Position numbers and translations under genes: made by a program
Source of the DNA: Rhabditoides inermis
Lineage: Eukaryota; Nematoda; Chromadorea; Rhabditida; Rhabditidae
Length of the DNA stretch: 64,000 nt
Assembly: GCA_963966185.1 (NCBI GenBank)
Contig: CAWZYM010000277.1
Coordinates: 124,001 to 188,000 of the forward strand
Reading direction: 5' to 3'
Part shown: in pieces, positions 1 to 64,000 of the stretch
How the letters are laid out: the number at the start of each line of letters is the position of its first letter
Position numbering within the stretch: position 1 is the first letter of the stretch
The notes under the pieces: generated by a model
Databases searched by the model: none
What the model saw: only the letters and a program-made list of their open reading frames with translations
Told to the model about the DNA's origin: nothing

Positions 1-883
1 GAGAAGCCGGGCCGGCGAACTAGCAGGGCTCGCGCCACGCCGGTGCCTGTGAGAGCGGCGAGTGCGAGGACGACTAGGAAGGTATGGTGGATTCGGTGGA
101 TGAGTGGAGTCAGTGTGCAGGTGGCGGCTGTGGTGGAGGAGCGCCCGCTCGCGTCGATGCCAGTGCGCAAGGAGGAGGTGAAGACAGAGTCGCAGGCCGC
201 CAACGAGGACCAGCAGGTGGGGAGGGAGGGGAGAAAGAGAGAGAGGAGGAGGGAGGGAGAGTGTGTGTGAGAGAGAGAGGTGTGGAGAGAGAGAGGGAGG
301 GAGGGAGGAAGGGAGAGAGGTGTGAAAAAGAGAGGTGGGGAGAGAGAGAGTGTGAAAAAGAGAGGTGGGGAGAGAGAGAAGGAGAAAAGAGAAAAGAAAG
401 AGATGCAACCTGTGCTTCAGATGTTCTTCGAGTCCCGCTTCACTTCGGGCAAGCAGGTGCAGGCGGCGTCGCAGGAGCTGCCCCCGGAGGGATCGACCGA
501 GTATGACAGGATTCTGATGGAGACGACTGTACGAATGGTGCGTGGATCGAATGAAACGGGTAGGAACGATGTATTTTCAGGAGAACATAGTGCAGTTTGT
601 GGACATTGAGCGTCGGTCGCAGGCGGTGCGCGCGAGTGTCGAGCGGACGCCCGCTCCCTCGAGGGCGGGCAGCGGTGGCTGCGGCAGGGCAGATGTCACC
701 CAGGGAGCGAGGGCCAATTTCAAGAGGTTCAAGAAAGTGAGGCGAAGGAAATGAGAACACTGAGTAGGTTGTTGGTTGCAGGCGTCGCAGGGTCGCTTCA
801 ACACGACGCTGACTGGTGGCCCGTGCCCAGTGGATCTGATTGACCATGGACGCGTGCGGAGGGATGTGGTCATGTGCGACTGA
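1..883 (+). CDS. 3' part of a gene, C-terminus weakly Nibrin-like
   Basis: Five exons join in phase 0: 1-81, 121-216, 421-528, 581-736 and 782-883, ending in TGA at 881-883. The 5' end lies outside the window. The product is basic at its visible start (many Arg/Ala/Thr) and then has a Glu-rich stretch. The fourth exon begins ENIVQFVDIERRS and ends NFKRFKK. The last exon is short and ends RRDVVMCD. The NFKRFKK motif, followed some 20 residues later by DLIDH, recalls the NFKKFKK...DLIAH segment near the C-terminus of vertebrate Nibrin (NBS1), but the long tail of Nibrin is missing. That assignment is inference from a short motif and could be wrong. Introns 217-420 and 529-580 are short; the former is almost pure GA repeat. 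Exon 2 has degraded copies inside the myosin gene at 6837-6950. Confidence 0.6.
217..420 (+). repeat. GA-rich microsatellite intron
   Basis: This intron of the first gene is almost entirely purine on the + strand (GAGA, GGGA, and two direct copies of a block reading AAAAAGAGAGGTGGGGAGAG). It has no pyrimidine tract except just before the acceptor CTTCAG. Confidence 0.8.
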
Positions 884-1336
884 AGTGGCGGTGGCGGTGA
901 GCAGGGTACTGTAGGTTACGGTAGAGATTTTCGTTGATTGATTGTTTGATACTCAATATACAGATTTACTGGTTGTCGTAAAACAGATCTTTTTATATTT
1001 ACTATTCACTCGTATTGTTGTATGCATCCCGATTTTCTTGCAGATTGTATAGCGATTTTCTTCTTGTAAAATTCTTGAGTGAGATAAAATGCTTCGGGCA
1101 CACCTGGTTGCAGAACTCCTTTATTTAAGAAAGAATGGAGGTAGATGAAATCATGCTTTAAATTTTAACGTGAAACGATTCGGGTAAACAGGGATTTCAA
1201 TCTAGCATTCTTTGAAGAGTATTTTTGGAACTAACTACAGTCTACGATACAAAAACAAACTGGAACATCTAATTGGTAAAACTGGGGAAAGGAATGTAAG
1301 AGGGGATAGGGGAATGTAAGTATGCGTGGAAGTGAT
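884..1336. other. Intergenic space between convergent genes
   Basis: This is AT-rich DNA between the stop codon of the + gene and the stop codon of the - strand myosin gene, so it holds both 3' UTRs. On the - strand an AATAAA polyadenylation signal lies at 1120-1125, about 215 bases past the myosin stop. I see no further gene. Confidence 0.6.
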
Positions 1337-4300
1337 CTAGCACTCGTCGGCAGGAGCATCGTAGTCAACATTGTCCTCATCCTGGTAGCGCGGCTTGGCG
1401 ATCTCCTCGTCTTCCTCGGGGAAGTTGCCGTTGCCAGAGTGGACAGAGTGCGCGTGCGAGGACGACGGCGAAAACTCTGCGTACTCCATCGAAGTGCTGC
1501 TGCCGAATCCGGCGCGGCGGTTGCCGGTGCGCGCCGCGCGCAGGCTCTGCTGCAGCGCGATCTTCTCCTGCCGCATCTTCTCCATGTCCGCGTCGTTGGC
1601 GTCGATGGTGCGCTGCAGGTTGCGCGTCTTCTTGCGCTCCTTGTCCAGATCCTCCTCCACCTCCTGCTTGATGATCTTGAGGTGGAACAGCTTGTCCTGG
1701 AGCGAGTTGGCCTGCAATGAATGAGATGAGATCAAATCCTAGTGGTTCGGTCTCACCTGCTCCTTGGCCATCTTGCTCTCGGCGTTGGCTTCGTCGAGCT
1801 GCACCTGCAGGTCCTTGACCGAGTTCTCGAGCTTGCGCGCCGCCCTCGAGTGGCGCTGCTTCTCCTGCTCCTCGGTGTACAGGCTGGACTCGGCGGCGTG
1901 GGCGCGAGCCTCGGCGGCCGCGAGCTCCTTGCGCAGACGCGACGCCTCGGCAGACTCGGACTCGATGTGACGCGCGCGCGCCTCCTTCCACTCGCGCTCC
2001 ATAGCGTCCTAAAAATCTATTCAATCCACGTCTGGAATACCTTCCAACTACACTACTGGCGCATGCCTTCCAACCGAACTACTTCGGACACAGTTTCCGA
2101 TGGGGTTAGATTTATTGGTGGTAGGGTGGTGCTCGTACCTTCTCGGTCTCGAGGCGCTCGCTGACGCGTCGCTCGGCGGCCAACTCGGACGAGAGCGACT
2201 CGACCTGCGACTGCGCCTTGCGGTACTTGTCCGAGAGCAGCTCGGCCTCGGTCTGCTCCTCCTCCAGATCGAACTGCAGCTCCGAGATCCGCGACTCGAG
2301 CCTATGGAAGAGAAGTGATGCAATATTGCGTCAGTGCTCACCTCCGGCGCTCCTCGCTCGACACTCCGGCGCGGCTGTTGTCCAGCTTGTCGGCGAGTTC
2401 GTCGCGTTCCGTCTCGGCCTTCCTCTTGCCGTGCTGCGCGGTGACCAGGTCGTCCTCGATGCGCTTGAGCTCTGCCTCGAGCAGGCGAACCCTGGAAGGA
2501 CACTGTAGGAAGGAGGATGGGTGGCGACTCACTTCTTCTCGGCGTCCCTGGAAGCGGCGAGCGCCTCGTTCATCTGAGCGCGCGCCTCCTCGCCTTCCGC
2601 GTTGGCCTCCTCCACGGAGCGTTGCGCGCGGCGAACCTGGCGGGTCATGTCCTCCACCTCCTTGAGCAGCTTCTCGATCTGCGCGGTTTGGTCTTCGGCG
2701 GCCATCTCTGCCTTCTTCCTTCCAGCCAGAGCGGAGGCACGCGCCTTGCGCTCAGCGTCCAGCTCGTCCTCCAGCTCGCGCATCTTCTTGAGCGCCTTGG
2801 CCATCTTCTCCTCGTGCTCCTCGTCGCGCTGCGCCCGCTCGCGCTCCCACTCGGCGCGCGCCGCCTGCCAGTTCACCTCCACGCGGCTCTTGCCGTCCTC
2901 GGCCAGAGTCACCGCGTCCTCGAGCTCGATGATCTAAAGAGAATCATTATTATGATAAGAGAGAGGTAGAGAGAGTCTCACCTGCTCCCTGAAGCGGGCA
3001 ATGTCCTCCTCGGCGCGACGCTTGAACTTCTCCAGCTCGAACGCCGTCTTGCCGACGTCGTCCTGATTGGAGGCTAGCGTGTCGATCTCCTGCTGCAGCG
3101 TCCTCTTGGCCCGCTCCAGCTCGTCGCAGCGTGTCTCGAGAGTCTCGCGCTCGCGCTGCTCGGTCAGCACGCGGCTCTCGGCGTCCCTCTTCTCAGCGGC
3201 GGCCGCGTCCCTCTCTCGCTCCGCCCTCTGCACCGCCTGCTCCCTCTCGGCCAGCTGCTGCTCCCACTTCCGCTGCCGCCTCTCCGCGTCCTTGGCCGTG
3301 CCGGTGGCCGCCTCCAGCTCCACTGCCAGGTCCTCGGCCTCCTGTTGCGCCTTCTTCTTGGCGGCCTTCTCGCGGTCGCGAGTAGACTCGGCCTCTTCGC
3401 GCTTCTGTCTCTCGGCCTGGATGTCTCTCTCGAGGCGGCGACGCGTCTCCTCTTCCTTGGTGGCGGCCTCCTCCTCGAGGCGCGTCTTCATCTCGTCCAT
3501 CTCCTTGCGAATGAATTCACGCTCTTTCTCGGCCTTCTCGCGTATCACGTTCCACTCTTCCACCTGCTCCTTCTCGGCAGAGAGCTCGTCTTCCAGAGAG
3601 CGAATGCGCTGTGCGAGGGCGGTCGAGCGGCGAGACTCCTCCTGGAATGGTGTTGGTGTGGATGAGAGAGAGAGGGGGGAGGAGGGAGAAGGGTAGAATG
3701 GATTAGTGTACCTCCGCCCTATCTCTGGCCTCCTCGGCGCGCAGCTCGGCCGCGGCGACCATCTTGTCGAGTTGTTGGAGCGCGTCGTCGCTGCTCTCCT
3801 TGGCGCGCACCAGCTCATCGGCCTCGGCTGCCATCTGTAACCAAGGTGGCTAGAGAGTCCTTCATCTATCCACGTGCCTTGACGTGCTTCTGCCTGAGCT
3901 GATCGGCTTCCTGCCGCGCCATGGTCTCCTTGCTGGTCATGTCGTTGAGCATCTGCTCGGCCAGCCGCCGGCGCTTCTCCTGATCGCACTTTGCCTTCTC
4001 CATTGCGGCCAGCTGCGTCTTGAGCTCTTCCACCTGAATGGGTTGGATGAGTAGGCGAGAGAGAGAGAGAGAGAAAGAAAGAGTAGGAAGACGGCACCTG
4101 GGAGAGCAGAGCATCCCGCTGCTTTTCCAGCTGCTGTTTGCACTGGTTGAGCCGGGCGATCTCCTGCTGCAGCTTGTCGAGGTTCGCGGCGTGCTTCGAC
4201 TTGAGCTGCTCCACCCTCTCCTCGTGCGCCCTGTGCGTCTCGCCCAGCTGCCGCTGCGCGTTCTCCAGCTCCTGCTGCGCCAGAGTGTGCTGCTCGGCGT

Positions 4301-6311
4301 GCTTGGCGTGGCTGTCGTCGCGCTCGTCCAGCTCCGCCTTATAGGCAGCCAGCTCGTCCCGGTGCGCTTTCAGGGCGCGTTCTCTGGAGGAGAGAGATGT
4401 TTGGATGAGGGACAGAGTGAAGACGAAAAAGAGAGAGAGAGAGAGAGAGACTCACTTGGCGGCTTTCTCCGCAGCCAAGTCGTCCTTGGCATCCTCCAAC
4501 ACGGCGAGCAGCTCCGATGCCTTCTTCTCGGCCGCCTGCCGCTGCGACTGCTCCTCGGAGAACCTGGAAGGAGAAGTGTTAGGTGTACGGTAGGATACAG
4601 TACCTGTGCTGCACGTCGGCGCACTCCCTGTCCTTGCGAGCGAGCGCGTCCCTGATGTCGGCGGCGCGCTTCTCCGCCTCCTCCCTCTTCTCGATCTCCT
4701 CGCGGTACGAGTTCTCCAGCTGTCGGCGGATCGTCTCCAGGGCGGTCAGAGACTGCCTGTCCTTCTCAGATTGTTCGATCAGCTCCTGCTCCTTGGCCGC
4801 AGCCGCCTTCAGCTGCTTCCTCAGACGGTGCGTCTCCTGCTCCAGCTCGGCCAGCTGGCTGGCCACAGACTCGTGCTTCTTCTCCATGTCGTGCTTCTCT
4901 GAGATGGCCTGAAGGATAGGCTATGATGGTGAAGGATGCGGTGGTGAATCTATGATGTCATACTGTTGGAGAGGATACAGCGTCGATGCGGTAGGATACA
5001 GTATAGATACCTTGCCAGCGTCGGACTGCAGCTCCTCGGCCTGCATCTCCAGCTGGCGCAGCTTCTGCTCGATCGCCACCTTGTCCATAACGGCCTTTGC
5101 CTGCTTCTCGTCCTGCTTCTTCAGCTTGTGCGTCAGAGAGGAGACGGAGTGCTGAAAGAGTATTGAGGGAGGAGAGAGAGAGAGAGAGAGGGAGAGAGAG
5201 AGAGGGAGGAGGGAGGGAAGTACCTGCATCTCCTTGAGCTGCTTCTCCATCTCTGCGGCGCGCTGCGCCTCGCTCTTGTTCTCGCTCTCCAGCTGCTCGA
5301 GCGTCTGCTTGAGTCGCTCGTTGTGCTTGAGCATGGAGATGCGTCCCTCCTCGGCCGCCGCGCGCAACACACTCTCCTGATCCAGCTGCGAGCGGAGCAC
5401 GTCCATGTCGGTGGACAGCCGGTCGATCTGGTCGGTGCACTGCGTGAGGGCCGACTGGGTGGTGTGCAGGCGGGTCGCCGTGTCGCGCAGCTCTACTTCT
5501 TTCGCCGCCATCGCTTCTTCGGAGTGAGTCACGGAGAGCAGCGGCTTCACCTGGAAGGGAAGTCAGTCAGTGAAGTCAGTGTTCAAGTATAGCACTCTCC
5601 TTCCCACTCTTTTCCTATATTTCACTCTTTTGCTCTCATCTCTCTTTTTCTCTTCTATCTTGTTCCTGTCTATCACTTGAAACGGACTTGGGACAGATGG
5701 CCTCACCCTGTTGAAGAGCCGCCACCACTGCCACTCGCGGACGCGGATCCACGCAAGGCCGTTCCTCTGGATCACCTTGATGAGCTGCTCCTGCTCTTTG
5801 CGCTTCTTCACACTCTGCTGCACCAAGTAGCGACGGCAGGTCGCCTGAAAAAAATGGATGGGATACTACTGTTTCTGTTAGTTAGTAAATTGGTTGATTG
5901 TTCTTCTCAATCTCCCGTGATCTTACCTGCAGTTGGATGACCATCTCAGAGAGATGCTTGTCGCGCATCTGTTCGAGAACGGCCAGACATCCCGCCTTGA
6001 AGAACACCTGAAACGAGGGGCTACAGTAATCCTAAGGGTGACGGAAATCAAATCATTCTTTTACCGTAATACTAAGGGAACGAAGTATGTCAAATTATTC
6101 TCCTACCGTAATTCTAAGGGAACCAAGCAGGTCAAATTATTCTCCTGGCGTATTCTACCTTGGTGTGTCCGATGCAGTAGACCTTCTTGTCGGCGTCGAT
6201 GTGATTGAGCACGTTTGTCACAGCCACCTTGCCGTCCATGAATGCGGCAGGGTTCACGCCGCGCGCGAGAAGCGACTCGTAGCGGTTGCGGAAGTCCTGA
6301 GAGAGAGAGAG

Positions 6312-6368
<57 letters not shown>

Positions 6369-7978
6369 GAAAGAGAGGGAGAGAAAAAGAGGGAAAGAGG
6401 GGGAGGGAGGGAGAGAGATAGGTAGGAAGGGTACCTGGAAGGTCATCCTGTTGGGGTAGCCCTTCCGGCAGATGCGAATACCCTCCATCACGCCGTTGCA
6501 GCTCAGCTGATCCAGCACCAGACGGTTCACCAGGTGGTTCGGCTGGAAAGGAAGTCTCTCTCCCCCTCTCTCTCTCTCTCCTCTCTCTTTCCCTCTCCCT
6601 CCCCCACCTTCTTGTCGTGGTTGGGGATGATGCAGCGCACAAAGTGGGGGTTGGTGTTGTTGAGTGTGGTCATGAGCTTGTTGAGCTGTTCCTTGTGTGT
6701 CTGCGACACGGTGCGGAACATGCCCTTCTTGATGCGAGCGCCGAAGGGAGAGGAGGAGCCAGACTGCTGCGTCATCAGACCGTTGAAGTCGGCTGGAAGG
6801 GGAGAGGGTGGGGACATAAAAAGTGAGAAGAGAGATATGCCGGTGCGCAAGAAGGAGGTGAGACGGAGTTGCAGACAACGAGGACCAGAAGGTGAGGGGA
6901 GAGGGGAAGACGGAGTGGCAGGCCGTCAACGAGGACCAGGTTGGGAGAAAGAAAGGGAGGGAGGGAGGGAGGGAGGGAGGGAGGGAGGGAGGGAGGGAGG
7001 GAGGGAGGGAGGGAGGGAGGGAGGGAGGGAGAGAGGAGGAGGAGGAGAGAGAGAGTCGCTCACCGTTCTTCCAGATGTCCTGCACGAGCGGCTGCGCGCT
7101 GTTCTGCAACAGCTGCACACAGCTCTCATTGAGCGGATCCATGTTCTTGTGGCGCCACTCGGCAGCCGAATAGTCTACCCGACCCGCGTAGTGGATCACC
7201 GAGAAGTCGTGCCTGATGGTGAGGTAGCCACGCCCAGTTAGGTTCCGCCCATCAAGCTCCGCTCACACAACAACAAGATTCTTTCTAGAATCTGTCTTCT
7301 CGTCCCGCGCCCACTCACTTGCTCTTGGCATCGGGCTTGGGCACGATGTACTTGGGGTGGTCCCGGTGGGCGGAGTGCAGTTTGGAGACGAACGATTGGT
7401 CGGTGGCCATTGGGAAGAGGCACTCCTCGTCCAAGAGGGATAGGATGCCCATCGGACGGTCGATCAGGTCGATGCACGGCTGCAGGTCCAGGCCAAAGTC
7501 GATGAACGTCCATTCTAGGCCCTCGCGCTGGTACTCCTGGAGAGGGGGGGGGGGGTGAGAGAGGAAGAGAGAGAAAGAAAGAAAGAGAGAGAGAGAGAGG
7601 GGCGGACCTCCTGCTCCTGGATGAACATGGTCTTGTTGAAGAGCTGCTGCAGCTTCTCGTTCGTCACGTTGATGCACAGCTGCTCGAAGCTGTTCACGTC
7701 GAAGATCTCGAAGCTGCAAGGGGTTGGTCTCTCTCTCTCCCTCTCTCTCTCTCCCTCTCTCTATCTCCCTGTCTCCCTCTCTGCCTACCCAGCGATATCG
7801 AGTATGCCGATGAAGGACACGGCATTGTGGCGGGTCTTGTCGAGCGACTTGTTGATGCGCGCGACCAGCCAGCGGAACAGGCGCTCATAGCACGCGGCGG
7901 CGAGGGACTCGGCAGAGGCGCGAGCCGCCTCGAGCGACTGGTGCCGGACAACGTCCTCGCCCGCGACCTGGAGGGAGG

Positions 7979-8034
<56 letters not shown>

Positions 8035-9963
8035 GCACACCTTGATCTTGGGCTTGAGCAGGGCGCGCATGAACTCTGCCATGTTGACGCCGAGCAGGTG
8101 GCACAGCCTCTGGGCGGCCTCGTCAGAGGAGAGAGACGCCTGCTCGGAGTCGCCGCAGAACGGCAGCTGCCCGAGCAGGAGCACAGAGGAGACGAGACGG
8201 AACACGCCTGGGATAGGTGTACTGGCCATCCTTGTTCTATCCAGTTGTTCCATCCGACCCAACCAACTGTCACCAACTGTTCTTCTCTTCAGTGAGTAAT
8301 AGGGGGAAATTCTACCTGGTCTAACAAAGCCTCTTTTTGACTACAAGTTGTATAAGTGAAGTGATAAGCTACCGTTGATCTCGGCCGCCTCGAATCCCAT
8401 GAGCTGCATGGCGTTGAGAGTGTCTCGGAACTCGGCCGAGTCATCCACGTCTACGATGGGAACATCGCCATTCGAGAGGAAGGAGTAGGAGGAGGGCGAC
8501 GGCTCCAAGGAGAACTCGGCTGGAAAAAAGGGTTTCAGCGACTATAAGTTGACTAGTTTTCCACTGTTATGCGTTCTACTGTTTTCAAAAGTTCCGACGC
8601 CGTGTTGGTAGTGGAAGACTCACTGTGCATGTCTTCAGTAGCACCGCGCAGCAGCTGGTAGAATACGTGGAAGGTGCGCTCGTTGGTGGCCTGTCGCAGC
8701 ACGCGAGTCTTCTCTAGCAGGTAGAACTCGATGTTCGCGCCAGAGATCGCGCCCGCGCCGTCAAAGTGGATGCGGATGAACTTGCCCTGGAAGGGGAGGG
8801 GTGAGAGGGAGAGAGAGAGAGGGGGGTGGGTGGGGGAGAGAGAGAACTCACAAAGCGAGAGGAGTTGTCGTTCTTGACCGTTTTGGAATTGCCGAACGCT
8901 TCAAGAATCGGATTCGCCTGCAGCAGCTGGTCCTCGAGGTTTGCCTGCAATGGTACTCTCTTTCTCTCTCTCTCTCTCTCTCTTTTCTCTCTCTCTCTCT
9001 CTCACTCTACTCACCACCATCTTGTTCATGTCTCCGGGCGCGATGGTGCGTCGGCGGTTGGGGGTGGAGCCAGCAACGTGTGCGAGGTACTGGATCACTT
9101 TCTTCGTGTTCTCTGTCTTACCCGCACCGGACTCGCCACTGAATGAGGTATACGGTACTGTAAGAGTTACTGTACTCACGTGCAGAGGATGCTCTGGTCC
9201 TCCTTGTCGTGGAGCATGTGACGATAGGCGGTATCGGCGACAGCAAAGATGTGCGGTGGCATGTCGCGGCGGTTCTTGCCCCTGCAGGGATTCTCTCCCT
9301 CTCCCCCCCCCTCTCTCTTTCTCTCTCCCCTCTCTCTCTACCTGTACGTCTCGGCCACGGCGAGTGTGTAGATGGGCTGGCGCTGGTACGGGTTCACCAC
9401 CACGCAGAACAGCCCAGAGTACGTCTACAAAATATGCGGTAGATGGGGTACGGTAGCTACAGTACTCACGTAGATCATTCCAGAGTTGTAGCGCTGGCGG
9501 AGGTTGTGCAGCACCGACGCCTCGTTGAGAAACGTGAGGTCGGCCATGTCCTCGACCTAGAGAGAGAGAGAGACGGTCTCGGTCGATCCAGTCAGATTTC
9601 CGAACCTTCTCGAACTTTGGCGGGTTCGGCTTCTGCATATCGTCGCGCAGCACGCGCCTCTTCTCGCCCGTCTCCAGCACCTTGCAGTCGATCGTGCCAT
9701 CTGAAATCGATCGATAATCAATCGATACTGTAGTCTACCGTACCGTCGTTCTCGGTGTCGCTGAGCATGGATGCCAGGGTGAAGACGTCGCGTTCGTGTG
9801 GAATCCACACGAGCTTCTTGGCCGACCACTCGGCGTGCACCGTCGGATCAGACCAGCCGGTCGACGAGCGCTTCGACTACGGATATCGATCGATTATCGA
9901 TCGAATATCGATCAGACTCACCCGCAGAAAGGCCATCCCGTCCTCGGAGTCACTCGCGCTCAT
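1337..9963 (-). CDS. nmy: Non-muscle myosin II heavy chain
   Basis: This is a conventional two-headed myosin motor that binds actin and hydrolyses ATP, with a rod for filament assembly. In cells it drives cytokinesis and cortical contraction. The start is [14 protein letters not shown] at 9963; exon 1 is 9922-9963, exon 2 is 9744-9876. Visible in order are: SH3-like [20 protein letters not shown], the P-loop [14 protein letters not shown] (about 9140-9180), switch-1 region NDNSSRF, switch-2 LDIAGFEIF, actin-binding [13 protein letters not shown], the SH1-helix region [18 protein letters not shown], the converter, one or two IQ-like segments ([20 protein letters not shown]), then a long coiled coil ending in a non-helical tailpiece with [14 protein letters not shown]. 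Length is about that of the family (near 2,000 residues). The non-helical tail and lack of a muscle-type C-terminus argue for the non-muscle class; nmy-1 versus nmy-2 cannot be told here. About 30 introns, many filled with GA/CT repeats. A 5' UTR intron lies at 10000-10044. Confidence 0.95.
6301..6420 (+). repeat. (GA)n microsatellite in myosin intron
   Basis: A run of GA dinucleotides of about 60 bases is followed by imperfect GAAA/GGGA. On the myosin sense strand this is CT-rich and lies next to the 3' splice site. Confidence 0.9.
6837..6950 (+). repeat. Two degraded copies of exon 2 of the first gene
   Basis: Positions 6837-6900 repeat exon 2 (121-216) and its donor from ATGCCGGTGCGCAAG onward with scattered changes and a deletion. 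Positions 6901-6950 repeat its second half again (GACGGAGTGGCAGGCC, AACGAGGACCAG). The copies sit in a myosin intron, antisense to myosin, and directly precede a (GGGA)n tract, as exon 2 itself precedes a GGGA/GA tract. Confidence 0.8.
6952..7032 (+). repeat. (GGGA)n tandem repeat
   Basis: About 19 copies of the tetranucleotide GGGA/GAGG in a myosin intron; the G-rich strand is the + strand. Confidence 0.95.
7983..8031 (+). repeat. (GA)n microsatellite
   Basis: A near-perfect GA run in a myosin intron. Confidence 0.95.
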
Positions 9964-10607
9964 CGTCGGATGAGGATGATGAGATCACAACGATAGCGCC
10001 TGGAGAGAAACGTGTAGAAAGGAGGGATGAAGAGGGAGGCCCACCTTCCAGTGCGCAGACACAGAAGGCGAATGGCTGACGAGTGGTCTGCATCGCGTCT
10101 CGTCAACCCCTGTCATTTCAGGAAAATTGCTAGACGAAGCAAATGTCTGATTCATAGAGCAGTTTTTGAATTATCATAATTAGAGAGATCTCGCTCTCAT
10201 CGCGTTCCGCTGTCACGCAGTTTCGAGAAAACGGTCAGAGTCCGTGTCTACTGTGACGTATCATCAGTTCCGTCCCATTAGTGTTGTTTTATTTTGTTTT
10301 CGTAAATTTGCTTGTTTCTTTGTTCGTACTACTTTTTTGTCGAAATTTCTTTTCCACAAATACAGAGAAGTTTTGAAACAACAATTCTGTCTTTGATTGC
10401 CATAGTTCTGACGGTTGCAACATGCTATTTCGAACCTGTCCGCGTTTCGTATGTTTTCTCGCCTCGCTTTTCTTTCAGCGGGATCTCAATGAAAAACGTT
10501 TTCAGAACATGTCCGCCTAAATAGGTTGCCGCATTCTGTTGTGGTACCTGTTAACGACGTGAGAAGAGATTTATTGAAAAATTCTATTGTGACAACCAAC
10601 TACAAAC
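9964..10607. promoter_or_regulatory. Shared upstream region of divergent myosin and UTP20 genes
   Basis: The two start codons face away from each other with 644 bases between them. On the - strand a 45-base 5' UTR intron (10000-10044, donor GTGGGC, acceptor CTCCAG) belongs to myosin. At 10253-10262 there is TGACGTATCA, which resembles a CRE/AP-1 site. I see no clear TATA box for either gene. A bidirectional promoter is inferred from position only. Confidence 0.45.
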
Positions 10608-13600
10608 ATGGGTCGCTCTAACAACGTTCACAAGGTGAGAGCTCGAGTTGGAGCGTGGTGCGAAGCGTATGGCTGTAACCGCTATCTGTTTCAGTTTGTG
10701 AGCTTCTCGGAGCAGATCGAGAAGGTGGGCGGCGATCTCGCCAAGTGGAACAACCGACTCGCGGCGGTGACCAACGACCAGGAGACATACCTCGCCGAGG
10801 CGCTCACCAAGTGGAATGATCTCGACTACGGAGAGGACTACCGTGAGTAGATGTATGCGTTGTTGTTGTTTACACTGCTCCCCCAGGCCTCTTCCTCGAA
10901 GAGATACCGATCAAGGAGCTGCAGACGTACGCGCAGGTGCTTCATCGGAAGGTGAGTCGCTTCTGCTTTTTTGTGATATCCTTTATGTTTGTAGGATGAG
11001 GTGATGGGTGTGTTGCTGCAACACATGGAGAAGCCGGGCAACCGGTCGATGATCGCCCTCATCGAGATCACCATGGGCATGGCCAGAGATCTCAACGAGG
11101 AGTTCTACGACTATATGTGGTGAGCATATCATTTTGTTAATTATGTTTCTCGTATTGTCGTATTGTTACATTATAACTTAACAAAGATTGAGTGATGCCT
11201 ATTTTTCGTATTTCACAGTCCATGAACACTTTAGGCCGGTGTTCGACGTGTTGATGTCGGTGATGCAAGTGGCGGAGAACAACAAGGATCTCCTGGAGAC
11301 TGCCTACCTCGCACTAGCCCTCCTCTTCAAGCTGCAGTGGCGCAAGATCATCAAGGAGCTCAGGAAGACGTTCGCGTGAGTCGTCACTTGATTTTAATTC
11401 CATCATTGCGCGCTGTTTCGTATGTTTGCACTTCTTGCCACGCCCACCCGTGTTGTAGTCGCTTCGTGCCGCTGTTCGGCAGTCGTCGCGTGTACGTGCG
11501 TCGTTTTGCCGCCGAGTCGTTCGCGTTCCTGTTGCGCAAGTCGAGCGCCGTCGGCAAGCTCACCACCTACGTCGTCAGCAAGGTGCGCTCTTTTTTTAAT
11601 ATCTTTTCACCACTTCTTGTCTTTATTGATATTAGTTTGATGCTTGGAAGTACAGTGGGCATATGACACATGAAACGTATTGTTTGTTATGGTGATTGTT
11701 GCAATTGATAGGCGGCCGAGGAGTCTGGCGAGGAGTTGGCCGACGGAGCCGCGCAGCTCTTCTACCACATGATCCGCGGAGTCAACGGAGGATTCCACAG
11801 CAACACTGAGCAGGTACGTTCATCCTCAATGCATTTCCATGTTCACCCGATTCCTTGCAGCTTCTCGCGGAGGTGATCAACTCTGTGCTGTCTCTCTCCG
11901 ATGAGAAGGAGCGCGAGACGGGTTTGGCGATTCTGGAGGCGTCGATGGTTATCTCTGCCGAGTACGCTCTCGGAGACCACATGAAGGTCGTCAACAAGGT
12001 CCTTCTCGTGAGTATTTTACTACCGTTTATATTTTCAGATTATTGTATTGATTTATTTGTTTAGAATCTTCTGGAGAAGGCCACTTCTTCGGAGCACATT
12101 GTGTGCATGTTCCGTCTCATCTCAGCCAGCTATCCGCGCAAGTCGGCCGCCGCTGGAAAGAAGGACAAGATCAAGGGCAAAGTCAGGAGGAAGGTGGGTT
12201 GAAGCTCATACATATGAAATTTTTTAAATCGAGATTGTGAATAGTGTTTTGTACATTGAAATGTGTGATCAGGGTGCTCGCTCGTTTGTGTACCTGGACA
12301 CTGCTCGTCTCTACGACGTGCTCGACAAGAAGCTCGCTCGCCCCGATCTCGCACTCAACAACGAGATGGTCACGTTCATTGTCGAGGTGAGTGTCCTCCA
12401 TCTCCATTCTTATCTTTTGACATGATCTTGATCATGAATAGTGATTTCGACCCTTTCGATTTATTGATTGATTAATCGTTGTGTTGAGACGGTGACTTCC
12501 CACATGGCGTCGTCGGAGTGGCACATGCGCGTGCGTCAGTTGGTGGACCGGGCGGTGGGCGGAGTGAGCGCGGACAGTGGCAGGGGACCGGCGGCCGTGC
12601 TCGATCTCCTGGAGGGGCTCGCCGCCATGGACGCATTCGAGTTGTACATCATGCCCGCCGTCGCCAAGCTCGCCACTGCTGTTGTCCAGGTGGAGCGGGT
12701 TGTTTGTTTCGGACGGTTTGGATGATAAACCCACTTCCACTCTGGTGAATAAGAGAGCTAGTATATCTTGCGCTAACTGTCGTTTTGTTAAAGGATGTCG
12801 GGTTTGCCTCTAATTGAATCTTAGATATTATGGTATTTGTTTCAGAGTGGTGAGGAGGCGATGATCTCTCGCGTGCTGTCGCTGTACGCCACAATCTGCG
12901 TGCAGCGCCGACCGATTGGCGATGCTGCTCATAGGGGTGAGTTATTATTATATTCATATGTTCTATATTATTCGAATGTGTTTTATTGATTTGAACGTTT
13001 TGTTATCATTGACAGTTTTAGACAAGCGCACGACGTTCTTCGACGTGTCGCCGCACCAGTGTGTGCGGGCGGAGATGCTGAAGCGGCTGAAGGCGGCGGC
13101 GGCGGGGAAGAAGATGGTGGGAGAGGAGTGGGAGGAGACGGCGCGCATCGTCGCCGCCTGGCCGTGGATGTTCGCGCAGGCTGAGGGCGTCAAGGGTGAG
13201 TGGGGGGGGGGGGCACCGGAGGGAACTAGTATCGTATGTGGCCTATGTGGTATTGCAGAGATTGACGCTGTCCTGTCTATCCTGAAGACGGCCATGTCGC
13301 ACACTCCGTCCTCGTCTGCCGACTCGCAGTCGTGCCTAGTTTTCATCTGCGTCGCTGCCCTTCATGATGTGCAGAAGGAGAGGCTCAAGGAGATTGGCAC
13401 AGAGACTGTGGAGCAGTTTGTCAAGTGAGTTTATATTTGGGTTTCTCAGGGACCTTGAAGGCTTATTGAAATTGAATGCTGATGTTAGCGTTGATATAGT
13501 GTGTGAAATGTATTTTTCCAGGTTTTGATTTGGCGTATGATATACGTACCTGTGTTTAGAGCGAACGAGTGCGACGAGTGCTCGCTGCGCGCGTTTGCGC

Positions 13601-14328
13601 TGTGGGTGTCGGTGTGCGGAGTGAGCGAGAACCCCGAGGAGTTAGACAGGGTGGAGCAGTTCATGGCCAAAGCGTACTTCAACCCCAACCCTGCGGTGAG
13701 TCTGGTTTTTTGAGATGTGATGCGATCGGCACTAGTAGAAGTGTATGTGCGATGCCATTTACATGCGTGTATTCTTGTTTTATAGCAGGGGTCATGTATT
13801 TCTCTCCGCAGGTGCGTGCGAATGCGCTGGAGGTGCTGGCGGCGTTCCGCGTTCCTCTCGAGGGGACGATGGACGAGCGGGGAGACAGCATGGTGAGTGC
13901 GGTTGTGGGGTGTTGTGGTATGAAGTCGATATCAATGAACCGCGGATTATTCGGTTTGTGTTGGTATAAATGTGTATGTGTAGAGCGAAACGTATGTTTC
14001 ACATGTCGTGAATCGTGTCTTTCAGTCGGGTGGCGAAAGCGTGTACTGTATTCTGCGGGACGCGGAGCGCGTGGTGCTGGATCTGTCTGGGTACAGGGAG
14101 CGGGTGATGCATCTGCGCAAGCTGCAGCACGCCCACCTCAAGCAGCACTGTCCGGTGGGCAGAGTGGAGCAGTGCGAGAAGGTGAGTAGGGGTTACGCGT
14201 GTTTTGGATGAGTTAGGTTTCACGGGTGTAGTTTGATAGGTGTCGAATGCCTTTTGTTAATATCTCTTGTTCTTCTTTTCTATTTTCAGTCTCGAAATCA
14301 GATCAGCAGTTTTTTAGTTGCCGAATCG

Positions 14329-14369
<41 letters not shown>

Positions 14370-17300
14370 CACCGTACCTTTTGATGTAGATTGTGCTGCG
14401 CGTGTGTCTGTCGCAGTGGTTCGAGTCGTTCACGCCGATGTGGCCGATGATGCACGAGGTGCTCGAGACGTACGCCCGAGGAATGGAGGTGAGGAGGAAG
14501 AGAGAGAGAGAGAGAGAGAGACGATGTGGTTACTATCGTTGTTCAGCTGGACGCGTTCTGGTCGGTGGTTGGCGAGGTGCTGGAGGAGGTGAACGCCGCG
14601 GTGCGCGAGGGAAAGAGGAGCGAGCTGCCGCCCGCCCTCTCGCACCTGCTCAGGGAGCTCCTCCCCGAGCTGCACGTGCACGGAGAAGTGAGGTGAGGAG
14701 ACAAGTTGTATAGCACCGTGGTTGTGAAGTTGTGATACGATCATGCATTGAAATGGTCTGGTTCCAGCTGTTTCGTACTACGTTATGAAACATGTCATTG
14801 TGATATGTGTTCTGCTTTTTCAGATACTCTCCGTACCGCCTGCAGCTGCTCAAGTTCCTCGTGAAGATTGCGGATTTGGCAGAGAGGCGAACCAAGGTGC
14901 TCTCGCCCATGTTGCTTGACATATATGAGTGAGTCGAACTAGTTTTCATTAGTATCTTATCTCTTATCTTCAACTACAGAAAGGACTACATGCGCCAGGA
15001 GAACTCCGTGGAGGAGATGGGACAGGAGAATGAGGAGGAGCAGGAGAAGGAGGAAGATGCAGACAAGGAGGATGAGAAGATGGAGGAGGACGGAGAAGAG
15101 GAGGAAGAGGAGGAGGAGGAGAAGAGCGGCAAGAAGGGCGGCAAGAGGCTCGGAGTCAAGGAGGTGAGAGTTGGATCGGGTTTGGGAATACAGTGTCTTC
15201 TGCAGACTGTGCGCTCTCTGTGTGCCTACCTGGAGATCTACGCCAAGTTCTCCAGTCCCGTCAGTGTCTATCTCGCACCCAAGATTCGCGAGATGTACGA
15301 TGAGGTGCGTTGTTTACTTGTTTATCGGTTGGTTGTTTACATGTTATTTTTCAGCTGTTGATGGCGCCGTACGAGGAGCTGCAGACTGTCGTACTCAAGT
15401 GCCTCTTCACCTACAAGAACAAGAACCTCAATCCGTACAAGTGAGTAGAGTGCTGTAGGAATGGTACTGTATTCTGTGTATGATGTACTCGCCTGTATTG
15501 CAGGCCGAACTTTGAGAAGCTGACGGACGAGAAGACGTTCTTCGGCGAGATAGTCATGTTCGGTGTGGACGACGACTACGAGGTGGTGCAGGAGGAGCAC
15601 AGACAGGGGCTCATGCCCGTTGCGCTCAGGTGAGAGAGAAGGGAGTGGAGAGGGATTGATTGACTTGGAAAACGGAGTTTTTCTTCTACAAAATTGTAAT
15701 TCAGTTTTCGTAGCGTCTTTAGTCTTTTTGGTGAAACGTATTTTGTATCGAATCCATTTTTTTACATGTATTATTGTTTTTAAAATGTGCGTTACAGGTT
15801 TATGTACGGGAAGCTGTTGATGCGTGTGCCGCGCAAGGTGTCGCACCGTCGCTCGAAGATCTTCCAGTGGCTGGCCGGCTGCCGGGGCGAGGAGCTCAAC
15901 GCCTTCCTCCGCATCCTCTTCCAGCCCCTCCTGCCACTGTTAGGTGAGTTTTTTGCGGTGTGTATAGTTATTTTAGTGTAATCATCAGCCACACATGCAT
16001 TGTGGAATCACAATTTTTTTTACCATGACAACTTACTATGATACTTATTCTTACGACATTATTGAGTGTTCTTTCCAGACAACGACGACGACTACCCGGC
16101 TGTGGTGGCAGAGTGTGAGGACGACGATATGCTCGCCCGCTTCCCCCTCGTCAAGCTCAAGAGGTGCGTGATTTGTATATTGGTGTACTGTAATCAATAT
16201 TTTTCATCGCGTTTTGATATATGCTATTACACGTATGCGACAGGGATGTGTGTGAGTTGTAGATGTACCCGTGTGAGAGAGGGGAGGGGGATGATCAGAT
16301 GAGTACGAGTGGTAGGATGATGATGATGCTCCACGTGGTGAGACGGGCGAGGGTGGCACGCGGCGGCGCTGCGCACGTGATTAGTTGCGAGTGCGGCAGG
16401 TAGACCTGAAGAATTATATTTATCAGTTTTTTTTAAAATAAGTTTTATGTGGAATGTAGTAAGGGCTATGAGAGATATGTTTTAATTTATCAACGGAACT
16501 CTCTTGCTCATTTACCCTACACCCAATGTGAATTGTGTGTTTCAAGCTCTAATGTAGTTGTGGTAACTAAATTCATGGTTTGATGATTTGCGTTAACCGT
16601 GTCCACTGAATATAATACGTGCACTGATTGTCTCACCTCTCGCACTGTGTGCTTGTGCGGGTCGTGCTGGCAGTAGACGTCGGAGAGGGGCAGGGTGGAT
16701 GAAGAAGAAGGGGAAGAAGAAGAGGAAGAGGACGGGGATGAGGAGGAGTGGGACAGCCGCAGCCAGTCGCTCAGCCACTGCATTGAGCAGTCACAGTGCA
16801 GCGGGTTGCCCTGTGGGAGGGATGAGATGAATGGAGGGGGATTGCGGGATGTATACGTTTCACGTTAATAGTATGATCAGCTATGAGTTTTAAACTCAAT
16901 TCTCCTTCGGTAAAATGTAAGCAAAACATACGGCGAGGTGCAGTTCCTGTAGCACCGTGCCATGCTGGTTGACGACGGGCACGGCAGTGTTGCGGAACGG
17001 GTGGAAATGGGTGAGGCGGTTGTGCGCCAGGCGAAGCGACAGGAAGTTGACGCCTACAAGCTCACAACAATTTGATCACATACCACTCTCACCCCTCACC
17101 AGTGAGCGTGTTGAAAATGGCGGCGGGGAAGGTAGCCAGTTGAGTGTGCTCGACTGCCAGCTCGACTCGATAGCCGCGGAGCAGGTAGAACGCGCCAATG
17201 TCGATCTGAAAGTACCTGGGTAATACCTATGCTACCCGATGCCACTCACGTCTCTCAATCTCGCGCCGGTGACTGTGAGGTGTCGCATGAGTCGCATGTC

Positions 17301-20300
17301 TGCGCGATGCAGCTGCGTGTCGAGTATGTCTTCCACAATCTCCACGTGCAGGTTGGAGAGTGGCGGGAGGGCGGCGATGATGTCGGACACGTTGTACGGC
17401 CGAGCGGTGGACACGCCGTGCATCTCCAACTCGCGCATGTTGGTCAGCTGCGACCACGAGTGTGCCTCTGGCAGACGGACGAGCGCGTGCAGAGAGCAGA
17501 GAGACAGCTTCTCGAGCTGAAATGCAACGTGATGGACCGTAGTCGTACCGATGTCACCTGGTAGAGCGTCTTGAAGTGGGCATCGGTGAGGTGGGTGAGC
17601 TGGTTGCCGGAGATGTTGAGGTGCTTGAGATCGTGTAGATCGGCGAACGCGTCGGTCGGCAGCAGCTGGATGTTGTTGTACGCAATGTCCAGCTCGGTCA
17701 GCTTGGACAGCGGAGAGAGATCGTGCCGCGACATGTCGAAGATCTTGTTCCTGAACAGAATTTCATTTCAACGAATCATATCTATTGTTTTGTTAGCGAC
17801 TCACTGGCTAATATTGAGCGATCGCAGTCCGCGCTGAGTGAAGCGAGGCATGGAAAAGAGTCCTGTACTCGCCAGATTGAGTGATTGAATGGAAGGGCTG
17901 ATGAGCTGAAAACCAACAGTCTGAATAGTAACGTTGATTGTGAATAGTCTCACCGAGAAAGCTGCGGGATTCCACGTGGTTATGGGATTGTTTGATAGAT
18001 CGAGATGTTGCAGCGCGGGAAGATGCTCGAATGCGGCCTCCTCAATAGAGTCGATGTGATTGTGGGAGAGATCGAGATGCGTGAGGTTGCGCAGTCCGGA
18101 GAAGATGGCAGAGGTGATGGATGTGAGCTGGTTGTGCGCCATGGACAGACTCGACAGCGAGTTGGCCACCGAGCCGAGCGAGGACAGCGGGAACGAGGAG
18201 AACTCGTTGTGCGCGAGGGACAGCGAGAGCACGTTGTTCTTGCCGAATGTGTCCGAGTGCAGCATGATGAGCGCGTTGTGCGACAGGTCGATGTGGTGCA
18301 GCAGGTCCTGAACGGAGATGGTTTCCGGACAAGCAAAACACTGACATACCTGTGTGCTGAAGGTGCTCTTCCACACGTTACGCATATGGTTGTTGGAGAG
18401 ATCGAGGTGCGTGAGCCGGGGACAGGCGTGGAAGGCAGTGGTGTGCACGTCCAGCAGACCATTGTGGGAGAGGGAGAGGTAACGGAGCTGGTCAAAGTCG
18501 CGCATCGTCTCTCGACCGATAGTCTGCAGCTCGTTGTGGGAGAGGTCCAACTTGAGCAGTGATCGCTTCACACACGAGAGCTCGAGACTGCAAACATACC
18601 CTTTACAGACCGGATTATCATATCGGTCTACCTGGAGATCCTATTGAAGGAAACGTCGAGATTAGTGATTGTCTGCGCGTAGCTGAGAGACTGACAGTCG
18701 AATGAACGAAGGTTGTTGTTGCTCACATCAAAGATCTCAATGCGATTCACCTGAACGAAATATAAACGACAACAAGAAATGATTCCTCACTTTGGAAAAG
18801 GCGTCTCTCTCAAGGTGCTCCAGTTTGTTGTGATGGAGGGAGATGATCTCTAGCTGCGGCAGGTTAGTGAAACTTCCCGGCGCGACGCGAGTGATCTCGT
18901 TGTTGGACAGGTCGATTTGCTTGATGTTCTTGAGATCGGCAAACGTCTGAAATGAAAGGGTTTGCACTGTACCCGTGTTCTCTCACTAACCAGCGGTCTC
19001 ACTGCGCCGATCTTGTTGTGGCTGAGGAGCACCTGCTGGATGTTGTCGAGCTGCGAGAAGGCTCGAGTGGACACGTAGTCGATGTTGTTGTGTGCTAGGT
19101 TGACAGATCGCAGCTCTCCACAACTGCCAGTGTGGAACGTCTTGTCGGTGATGTTGGAGATGCGATTTCCGGAAAGAGAGAGCCGCTCGAGTCGCGCCAT
19201 TGTGCCGGCCGAGTATGGCGGGAGTGTCTCGATTGCGTTGTTGTCGAGCACGAGATGCCGCAGCTTGCTCATCTTGGTCAACGCGTTCTGCGGATATTCG
19301 GAGAGGTGGTTGTTCTGAAGAAACAGCGACTCGAGCCCTGGTAGCTTCTCGAACGCCCGGTATCCAATCTCGTCAATCCGATTGTAGGAGAGATCGAGAT
19401 AGGCAAGTGCCGTCATGTAGAGGAATACAGCAGGGTCGGCAATAGATCGCAGGTGATTACCGGCAAGGTTGAGCATCACCAGCGACGTCCCTGATCCATC
19501 AAAGGTGCCAAACGCCAGTTTGTCGAGTGAGGAGATGCGGTTCTTGGAGAGATCGAGGTGCTGCAGCTTGGACATTCCGTTGAGCATATCAGATGGGATG
19601 GCGGAGAGGTGGTTGTACGCGACGAGCAGCTCGGTCAAAGTGTTCTTGGTCTGCGACATGATGGACGCGTCGAGCCTACAACAGAAGTTGATATCAATGA
19701 TCAATGATAAATACGTATTCAATAATTCAATGAACTCACTCGTTGAGCTTGTTTCCGTTGAGGTTGAGATGCGTGAGTGCGCGTAGCTCACTGAGCGCAT
19801 CCGGAAGCGTGTGCATCTGGTTCTCCTCGAGGTTGAGCTTGGCGAGGTTCTTGGCAAAATTGTTGAACGCGCCGGCGGGAATGTGGACGACTTGGTTGTA
19901 GGAAAGGTCCAATTCCCGACACTGACTCACTCCAGAGAAAGCACGTGCGTGTATTTTGCCAATCTGAAAAGAAGCGATGAGCAAGAGTGTTTATGACCGG
20001 ATGACTTGCACTTGCACTTGCTTGCCAGATGTTCAAAAAGCCGTACCTGATTGTAGCTGAGATCTAATTCCTTGAACTTGCGGAAGCTCTTGAAGGAGGC
20101 GTTGGTGAGCTTGCGAATCTTGTTGTTGCGCAGATTGAGCTTGAGCTCGTTCTTGAACAGTATCTCATCATGTCCGTCCAGTGATGTGATATTGTTGCCT
20201 TCGAGGCTGAGCGACTGTATGGACGAGAGGTCCTGGAGAGCGAGGTAGGGAATCTGTAACGACTTGTTCATATCGGATTCCCGTGTGCGGTCACAGATTG

Positions 20301-23300
20301 CGCTGTGTATCGGGTATCACATGCTGCGGAGATCGGTGATCGCGCTGTCGCGTTGTGAGACACGCAGTGTGTGGGTGAGAATTGTGAGGATGGCGCGGGC
20401 CGCCTGCGAGTGATTGGCAAGTGAATGTGACATGTTGATGGGCTACGAGCGCGGCGAGTTGGCAAGTTGATGAGAGGATTAGGAGCAGCGGATTGTGTTA
20501 CCTGGATATTTGCGCCCTGTGGCTCAGGGCTCTCCCCGGCACAATGAGATTGCAATTGCAACGGAATGCGCACAAGAAGAAATCGAGGCGGCGGTGTAAT
20601 GTGTGAATAGACAGCGCGCGCTGACACAGCGGAAAGAAAAGAACTCTCGCCTTGTCCAACAGGTTGTTCTTCAAGTCGAGAAAGCCGAGTGAGGGCGGAA
20701 GGGAGAGCTTCTCCAACTCGCTGATGCGGTTGTTGGAGAGAGTGAGCACGATGAGCCGAAGGCGGTGGAACGAGAGATTCGGGATGAACGTGATCTGGAA
20801 ACGAAAGTATTAGTTGGTGATATGTTTGCAAGAATCCCACCTGGTTATGATCGAGATGGAGGAACTGTAGATTGTTGAGCTGTGTCTCGTCGAATGTGTT
20901 GGCGCGCACATGCGTGATGCGATTGTGTTCGAGGTGAAGGAACTGTAGCTGGCTGAGATAGGTGAGCGACCACGACGGAACGACGGACAGGTTGTTCTGC
21001 TTCAGGATCAGCTTGTACAGGCGCTTCTGCAATGTTGTGTGTCACAGCGGTCATCTCAAACTGTCCCACCTCGAGTCCGCGGAACGCGTTGACGTTGACG
21101 GTCTGGATGTGGTTGTTGGTGAAGTCGAGTGTCTGCACGTCGTGCTGCTTGAAGCCGTCCTGCTGCAAGTTTGTCAGCGCGCCGTCCGTGATGGACAGGG
21201 CGAGGATGGTGGTGGGAGGGCGGCCGCCTCGGGGGGACGGGTCGTGCGGCAGAGGAGGCACCGTGTCGACCGACAGCCCCCGGCACATGACGTGCAGCGA
21301 GTGCGCCACGCCCGATGGCAGACACTCGCATTCACGCCAGATGGACGAGATCGGGAAGGGAAAGCTGAAAGTGAACGGGGTGCGAACGTGGAATTGTTGT
21401 GGACTCACTTGCACTGTGTCGTTGATGCCGGGGCATCATGGAGCCATTGTGCGTGGGCGAAAGACAGGAGGAGTGTCGACGAGAGTAGTAATGTGAACAT
21501 CATGACATTCTGAAAACACGTGGATGCGTTGAAACGTATTACGAATTGAATGGCGCATGATGTTGCAACGCGAGAGCATAGTGTGAGAGATGAAATGAGT
21601 CAAGCCCCGGAGGGTGGGGAAGAGTGATGAAGTGGGGTTAACAAGTATACAACATGGCAGTGGGAGACGCGGAGAGGGAGGAGAGAGAGAGAGCAGGAAA
21701 GCATGTCCTGGGATATGTGGAATGAGGAGATGGTGAGAGAGAGGGTGTGTATGGGATGGGATTTGCGAATTTTGAGGGAAGAGTAGGGGAGAGAGTCAGC
21801 TGGCGAGTGGGAACAGCGAGAGTCGCCGAGGGGGGGAGGAGAGAAGAGAGGGTGTTCGCATGTTACATTGCCCTCGCCAGTTTATCCCATTTGATGAGAT
21901 TAATGAGATAAGCGAGGGTGCACCGACAGCGCCGGTCAGAGAAAAAAGATTGTGATTGGTGTTGTTTCCGGTGAGAAAGTCGGTGGCAGGCCGCAAAAAG
22001 TGCGACTGCGGTGGCCGCCGAATGGTGTGCTCTCACATTCGAGTCGTCTTTTGATGAGGAGAGGAAAGCAGCTGTTGGAGCGATTGGTTATGTGCGCGAG
22101 TGAAGAATGTTGGAATTTGGAATGGGGTGTGGCGAATGGACAGGTAATGGGGTAGGCAGGCAATGTGGGCAAGAAGACAATTGGGATTCGACACGCGTTC
22201 GCCCTCTAATGAAGGGCGTAATGGAGCCTCCGAGGAGAGGAGAGGGGGGGGGACAGTATGGGTGGTCCTTGAGAGGTCTTTAGACTCTTTCGGTCATTGA
22301 CGGGATTACAGTGGATGTTAATGACAGATGAGGGTATGTTTTGAGAGTAGTGGGAATTGAGGAATTGAGGCAATGAGCTGTTCACACGAACGCAGCGAGA
22401 CACGAAGAGAGTACAGCGGTTTATTGAAGCAATCATATGGCGGATGGGAAATGACTCGGCAGAAGTGTGGGATGGATATGCAGAGTAGTGTAAACATTGT
22501 ATGAAGAATAAGATATAGGCGACGAGAGATAACATCTATTATTGTCGCGGCGAGGCGCTTTTTGAAAGTGAGCAAGAGGAGACGAGTTACATGTGGCGGA
22601 ATTGGATATAAAAAACGCGATACACAATTGAATGTGTAAAACGTGGGAGGGGTGGCGTGTAGATAGGATTGAGGAAATAGAATAGGGTTGAGTATGCGAT
22701 ACGCATACACACACCACTGAGTGAGACAGGCGCGGGGGATAGCCCTTGTGGTGGGATGGAGAGGTGTTTGGGGCTGGAAGCCAAGTGGAGCGGAAAGGGG
22801 GGAAGGAGAAGGAGATGTGAAATGGGATACAGACGGATATGATGATGATGGGATATGAAGAGAGGCTCTTGGCTCCGGTGGCGAGAGTAGTGTACGGTAT
22901 GTACGCTGTGATTTACAATGTGTGCTATTGCGCCACAGGTGAGAGGAGTTTGTCAGTGAGTGTATTAGAGGTGGGTTATGGAGTTATGACCGGGGTGGGG
23001 TGAGTGGCGCGAGGTGACGGCTGTCGCAACGCAGAGGCGCAGAGGTCAACGAGACTGCACACCGGATGGGGCGATTGAGTAATAAGAGAGCCGGCAAGAC
23101 AATTGCCGTCGATGGCATGTCTTTTAAAGTGCAAGGAAGCGTTCGCCTCATGAATTTTTGACGACAGAAGAGAGGACACGCTGATTTGCGTCCTTTGGTT
23201 GGTTACAGAGTGTTTGTCATGTTGTGTACGCTCAGCTGTTGCCGATGGGGTTTTGAATAATTTATTCGCAGCTAAATGCGAGTGTGGGAGCCGCCGTGTT

Positions 23301-26300
23301 TGTGTATAGAAGGACGACGACGCGTGTAGAGGTTAATTGGTCCGGCGGGAGAGGGGAGGGGGGCTGGCAGGAATGAAGAGGATTGGATAAAGGGAAGCCG
23401 CCATAGGGGGAAGAGGAGTAGGAAGTAGGAAGGGTGTACGAAATGGAGTAGAATGGTATTGAAAAGAGGGTGTGTTGCGCAAGAGAGTGAGCTTTACTCG
23501 TTAGTGGTGTCAACAAGTGAGAGACTGAAAGGTCAGAGAAGGCGTGTTGTTGTTTGTGGATTGTGGGTTTTCGGAGTGGAGGTGTGTAAGTGACAGATTT
23601 GTGGAGATGAGCGTAGAGCGTGGAATCTTAATGATTTGGTGATTATGCGAATTGCGACAAGATCTATCATGTTATTGCTTTTATTTTTCACCATGTCACT
23701 AATAGAAATGGTGAAACGTATTTCACTTATTAAAATAATATTTGATATATATGACATATGATATATGAAATACTTATGATGTGATTTGCAGAGGTCTTCT
23801 GAACGTGTCGTACGTGCTGACCCGTCTGTCTCCGAAGATGCGCGACGAGGAGCGGCAGCTGATGCTGCGTCTGCTGCTCTGCTCATGTGTGCTCGTGCGC
23901 GCCCTCATCGCCCGGAAGGTGAGTGGAGAGAGAGAAGAGAGAGAAAGAGAGAGATAGAGAGAGAGCAAGAGAGTGAGAGAAGAGAGAGATAGAGAGTGAG
24001 AGAGAGAGAGAAAAGAGAGAGAGAGAGCAAGAGAGTGAGAGAAAGAGAGAGATATAGAGTTAGAGAGAGAAAAGAGAGAGAGAGAGCTAGAGAGTGAGAT
24101 ATGACGGAGTAGAGTACGCATCTCTTCAGAACGTCGACCCGGCTCTGGGCAAGGCGTACCGCACCGTGCGCCAGCTGCTGGCTGACAGGATACGTGAGGT
24201 GAGTTAAGAATTTGGGAAAGATTCAAATTGCTATATTTGCTGTGGCCTTAGTTGTAAAAGTAGTGTGAAACGTATTTGTATTTCTGGGAAACGATGCTTG
24301 CCCTTGCAGTACGGAAAGCGGAGATAAGCTTGTAGATATTGTAGTAGTAGAGTTTGTAGTTTGTAAACACGATATCTACTCTGTAACTTTTTGACGCAGT
24401 GTTAACGCATTCAACGCACTGATTTTGCGTTAACGCATGGAAAATGTGTGGGGGTGGATGTAACGCAAATCGATGCGTTGGGGTGCGAGAAAGTGCGTAG
24501 TTCATAGAAAAGGCGTTAACGCATTGAATATAGCGAGAAAGTGCGTAACTAATTGAAAATGTGAATTTAATAAAATTGTAGATAATGCAGAGTTATTTTC
24601 TTTTGGAATCACAACAAAAAACAACACAACTTGAAATTGAATTTTATTGAACAATTATAATCGATTCAAACAAGCGAACTTTGCTAAGCAATAGCATTAA
24701 ATGAAAAAAAAACAAATATCTTTATAGTATTCCATCAGGTGATAGTATTCCAATTTAAATCATTATTGCTTCTATTCTTGAACAAGACAGTAGTGTCCTG
24801 TCGTCGAGTCGCGCGTGTGCTGGTCTGCAACAACCATCACATCATACACTCACTTAAAATACTAAAGAAGTATCACTATACTAAAGAAGTCAAATACTAA
24901 AGAAGTATCACTCCATTCTCTCGTTTTTCTTCTTTTATCTCCCTCCCCCCACACTCTCTCTCTCTTTTCACCCACCAGTCTTCTTCTGGTCCTCTTCCAA
25001 GAGCCACCTTGTATTTTGTATCTTCAACAGCATCGTGCGCAGACAGTCGCACCTAAACAGTAGGAATTCAGATCGAGTTATTCACAACATCACAATCTGA
25101 TATTACCACTACGAAATCGACGCTCTCACCTATCCATGAAGTCTTCCTCGAAGAGGTGGGCAAGTCGAGGGAGCGCAGCTTCATTTTTACCAGGTGGTCA
25201 TCCGTCGGTAGCACCACACCGCGCTCGTGGCGACGACTCTAGAACTCGGCCAGCACCTGAAAGCAACATAACCATAAAAACCACGCGGGACGGGCCAATG
25301 ACGATGAGTTACAGTTTATACAAGTATGAACGAAATACCTTGAACTGTCCGGGATATTCGACGTAATCCAGTCATTGTTGGGCTTGGGTTCGAAGGGCGC
25401 CTGATGCTCATCATCTTCCAACACCGAAAACTCGCAGCGAGGTTCGCGTGCCCCTACAATCAACACGTTGGTCCGAAAAAATAAATGTACAGAAATAATA
25501 TTCAGAAAATTGTTAAATGAATACTAACCCTGTGGCGTAGCGCGTTGCCGTAGTAGAACAAGAATCCATGGGAGATATCACTTGGCGCGCTACTTGCCGA
25601 TACAGTTCACGATCTAAATGGTGTCCGTTTGAATGATTACATAACGTTTCAATACATCTTGTACAACGACAACTTGCGGGCAAATCGGATTGCAAATTCC
25701 AAATTCAAAAAAAAATCATAAGAAAAGACGAGGTGAGACAAGAGTGAGGTGCAGAAGAGAAACACAACAAGGTTCGTTTGCATTGTGCATACCTGCGAGA
25801 AGTCGTCGCTCATGTGTCCGGCGCGTCTCTGCAGGAGGACGCCGGCGGCCGGCACACCTCGGTGTTGCCGCTCTCCAGGTCGGTCGATGTGGCCAACCCC
25901 TCGCATTCTTCCAGCGGACGGCTGCACCTAATCGACCTTCATCGTCGGCACCTGAACGTTTTTGCGATACAAACAATAAAATCATAACAATAATACTATA
26001 CTAAACAGCCTAAATATACACAAACAAACGTACCTATGAGATGAACTTTCGGCGCAGCGAATTGGCGACGGTCAGATCGTTGTCCTCGAGACAGAAGAAG
26101 ACTCGCTGAATTACTTTATTAAGAAACAAATACAGTAACATAATATACGTTTCCTATCATACTTTTATAATCAACAATACAACTTCAAATTATCTCGTCA
26201 ATATAGCGATCTTGTGGTTCGCGCACCACACGGCACCCTGCTATTGTATAAAAGTTTTTGTCGAAAAATGCAATACAAAGTAATATGTTAACGGAAATGA

Positions 26301-26875
26301 ACGCAAACAAACAACAAAGTAAAATACTAACAAAACAGTGATATGGGAGAGGAATGGATGGACACTTCTTCAGCGCAGAAATGAGTTTTTTTTGCTACGC
26401 TAAGCGTTGACGAACAGTCGGTAACCGTAAGAAGTTGTGCGTATCGTATTTTTTCGCAACGTCGTGGATGGACCGTTGTGTTTCGTACATTTTACATTTT
26501 AGATACATTTTACATTTTAGACGATCGTACATTTTGTTTGTGTGGCAAAATGAATTGAACACATTTTTGTCCGGAGTTTACTTTTCAAACAATAAACGAA
26601 AACACGCAAAACAACAATGGGGAAAAGCAATAACAACAGCAATCAATAAGATCACAACGACGTGGTGTGATGCGTCAGAATCTTTCGCTCGCCACCCTTT
26701 TTTTGTCAAGCTTACTCAATTACGAAGAGGCACGAAAAATTCGGACCTACTGCATGATGAGGTACAAACCGGCACAATCTTCCAATGGGAAATTATAGTC
26801 AGAATCGGAGAGATAGCCCTTGGACAGGCGCCCAGCACTCCAGTAGCCATCGCACGCGGATGATGGGCACGTGAC

Positions 26876-26931
<56 letters not shown>

Positions 26932-28669
26932 GAGAGAGGGGAAAGAGAGAGGAGAGAGAGGAGAAAAAGGGAGGAGAGAGAGGGGAGAGAGAGGGGAGAA
27001 AAGGAGAGGGGAGAGGGGGGGAAGAGAGAGAGGGGAGAGAGAGGGAGAGAGAGGGGAGGGAGAGATGGTGGAGATGGATAGAGAGGGGGGAGAGGGGAGA
27101 GAGATGGTGGAGAGAGATGGAAAGAGAGGAAAGAGAGAGGGAGAGAGAGATGAAAAGAGAGAGAGAGAGAACTTCTGTAGGCATAGTTTTGTGAGACATC
27201 AGCTGATAATTTCATGATTTCGTAGCGTATTTCTTTTTTTTTCATTCATGAAATAGCGAGATGTTCAAAACTTCTTTTGATAGAATTGTTTTATTTTTTT
27301 TGGATCTTTTTGATATACTTTTCTGATTTATAACTGATAAGTACGACAAAATGTGTCGTTTGAACTATAAACTTATCTCCGTTGACACAATCACTCGCAT
27401 TTGTAACGCACTTTCTCGCACTCCAACGCAACACGGTGTGCGTGAGAATTGCGTAAAAGATGCGTTGTTTAAAATTTGCGTTGACACAATCACTCGCATT
27501 CCTAACGCATTTTCTCGCATTCTAACGCAAAATGGGGTGCGTCAAAATTGCGTAAACAGTGCGTAGTTCAAAATTTGCGTTAACACTGCGTTATTAATTA
27601 CCAGAGTATCGTTCATTGCTTCTTTTGTTTTAGCGTTATATATGTAAGCGGTGTGAAACGTATTTATTTAATTATTTCTGATATCTTGCTTTGCAGTACT
27701 TCCACGCGTTCCCGTCGGTGCTGCCGAACGAGGCTGAGCTGCGCGTGCTCTTCGACCACTTTGTCACCCCATGGACTATGATCGAGAACAACCAGCAGAT
27801 AGCCAGGTGAGCAGAGAGTGAACACACAATTGAATACCTGAACCTGATGATTGTTGGAGTTGGACATTGTTTTTTGTGATGGATGATGGTTTGTTGTCGA
27901 TAAGGGTGTAATTAGAGAGGGCGCGCAGCGCCCTCTCTTTTGGCTTAGGATAAGGCTCGCGCTAGAATTTTTAAGAAGCGATATCCAAAGGTCATGTTAG
28001 CAGCAACGTGAACTCATCCAATTCATGTTAGTTAGATTCGCACGGTTCCGTAGGCCAGATCACTGGTTGACGCCATCTTTGTATCTTTTCTGTGAAAGAA
28101 GTTATGCGCGATCGCGCGCACCCATGAGGCGAGAGGCCAGCGTGTGGGTGTGTGTGTGTGGACCGTTTCCAGTCAACGCTGGCTGCTAGCTCTCTCTCTC
28201 GGTGGGCGGGGCGAGAGAGAGAGAGCGCGAGAGTGCGCGATATTGAGAGAGCGCGCAGACGGTAGTAGACATGCACTTACGCCTCAGCGATTCAAAATAA
28301 AGAGTAAAATTTCTTTCAAAGCGTTTCTTTTGATACCATGAGAAACATTGTTGTACATACGCAACAAACACGACCTGTAGAATGTAGTATATTCAATGAC
28401 TTGCTACCATCATTAAATTGTATCATTCATCATAGTTCTGCGCATACGAATGAACGACGGAGCTTGGCAATCAGGTAGAAAAGAAATTTCTATGAAATTT
28501 AACAAAAGCACATATATTATCTCTTAAAAGTACTCGCGTAAAGAGAGTCAGTTTGTCTTGACCCAATTCAACAAAAGCGCATGCATAAAACGTTTACAAA
28601 TACTAACACAAACCTGCGCATAACGGACTGTTCGATGAATCGATGAAATTGATGAAATGTAATCAATAT

Positions 28670-28703
<34 letters not shown>

Positions 28704-31700
28704 CAGAGAGAGAGAGAGAGAGAGGAGCAGGTTTGTGTTAGTATTTGTAAACGTTTTATGCATGCGCTTTTGTTGAATTGGGTCAAGACAAACTGACTCT
28801 CTTTACGCGAGTACTTTTAAGAGATAATTGCAGACGTTTTAAAACAGTTGCCATGTCCTCTGCCTGAAACGTGAAAATGCTGGATTCTGAACCAATTGAA
28901 CTTGCAGGAACCTGGCGGTGGTGCCGTTTGCGGTGATCAAGATGCTGACCGCGTGGGCCGCTCTGCCACCGTGAGTATTGATTTATTGATTGATTTGATT
29001 TCAATGTCTAAGATTGTTTCTGACTCGACTAAGTGTTGTTCATTCATGTAACATCTTGCCCACAAGTTGATCCATGGTTCATATCATGTTCAGGTTCTAC
29101 CGCCTGCTGTCCGTTCAGTTGTCGGTGGGCGAGGGTGCGGAGCGACAGACGACCAGCCCGATCGGCATGCTGTGCGACCAGCTGCTCGCCAAGGGAGTCA
29201 AGGTGAGGGTGAGGAATATGGCAGTAAGACAGGTTCGAGTTGTCGTGAGTTGTCAAGTGAGTTGGGTAAAACGTATGTGAACGGGGTTAATTATGATTTC
29301 TCTCATGTGTACACGGTAATGAACTTATTATGAGAAACGAAAAGGCATTGTGGTTTTAGCTGACATGTTCTAATTCTACTTTCTGATCTTGTATCTACAA
29401 ACCGTCGATTGTAGGACGATCACGTGGTGAAGATTCGCGAGGCGCTGTGGCACCTGCTGACGTTTGCCGACGAGAAGCAGCTGGTGGCAAAGCAGACGGG
29501 AGAGAGAGGGGAGGAGGAGACGATGGAGGTGGACCAGGAGGAGGAGAAGGAGGAGGAGCAGGCCACGCTCGGTGGACTCGAGTTCATGCAGATCCGCAAG
29601 CTGAACAGTGAGTTATGCGAGTCTGCGTGGATGAGATGTGTCTTTTCAGCGGTGAACCTGGGCACGTCTCTGGTGCTGTCGCAGTTGGACACGGTGCTGC
29701 ACTTCCTGGCGCAGTCGATCGAGGGAGAGAGCATCACCAAGAGTATCACCGGGGGAAATATTGATGTGCTCAACAAGTGAGGGGGGGTGGCGGGTGGAAA
29801 GATGAAATCAATATTGACGGTTTATTGGTCTCTGGGGGTTTTATGAAACGTGAAACTTATGTTTGATTATTTACTCAATTTCCTTGCAGACTGGCGTCGT
29901 TTGTGGAGAACGGAGAGTTGGGCCGTCGATTCGCGCTGGTGCTGCTCTCTAATCTGGAGAAGGTGAACGGAGGAGGAGGTGGAGTAAAGGGCAAGGCGGT
30001 CGGAGGAGAACAGCACAAGTTCAAGATCAAGCCCGACACTCTCATCCAGGTGAGAATTATCCTGGTGTTTTGTGATTTCAGAATGAGAAAGCCCTTTGTA
30101 GGTGATTGGATCGGTTGCCCGCATCGCGAAGCATCTTGAGAACCCCGACGAGATTATGGCGTGAGTTGTTATTTATGGGGCTCATATATGTTTCACGAGT
30201 TGCATTGGATTCTTCTTGGACGAATTATTTAAAAATCATTATAAATGCTTGTAAATGGATATGTGGTATTGCAGTCGGATGGTGAAGCTGTTCTCTGTGC
30301 TACACGGCCGGCCGGTGCGCGAACAGCTGGTCGTGTTCGCCCAGTCACTGGCGGAGAACAAGAACACGAGGGAGGAGATCAGGGTGAGTGATGGGAGAGA
30401 GAGGAAGGGATAGATGAGAGAAAGAGATACATGCTCTTGTTTGCAGAAGTGGCTGCGCATCGCTGCCGACCTGGACAGCTGGGACGGGCGCATGATCAAT
30501 GAGCCCGACTTTGAGAGGCGCTACAATGCCTATGCAAAGATGGCCGAGGTGAGATTGATGGGCGATTTTTTTCTCTAAAGCAATTATTAGTCTTCACATG
30601 AAGTTTGTAGAGATGGCGGTATGTAACGTACTTTTATTGTTTTGTTTTCTTTTCAGCACTGGGCGACCAGCGATCCGATCGACATCCACATGGTGCAGCT
30701 GTTCATCCACCAGCAGATGTACACGGCCGCCACGGTCAGCATGCTAATCATATGTCTCACGTGCTATTGCTATTAGTCGTTTGTGATGGCTGATAATTGA
30801 TGTGGTTGAGTCTTGTGACACTGTCCTTGCAGACGACTGACCTGTCTCTTCGCTCGTCTTCGTCGAGCAGCCTGCGCTCTCTGCTGGTGCACATGGGCAG
30901 TGCGATGGGAGAGGACAGCGGGGAGGCGGTGGCGGCCGGGGTGGCGGAGGGAGGGCGGATGGGAGTGCGAGGGGGCAAGTATGAGTACAGGGAGATGGCC
31001 AGGACCATCAACAAACACCTCATCCCGCTCCTCATCAAGAACCTCAAGAACAGGGACGAGGTGAGTGGGTGTTGGGTGTTTCGGATTGTGTAGGTTTCAG
31101 AGTGGGAATGTGTGTAATTGATTGTGGAGTGGCATTAATTCTTGTACGATTAGCCATCCTTATTGTGTAATATCAGTTATGATTACATTGTTTACCCATT
31201 TGATTCAGGTAATAACAGGAGATGAGAGTTATGGTCGATATGGAATTTTCTGATTCCGATTCTTGCAGGCTGTGCGGGAGGAGATGATCCGTGTGCTGAT
31301 CACTGCGGGCGAGGCGTTCCCCCGCCACTCGCAGCTGCAGTGGATCGGCCAGCTGAGACACGAGGACGTCGAGCTCGACTTCCTACACTGCATGGTGCAC
31401 ATACAGGTCGGTGGGGGTGGGGAGAGGCAAAGGGAGAGAGGAGAGAAGTAATGTATTTATGGTCCATATACAGGTTGGGTATGGAATTGTGTATGGAACA
31501 GCTATTTGTGAACCGATGAAGTAGTAGACATGTTTTTTTTTTAATTCTGGTTCTATAATAATAATAATAATATTTATTAATTGCACAAGGTGTTACATTC
31601 AGTACAATTATTTGAGGCATTCGAAGGCTAGATAGCACTTATACGAGGCAGAAGGTTAATGAAAATTAACAATGTAGTAACAGTTCATGTTAGAGAGGCA

Positions 31701-34700
31701 GGGGGAGGCAGAGGCTTCAAAAGTGACAGAGGCTTCAAAGGAATTTCCTATGGGAGTACAATATAAAATGAGTAACGATGTGTCTGTTCACGTAATCGAT
31801 TCAACGTGCTTGCGGAAAGTACTGGTGAGACAGCAGTCAAATATCTCAGGGTAAAAAGCGTTAACAGTAGCGTAGACCCTATAAGGATAGAAAGCCTTTG
31901 TCGTGTTACTTTTGGCGTTTGTGCGGGGGTAGTACTTGATTGGCAGACCGCGGGTGGAGCTCGGACGCTCATCGAAGAGAACATAGAGAGGCAGGTCGAT
32001 CTTCCCGGACGTTAGCCTGAAGAAGTAACATAAGTCATTCAGTTGTCTTCTTCTCTCAAGCGTTTCAAGGCCAAGCCGAGAGCGAAGCGCTGCATGCGAT
32101 AGGTGTGAAAGCTTGCATCGAAAAGCCAAGCGAGATAAAAACAGGTTCTGGATAGACTCCAACGTGTTGATGTCCATGTCGTACAGTGGACTGTAGATCA
32201 CACTAGCGTATTCAACAATCGAACGCACATAGATGGCATACGCATTGACAAGAACGGCTTCGTTTCTTGTTTTCAGCGACAGGAAGAGGAAGTTGATCTT
32301 CTTTGTTGCCTTGGAAGCAATGGTGTTGACGTGTTGACGGAAGGTGAGGGTGGAAGAGACGGTGACTCCGAGATCGCGTATCTCCTCGCTGGACGGAACT
32401 GGCGAACCACAAAGGTTGTAGACGTGACGCGGGTTCTTTTTTCCGACGTGGACAACGGCACACTTGCTGGCGCAGACTTGCATCTCCCACTCCTCGATCC
32501 ATCGCTCCAATGCTCTCGCAGCAGCCGCTAGCGCATCGGGTGAGGCAGATGGCTTGAAGGATGTTGAGATCTTGGCGTCGTCGGCAAACAGGTAGATGTT
32601 GACGTTCGGGGGCATCCGAGAAGGTAGATCGTTGACGAAGAGTAGGAAGAGAAGGGGTCCGAGAACGGACCCTTGGGGCACTCCGGAGAGCACAGCTTCA
32701 GGCGCACTCAGCTCTCCCTCCACCTGCACTCGTTGTGTCCGGCCGGTGAGCCACGAGCGCAGCCACGCGTGTAGCTCGCCCGTCACTCCCAGCGACGACA
32801 GCTTAGCAAAAAGCTTCGGGTGACTCACTCGATCGAATGCTTTCGAGAAATCGATAATGCTTTCGAGAAATCGATATAAGTTCATGATTTTTGGGGGCAT
32901 TTCCACATGCGCATTGATGTGTTGATTTATGCTTTGCTGTTAGTTTGGCAGTGAAACGTAGTTTTACTAGATGTTTTGTGAATTTATTCAAATCAAATGT
33001 TCTTCAATCATTAATGATGTTATAGCTAATATATTGTGTTATAGATTGTCAATTTATGAATAGAGATTTCATGAGTTCTTTTTCAGCAACATCGTCGCCA
33101 GAGGGCCATGCACCGACTGTCCGAGAGTCTTTTGGAGGAGGGAAAGGTGTGTGTGTGTGTGTGTGTGTGATAACATGTGAAGTGTTTTCTCCATAATATC
33201 ATAATTAGTACGTTTCGCGCGATGGTCAAATGTAATTTATATTTTTGGTTTCTATTTACCGTTGGCATTATTAATGACGTGCAAACATCGCATATTCCAG
33301 ATCACTGCCCCGGTGGACGTGCTGCTCAAGTTTGTGATTCCCATCATCCAGCCGTATATGATGGTGGAAGGAGCGGGCGCCAACACGGCTGGTGGGTAGA
33401 GGGTGGGAGGGAGGGAGAGAGAGCGAGAAAGAGAGAGAGAGAGAGAGAGTAGGAAGTGAGAGAGAGAGAGAGAGAGACGGTTCCCCCTCTTGCAGACCCG
33501 GCGCTGATGGTGTTGAACGCGATGATGCGCCGCGCCGAGTGGAGCAAGTACCTGCCGATGTTCGACCACTGGATGAAGCGTCTGGCGAGCCAGGACGAGA
33601 CGCAGAAGTCGGTCGTCAGGTATGTGATGATTAGCTGATCCCCGTTTCCCTTGCACAGTATGTTTCACACATCTTGAATGCTGAAGTGAGCGGCTTGCGT
33701 ATTGTAGACATTAGTTCTATTCTAAATATGTTTCAGATAGCAAGTATACCTGAGTGGTGGTGGCGTTTGATAATGCATCTTGAACGGCCTTGAGATACCG
33801 TATTATTATTATTGTTATTATTATTATACCACGTACGATCTCGTAGGATCCTGGTGGCTATCCTGGACGCTTTCCACTTTGACATCACTCGGGTGGAGGA
33901 CGTGCAAAAGGGAGAGGACGTGGCGCCCCAGCCGGTCGCCACTAAGGAGGGGCCGATCGAGATCATTGTGGTGGGTGCGAGAGGGGGAGATGGAGGAGCG
34001 AGTGTGTTTGATGAGGACCATTGTGATGGGAAAACAGTATGGTAGTGTTTGTTTTCAGCCGAACGAGTCGCTGATGGAGGTTGACGAAGAGACGGACGAG
34101 GAGCGGATCGAGAGGGAGGAGAAGGTGGGGTGGAGGGAGGGAGGGAGGGAGAGGAGAAGGGGGATACGAGAAGGGAGGAGGGAGAGGGGAGGGGGAGGGG
34201 GTGACTGACCATTGTCATTGCAGGAGCGTGTCGAGAGACAGGGCATCCGCAACCGAGTCCTGCAGAATATGATCCCGAGACTCAAGGCCGCTGTCAATGG
34301 AAATGTGAGGGATTTTATCGGAGATTTTTCGGGGCTGAATTAGTGCTGCGATATTATCCGAGTTTTGGGGGTTGCGTGACGCGAATTGTGCGGTCGTTCT
34401 GATTGTTCGGTTGCAGAGTCACCAGATGGCGCACAAGAAGGCAGTGGGCGTGGAGGGGAAGAAGTTCTACCAGGAGGACGACGACATCAAGCGCGCGCCC
34501 ATGGCCCTCGCCACTGTGAAGCTGCTGCTCAAGCTGCCACAGAACATTATGGACCAGCACCTGCACGGGTGGGTGCGAGTAGACGGGATGTGTGCAGATG
34601 GGTTGTCGAAAATGTTGAACGTTTTCGTTATGCTTGATGAGGAAGAGTGAGAAAGTATGTTGCATCGACGAGATATTTGAACGGCTGGTGTGTGTGGTGC

Positions 34701-35436
34701 AATCGATTGTCTGAGTAGACTTACTATAATGCCGAAACACGTGTGAAGTGTTTATGACACAATCAGACTTTCAGACGTGGACGTTAATATTTTGCTCCTA
34801 CAAACAACAGTGTGCTTGTTGCAGAGTGGTGCTGAAGCTGTGCCACCTGATCATCTCGCGCAGCTGGTCGGTGCGAGACACGGCGAGGAAGACGATGATC
34901 GGCGTGTGCGAGGCGCTCGGACCACGCTACCTGCCCTTTGTCATCAAGGAGATGGAGATGATCATGACCAAGGGATATCAGGTGAGCGAGTGAGGAGTGA
35001 GACATTCCCCCATTCTTTTTCCTGTATTAGATGTAGATGTGGTGTTTGTAAAACAGTTAAAACAAAGTTCTGATTGTGCGTTGCAGATCCACGTGATGAT
35101 CTACTCGACGACGGTTCTGCTGGCGGCGATGGCCCCCCGACTAAAGACGGGCGATATCGACCCCGCCCTCGAGGCGATCATGAAGGTGGGCGTAGGAAGT
35201 TGAAGTTGGAAGGCATATCGACATACCACCTTAATTGTCTTGTGTCTGTGGTGCTTGGTTATAGACATGTTCGTGTTGCATATTTTTCATGCACTGTGTC
35301 CTTTTGCAGGTTGCGTGTCTGGACCTGTTCACGTCTATCGCTGACGAGAGGGAGATTGGCGAGATCCGGGAGGCAGTGGCCGAGGTGCGCACCAACAGGA
35401 CCATGGAGCTGCTGCAGATGGCTGGACGGTGGGTGG

Positions 35437-35480
<44 letters not shown>

Positions 35481-36162
35481 GGGAGAATGGGATGGCTGGC
35501 AGGTGAGTTCAGGCTTCCGGATGTCCGATTACGGAAAATTATCGGCAATGTGGTTTGTATTGATGAGAGTGAAACATAGTTTTCGTTTTCATGTGGTCAG
35601 AAAGTTCTGGCCGATGGCCGATCGACTTTGACAATGCGAAATGATCTTTATATCAATGTGAAACTTATCTATGTTTGTCTCTCAGGTTCGTGGGTGGCTC
35701 TGCAATGGCGCGCCTGCTGGTCCCTCTGCGGGAGGTGGTGGAGACGAAGCCGACTGCCAAGACGGTCAAGCAGGCCGGAGACGCGCTCAAGAACCTCGCC
35801 ATCGGACTCAACGCCAACGAGGGTGCGTGCGGGTGGTGTTGCATATATATTTCATGTATTTGCTAATTTGGTTCCTATGTTGGTTCCTATAACAGATCAC
35901 ATTGCTAATCTATTTTATAGTGTTTTTTAGTGTTTGTGTGAATCTTAGATGTTATGGTTTGAGTGATGATATGTGTGCAGGTATCGACGCGTCGGTGCAG
36001 CTCATCTTCTGCTACCAGCTGTTGTCGGAGAACATTGGCCAGATGGCGGAGAAGCACGAGAGGGCGAAGAGGGGAGGGGAGGAGAAGGAGGACACGGGCA
36101 GGAGACAACAGAGCTGCCTGCTAATTCCAAAGGTGCGCGCACTTCTCTCTCTCCCTCTCTCT

Positions 36163-36206
<44 letters not shown>

Positions 36207-39200
36207 TCTCTCTGACTACCTGTTTGCAGGAGCCGACCCGCATCGGTGTGATCGTGAAGACGTCAGTCAAGTCGAAGGTGCACGTGTTTGTCGAGTTTGC
36301 CCTCCAGCTATTCTCGTCCATGCTCCACCACAAGAAGTTTAGGTGAGTAGTCTTTCTCCTTTTTTTGGATATGCCGCCTTTTTTGTAGATTTGATTTCGA
36401 TTGCTTTGATTTGTAGTCCGGAAGACGCTGGTGACTGTGGCCGTCTCGATCCATTTGTTGCGATTCTGGGAGAGGCGCTCAAGCTCAAGTACGACAAGGT
36501 AAGTTGGTGAAGCACAACCGATGCATTGAATGAATTGGATAAGTATGTAATACGTATGCATACATGTTTTTTTTGAAACGTGGAATTCGTGGAATTTGTG
36601 GAAGATGTGTATGCTGAATTATTTGCGTAGAGTGTTTTCCGTGTTTGTATTGTGGCTGAAACATGTTGCCGCCTCTTTTTTCAGATCATCACGTTTGGTC
36701 TGCGCTCGCTGGAGCGTCTGCTGTCGTTCCCGCTTCCCTCGTGGGACAGGGCTCGGAAGGCGATGCTGGAGAGGATGTTTGTGCTGCTGGCCGACTACTC
36801 GGCCATGGGCAGCGCCGGCAACACGGGCACCGTACTCCAGCTCAACCAGCTCCTGTTCAAGGTCGGTCTCACACAAGATGGTGGCGTGGTGGTGGGTTGA
36901 TACATAGAGGACGATGTAAGTAATCAGTGCTACGACTGTTTTTGAATGTCTTTGATTACCATGCGAAACGTAGTTTTCCTCCAGCTCAACCAGCTCCTAG
37001 TCAAGGTCGCTCCGAAGATTCTCGTTAGCATATGATAGTTTTGTTTCAGTATAAGCGGTAGGTTAATATGAATCCTCTTTTTAGGCTGAGCTAACCAGGG
37101 TATAACATGGTGGACCTCACGATAGATGGTGGGGTAGTGATGGGTTGATGAATATAGTGATTATGAATAGAGGACGATGGATGTAATAAGTGTTACGAAT
37201 GTTTTTTTGAATGTTATTAATTACCATGCGAAACGTAGTTTTTGTGACGATATTTTGTTTCTTCTTGTAAAGTGGCATTAATTCAGAGCATTCTCTCGGA
37301 AGTAATTCAATTCGTTTTGTACTCAGGCGTTCACGGCGATGGTGCGCCACGGCGGCGACGGTCTGCTGCAGTCGAAGCACACGGAGCTGCTGCTCAACTA
37401 CGTGGAGACGGACGTGCTCGACACGCAGAAACAGGCAACCGCCTTCTCACTCGTCAAGACGATCGTCGGAAAGCGGATACAGCACAAGAGGGTGAGCAGG
37501 GAGGGGGGATAAAGGTTCGAACATGGACCGAGTGAGAAAGAAAGAAAGAAAGAGAGAGAGAGACCACCTATGTTGCGTGTTCTGAGTGAGGGAGAGAGAG
37601 GGAGCTGTATCGTCCGTTCCAGCTGCCCGGTCTGATCGACCGTTTCTGTGAGCTGGTGGTGGTGAGCGAGCTGCCCCACGTGCAGACGCAGTGCAGACAG
37701 GTGGGTGGTGGGAGCGGGTTGCGATTCTCCAGCCTCATTTATAGTGTCAGTTATTATTGGTAGTACCACACCCTCATAACGTATTAGTGTCCATTGACAG
37801 TTTTCTCCACAATATCAGTGTGTGTGTGAGAGAGAAATGGTGTGTGTTGCAGGTGGTGGCGCACTTTGTCGGCAACCACCCGCAGTCTGGTCCTCCCCTC
37901 AAGTACGTGGAGTTCTTCCTGGCGCAGCTCAGCTACGAGTACGAGGCGGGTAGACTCAGCGCCGCCGAGATGCTACACACCCTCTTCGATCAGCTGCTGC
38001 CGGTGGGTTCGAATGCGAATGTTTGTATTGTACGCTTCATTAGACGTTTTCAATCCGATGTTTGAGTGGATTGGCGTGAGTCATGAGTGATAATGTTTGT
38101 ATGTTTGAAAGTGCTACTCGAAGGCGTCGCTGATGAGAGTGATGACGTGGGATTGGTTTGATTGTTTCCAACTTTGATGCAAACCAACTCGTGTTGCAGG
38201 CGTCGCTGGAGGAGGTGTGCATGCTGGCTGTGGTGCGGATGGGGCCGCGCCTCGTCGTCGACGAGTATCCTAAGTGCAGGTGGGTTGGAGGGAGTATACG
38301 ATGAATTGATGGATACTGCCCACATGTAAAGTAGATGACAACTTGATACATATTTGGGGTTTTCTTTCGTTTTGTCGATTATTAATGATGCGATCTTGGT
38401 CACATAGTTGGCATGTTATGATGCATTGATTGAAGGAAGTACGCGGCTGGTGCGCTGCGCAAGCTGTTGGAGGGAGTGGGGGAGGGCACGCGGAACGACG
38501 TATTCGCGGCGAGTGGCGACTGGCTGGAGAGCGATAAGGTGAGAAGGAGAGATACGAGGGGAAGTCAATATCCAACCACGCGAGGGGGAGAGAGGGTAGC
38601 TTGTAATAGAGTTGATGATCGAGCACAGCAGCCACACTAATCTCGAAAATCAGAGTTGGCATGATATGCAGGTTTCAGCTCTTTCTGAATATGAATGGGA
38701 AGTGAAGGATATTTTTTTTACTGTGAGCAAAATATACCCTTTCTTGTTATTTCTGAGTATGCATATTGAGCGATTGTATATAGATTATTAGATTATCATT
38801 TTTTTCGGTATTTGTATGATAATATATACAGAATATTTGGTGTCTTATAGAATAGATACATGATGACTTTATGAGGATTAAAATTGAGTGATTTCTTTGC
38901 AAATTATAAACATGTTTGTCCGCGTGCATGCATAAAAGGATTTTCGTCTTAGAGGATACAATCAAGATAAATTTCGGCTATAACCTGATTATAAACTTTT
39001 TAGATGTATACGTAAAATTCTTGCAGATTGATTCATTTGTTTTTATATTAAGCGCGAAACTAGCTCAGCATTTAACGAGCAAAAAACAATCGTGCTCTAA
39101 TTGGCACAGTATGACTATAAGTGAAATGGTACCTTCCCACAGAATAGTCTTTTTGAGATAGAAATGTGACATAACATTTTGCAGGAGGGTTCTCGTGCGG

Positions 39201-42200
39201 TGGGAATGGAGATGTGCCTTCAGCTCTCGTACGTCGAGAAGGAGAAGTTTGCCGAGAGATTCATCAAGGTACGAAAGAATCATGTTCTGTTTACACTTCA
39301 TTGTTCAGCTTCAGCGTGTTTATACGGTTCAGCGTTTATAATAGTTTATACGTGTTTATAACCGAAAAACTGTAATGTGAAATACTGTCATGTTACGAAG
39401 CTCATTGCAATGTCGTGACCAACGTAAACACGGAATAGCTGGGAGATTTCTACTAGCTATCTATCTTAAAGTCAACGAGATATAATTTCCTCATTCTCGG
39501 CGTCATGCATTTTGATTTTCTATCGTTGAACTGGACGCGTCGTTGCAGTGGCTTTGCTCTATAGACTGACTAGAGGATATGGACTGGTCGTTCTGTGGAT
39601 GGCTGCGTGCGCGTACATAGTTGAGTCACAAGTCCCTCCTAGATTATACTCGATTACTTGAATTCTGGCCACGTAGCTTCATGCGCTGCGCGCTTCCCAC
39701 GTACCGGGATTGTGTTGCGATTTTTGAAAGAAGTGGATAGAGGAAAGAGGATAGACATACGGGTGGAAATAAGCGGCTTAATGACACAGCGCACGATTAA
39801 CTAAGTTTTCCGGAAATTGAGTAATTCGAATTCGCTAGATAAATATGATATCCAGAATTTGAGAGATGATCTTATGAAAATAGCCTTATGCCTCGTGTCC
39901 AGTAATGCTAGTGATAATGCCTTTGATACTGGAACAATGCGAGTGTATTGCGGATTGACCGAGAGGAAATCCTCTCGGTCAATCCGCAATACACGCAATA
40001 CACTATGTGTTAAAAAAAGCGTCTATGTGTTATTGAGAGCAGAAATGAGAGAGTCGGTTAGCGGTGAAATCTATGAACTCACGCAGTTGTTCTGAAGGTG
40101 AAACATGGCTGAGTTCTATATGTAATTTGTTTGAGATCGTTGCTCTGGTGTGTCCTCTGCTGGCAGTGGAGAAGCAGGAGCAGAACAGCGAGCAGACGCG
40201 TGTGGGTCTGCTCGACTCGCTCACTCTCATGGCAGCCAATTGTGGCGACACCTGGGGCAAGCTGGCTGTCACTGACGGAGTCGTCAACATTATTGGTCAG
40301 TGCGAGAGACATGTTCAACATGCCGTCAGTTTCTTCGGAAGCAATTACAAAGGGTTGTTGTTTCTGACCATTCGAGAGTTCTCTGAGAGCAATTCGAAAG
40401 GCAATTCTGAAGTGTTTTAAAGGATTCGGAAGTTTTGAAGAGACTGACCGCAATTTGAGACCGCGGGTAAATGCCCTAGCTGTTTATCTTGTTTTGTTAT
40501 TATGTAGTGAAGTGATGTTCGTATTCACGAAATAAACAAGGTTGTTTGGATTAGCTGAGATAGAAGGATAACGAGATTAGGAGGTTTTGTCATATGTGAC
40601 GTCTTTTTTGGTTTTACACTGTTATATTGTTCTGTAAGCCGCGCTGACCATCGAGTTTTTCGCAATTATCACGCAAACACGTGGTGATAGCGTATAGTCT
40701 GGCTGGACTTGCAGATGAGAACGGGAAGTGTTCCTTTTACATGAAGTAGTTTGTGAATGAATGAATGGATTAGAGTTGAATGGGCGAAGCGTGGCGGTAA
40801 GAATTTGCAGGCCTGGAGAAAGTAATCTTTATTCTATACAAAACAATAACATTCTTGAATAGCTTCACCTTTCTAGAAAAAAATCGACATGGCATTTTGT
40901 TTGTGAAAAGATCAAAACATGACTCTAAATGAATGAAATGGTCGTTAGTCACTTGCACTCATGTTCACGGTTTCGGATTTTTATGTTGCAATCACGAAAA
41001 AAACGGGATGACGGGACTGATGAACTTATCAATAGGTTAAATACTTTGTGTATTGATGGGATTAGATTAGACTGAAGTTTGTGTAGTTGTGTAAAGAAAT
41101 GCGTCCATTGTGAGTGACGCGCTCAATCGAAAGACGGAGATTTCTCTTGGTCTGTGTGTCATTATTGTATGATTGTACGTTGTGCGTGGTTGTGGTATTG
41201 CATGTGTAATCGTACTACTCTAACAAACAATAGGTGATGCAACATGACGGAAGATAGAGCTGACAGAGAGCACAATGCACCGCAGTGGAGTCGGAACCTC
41301 ATTGGTTCAATGATTGCGTTAGCATCACTCTACGGGCGGCATCATTTGAGATTTCTGTCAATTCATTCCTTAGTATAAGCTTCCTCGCGTTTCATTCAGC
41401 AAATCACTTGGCACCGGGCTTTGAAATGCAATAATCTCATAACTTGGAAGTGCACTAATCTTAAATGTGAATGCATGTAGGTTGATAAGAGAATAAAATA
41501 ATGCCCGGACGTACGTAGATTGATAAGAAAGAATTTATTTATAAATAAATTGATAAAAAGAGATTTTTTTTTGAAAGGGATTAGTGTTTGTAATCTATAT
41601 TCTTAGTTCCTCCTTTTGTCATTCTCTGTTTGAGAATTGCGATTTCTAAAAGTCCTTCAGCAATTTACACTGCACGATGATGGGCATGTTTTGATGACTT
41701 TTGTCTACGGGAAGAACAGTTGCATCGTGACGTTGTAAATCTATACTCTAGTCTAGTCTAGACTATAGTTAGGCATGTGGAGGACTCATGCCTTGGAACT
41801 TGGAATAGATGCTGTTGCTACTTTTTGACGACGTGTGAATCCCGTTGTCACGATTGCCTACAGGTCTGCTGGACTGCCACTGTGTGTGCGTGGACTCGTC
41901 GGACGTGCGCCGCGCCGCGTCGGCCCTCATCGGACAGTGGCTCGCCGTCGTCCAGCCAGACTGGCTCATGACGACGGACAGGTGAGTGCCAGTCGGAACC
42001 ACGTGCTCACTGAGAGACACTGCTATTGCTGCTAGTGTGACTGTCTCTTCAAAACACTGTCGCAGTATCCTCACTGAACAGTGGAATCGATTCCTGAGAA
42101 TCTGATCGCACCGTGACTATGTGAACAAGTGATTGCAGTGTGGACGCGGAGAAGATTGGTCACTGGATGTGCTGGCAGCTCAAGGACATGAAGCTGGACG

Positions 42201-44366
42201 AGAAGACGGCGCAGCAGGTGTGTTAATGATTGATCGATCGAGTGATTGTCTTTGTCTAGGCGTCGAAGAACGTGGTGTGCGTGGCGGAGTCGCTGACGGA
42301 CGCGCAGTTTGAGAAGCTGGTGTTCAAGCTGGCGGCCGTGTGCAAGTGGGAGATTGCCAAGCAGCCCGACAGCGCCCTCAAGGTATGCGCTCGCTCTCTC
42401 GATGGTCTGAGAACGCGCTTTAGACGGGGGGAGTGATTGTCTCCGTCCATGTCCTAATTGTGTGATACGTGACTACGTGGGGGAAACCCCTGGTGTGTGG
42501 AAATGAGCGCGGGAGTGGCGGCTAGCTGTTGAGCATATGCACGTAGCCACACTTGCTGCGGGCTCAGGGTGTGTTTTATTGCTCCCACGTCAGTAGCTGT
42601 TTGGCTGTGGCCGAGAAGCGGATTCTGTTATTCCGAGAATGGGAGGGAGTTGATTGCATGAGTGCATCGTTTTTTTTTGGTTGCACACCTGTTTCGGCTA
42701 CTTAGCGTTTCGTGTTTTTGAAAAAAAAAATATTGTGACGATGATACATATTCCGGAAGTCGTTTCCGAGATTTTAATTTCTAATCTTGTAAATAGATGT
42801 GTTTTAGTATATTACTTGTGCTCTGTTTTAGTATATTACTTTAGTTTATTACTTATGGTCCGAACGGGAAGAGATTTGCGGCTACGTAGTGTGGCGTGGG
42901 AGTTACTGGATTGATACGAGGGAAACGAAGACCACATTGAATCAATCTTCACATGGTTGATATTGCCGAAAAAAGGAAATGAGAATGAAAATGCATAGTA
43001 AGTAAGGTGTACGAAGCACTCATGGATTTATTTCATGATACTTATATCGGTATGTAGTGTGGGTGGATTTGATGACTATTTAATGATGTAAGGTAATAGA
43101 GATTATGAAGTAGAAATAGTACGAGAGAGACAAAAAGTGGGGTAATTTATATTTCTGGTTTATATTAATCGCACTTCAACAAAACACGATGTGGTTACAT
43201 ATATGGCATGATGACGTATGACTACAGATAAAAATGGTATTTTCTAAATTGGTTTCAGCGCACAACCTGCATCAAGGCAGCGGCGGCACTGGCGGTTCGC
43301 GCGGGGGAGAGGAAGGCGCGGTTCGACTGGGTCGTCCACCACTTCATGCCCCTTCTGCTCAGGGAGATGAACAGGAAGAGCGCCCAGAGTGAGTCCGCAA
43401 TGGACGCCTTCACAAAATGACTACCGGACCATATAGGGGTTGTATAGTACTATGAGATACGTGAAATGTTAGTGGTTGGTCCCTGACGGTATTTAGTCGG
43501 TATGTATGTCAACTCAAGGATCAGCCAGTAGTGCTTGGCGTCTTTTTCGAGTAGTTTTTGTCGCCTGACCATGAGCAACTCTAATGTTGCCATTGCTCCA
43601 CTGTTCTTCTCTAATACTGCCGCCCCGGCATTTGTCATTTGAAAACCATATCCGCCATTCAGAACTTATAATCGCTTGATTCATCTCGCTCAATTACCGG
43701 ATTTGGAGGTGCGCTTCAAATGGCAATGTTGATTGAGGTGATGCCATGCGATAGGATAGAGAACGGATAGAGAGAGAATGTGTGCAGATGCAGAATGGCA
43801 GAAAGAACGAGAGCTGTTGATAGCCCCAGCCAGACGCTCTAAATATTGTTTCTTATTGTGCGCTTATACAAATGATGGATACTTATGTACAGCCGGTACC
43901 TAATAGCGGGATAAGTAGGATACTTAAAACAATGCAATGTCCGCTTCGGGGAACATAGATTGTCGGTGATGTTTCAGACACGGATGAGCTGTGTTCGCTG
44001 GCGTCGGAAGTGGGAGAGGTGCTGAAGCAGAAGATGGGAGAGGCCGAGTACGGAAAGAAGCTGGCAGACTGCCAGGTCGTGGCTGGACAGAAGGCCTCTG
44101 AGAGGAAGAGGAAGCAGAAGGAGGTAGGGGATACTGTACATGTGCTCTCATGAGGGCTTGATGTAGTTCTCTGATCCAACTATGTCTTATCACACTGTTT
44201 TCAGTTGTTCGTTGTGAACCCGGTGGCGGCAGAGGAGGAGCGTCGTATGAAGCAGGAGAGAAAGAAGAAGTCGAAGAGGAGAAGGATGGACGAGCTCAAG
44301 CCGTACAGAGTCATCCAGAGGAAGCAGGCCGAGGCCAGGAAGAGGATGGAGAACGACGACGAGTAG
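10608..44366 (+). CDS. utp-20: UTP20, small-subunit processome HEAT-repeat protein
   Basis: UTP20 (DRIM) is a nucleolar scaffold of the small-subunit processome, needed for 18S rRNA maturation. The start is MGRSNNVHK at 10608-10634, followed by FVSFSEQIEKVGGDLAKW. Family landmarks include RRFAAESFAFLLRK (about 11500) and the lysine-rich end KKSKRRRMDELKPYRVIQRK just before the TAG at 44364-44366. I could follow about 64 exons that read as long alpha-helical repeats; their sum is about 2,730 residues, close to the roughly 2,785 of the human protein. An acidic Glu-rich insert lies near 14990-15160. Two more acidic stretches are at 29500-29570 and 34060-34120. The gene is stretched by large introns: 16164-23791 (a nested gene), 24199-27696 (a transposon), 27807-28905 (an inverted repeat), 31407-33086 (a retrotransposon), about 40297-41862 and 42384-43258 (nothing recognised). 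The reading frame of the exons I followed is intact. Confidence 0.92.
14331..14366. repeat. (TA)n microsatellite
   Basis: Eighteen TA units in a UTP20 intron, shortly before the exon that starts IVLRVCLSQWF. Confidence 0.95.
16295..21503 (-). CDS. Chaoptin-like secreted/GPI-anchored leucine-rich-repeat protein
   Basis: This is a complete gene nested, antisense, in a 7.6-kb UTP20 intron. The start MMFTLLLSSTLLLSFAHAQ at 21503 is a signal peptide. Next come a cysteine-rich LRR N-cap (WRECECLPSG), about 40 leucine-rich repeats of roughly 24 residues (LxxLxLxxNxI pattern, for example LTHLDLSNNHMRNV), and an LRR C-cap (GNPLHCDCSMQWLSDWL ... VYCQHDPHKH ... LITC). A Ser-rich loop lies within the C-cap (near 16690-16740). 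The last exon (16295-16405) ends in a hydrophobic run, SIIIILPLVLI, with no cytoplasmic tail, so a GPI anchor is likely. About 40 repeats, a signal peptide and GPI-like end match Drosophila chaoptin and nematode extracellular LRR-only proteins; the exact orthologue is not known. The protein probably acts on the cell surface in adhesion or matrix contact. Confidence 0.88.
21504..23791. other. Intronic gene-free stretch upstream of the LRR gene
   Basis: This is the rest of the UTP20 intron and the probable promoter region of the nested gene. The + strand is purine- and G-rich (GAGAG, GGGAG runs). I see no exon, transposon protein or RNA gene. A copy of the GAAACGTA motif lies at 21531-21538 and another at 23713-23720. 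UTP20 resumes at 23792. Confidence 0.6.
24775..26110 (-). pseudogene. Decayed gene resembling RNA polymerase II subunit RPB3
   Basis: Short GC-rich blocks with splice-like ends can be read on the - strand. 26110-26039 gives VFFCLEDNDLTVANSLRRKF, very close to the alpha-like motif of RPB3 (DLSVANSLRRVFIAE). 25952-25794 starts VPTMKVD, then a stop in place of Trp, then shifts frame around PLEECEGLATSTDLES. 25610-25520 holds RAK-stop and, one frame over, a match to the NALRH segment. 25450-25342 gives CEFSVLEDDEHQAPFEPK, matching the RPB3 C-terminal segment. Two further blocks (25260-25132 and 25053-24980) contain LFEEDFMDR and CDCLRTMLLKIQNTRWLLEE, which I do not recognise as RPB3. Stops and frameshifts in several blocks mean it cannot make RPB3. 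Intron-like spacers argue for capture of genomic DNA, not of a retrocopy. Confidence 0.6.
26880..27172 (+). repeat. Long GA/GGGA microsatellite block
   Basis: Nearly 300 bases of purine-only repeats inside the inverted-repeat element. Confidence 0.9.
28516..28828. repeat. Perfect 102-bp inverted repeat around a GA-rich centre
   Basis: Positions 28516-28617 and 28727-28828 are exact reverse complements as far as I can read, separated by 109 bases that include two GA runs. It lies in a UTP20 intron whose transcript could fold into a long hairpin. Confidence 0.9.
31556..32880 (-). mobile_element. 5'-truncated non-LTR retrotransposon
   Basis: The element lies antisense in UTP20 intron 31407-33086. 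It consists of the 3' part of a reverse transcriptase followed by about 200 bases and a (TTA)n tail (31556-31573 on the + strand reads ATA repeats), typical of LINE elements. The endonuclease and RT N-terminus are missing. At the truncated end a 20-base sequence, ATCGATTTCTCGAAAGCATT, is directly repeated (about 32837-32877). Confidence 0.85.
31788..32858 (-). pseudogene. Reverse transcriptase fragment, jockey/CR1-like
   Basis: The open frame encodes about 350 residues. Visible RT motifs are DFSKAFDRVSHPKLF, LSGVPQGSVLGPLLFLLFVN and the catalytic FADD box in YLFADDAKIS. A thumb-like region follows, with YVRSIVEYASVIYSPLYDMD and further residues to the stop at 31788. The frame has no internal stop or frameshift, so the insertion is fairly young, but with the endonuclease and the RT fingers absent it is not a working element. 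The VPQGSVLGPLLF signature is shared by jockey, CR1 and related LINE groups; I cannot choose among them. Confidence 0.85.
36835..37245 (+). repeat. Local duplication of a UTP20 exon end and intron
   Basis: The exon end CTCCAGCTCAACCAGCTCCT...CAAGGTCG at 36835-36867 recurs at 36978-37012. The intronic block GGGTTGAT...AGAGGACGAT...TTACCATGCGAAACGTAG at about 36893-36975 recurs at about 37140-37240. The second exon-end copy is preceded by TTTTCCTCCAG and followed by GTCGCT, so it could act as a 21-base, phase-0 exon. Confidence 0.75.
39943..39994. repeat. Perfect 25-bp palindrome with 2-base loop
   Basis: GTGTATTGCGGATTGACCGA at 39943-39962 and the next five bases are exactly mirrored by 39970-39994; only AA separates the arms. 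It is in the UTP20 intron before the exon that starts EKQEQNSEQTRVG. Confidence 0.95.
40297..41862. other. Large UTP20 intron without recognised content
   Basis: AT-rich intronic DNA of about 1.57 kb. I see no exon, RNA gene or mobile-element protein. A short palindromic CTAGTCTAGTCTAGACTATAG stretch lies near 41747-41767. Confidence 0.5.
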
Positions 44367-46168
44367 ATGAACACTATCACCCCATTGCCTTGACTATTGT
44401 TTGTTACCCTTTCAAATTATTGTGTTGAGAGTTGCTCTTGAGTTTGTCAGTTTGGCTTCACGTTGTTTTGTTCATAGACCAGCTCGTATTGTTTGTGATT
44501 ATCAAGTTGTTGGCTTTTTGACTTTTGGCCATGTCTTGTTGAATTTGTTGTTTGGCACGTGTTGATGAGTGGATAAATTGTTGATGTTGGACGTGAGTGG
44601 TGATTCGCGTTAGCACGCGGCTTCATCGCTGGTATTTGCGGACTTCTACGTATCATATGTCTAGAGAGGGGGAGTGAGCGTGACTCGCCACTAACTTACA
44701 AATAGCACACCGGATGTGAGTTCATGGAACAGATCAGGGAAGACCACACCACTCGATGACGCAATATCACGGGACGCGTGCTTGTTTACCACGTCTATTT
44801 TCTGCCACGAGTGATCTTCTGACTCCGTGCAGTTGTTTCAGAACACATTTGTTTTTCCACATATGCAATTTGCACCTAAGCGAGATTATTTCGGGGACTA
44901 TTTTTTTGATTCTGGAAGTGTTCCATTTTGTGACGCGGGAGTTGTTTAGCCTGGAAAGCCGGTGACGCCTGGATCGTGCATTACGAGAGGGCATGTTCAG
45001 ATTTAGACAGGCTGCAGGCAGAAAGGCACGGAATGTTCCGAATGATCCCAGAAGAGACTGGTTTAGTGATGCGTATTTTGAGCACGTGTGCTTTCGGCCT
45101 GTATCCAAAGTGTGCGCACATGGGATTCTCTGCGTTCAGAGAGGAAAAATCGAGAAAGCAAGAGAACGAGAGGGAGAGAAAGCGGAAGAGAGAGAGAGAG
45201 AGAGAGAGAGACAAGAGTTCGGTTTTCACTCTATGCACTCTTGCATTTCTGCACTCGTCACGATTGTTTTCTTCGTAACATGGAGTGATGCAAAAATAAT
45301 TGTTCGAATTCCCTGCGCTACTATCGCAAATCTGCGTTTCGAGAAGGGATCATGAATAGCAAAAGTGTAACGGCGATTTTTCCTCGCGGTAAACAGTCTA
45401 TAAAATGATGTGTTTTTTTTGTAAAACGCTTACGTTTATATAATGAGATATTCACATTTCACTCACATGAACTTTTGAAAAACAATGAACAATCTCTTCA
45501 CTTGTTTTCAGTGTTTTTACATAATTGCATGCTAGTTTTGATTTTGTGTTTTTTGACGTCGTCGCGTGGGATGACAAAAAAGGGTGCTAGTGCGGATCCG
45601 AAATGTTCGAAAACACAATAACGCTAACCAATCGAGCACACAGTTGCTCTCCGTGCGTTCTCTCTGCGCCGGAACGGACTCTGCACGGCGCACGGAAAGG
45701 AAGAAGTAGGAACTGTATGCACTTTGTCGGTGACATTCTCTCTGTAGTGTAGACTCTCCCGTGTTCGTCCGTCCATCCATGCCCATTTCCGCAGACATCT
45801 ACGTAGGCTAGCTAATGTGGTTCGTGATGGGCGACGCGTTTTTTTAGGAGCGTGCGAACACAAGTCTCCATGGACTGGCACTTTTTTACTGCAACCAATA
45901 GTAAGCAAACTCAAAACACGAGAATTCTATTTGCAGGCAGCTGAGCTATTCTCTGCTCTCACTACGTATCTCATATCTGCTCTCACTGACCGAGCAGCCT
46001 TCCACAATATTCTACATCCGCGCTGCTAATAAAGAGATCTGCTAATACCGTACGGCTCACGCGAGAAAAAAAGTGACGTAGCGGCGCGCGCAACGTCATG
46101 CAAGAATTATCTCAATATTCCCCCCCCCCTCTCTCTCTCTCTCTCTCCTCTCTCTTGCGAGTGTGTTC

Positions 46169-46204
<36 letters not shown>

Positions 46205-46287
46205 CGGAGCGTGGGGCGCGCATGGAAGAATGAGGTGTGGGATAAGTCCGGGATTAATCTGATAGGAGAGGGGAGGAGTCTCGAGGG
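44367..46287. other. Intergenic region after UTP20
   Basis: The 3' UTR of UTP20 is followed by AT-rich DNA with a GA run at 45187-45212. Toward the right end, CT and GA tracts precede a TATA box. I see no gene. Confidence 0.5.
46120..46202. repeat. Facing (CT)n and (GA)n tracts upstream of a TATA promoter
   Basis: A C10 run and (CT)n at 46120-46155 face a (GA)n run at 46171-46202, giving an imperfect inverted repeat that ends about 85 bases before the TATA box at 46288. Confidence 0.8.
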
Positions 46288-46294
46288 TATAAAA
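46288..46294 (+). promoter_or_regulatory. TATA box of small basic-protein gene 1
   Basis: TATAAAA in the context GAGGGTATAAAAGCGCG. A start of transcription near 46318 would give a short 5' UTR with one intron (about 46415-46467, acceptor CGTTTCAG). Confidence 0.7.
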
Positions 46295-46482
46295 GCGCGA
46301 CGGACGGAAGCGGAGGCACCGGTTTACTTGTCTGCATTCCAACGGAACGCGCACCCCCCGCTGCATCCACAGCTACCCCACGTCATCTTTCTACTACTGT
46401 TTACTCGCCTTCAAGGTTTGTTATCGCTTTGCATTAGCTGTACCCCCGCTTACCGTACTCGTTTCAGTGTACCGTATCCGCC

Positions 46483-46647
46483 ATGTTCCACATTTCTGTG
46501 CCGATGGACGACGACTTCTTCACGATTCAGCGGAAGGCGTTGATTCAGCGGATAACGAGGAAGGACAGTCTGTCGCTAGAGGAAGCCAAGGGCACCGTCT
46601 CCTCGCTGCGGAGAAAGAACTCGGAGAGGAGCCGCACCGTGTCCTAA
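46483..46647 (+). CDS. Small basic protein 1 (54 aa), lineage-specific
   Basis: A single coding exon of 55 codons runs from ATG 46483 to TAA 46645-46647. The protein begins MFHISVPMDDDFFTIQRK and ends SLRRKNSERSRTVS. It has an acidic DDD near the N-terminus and a basic C-terminal half with sites of the RKDS and RTVS kind that basophilic kinases (such as PKA) could phosphorylate. There is no signal peptide or membrane segment, so it is likely cytosolic or nuclear. It is clearly related to the protein at 53232-53530 (MFHIS.P.DDDF, QRK, RKDS.SL.E.KG, RSRTV). The shared protein pattern, TATA box and the shared CTTACCGTACTC before the last 5' UTR acceptor support a real gene. I do not recognise the family, and no function can be assigned. 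Confidence 0.75.
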   Translation: MFHISVPMDDDFFTIQRKALIQRITRKDSLSLEEAKGTVSSLRRKNSERSRTVS

Positions 46648-48298
46648 GCCGCATACGGTACACCATTGTTTGTCCTTTCACTGATCAAGTTGGTCATGTC
46701 CCAATGTAAGTACTATGGTACTTGGTGTGTAGCGTCGTATCAAACTCTCAGTGATCTCATCATCTTCCCCCGCGTCATGTTCTACCGATTCGATGTTTTG
46801 TTTGTGATATGCTAGGCGTTAAGTGTGTGTGTGTGTGCGCAATAAAAGATTTCGCTTACGAGTCTGTGTTGGGGGTGGGATACCGTAATCGGGAAGTGTG
46901 AATGGTAGGAGTTTGAAGAGGAGAAGTGGCATGAAGCCGAATCAGGCAGAGAGTGTCGATAGTAGGCACTGCGCAGCAAAAGAGAAGCTGAAGAGGCATG
47001 AACATGAAGTGGTGGTGGTGGACTACCAGACGACTTGTCGACTAAAATTTTTTCTCTGTGTTGATAGACTATGATTGCTGATTTCCTGCTGTGCGGACAA
47101 ACCAGAGAAAAGTTCTGTGGACTGTGGATGAACATGTCCTCCCTGGACACAAAAAAAACTCCAAGAGAATGGAACTCCTAACAGAGTACCGAGCACACTA
47201 CCAAGGTGTGATGTTGTTGATTGCTGAGCATGAGCACATATCACGGTTCCATTTCCGACCCAGTCGAGTCAATTACTGAATTACCCCACCCACTACGACC
47301 ACTACCCCGCTCGAACCTACTTAGACAGCCGACGACGCCTTGACGCAAATAGCTCGCTGAGCACAAAACATACTACATACCATGTACCACGATATTCTCC
47401 ACTTCGTTGCAACTGTCATGTCGTAAAGAAGGCGTAAAGGCGTAAAGGTAGCCCCCCGAACCGAGAGATTCTCATGTCATACTCGAAACACACCGTCATA
47501 CATTGATTTGTGTCGAACTGTGTTGATAATTTTAGTCCATTTATGATCTATTTCCAGCGTTCATGAATTACGTACATGATTTTCGTTGTACACATGTTTT
47601 GAAACGATGAGTTACGATTCCGGTGATGCTGCGACAATAATGTGTTCTTTTTCTAGTAGTGTTTGCGTATGAACATGAGAACATCGAATACAATACAATG
47701 TCTGTATCAAAAAACAAAAATCAAAAATACTTTCTCTCTGTCTTTCACAACATACCACATATTTGTTGACCGCGAACCGCGACACGCAATTCTCAATAAA
47801 CATTGCGACAAAATTAGCACATATCCGATTGACGAACTCTCACATAATCTTATTATAACGTTATATAACTTGGCGATAACTGTACTATATGTTTTCAAAA
47901 CTTGCAGCGATGTACGACGAGCTTTATCCAAATCACGTTGACAAATTTTTGTTAATCAGTACTCAGTACAATACAAATCAATACAAAAATAACAAATTGT
48001 GTCATATATGACGTTTAGTAATCATTGCGGAACAATGCTCGAGCCCCGAGTGAAAATAGTATCTACAAAAACAGTTATTCTTACTTTTTTAACTACAAAT
48101 ACAGGTTTTTACGTATGGCGGTAAGGTGATTTATGTCGTCAGCATTGTTCTGAAATGAAGTAAAGTTTAAAAATAATACGGAACAGTGATCTAAAAGTTT
48201 TAATTTGAGTTTTAAATGTTTCAATTTTTCGAAAATAAGTGTAAGTAGAAAAAGTGAGGGTGTATCGCTTACATACGATATTTCCGTATTTTTGAATG

Positions 48299-48784
48299 TT
48301 AAAGGAACCTACCACTCTAAATTTCGTGAGTAAACTACGAATACCACGTGAAAGAACGTGAAAATACAATCACTTTTTATTAACAAACTATATGCTTAAA
48401 ATGAAGATAAGGTGTAGAAAACACCTCGCGAAGCTGTGTATTTCGTAGTGAGAAAGACCGAAATGTGCCGTAGAACATTCCGTATGCACAACGCACACTA
48501 TTTAATGAATTGTTACATATGTCATTGTGAGTATATGCACATATGATTATCATTGATAGTCATATGAACATACAACTTTTTGGTTTTAGAAGTGTGCGTT
48601 GTGCATCTACGGCATATTTCGGTATTTCTCACTACGAAATACACAACTTCGCGAGGCGTTTTCTACACCTTATCTTCATTTTTAGCATATAGTTTATTGA
48701 TGAAACGTGATTGTATTTTCACGTTCTTTCACGTGGTAGTCGTAGTTTACACACGAAATTTAGAGTGATACCTTCCTTTAATAT
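48299..48784. repeat. Foldback (palindromic MITE-like) repeat
   Basis: The arms 48299-48498 and 48592-48784 are imperfect reverse complements. Paired landmarks are TTAAAGGAACC/GGTATCACTC..., CGTGAAAGAACGTGAAAATAC and AACGCACAC/GTGTGCGTT. The central spacer is about 93 bases. No coding sequence is inside. Confidence 0.85.
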
Positions 48785-49357
48785 TTCGAATCCAGTTAGT
48801 GTGGACGTCATTTAATACTGTTTTCTATTTCTTCGCCCCGAAATCCACGTTTTTTTCCAGCAGCGTATTTTCTTCGTGTTGCGATTTGCGATGTGTACCA
48901 ATACTGCGTGGGGCAGAGCAGAGCAGAGAAGTGACATCAGATTGCAATAAGACTTCTTCATTACCCCCGATTATTCCGGGTCTCAAAAGCAGTGGAAGCC
49001 TTATCGCCGTAAATACACGCCATATTACAGAGTTCTGCGTGCCGCTTGAGTGATCAAGAAACCCCTGCGCTAGAGTAGAGATCGCAGTATGTATGTTGCA
49101 TTCTGATTACTAGTACAGGAAAGTAGGGATGTGATGACCTCACTTTCGGCGGAATCGCATCACTCGCCTGGAAGTGCCCGTTGACTAGGCGACAACGCAG
49201 CTCGCATGCAAACTATAATGAGATAAATCATGTCCCGCCACATACAAGATACACTTTTTCCCCGTCTTTTTTGGTATGCGATAGTATGCGAGATATTTTA
49301 GGTATTATGTAGTTATCTCGAGGTACGGTAACGGAACAGCAATCATCTGATGGCCTT

Positions 49358-49361
<4 letters not shown>

Positions 49362-49411
<50 letters not shown>
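49362..49411 (+). repeat. (GA)n microsatellite
   Basis: A GA run with one GAAA interruption in intergenic DNA. Confidence 0.95.
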
Positions 49412-49412
<1 letters not shown>

Positions 49413-49813
49413 TAAAGAAGTTGAATATGGTTTTCTGTAGTTCCTAAACACGTGCAGAGAGTACGGTATCGAAAATCGGGGTGTAAATTCGATGCCACAC
49501 ACATTTGAAAAAAAGTATGACTGTAGAACTTTATCATCTCAGACTCGTTTATTACGAATTACAACGAGTTGTTCATTATCTATTCCGATTCTCGCGCAAG
49601 GAGATCTGTCAACTTCACACTTTATTCAGCATAAACATGATAGAAACAACAACTTCTGAAATATTATCGCCAATCACAAATCTGTTTATTTCTTTATCCT
49701 TCTTTTCTTTTTAGACACGAGTCGCGCTGTCGAATGGTGTTATGCAAAGACTCAAACATGTGTAAATGTGTGTGGTAAACATTCGGCGAAATGATGAACG
49801 GGGATATACTCGG

Positions 49814-49974
49814 CGCCAGAGCGATAGTTTTCGGTCTACCTCGCTTGCAGTTCGAAATACGGTGCTATATCTGTCTGCCTCTCTTGTCTTGCGCGCTATT
49901 GCGGAGAGCTGACTCTCCGTCTTCCTCTGATCTACCTGATCGCGCGCAGCTTATTGCGAGAATAGAACTATATG
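49814..49974 (+). repeat. Dispersed repeat, copy 1
   Basis: From CGCCAGAGCGATAGTTTTCG to AATAGAACTATAT this matches the reverse complement of 55441-55604 with small changes. Neither copy has a convincing long reading frame. Confidence 0.85.
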
Positions 49975-51101
49975 CGATATGTCGACCTCAACGACAGAAT
50001 CAAGAACGGTTGCACGCGCGCGTTCGACCGCTCACTAATACTGTCTCTGTCCTCGAAAATAGTTCGGTTTTCGAAAACAGTCAGTCTACAAATCAGGAAG
50101 ACCAGCCTTTGATGATTTGATGATGGTGAACTCTAGCTCAGAACCGGAAAATTTGTCTCGAACCAAGTAACACATTTTGAAAATAGTTACGGTGAAATAC
50201 AGTAATACAACACCTAACTGCGAGTTTTAATAATACAAATCCCGATACTTCCGTGAATGCTCTATATGCCCTACGTGCTATTCACGAGTGGTGATGCTTG
50301 AACTATAGCTCACAAACCCCAACATCCGGTGCTTCAGGATAGGAATCTAGGACGCACCCTCACGTATCACTCTGACGACACTCACTATAATGAGATAGGC
50401 ACGATTAGCAGGATTGTGGTTTGTATATCGTATATGGCTCTGTTTGAAAGAAGCTGAGAAATAAAGCACAACAATAACGCATAACATTTTCGGGCTAAAA
50501 AAAATGTTTGATTTGCACTCAATCTCTGCAACACTTGTCAAATAACAATTATGAAAAGTACCTGACATCAAATTTGCATGTTATGATCATGCGTACATCA
50601 TTTACATATTTGATGAGCATGCGCATTAGAAAACATGATGTTTCGTGAAATCAGATTATTGTTATTTCGGTTTTTGAAACATGTTTGCAGGGTATGAGTT
50701 ATGCCTATGTGGTTGCAGTTTGCTGTGAGAATCCTAAAAAAAACAGGAGAGAAATTTGTTGATTAATCTTGTTAATGTATTCATTGTGTACATATGTACT
50801 AATGTTATCAGAAAATTAGATAAAAATGATCACTGCTTCAATGATACTCCCTCGCAATTTTGCCAAAATTTGTTTGTTCCTAAATAATTAAAGTAGCGTC
50901 TGATTCCACGAAGACCGGATAGCAATTTTTCATGGGAAATCGCCCATGTCTGGAATAGAGATCAACCAAAACGCAAGCCCACCTATGAAATTTGACAGAA
51001 GTGAGTCATACTGTCGCAACACAATACCCATGCAATCGTAGAATGAGCAGCAATGTATTGTATCGCTTATATGCATATCGTATATTGTATGTAAATGATA
51101 T

Positions 51102-51195
51102 CATGATATAATATAATATGATATAATATGTATATAAATTATAAAATATGTATATAAGATATAATATAATATGATATAATATGTATATAAAATAT
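51102..51195. repeat. AT-rich tandem repeat
   Basis: Units built from GATATAATATAATATG and ATATGTATATAAA are repeated about twice over roughly 100 bases. Confidence 0.8.
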
Positions 51196-51839
51196 TAGAG
51201 ATCTCCGCAAAGTAGCCGCGCCGCCCCCACAAATCCCCCAGCTAATGTCAGGTGACATATACGAAGTTGCAGATCTCATTCACAACCCTGCAGCATCTAT
51301 GCCCCATTGTATCTCTTAATGAGGCGAATGAGGGCGATAATCCTAGAGTGGGAGGCGCGTCGCACGAGTTAAAAGAGCGCGCACTCTGGCTGCAGTAGTT
51401 AGTGGAGGCACGCTGGCACAGGCAGCTTGTCGAATTCATGCACAGACAGTGAACGAATGCTTGTAGCAACTTGAGTGCTTAAAGAAGAACTCCGGGGAAA
51501 GAGTCACCCGGGCGAACAGAGGTCGCGCTCTATTCAATGTTTTGGCGCGAAAGTGAGCAGTGCACAGAGAGGCCAGGGTGAGAGAATGAGAGCGGCCGTT
51601 CGCGTTTGCGCTGCACTATGGAATACACACAATGACAACATATGAATTACAACTTATCCACTACATCATAGCATCCATAGATATTCCAACTAAAACATCC
51701 TCACAGACATATGTGTAGTAGGCCGGTAACAGTGAAACATAATCGTTCAGGTTTCCAAATTGTATGGGAATGAAGAATGACAAGCGTGCACACATATCAC
51801 CGTTTATCACATAGCTCAATCATTATGTGTCGTTCCTGC

Positions 51840-52430
51840 TCTTTCTTCTCGCGCCTAGGTCCATCGGTTTGTCCGCCCGCCCGTCGGTCCGTCCGCCTGA
51901 ACCGTCGAGATCTGCAACGCACTGCATCAGCAACATCGACGACAATGACATGGTCAAAAAGAGCTTGTTAGGTTATTGAACAGAGTTACTAAACAGGTAG
52001 CAATAATTCGATTTTACGTGAGACGGGAAACACTTACTATATCCTTGCCCTTTTTCATTCCCATGCGCGTCTCCTCGCCTCGCTGCCTCCTCCCTTTTCT
52101 CGCGTCGAACGGTTGCGCCGCATGTCACAACCGTCTTCTCCTCTTCATCCTACAAAGAAACATGATAATGTGCTGAACGCAATTATAATAACACTACAAA
52201 ACAACGCTATGCACTATGACACAATGTGAATATACACGTTTCAAAAACGAAATACTAATTTCGAACAGTTATTTACGAATACTAATGAACATTGTGAAGA
52301 TGAATCAGATTAAGAACATTACTTCATTTCTGACCTGAACGTTCTTGAGACAATTGTAGAGCGGGCGGTCCGGCGGTCGCGTCAGTACTTCCGCCCGCGC
52401 CCGCGCCGATCATGACGTGCAGCAACGCGT
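51840..52430 (-). pseudogene. Possible gene relic (GC-rich islands)
   Basis: Three GC-rich blocks (about 51840-51920, 52060-52150 and 52330-52430) stand out in AT-rich DNA. On the - strand they have splice-like edges (for example TTTGTAG before GATGAAGAGG at 52150, and TTGCAG before ATCTCGACGG at 51915). The readable peptides are short, basic and unrecognised. They resemble the broken exon blocks of the RPB3-like pseudogene in style only. Confidence 0.2.
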
Positions 52431-53100
52431 ATTACCTAAACGTACGGCGTCAATACGTTCCCATACATCGATACATAGGGAACATACAGCAAAAACATAA
52501 CATATACGAACAAAACAATGAAAATAAGGCGTGACACAAATCGAGCGAGACATTTCGAAACAAAATAACACCTGCAAACTGGGTTTGATTGATGAAAAAT
52601 CGTGTTGTGAAGCCAGATAAAGATGCATAAACACCTATTGCATCGATTATATACAAAAATAACTAACAAAAACAAGAAAAACGAACGAAATCAAGGAAAA
52701 CACACAAACAGCTGATCGTTGGATTGCAGCACAATGCAAAAGTGGGCGTGGCTATCAGGCCCCGCCCCCGTTTGAATATCATTGCCAAAAAGAAATCGGA
52801 CTGAATAATTCAATATGCAAATTTTTGTTTTCTCTCGAAATTTTTACTATCCGATTCGGAATCACAGTCTATGATTTTCCCTGATCCCCCCGCACTCTAT
52901 TTTTCCCCGGAGTTCTTCTTTAAGTTGTCTATTCGGATCCATGTGTTTCCTCCATCCTTGTAGCAAATGTTGTGTGTGTTGTTGTCGCCTTGCAAATATT
53001 TGATCTATCACTCTCGGGATTACTATGCATTTCCGAAAATCGTAAATATTCGTGAAATTTGCGAATCGCGGAGGAGTGGTTACAAATTCGTTCATCAGCA

Positions 53101-53107
53101 TATAAAA
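53101..53107 (+). promoter_or_regulatory. TATA box of small basic-protein gene 2
   Basis: TATAAAA, 131 bases before the start codon. The sequence before the start codon (CTTACCGTACTCTTTCCAG) matches the last 5' UTR intron end of the first small gene. Confidence 0.65.
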
Positions 53108-53231
53108 GTGAAATTTAGATTCACACACCAGGTTTTCTAGTCGTTGAGCTCTACTTTACAAATTATACTTTATCGCGGTGTTCATGTCAATTACATAACA
53201 TTGTCCTCGTCTTACCGTACTCTTTCCAGAC

Positions 53232-53530
53232 ATGTTCCACATTTCGATGCCAGTCGACGACGATTTCATCTTCCTTCAGAGAAAGCAAGAGGTGGGTATA
53301 CTGTAGTCTTCAAGTATTTATTACCAGAATCAAAGACAGATGAGACAGATTTTTTTTAAATCAAATATAGATCGGTTTCGTCTGTCTTGCTGGATCCCTA
53401 AGCAAACCTCGGTTCCAGAAAGGACTCGATCTCGCTGCTGGAGGTGAAGGGAGCACAGGACAAGCTGCGGCGCAAGCCGTCCAAGAGGAGCCGCACCGTC
53501 GGAGACCTTCCCCTCCCCAACCAGCGATGA
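53232..53530 (+). CDS. Small basic protein 2 (about 63 aa), paralogue of 46483-46647
   Basis: The product starts MFHISMPVDDDFIFLQRKQE and ends RRKPSKRSRTVGDLPLPNQR before TGA 53528-53530. The in-frame model is exon 1 53232-53295 (donor GTATAC) and exon 2 53403-53530 (acceptor CCTAAG), which joins to QRKQEVANLGSRKDSISL and keeps the RKDS..L..VKG block in line with paralogue 1. The more typical splice pair (GTGGGT at 53292, TTCCAG at 53417) throws the second exon out of frame. So either the weak pair is used or the gene is broken. No signal peptide is present. Function unknown. Confidence 0.6.
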
Positions 53531-53879
53531 GACACACTCATCACTATTCAGAATTCAGTATAGCACTTCATTCATCCAGTTCTTTTGCGTGTTACTCAAG
53601 TTGCGGTCAGTCTCTTCGAAACGCCATAGAATCACGACCGAACAGCGGGTTTTGAAGGCGTTTTGAAGGGGCTGTTTCGAAACTAACCACATCTTTACCA
53701 CTGTTTCACTGACCGCTCGCTCGCTCGCGCGGCCAGTGTATGCGTATGCTGTAAGTACTATGGTACTTTGTGCGTGTTATTGTCATTAGGAATTCAATGT
53801 GGTTGTCATTAGGAATTCAAAATTAAGTACTGTCCAATTCAACTTCGATGTGAAATGTATTGTTTATCGATAAACTTGA
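53531..53879. other. Intergenic space between convergent small genes
   Basis: This 349-base stretch holds the 3' UTRs of the + strand small gene and the - strand cysteine-rich gene. A short direct repeat, GTTGTCATTAGGAATTCAA, occurs around 53776-53820. No gene seen. Confidence 0.5.
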
Positions 53880-54262
53880 TTAGTACCCGAGATTCCAGTG
53901 GACGTAGCACAGCGGGGCACTAGGGTTCTGCTGACAGTAGCTCATGGGGTTCTGTTTGAAGTGTCTGCAGAGTGGATAATGAGCCCGCATGTCGTCTTCA
54001 TTACACCAGTATTGCTTGAATCGACACTGTGGGTGGTGGGGCAGACGGCGGCAGACAATCTTCGTAGGCAGGAAGTCTGACTTGAACCTCTGACACTCGG
54101 GCCAGTGCGGGAACTTGGCGCAGTGCTCTGTCTCACCTGAAAGGGCGGATCTCTCTCTCTCTCTCTCTCTCTTCACTTACTTGTGGAAGGCATGCCTTGC
54201 TTGAAGTATGGTAGAGCCGCGAGGGAAAGCCCACATAGGGAGAGGAATGGTACGAAACGCAT
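53880..54262 (-). CDS. Secreted cysteine-rich protein A (112 aa)
   Basis: The two exons are 54262-54181 and 54136-53880, joined in phase 1, stop TAA at 53882-53880. The signal peptide is MRFVPFLSLCGLSLAALP, followed by YFKQGMPSTS. The mature part has paired cysteines eight residues apart (CAKFPHWPEC and CRRLPHHPQC), then CRFKQYWC and a C-terminal pair near the end, so disulfide-bonded and secreted. A TATAAAA on the - strand at 54316-54310 lies 48 bases before the start codon. The tandem neighbour at 54499-55228 is a paralogue with a nearly identical first half. I do not recognise the family; the loose Cys-x8-Cys pattern and tandem copies are seen in nematode secreted proteins. Exon 2 begins GTGAGA, itself donor-like. 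Confidence 0.8.
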
Positions 54263-54309
54263 AGACGCTGTTGATATACTGAATGTGAATGCTTCCGCCG
54301 CACACTTGA

Positions 54310-54316
54310 TTTTATA
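54310..54316 (-). promoter_or_regulatory. TATA box of cysteine-rich gene A
   Basis: TATAAAA on the - strand, 48 bases upstream of the start codon at 54262. Confidence 0.65.
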
Positions 54317-54498
54317 GATTCCCCAAGAATGCTAATGGCGGGACTAATGGAAACTGTATCGATACTATACAGAATCGCATTTAAATAATGCCCAATCGGC
54401 ATTGCTGGTTTGATGGTCTTCTTCCTTATTCGTACTACTATCCAAGTAGTTTGAACAAACGCTGTCTTCATCGATCTTTATCGACTACGATAAGCACA

Positions 54499-54904
54499 TC
54501 ACAACTTCCAGTAGTGCAACCAGCAAAGTGACTTGAGGGGGTTCTTCCTACAGTACTCGTCAGGATGACTCTTGAAGGCAGACTGCGGCCTGCCGCGACA
54601 ATGAGTGCATCCCTCGAACCTGGGCCAGTTCTTGAAGCTCTTCTCCATTGACTTCTTGCAATACGGGTTGTTGGGGGCGATCTTGCAGAGTGACATGATA
54701 GGACGCATCGCTAGGTCGTTCGACGTCTGCTTGAATCGACACTGCGGGTGGTCGGGCAGATGGCTACAGACAATCTTCGTAGGCAGAAAGTCCGACTTGA
54801 ACCTCTGACACTCGGGCCAGTGCGGGAACTTGGCGCAGTGCTCTGTCTCACCTTAAAGGGCGTCTCTCTCTCTCTCTCTCCTCCTCCCTCCTCTCTCTCT
54901 CTCC

Positions 54905-54973
<69 letters not shown>

Positions 54974-55100
54974 CGCTCGCTCGCTCGCTCGCTCGCTCTA
55001 CGCTGAGGGATCAACGCATCCAAGTCATTTGCCAACTACGATATCAAATCCAAACTTTCCCTCGATTCCATACGAATTCAATCTTTTCAGTCAAAAATTA

Positions 55101-55140
<40 letters not shown>

Positions 55141-55228
55141 TACTCGTGGAGGGCATTCCCTGCTTGAAGTACGGCAGAGCAGCAAGGGAGAGCCCGCATA
55201 GAGCGGACAGCAAGAGAACACGACTCAT
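54499..55228 (-). CDS. Secreted cysteine-rich protein B (145 aa)
   Basis: The exons are 55228-55144 and 54851-54499, joined in phase 1, stop TGA at 54501-54499. The signal peptide is MSRVLLLSALCGLSLAALP, then YFKQGMPSTS as in protein A. The segment CAKFPHWPEC ... FLPTKIVC is identical or nearly so to A. Downstream it diverges and is longer, with CKIAPNNPYC, GCTHC and CRKNPLKSLC, ending WLHYWKL. The intron contains a long CT run, and its acceptor reads TTTAAG instead of CAG. The strongly conserved first half next to a replaced second half suggests tandem duplication followed by rapid divergence or gene conversion of one part. Function unknown; a secreted structural, toxin-like or eggshell/cuticle role cannot be told apart. 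Confidence 0.8.
54862..54994. repeat. (CT)n and GCTC repeats
   Basis: A CT run of more than 90 bases followed by (GCTC)n, within the intron of cysteine-rich gene B. Confidence 0.95.
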
Positions 55229-55908
55229 CGACGAATACGAATGACCGCCTTCTTCTTCACACCACTCTTTTTGATATCAAGAGAGTGCCCCTCATTTGAA
55301 TACGTCTACACTGTACAGTAGTATAGTTGTATAGTGGTGTTACATCACTAATACTAATGTCATAATAGCGACAGTGTCTTTCCTTCGCTCAGGCAACGGG
55401 CACATTGACATGAATACAATGACAATGCCACAAACACGTGTATATAGTTCTATGCTCGCAATAAGTTGCGCGCGGTGGGGTAAATCAGATGAAGACGGAG
55501 AGTCAGCTCACAGCAATAGCGCGCCAAAAACAAGAGAGGCAGACGGTCATGGCACCGTAATTCGAACTGCAAGCGAGGTAGATCGAAAACTATCGCTCTG
55601 GCGCAGGCTATAATAACATCATGATCATTTGATAGAAAATTTTCAGGACAATCCACCTGCTTCTGGGAGTTCTTCACTGTGTCTACTGCCATCTTCTCTA
55701 CAGTACAGTACTCATAGCCGATATGGGGATTTATGGGAATCATTCAACAATCGATGGTCCACTCGTTCATAGGTGATTCACACGAGTCATCGGATATCGA
55801 TCATTGTTCACGTGACAATCACCTCATTCTCCACCCCCTCTTCCCCTCTTTCCATCATTTCTCCACCCGACCCTTCTTTTCCCTTTCCTCCATCGTCATT
55901 CCTTCGAC
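55229..55908. other. Upstream region of the fusion gene
   Basis: Between two divergent start codons (55228 on - and 55909 on +). It holds copy 2 of a dispersed repeat at 55441-55604. No clear TATA box for the + gene was seen. Confidence 0.5.
55441..55604 (-). repeat. Dispersed repeat, copy 2 (inverted to copy 1)
   Basis: The reverse complement matches 49814-49974 almost end to end with scattered substitutions and small indels. Confidence 0.85.
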
Positions 55909-56002
55909 ATGCGTCGTCCCGGATGGCGGTGCGTTCACTTTGTTGTTGTGTTGCACATCGGTTGTGCTGGTCCTATTGCCACACCTTCCATCCTCGACCT
56001 GA

Positions 56003-56062
<60 letters not shown>

Positions 56063-58616
56063 CTCTCTCTCTTCTCTCATCGCTCTTCGCCTAGGCTCCT
56101 TCTGCTTCTTCTCATGTGCTTCTCATCTCCCGGCGACACTGCCCCTCCCCAAGAGTTCATCAAAGATCTGCAGAAGAAAGGTAGATCGTTATCGTAGGTA
56201 GATCGTAGAAAGGTAGAAAGGTATCGATTGATTATCGATTGCTATCAAACGCTTGGGGTCACAGCGCAACACCCGTGTCGTGATTTCGAGACGAAACAAT
56301 GCAGCGCGTTCAGAATTCTAGAATGTGAGAAATGAGTGGCGTGATTGCACGCCCATGCAACGAGCGCGGACTGTGATTTCGGGATTTCTGACGTGCAACA
56401 CATGGTATAACGCTGCCGTTCATTCGGGATTCGCTAAAGCGATTGTTCTGGATCGCGCGTCATTTCGAGACGCCCGCATCCCACGAACAGCCCCCTCTTT
56501 GCCTTCTCCATTTGAGACGAATGTGAAATGAGATAAATGATGACGTAATCGAAACGAATTGCATAATTTTCTAATTGTCACGCGCCCACCGGTCGCTTCA
56601 TCTCGTCAATGCCGAATGAACGGCGGCGGCGTTGTTTCGGGAAACGCGTGGCGTGATGGAATGACGGCCCATTCAGCGCATGACAGTCATACATTTACCA
56701 GACATCATTTGAGACATCCATGTTTTCGGATTAGACTCGGTTAGTTTTCTCGATAATGTAGAAAAACCCGACTTTAACCAGACCATTTTGAAGGATCAAT
56801 CTTTAAAAGAAAACTGAATAATCCGTGAGTCGTTAATTCGGACGCGGAGTTTTCTAATTTTTCAAATATTTTTTTTAAACATTTTCACCTTTATCATTTA
56901 TTTTTACACGCTTCTGAAGTAAAAGATTCAAAAATCGCAACAAAAAAACTGATTTGCGAGTCGACTATGTATGTTGTTCTTATTTAGAATGTCCCCGCAG
57001 TCCTCATCGCGTGTCGATAGTGGAAGCTCTTTCGGAGAGTGCCGACTGGCAGGATAGGCTAGTGCACATGGCGGCGGAATTGTACAAAATGAAGGAACAC
57101 GGAACGCTCTCCAATGAAACACTCCACCAAGTCGTCAAGGTAAGACGTAGTTCTACCAACACAGTTAACAAATACTGTAAAGTATGCCTACGGCGTGCTC
57201 AATACTGGCTATCCATTCGACAAGATGCTTCGTGAATTCGAGACACAACTGGTTTGTTCTCAAGTACACTAAACTACAATACTCATTGATTCAGGAAACA
57301 TCTCGAGTGATGCCAATTGTTTTGGGTATTCTCGCATGCGTCAGTGCGATTTCGATCATTGGTTATGTGATATACATGTGTATCAAGAAGAAATCTGCGA
57401 AGATCGTGAGTACAATCATGGGGTAAGTAAAAAGTACAAGATACTGTTTAGATTCCGACTACCGTCACCTATCCTTCAAAGAGTGGCTCTCCATCGAACG
57501 TCGTATCCATTCCTATGCTCTCGAAAGATCGCTCCAAAGAAATCCTAATATTGAAGGTAGTTGGTAGCTAATGGTAGCTCGAGCTACTGTAATATTGTTT
57601 CAGATTGGTATTGCCGCTCTCTGTTTGCTTCTCTTGGCTACGATTTCTATGGCGGTTGTATGCATCATGGCTTTCTTCCACACTCACGACAAGATTGCCG
57701 CACAATTTGTGAACAACATGAATTCGGAGATAGACAGTACGTTTAATCAGTAAAATATGGATTATAGTATTTGTGTAGACGTCTTTGCCGAAACCTTCGA
57801 CATTATGTGCGTCGTTAGGAACACTATCGAAAATCCCAAGACGAATTTGTTTGACGCTATAAGTAGGAAGTTTACACAGCAGGTATGTGATTAGGGTAGA
57901 AATTATGTAAAATATATTTCAGAAAAATGAGATGGCATCACACCTTTTGAGCCTAGCCGATCCTCTCAAGATCACGGTAAAATATTAGTAACAATTTCAA
58001 GTACGTAAATATGATATTTTTAGAACAATGTCGTGGCTCATTTCGACAATTTGGTGGATATTGATAACAATTTAGTTCTTCCTACACAGCAACTCAACGT
58101 GTGTTATTCACTTGTAACAAAATCAGTTCAAAAATGTTTTTAGAACAGAGCAAAGAATCCAGTTTACAATTTCCCGACTATTATAATCACGCGGAGTACA
58201 GAAATACTGAACTTTGCTCAAACGGCTGCGTCATTCTTCGAATCTCAGCGAAAGACTGTCAGTGTAGATGCTCAGTGAAAACGTTAGTGAGCATGTTTCA
58301 GAGTAGCACCACAAACATTCACCATCTGCTTACGGCGAACAAAAACGAATTCAAAGCGAGAATATCGAGTGTGCTATTTCCTATTCAAAATGATGTGCTC
58401 ACGAAAAAAATGCATAACGAGTTGTACGAGATCGAAGAGGAATCGAAGCACATCAAGACCTATTTCCACAAGGTTTGCATATACGAATACAGTTGTGCAC
58501 ATGATTATTCAGTACGTCATTGCTGATTCAACTTGGAAATACATTGCAATCGGGTTATTGAGTTCATTCGTTGTCGCGTTTGTTCTAGGCATTGCATTCT
58601 ACCTAACACCTGGTCA

Positions 58617-58705
<89 letters not shown>

Positions 58706-61700
58706 CATTCTCATGAAAAAATTATTCTAGTTCCTCCAACGATTATACTACTCATGTCGACCATCTTCTTTCTTATGATGATCGTCCCGTTATTATACAT
58801 ACCGTAAGATATGTTTGAAAACATGAAACCGATAATAACGTTTAGAAATGTCATGGACTTTGCAAATACAAGACAGCTCAGTTGTAACTACTTCAAAGGA
58901 AACGCTGCAGCCGCAGCGAAAATATTGAACTCTATAAACAAAAGTTTCTTCCAGAGAAACTACATTGGGTGAAAAATAGCAAAACAAGTATCAAATATAA
59001 TACTTTTTATTCAGTGAACTGAGTTGTGATACAGCGAACCCACGAAATGATTTCGAAAGCCTGTTCGATCAAAGTTTGACAGGTACCATAAAAATGTAAA
59101 CTTGAAAACTGAGTAATTATTATTACCAGATCTGCATTCTCGTCTAACTCCGCTTTCTACTAAATTCGAGAAAATCGCAGTGGATAATTTAGAGGAGAAT
59201 CTAAAAATCATACCAGTAGTTATTTTACGTAAAAACAATGTTTTATTGCACATTTTAGCCTTTGAAAAAGCGCTATCACGAAATGGATCAAAAAATGGAC
59301 ACACTTGTGAAACAATGCGGAACATATGAATCAATTGAATGTATCCAAATAGCTGACACCACAGTTACGAACAGAATAAAATCTCTCACCGATTCTTTGA
59401 ACACCTTCAATGTATGTTATCGTTTTATAATAAATACAAAAGTTGAGTAAAAATCATTCAGAAAGAGTGGAATTGCCAACTGAACTTGATTTCGTGTAAA
59501 AACCTGAATGTTTTTGACAATCTCACCGATTCGTTGACGAACTCTATGAGCAACACTGGAATGTCGTCCTTATTGAAGCCTGTCCACGAATCCATCACAA
59601 ACGTGAAGGTAACAGACATGTCCTAACAACTCATAAACAACACAATTCTCCAGACTACTCTTCTGAAAGCGGTCAATGGATGTGAATTGCCACGGATTTA
59701 CACAAATGTTCTAACAAGAGCATGCGATCAAACCAAGCCATTTTACCTGCTGCTAATAACTTTCTGTCAGTTTGTTCAACCTATATTTATATAGTACTAT
59801 GAATTTTCACAATTTCAGATATAATTATTGCTTGTCTCTGGATGTTCGGTGTTATTATAATTCTCATTGGAAAACTGAGAACTTTCCAGCCACCGAAACG
59901 CATTAAAGGAATAACAGAAAAGGTAAACATATTTCTATCAAAAATTATGTGAGCATGTTTCAGCGAGAGCTCAATGTTGAAAATCAGTCAAAGTTTGCAA
60001 ACAGTGTCGGAATTTCACTGGCAAGTAACATCGTGCAATATCAAAACTATCAAAACTTTAAGGATTGTATTGCGATTGACCCGAAGAAAACCTATGAAGA
60101 TTTCATGAAATTATCGGACAAAGAAACATCCACGCAGAAAAGCAATGTTTCGAACAGCAGAGTGGAATCCAAATCTAAAAAAAGGTGGAAGCGAAACGTT
60201 TTCATTTGAAACGACTTTGTTTTCAGTGAGCAATCATTTGTTCAGTCTACGAAGGTTGATTTGGGATGGCCAGAAAACAACTTCAACGGAAACTGGGTTA
60301 TTCCTATGGGCAATTCGCACAAGTAATCAGATGTTACTACTAGGGTTTTGCAAAATGTCACATTCAGATACATTATGACGGCTGCTCCTACGTTTGCAAC
60401 TGCGGTTGACTTCTGGCATGTGGTATATCGATACAACTGCAAGGCGATTGTCATGCTATGTGACTTTGTGGAATCGGAAAATGGTCAACCTAAGGAAAAG
60501 TGCTTCAAGTATTGGAGCGAAAAGACAAAACTCACATTCCAAAACAAGTTCGCCAAGTATACTGTAAGTTTATTCAACCGGAATCGTCATACAATTTATT
60601 GAAGGTCAAATGTACGTCTGTCAAAAAGTCGCTATTCAACAACTTGAAACATGTTGTGCTTTCCGTGTCCAAGTAAGTTATATAATATATTCAAAACTAC
60701 AACATGTCAATTCAGTGGCTACATGAAGAAAGAGATCGAACTGATACAGTACACTGGTTGGCAGGACTGCCTCGCGCCAGAAAGTCCGGAAGAGTTGGCA
60801 CATGTGATGAAGACGTTATACGAAGATATCGGAAAGACTAGCGAGCCGGTGGTGGTGCAGTGCGCTGACGGGCACGGAAGGAGCGCCGCCTTCGTCGGTA
60901 CGAATAGAGAGGCAGTTCTGGTCTATGTGATTTAGGAATGGATGTGCTCTTGTCTACAGTGAATGCTGATTCCAATCCCGAACCATTCAACCTTCTTCAG
61001 GTATGCTCAATCAGACAGTTTACTGAACTCAAATCATTCTTTCAGACGATGCGTCTATTCCGAGCAAGCAGTTTCACTGACAAGTGGCAGTACTACTTCT
61101 CTTTCATATGTTTCTTCCAGTTCCATATTATGGTATTGGTTTCGATTACTATTGTGATTGTTTTCCGTTTCAGAACAAGTCTTACGGTCCGAGTTCGAAG
61201 ATCTACTACTATCTCACTGAGAAGAAGGCGTCGTTCGTCGAGAAACTGAAAGCGGCCACGTCTACTGAGAACCGTGCAACTTTCCACCAAAGAAAGGACC
61301 AAGTCAAAGAGAGCTTCAAACAGTTCCAGAACGCTAAAGAAAAGAAAATCAAGAACAGCGACGATGGCAAACCGAGCGATGAAAAGGAGCGGGTAGGACC
61401 ACAACTAGCATATATATTGTACCTTTAAACATGTATAGAACCTGTCTGGTACCAATCTGACCGGGTGCAATTACGATTACTCAGTGGGAATGCTACTCGG
61501 AGCAGGCACCTTCGGACAGGTCTACCAAGCCAAGAAGGGAAAGCAAGTGTCCACGAAGCACAGAACGAAAAGGAAGCAGGACATGTCTGACACGGATATG
61601 GACGTGGAATATGCGGTCAAGACAGAGAAGAGGAACACTGCATGTGGTTCGCTCATGGTGCGTTATTGTAGAAAGACATAGTTCGTGAAGCTAATTCCAG

Positions 61701-62959
61701 GCGGAAATCTATGTTCTCATGGAAGTCTCAGCTCATAGCCACGAAAACAGAAACCAGATTGTCCAGTTCATTGATAAAGGTATGTGAGTTTTAGTTTTCG
61801 AAACTTCAGAATAGTGTGATTCTAGGTCGCACTGAGAACTTCGATTTCATGGTCATGTCTCTGGTCGGAAAATCTCTGTCCACAGTGCAACGTTTCACGA
61901 CCACCAAGCTCAAGTAACATGTGAAGCTCTGTCTGAAGTGATCTATTCGATTTCAGTTCCTTCTCTGCCATGTACCTCACTATTCAATCGTTCAACGCCA
62001 TTCATCAGCTGCACCAGTGTGGATTCATTCACAGGTCAAATTAGCTGTACAGAACATTTTTAGCGAACTGTTTTAGAGACGTCAAGCCTGGAAACTTTGC
62101 GATTGGAAATGCACCAAAGGAGAGGGTGGTGTTCGTTCTCGACTTTGGCATGGCCCTGACGAGCTTCGATGACGATGGAAAAGTCATTCCTCGAAACGGA
62201 AAAGAGAAGAGCTTCCTCGGAACCATGCGGTATTGGTAATGTGGGAGGCTTCGTTATAGATACGGCTTAGATACGCTCCGCGCGCCGCCCACGAAATGAA
62301 CATGCAACATCCTCGCGACGACATCGAGTCTTGGCTCTACATGAACATCGAGGTATGATGCTCAACAGGAACATGCAATGTGTCAACCGACATCCATATT
62401 TTTCCACTCAGATGTTCCAAAAGCTGCCCTGGAAAGGCAACATGGACAGAAACGTTGTTATGCAAGGAAAATGCGATATGATGGAGGGAAAGTGTGAGTA
62501 TCGAAATATTGAGGCATTCAGATAATTCTGAATTATAGACTGGCAGAAAATGGAAAGCGAAGGACTTCCGATCGCATTCCAAGCTCTCATCAAGTTAGTA
62601 ACCGGATAAGATATTCATGCATCGCATTGTTCAGACTGATTGTTGAAATGAATCCGCACGATGTGCCCGACTACCGAAAGCTGATGCATATCATGATGGG
62701 AGCCGAGTGCGATTACAACGTAAGTTAACAATCATAGTATAGTCCGCAAAGCTACTGTTCAGTTGGATCTCGATTGGGTGTCGAAAACCACCAAACTTCA
62801 CGAGCAGAAACAGTACGAGGTTCGTAGAATCGAGAGAGAGAGGGGGGGGGGGGGAATTTAACATTTGCATACTGGGATGTTCAGGCGCAGACTACTCGTG
62901 CGACCTCTAGGGATATCAAGGCAATGGCGGCCAGTTTCGCATCTCAGAAGAAAAACTAG
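55909..62959 (+). CDS. Prominin-like pentaspan / tyrosine phosphatase / CK1-type kinase fusion (1,427 aa)
   Basis: Thirty-nine exons with GT-AG borders join in one frame from ATG 55909 to TAG 62957-62959. Exon 1 (55909-55928) and exon 2 (56095-56180) make a signal peptide, MRRPGWRLLLLLLMCFSS. Residues about 36-86 are extracellular; TM1 is about 91-112 and TM2 about 160-182. A large extracellular loop runs from about 183 to 380, followed by TM3 (383-405), TM4 (414-434), a second large loop (435-664) and TM5 (666-685). That is the topology of prominins. A cytoplasmic PTP domain (about 780-1004) and a CK1/TTBL-type kinase (about 1090-1400) follow. Phases agree at every one of the 38 junctions. 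The alternative of three genes would need hidden stops or promoters that I do not see. The protein would sit at the plasma membrane with both enzymes inside. Confidence 0.85.
55985..56085. repeat. (CT)n microsatellite
   Basis: A CT run in the first intron of the fusion gene, before the acceptor CGCCTAG at 56094. Confidence 0.9.
58621..58698. repeat. (TA)n microsatellite, about 39 units
   Basis: It lies in the intron between the TM3 and TM4 exons and makes up most of that 118-base intron. Confidence 0.97.
60227..61132 (+). other. Part: protein tyrosine phosphatase domain
   Basis: Exons 22-27, residues about 773-1004. Landmarks in order are GWPENNFNGNWVIP, YIMTAAPTFATAVDFWHVVY (PTP motif YI.A..P), CKAIVMLCDFVESENGQPKE, CFKYW, the loop GWQDCLAPES with Asp910 in the WPD position, and the P-loop VVVQCADGHGRSAAFVG with Cys942 and Arg948. 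A final helix is MRLFRASSFTDKWQYYF. The usual His before the catalytic Cys is Gln941, and the WPD Pro is Gln909. Both changes may alter rate, but Cys, Arg and Asp are kept, so activity is plausible. Confidence 0.85.
61439..62819 (+). other. Part: casein-kinase-1/TTBL-type kinase domain
   Basis: Exons 29-38, residues about 1078-1403. It has a Gly loop LLGAGTFGQVYQA (1096-1108), Lys1138 in YAVKTEK, IHRDVKPGNFAIG (Asp1233, Lys1235, Asn1238), LDFGMA (Asp1254), RYAPRAAHE in place of APE, and the CK1-family DDIESWLYM...LPW block. These match the nematode tau-tubulin-kinase-like branch of CK1. A basic insert KKGKQVSTKHRTKRKQ lies between the Gly loop and Lys1138. All catalytic residues are present. 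A charged linker of about 73 residues (exon 61174-61392) joins it to the phosphatase. Confidence 0.9.
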
Positions 62960-63283
62960 AGACACCTCTCCCACTAACATCACACATAACACTTAAAATT
63001 CTTAAACTTAATCTTACTCAGTTTTAAACTCGTTTCGGTGTCACTTTGGGGAAAAAATGATGGGCTTATAAGGAAAAGTGATATGTTTGTAGAATAAAGT
63101 GATGAAAAAATAACGTCTCTGAACTTGTGTGAAAGTGAAGATGTCGAAAACTCGCTAATACAAATAACATAATTTACCTCACTGGTATGTAATAAATAGT
63201 TTACCATGCATACATCGTAAATAACAAGAACTCAAGATCAAGAATCATGCATAACAATCAATAACTGAAGCAATCCCACGTAT
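62960..63283. other. Convergent 3' UTR region
   Basis: Between the fusion-gene stop and the stop of the - strand gene. AATAAA at 63093-63098, 134 bases past the stop, is a likely polyadenylation signal of the fusion gene. Confidence 0.6.
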
Positions 63284-63988
63284 TCATTTGAAGTTGGCAG
63301 TCAACGACTGCAAGAGATCCGAGGGAGAAGTGAACGAGGGTATCGAAGCCACCTGAACCCATTTGTCTCACTTCCTTCTTCCCCCTCTCTCTTTCTCTCC
63401 CTCTCTCTCCCCTCTCTCTTTCTCTCCCTCTCTCTCCCAGTCTCTCTTTCCCTCTCTCCCCTCTTCCCTTTCTATCTCCCTCCTACCTGATTGTCTCTTC
63501 CAATCGGTCGACGCTGGATCTGCGAAGCGAGAAGCGAGAGGTGAATCTGAACAAAAGCTTACGTCTTTATTGTACAATGAGTCGCTTCCCTTTCTTGTCT
63601 CATATCAGCTCTACGACAGCTTTACAGGATAAGCTCATAGGATTAGGGTGGCTCATAGGGTGGCGTTGCGTGGCTCATAGGGTGGCGTTGCGCATTATAA
63701 CAATCATCCACTCTTCGTACTTGGTACTGTTTTACTCTGACAACCTCCGAAACGCTACAAGGCCAACACGCACTAACATTGTATGTACATGTCCGAATCA
63801 GGCTGATAAACAAACAAACAAACAAACAAACAACCAGAACCACGCACCCTCATCTCATCGGCCATCGCCTCCCGTTTGGCGGCGTCTCTCATCGAGAGGC
63901 GGAGCTCGCACACACTGTCTCTCTTGTGGACAGAGACGCAGAGGGACACGCGCTCGCGAAGGGAGCGACGGAGCACCTGCAGGGACAT
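63284..63988 (-). CDS. Unrecognised gene, 3' exons only
   Basis: Three exons in phase 0 can be read: 63988-63848 (begins MSLQVLRRSLRERVSLCVSV and ends DAAKREAMADEMR), 63519-63487 (IQRRPIGRDNQ) and 63352-63284 (VASIPSFTSPSDLLQSL then TANFK and TGA). The protein is basic and helical with no signal peptide or membrane segment visible. The ATG at 63988 is preceded by a GA tract that could be the end of an intron, so the true start may lie outside the window. I do not recognise the family. The middle exon is short, and its position in the gene is less sure than the outer two. Confidence 0.5.
63375..63480. repeat. CT-rich microsatellite
   Basis: CCTCTCTCT/TTTCTCTC tandem blocks in the last intron of the - strand gene. 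Confidence 0.9.
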
Positions 63989-64000
63989 CTCTCTCTCTCT

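Follow-up and report, generated by a model that had tools for sequence, protein, structure and literature searches.

As a rule, kinases and phosphatases are distinct proteins, brought together by scaffolds. Known receptor-type protein tyrosine phosphatases (RPTPs) cross the membrane once and often carry a second protein tyrosine phosphatase (PTP) domain, D2. Five membrane spans, two large extracellular loops and a short tail on the inside characterize the prominins, which include CD133 and, according to PMC3108902, the C. elegans proteins F08B12, M28.8 and M28.9. Human CD133 is reported to be tyrosine-phosphorylated and to be dephosphorylated by PTPRK, a receptor PTP (PMC6487712). The nematode relatives of the tau-tubulin kinases (TTBK) include SPE-60 and SPE-6, which are described as TTBK-like kinases of sperm (PMC12436626, PMC8527485). 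Cys-based phosphatase and kinase domains occur in one polypeptide in the kinetoplastid 'kinatases', which PMC2175518 describes as having a dual-specificity phosphatase, two pseudokinases and leucine-rich repeats.

The locus examined here occupies positions 55909-62959 on the plus strand of a 64-kb stretch of Rhabditoides inermis DNA (the window). We put the probability at slightly over one half (about 0.52) that it is one gene, encoding a predicted five-pass membrane protein with a PTP domain and a TTBK-like Ser/Thr kinase in tandem on its tail. As in RPTPs, a membrane anchor is followed by a PTP domain; there are five membrane segments instead of one, and the position of D2 is taken by the kinase. 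The predicted protein shares the five spans, the two large extracellular loops and the internal tail of prominins, whereas its tail is enzymatic and 745 residues long. Unlike the kinatases, it combines a five-pass anchor with a classical PTP domain and a kinase whose motifs are intact.

Exon chain and reading frame

The locus was modelled as 40 predicted exons with a single open reading frame, which yields 1,448 residues (1,449 codons including the stop). All exon borders are GT-AG, the phases match and no exon contains an internal stop. The exon coordinates quoted in the original prediction were all present and compatible with this in-phase GT-AG chain. Its totals of 39 exons and 1,428 codons including the stop were corrected to 40 and 1,449; its list of first exons lacked 57183-57251, an exon of 69 bases in phase 0. 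The frame, which had been described as continuous through both inter-domain segments, is open across the 40-exon chain. Intron length was 38-65 bases in 36/39 cases, and the introns at the domain junctions (41, 42, 41 and 46 bases) fall inside that range. A candidate AATAAA poly(A) signal lies at 63093-63098 on the plus strand, 134 bases 3' of the stop codon. No RNA family reached its gathering score in the 64-kb window.

The model is least secure at the gene start. Exons 1-2 (55909-55928 and 56095-56180, plus strand) supply the start codon and a signal-peptide-like N-terminus (residues 1 to ∼22). Exon 1 has only 20 bases, intron 2 has 807 bases, the intron 1 acceptor scored above only 76% of decoys, and the gene-model scripts picked other first exons. 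Exon 30 was also split into two by script. These observations would suit a mispredicted piece, such as exons 1-4 or exon 30, in which case the true N-terminus or the first strand of the kinase would differ. We felt that this explanation was very unlikely, given that the remaining chain is independent of the doubtful exons and is free of internal stops.

The three parts of the predicted protein

Hydropathy identified five hydrophobic segments after the signal-peptide-like start. Exons 3-4 (56988-57251, plus strand), which are GT-AG bordered and in phase, encode the N-terminal extracellular segment. TM1 (residues 117-135), TM2 (184-202) and the 48-residue first intracellular loop between them (136-183) are encoded by exons 5-7 (57295-57736, plus strand). 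Exons 8-12 (57779-58472, plus strand) encode the bulk of the first large extracellular loop (203-408), and exons 13-14 (58513-58803, plus strand) encode TM3 (409-427) and TM4 (435-453). Intron 13 contains a (TA)n tract. The second large extracellular loop (454-684), with eight cysteines, is encoded by exons 15-20 (58846-59765, plus strand). TM5 (685-703) and the beginning of the cytoplasmic tail are encoded by exon 21 (59819-59922, plus strand). Prominins carry N-glycosylation sites in both large loops; here the second large loop has sequons at N487 and N619, the first has none, and a further sequon, N78, precedes TM1.

The two large loops have 206 and 231 residues, which was counted as agreeing with the ∼250 residues expected of prominins. 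The description 'prominin-like' nevertheless applies to the five-span topology only. The Pfam prominin profile PF05478 gave no match at E≤10, either for the whole protein or for the N-terminal 736 residues. It also gave no match at E≤0.001 in the whole genome when searched exon by exon, an insensitive approach with which 14 control genomes likewise produced none over the cut-off. No homologue of the five-pass N-terminal half was present among the best 7,995 scored candidates. The first intracellular loop has a single cysteine, C138, whereas that of prominins is cysteine-rich, with 7, 4 and 8 cysteines in three Xenopus prominins (PMC3108902).

A juxtamembrane segment encoded by exon 22 (59964-60184, plus strand) leads into the phosphatase, which is encoded by exons 23-28 (60227-61132, plus strand). 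The PTP domain of the original prediction was borne out by matches to both the profile and solved structures. Pfam placed Y_phosphatase (PF00102) at residues 794-1018 (E 6.8e-43; 147.4 bits against a curated cut-off of 20.9), and the closest solved relatives are the receptor-type PTPs RPTP epsilon, sigma, alpha and LAR. By alignment, the catalytic residues C963 and R969 of the CX5R loop and the general acid D931 are retained, while WPD is changed to WQD and HC to QC. In classical PTPs, KNRY is the phosphotyrosine-recognition loop and the Q-loop carries a glutamine. Alignment to one relative with two PTP domains gave the KNRY loop no counterpart and FT in place of VQ in the Q-loop. With these two elements missing, the predicted phosphatase activity is uncertain, and the domain is better described as a PTP-fold domain than as a proven PTP.

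Exon 29 (61174-61392, plus strand) encodes a charged linker of 73 codons, and exons 30-40 (61439-62959, plus strand) encode the kinase and the stop codon. Pfam identified Pkinase (PF00069) at residues 1112-1389 (E 1e-17). The earlier assignment to a CK1/TTBL type agrees with this match and with the solved structures, among which TTBK1/2 account for the top eight PDB sequences and CK1 comes next. The best database match is P0003 of Pristionchus fissidentatus, and 2/9 matches are named tau-tubulin kinase. The domain thus appears to belong to the CK1 group, closest to the tau-tubulin kinases, as judged by best matches. The catalytic motifs are intact by alignment: the glycine loop, K1159, HRD at 1252-1254 and DFG at 1275-1277.

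Junction evidence for one gene or several

The anatomy of the locus leans somewhat toward a single predicted gene. The main alternative is two or three very tightly packed cistrons that trans-splicing would resolve; the break would lie at 61133-61173 or 59923-59963, and two of the parts may still be joined. We regard this as possible but doubtful, clearly behind the single gene. In Pristionchus pacificus, artificial gene fusions are described as causing more annotation errors than anything else, with as many as 15% of the models possibly affected (PMC6906410). The gaps at the junctions, on the other hand, are 41-46 bases, compared with the operon gaps of 89-838 bp given in PMC1657053 for nematodes other than C. 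elegans.

The membrane part is separated from the phosphatase by intron 21 (59923-59963, plus strand; 41 bases), whose splice sites are good at both ends: donor and acceptor each scored above 98% of decoys, which speaks for ordinary splicing. If intron 21 were retained, the membrane part would stop at 59950-59952. Two bases after that stop, still within the intron and just before the possible break point at 59964, lies an ATG (59955) in frame with exon 22 and the entire phosphatase, so a start for a separate phosphatase exists. This ATG counts in favor of separate cistrons and qualifies the original one-gene claim, which the anatomy otherwise favors. Codon 768, the 48th codon of exon 22, is the first in-frame ATG within that exon. 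M768 could also serve as an alternative phosphatase start, because the domain match in Pfam does not start until residue 794.

Intron 28 (61133-61173, plus strand; 41 bases), which separates the phosphatase from the linker, is less regular. Its donor at 61133 is weak, scoring above only 58% of decoy GT sites, and its TTTCAG acceptor is very strong, scoring above 100%. A trans-splice acceptor that follows an unspliced phosphatase gene would look like this. Without splicing, the phosphatase frame extends 38 codons and then stops, as separate cistrons would have it. Upstream of M1116, however, neither introns 28 and 29 nor exons 29 and 30 contain an in-frame ATG; M1116 lies inside the first strand of the kinase, so a whole separate kinase would have no ATG start.

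The intron 28 donor and the ATG at 59955 would also fit one locus with several products, in which the three-part form is minor. Retention of intron 28, with its weak donor and in-frame extension to a stop, or a start at ATG 59955 would mainly give shorter products, such as a membrane phosphatase or a free phosphatase-kinase. We consider this improbable, though less so than a mispredicted piece. The extension past M1025 is arginine-rich and does not obviously look like the end of a protein, and the missing ATG weighs against a whole free kinase here as well.

Poly(A) signals were compared with the earlier statement that none lies between the domains. For AATAAA the statement held: in 55500-63600 this signal occurs twice in the region of the second extracellular loop (59375 and 59429, an exon and an intron) and twice past the stop codon (63093 and 63191), and it is absent between 59429 and 63093, hence from the neighborhood of the junctions, which argues against separate cistrons. 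The variant ATTAAA does occur at 59902 in the TM5 exon, a point against the single gene; of the three poly(A) variants searched, it is the sole one near a junction. The promoter scan of 59800-61500 found 5 where 3.6 were expected; its patterns are bacterial, hence uninformative for this genome.

Exon 29 codes in the joining frame, where its coding score is +19.0, against -13.5 and -11.4 in the other frames, and it contains no in-frame ATG; both are awkward for separate cistrons. Exon 22 scored +7.5 in frame, against -20.7 and -12.9. Windows of the same length were drawn from the minus strand and from plus-strand positions 1-55900, a background that includes real genes. Of these, 934/119,464 were free of stops and reached the score of exon 29, and 7,667/119,620 did so for the opening 47 codons of exon 22. 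By this measure exon 29 clearly exceeds chance, and exon 22 does so by only a modest margin. GC content at third codon positions rose along the chain from 0.50 (five-pass part) to 0.58 (phosphatase) and 0.63 (kinase), which is compatible with separate origins.

The splitting script decides nothing, because it over-merges on the whole window and its results change with the split cost. With zero split cost the chain broke within the phosphatase domain, at 60326/60375. A small split cost left 56616-62959 whole, with other first exons and 35/40 exons equal to ours.

Predicted role and relatives of the tandem

A PTP takes phosphate off tyrosine, and serine/threonine is the expected target of a CK1-group kinase, so the two enzymes need not share a site. 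The proposal that they oppose each other is therefore not established; they likely act on different residues. If the single gene is correct, the five-pass part with its two large outside loops would position and cluster the tail in a membrane patch, probably a protrusion. The membrane-adjoining phosphatase would strip tyrosine phosphate from nearby membrane or signaling proteins, or would bind them if it is catalytically weak. The kinase, held on its charged linker (∼80 residues), would phosphorylate cytoskeletal or signaling proteins on serine/threonine at the same site. At a single membrane site, loss of a tyrosine signal would thus be coupled to gain of a Ser/Thr signal, as distinct from reversal of one modification. 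By analogy with SPE-60 and SPE-6, nematode sperm would be the most likely setting.

Our tentative proposal, which we hold slightly less firmly than the single gene itself, is a predicted receptor that combines a five-pass scaffold, a PTP and an intact TTBK-like kinase and converts a tyrosine-phosphate signal to a serine/threonine-phosphate signal at one membrane patch. Its layout would be that of a receptor phosphatase with the second PTP domain swapped for a kinase. If true, a kinase and a phosphatase would be fixed one-to-one within a membrane receptor, and the hard-wiring of a tyrosine-phosphatase signal to a Ser/Thr-kinase signal would become testable. It would also show a route by which the large kinase and phosphatase sets of nematode sperm yield new receptors through gene fusion. 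The CD133-PTPRK pair (PMC6487712) is an interesting parallel only for the covalent pairing of a prominin-shaped part with a phosphatase.

The original prediction knew of no described protein of this architecture, and no protein of the same domain order was present among our scored candidates. The titles listed from the open-licence literature likewise included none on a prominin-phosphatase-kinase or nematode phosphatase-kinase fusion protein. Paralogues were absent from the window, where a single match at E≤10 (25 residues, E 3.3) was found outside 55800-63000, and, at E≤1, from 52,685 bases of the adjoining contig. In the whole-protein length class, 2 matches were obtained from 6,169 scored candidates, a fish receptor phosphatase C and a protein that has both kinase and EF-hand domains; the candidate searches require exact shared five-residue words and a query-like length, and may therefore miss distant relatives.

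The phosphatase-kinase part gave 9 matches among 3,573 scored candidates. According to the precomputed Pfam lists, 9/9 have a kinase domain and 0/9 have a PTP domain, unlike the predicted R. inermis protein. TTBK and the nematode TTBK-like kinases SPE-60, SPE-6 and P0003 are the nearest known counterparts of the R. inermis kinase domain, which keeps its catalytic motifs. Relative to three of the nine matched kinases, the catalytic lysine of the R. inermis kinase is preceded by a long basic insert.

Gene model and enzyme domains

Exons with GT-AG borders were joined across 55909-62959 (+), which generated a chain of 40 exons and 4,347 bases encoding 1,448 residues plus the stop. All of the exon coordinates quoted in the original prediction were found in this chain. 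Its exon count (39) and length did not hold. The exon at 57183-57251 is absent from its list of first exons, an omission that would account for most of the gap from 1,428 to 1,449 codons. The introns are very short with TTTCAG-type ends; 36/39 are 38-65 bases and the remaining three are 118, 166 and 807 bases. A long (TA)n tract (58619-58698) takes up most of intron 13, which lies between the coding regions of membrane segments 3 and 4, and CT repeats are plentiful in the non-coding DNA around it. The source assembly is 172.6 Mb in 599 contigs, with the window in contig 277.

Both predicted enzyme domains were recovered. Residues 794-1018 match the Pfam tyrosine phosphatase profile with 147.4 bits (cut-off 20.9), and the best solved relatives by sequence are the receptor-type phosphatases RPTP epsilon (E 1.5e-29), sigma, alpha and LAR. 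In alignment with relatives C963, R969 and D931 are retained, while QC replaces HC, WQD replaces WPD, the KNRY loop is missing and the Q-loop VQ is FT. Judged from these residues, the phosphatase may be weak, selective or chiefly a binding domain. The protein kinase profile matches residues 1112-1389 with 64.9 bits (cut-off 31.7). The predicted CK1/TTBL type agrees with the best solved relatives, tau-tubulin kinases 1 and 2 (E 1.2e-28 and 7.8e-26) followed by casein kinase 1. The alignment retains the glycine loop, K1159, HRD (1252-1254) and DFG (1275-1277), and the kinase should be active.

The five-pass membrane part

At the N-terminus of the predicted protein is a signal-peptide-like stretch, and five hydrophobic segments follow (117-135, 184-202, 409-427, 435-453 and 685-703). 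It was originally called prominin-like, and the layout bears this out: like prominins, it has two large outside loops, here of 206 and 231 residues, segments 3 and 4 joined by a turn of 7 residues, and a tail inside. The sequence comparisons do not. The Pfam prominin profile was not listed at E 10, whether the query was the full-length protein or its N-terminal part, the best match of the five-pass part to a solved structure was unconvincing (E 1.3), and none of the 7,995 database candidates scored against this part matched. A cysteine-rich first intracellular loop is reported as a feature of the prominin family (PMC3108902), whereas the predicted protein has a single cysteine there. The membrane part is at most a prominin-shaped scaffold and is not classed as a prominin.

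One gene or several

We put the probability that both joins are genuine, making this a single gene, at about 0.52. The competing explanation is that separate neighboring genes were falsely fused in the model, and it has a precedent in Pristionchus, where fused models are reported as the largest source of annotation error (PMC6906410). The four junction introns are 41, 42, 41 and 46 bases, similar to the other introns of the gene. In nematodes outside C. elegans, the operon gaps on record are 89 to 838 bp (PMC1657053), so the junction lengths count for one gene. The predicted lack of a polyadenylation signal at the junctions holds for AATAAA, which is absent between the copies at 59429 and 63093; ATTAAA is present at 59902, a point for separate genes.

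The two joins are opposite in strength. At the first, intron 21 (59923-59963), donor and acceptor each outrank 98% of decoys, which argues against false fusion. If the intron is unspliced, however, the membrane-part frame stops at 59950-59952, and two bases later an ATG (59955) lies in the frame of exon 22. This stretch (59950-59957) holds a possible internal start, so a separate phosphatase has a candidate initiation site. M768 is another, since the Pfam match begins only at 794.

At the second join, between phosphatase and linker, the donor of intron 28 (61133-61173) outranks only 58% of decoy GT sites, and its acceptor is among the best. With intron 28 kept, the phosphatase frame continues for 38 codons and then stops. 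Both points favor separate genes. Against them, a whole kinase would have no ATG start: after M1025, the final codon of exon 28, no in-frame ATG occurs in intron 28, exon 29, intron 29 or exon 30 upstream of M1116, which sits within the first strand of the kinase. Exon 29, the linker (61174-61392), is strongly coding in the joining frame only (+19.0 vs -13.5 and -11.4). Its start codon must therefore lie upstream. The donor at 61133, the weakest among the junction introns listed, falls precisely at the phosphatase-linker boundary next to a very strong acceptor and could be an alternative-splicing point.

The gene-model script did not decide between one gene and several, because its results vary with splitting cost and it merges excessively across the whole window. 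At zero cost the chain was broken inside the phosphatase domain. At a small cost 56616-62959 remained intact with different first exons, and 35/40 exons were those of the chain.

Relatives and proposed function

In the whole-protein length class 2/6,169 scored candidates match, neither with the five-pass/phosphatase/kinase architecture. The phosphatase-kinase part matched 9/3,573 scored candidates. Precomputed Pfam lists gave a kinase domain in 9/9 and a tyrosine phosphatase domain in 0/9; four of the nine are from nematodes (Pristionchus, Bursaphelenchus and two from Trichuris), which, together with the very short introns and their TTTCAG-type ends, suggests a nematode source. No second copy was found in the window or in 52,685 flanking bases. 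The top-listed titles in the open-licence literature included no paper on this architecture. Phosphatase and kinase folds are already known to be joined in the kinetoplastid "kinatases", but these are reported to combine a dual-specificity phosphatase with two pseudokinases and leucine-rich repeats (PMC2175518). The start of the tail is the same as in receptor phosphatases.

The membrane part would keep the tail at a particular membrane patch. There the phosphatase would dephosphorylate or bind tyrosine-phosphorylated neighbors, and the kinase would phosphorylate Ser/Thr of cytoskeletal or signaling proteins. Opposing enzymes in a self-contained switch, as first proposed, are not supported for this pair. 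Because the enzymes are expected to target different residues, the protein would be better described as a signal converter than as a self-reversing switch. By analogy, nematode sperm would be the likeliest setting, since kinases and phosphatases are reportedly over-represented there and the TTBK-like kinases SPE-6 and SPE-60 act there, the latter on membranous organelles and required for pseudopods (PMC12436626, PMC8527485). A human prominin is reported to be dephosphorylated by a receptor phosphatase (PMC6487712), which may be taken as a parallel only.

By eye, a near-identical pair resembling tandem short genes lies on the minus strand just upstream of the gene (54060-54140 and 54780-54860). 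Near 55230, the minus strand carries another start, with a sequence that resembles a signal peptide. At 16517-21503 (-) a crude 17-exon model encodes 1,137 residues that, by eye, consist of leucine-rich repeats nearly throughout.
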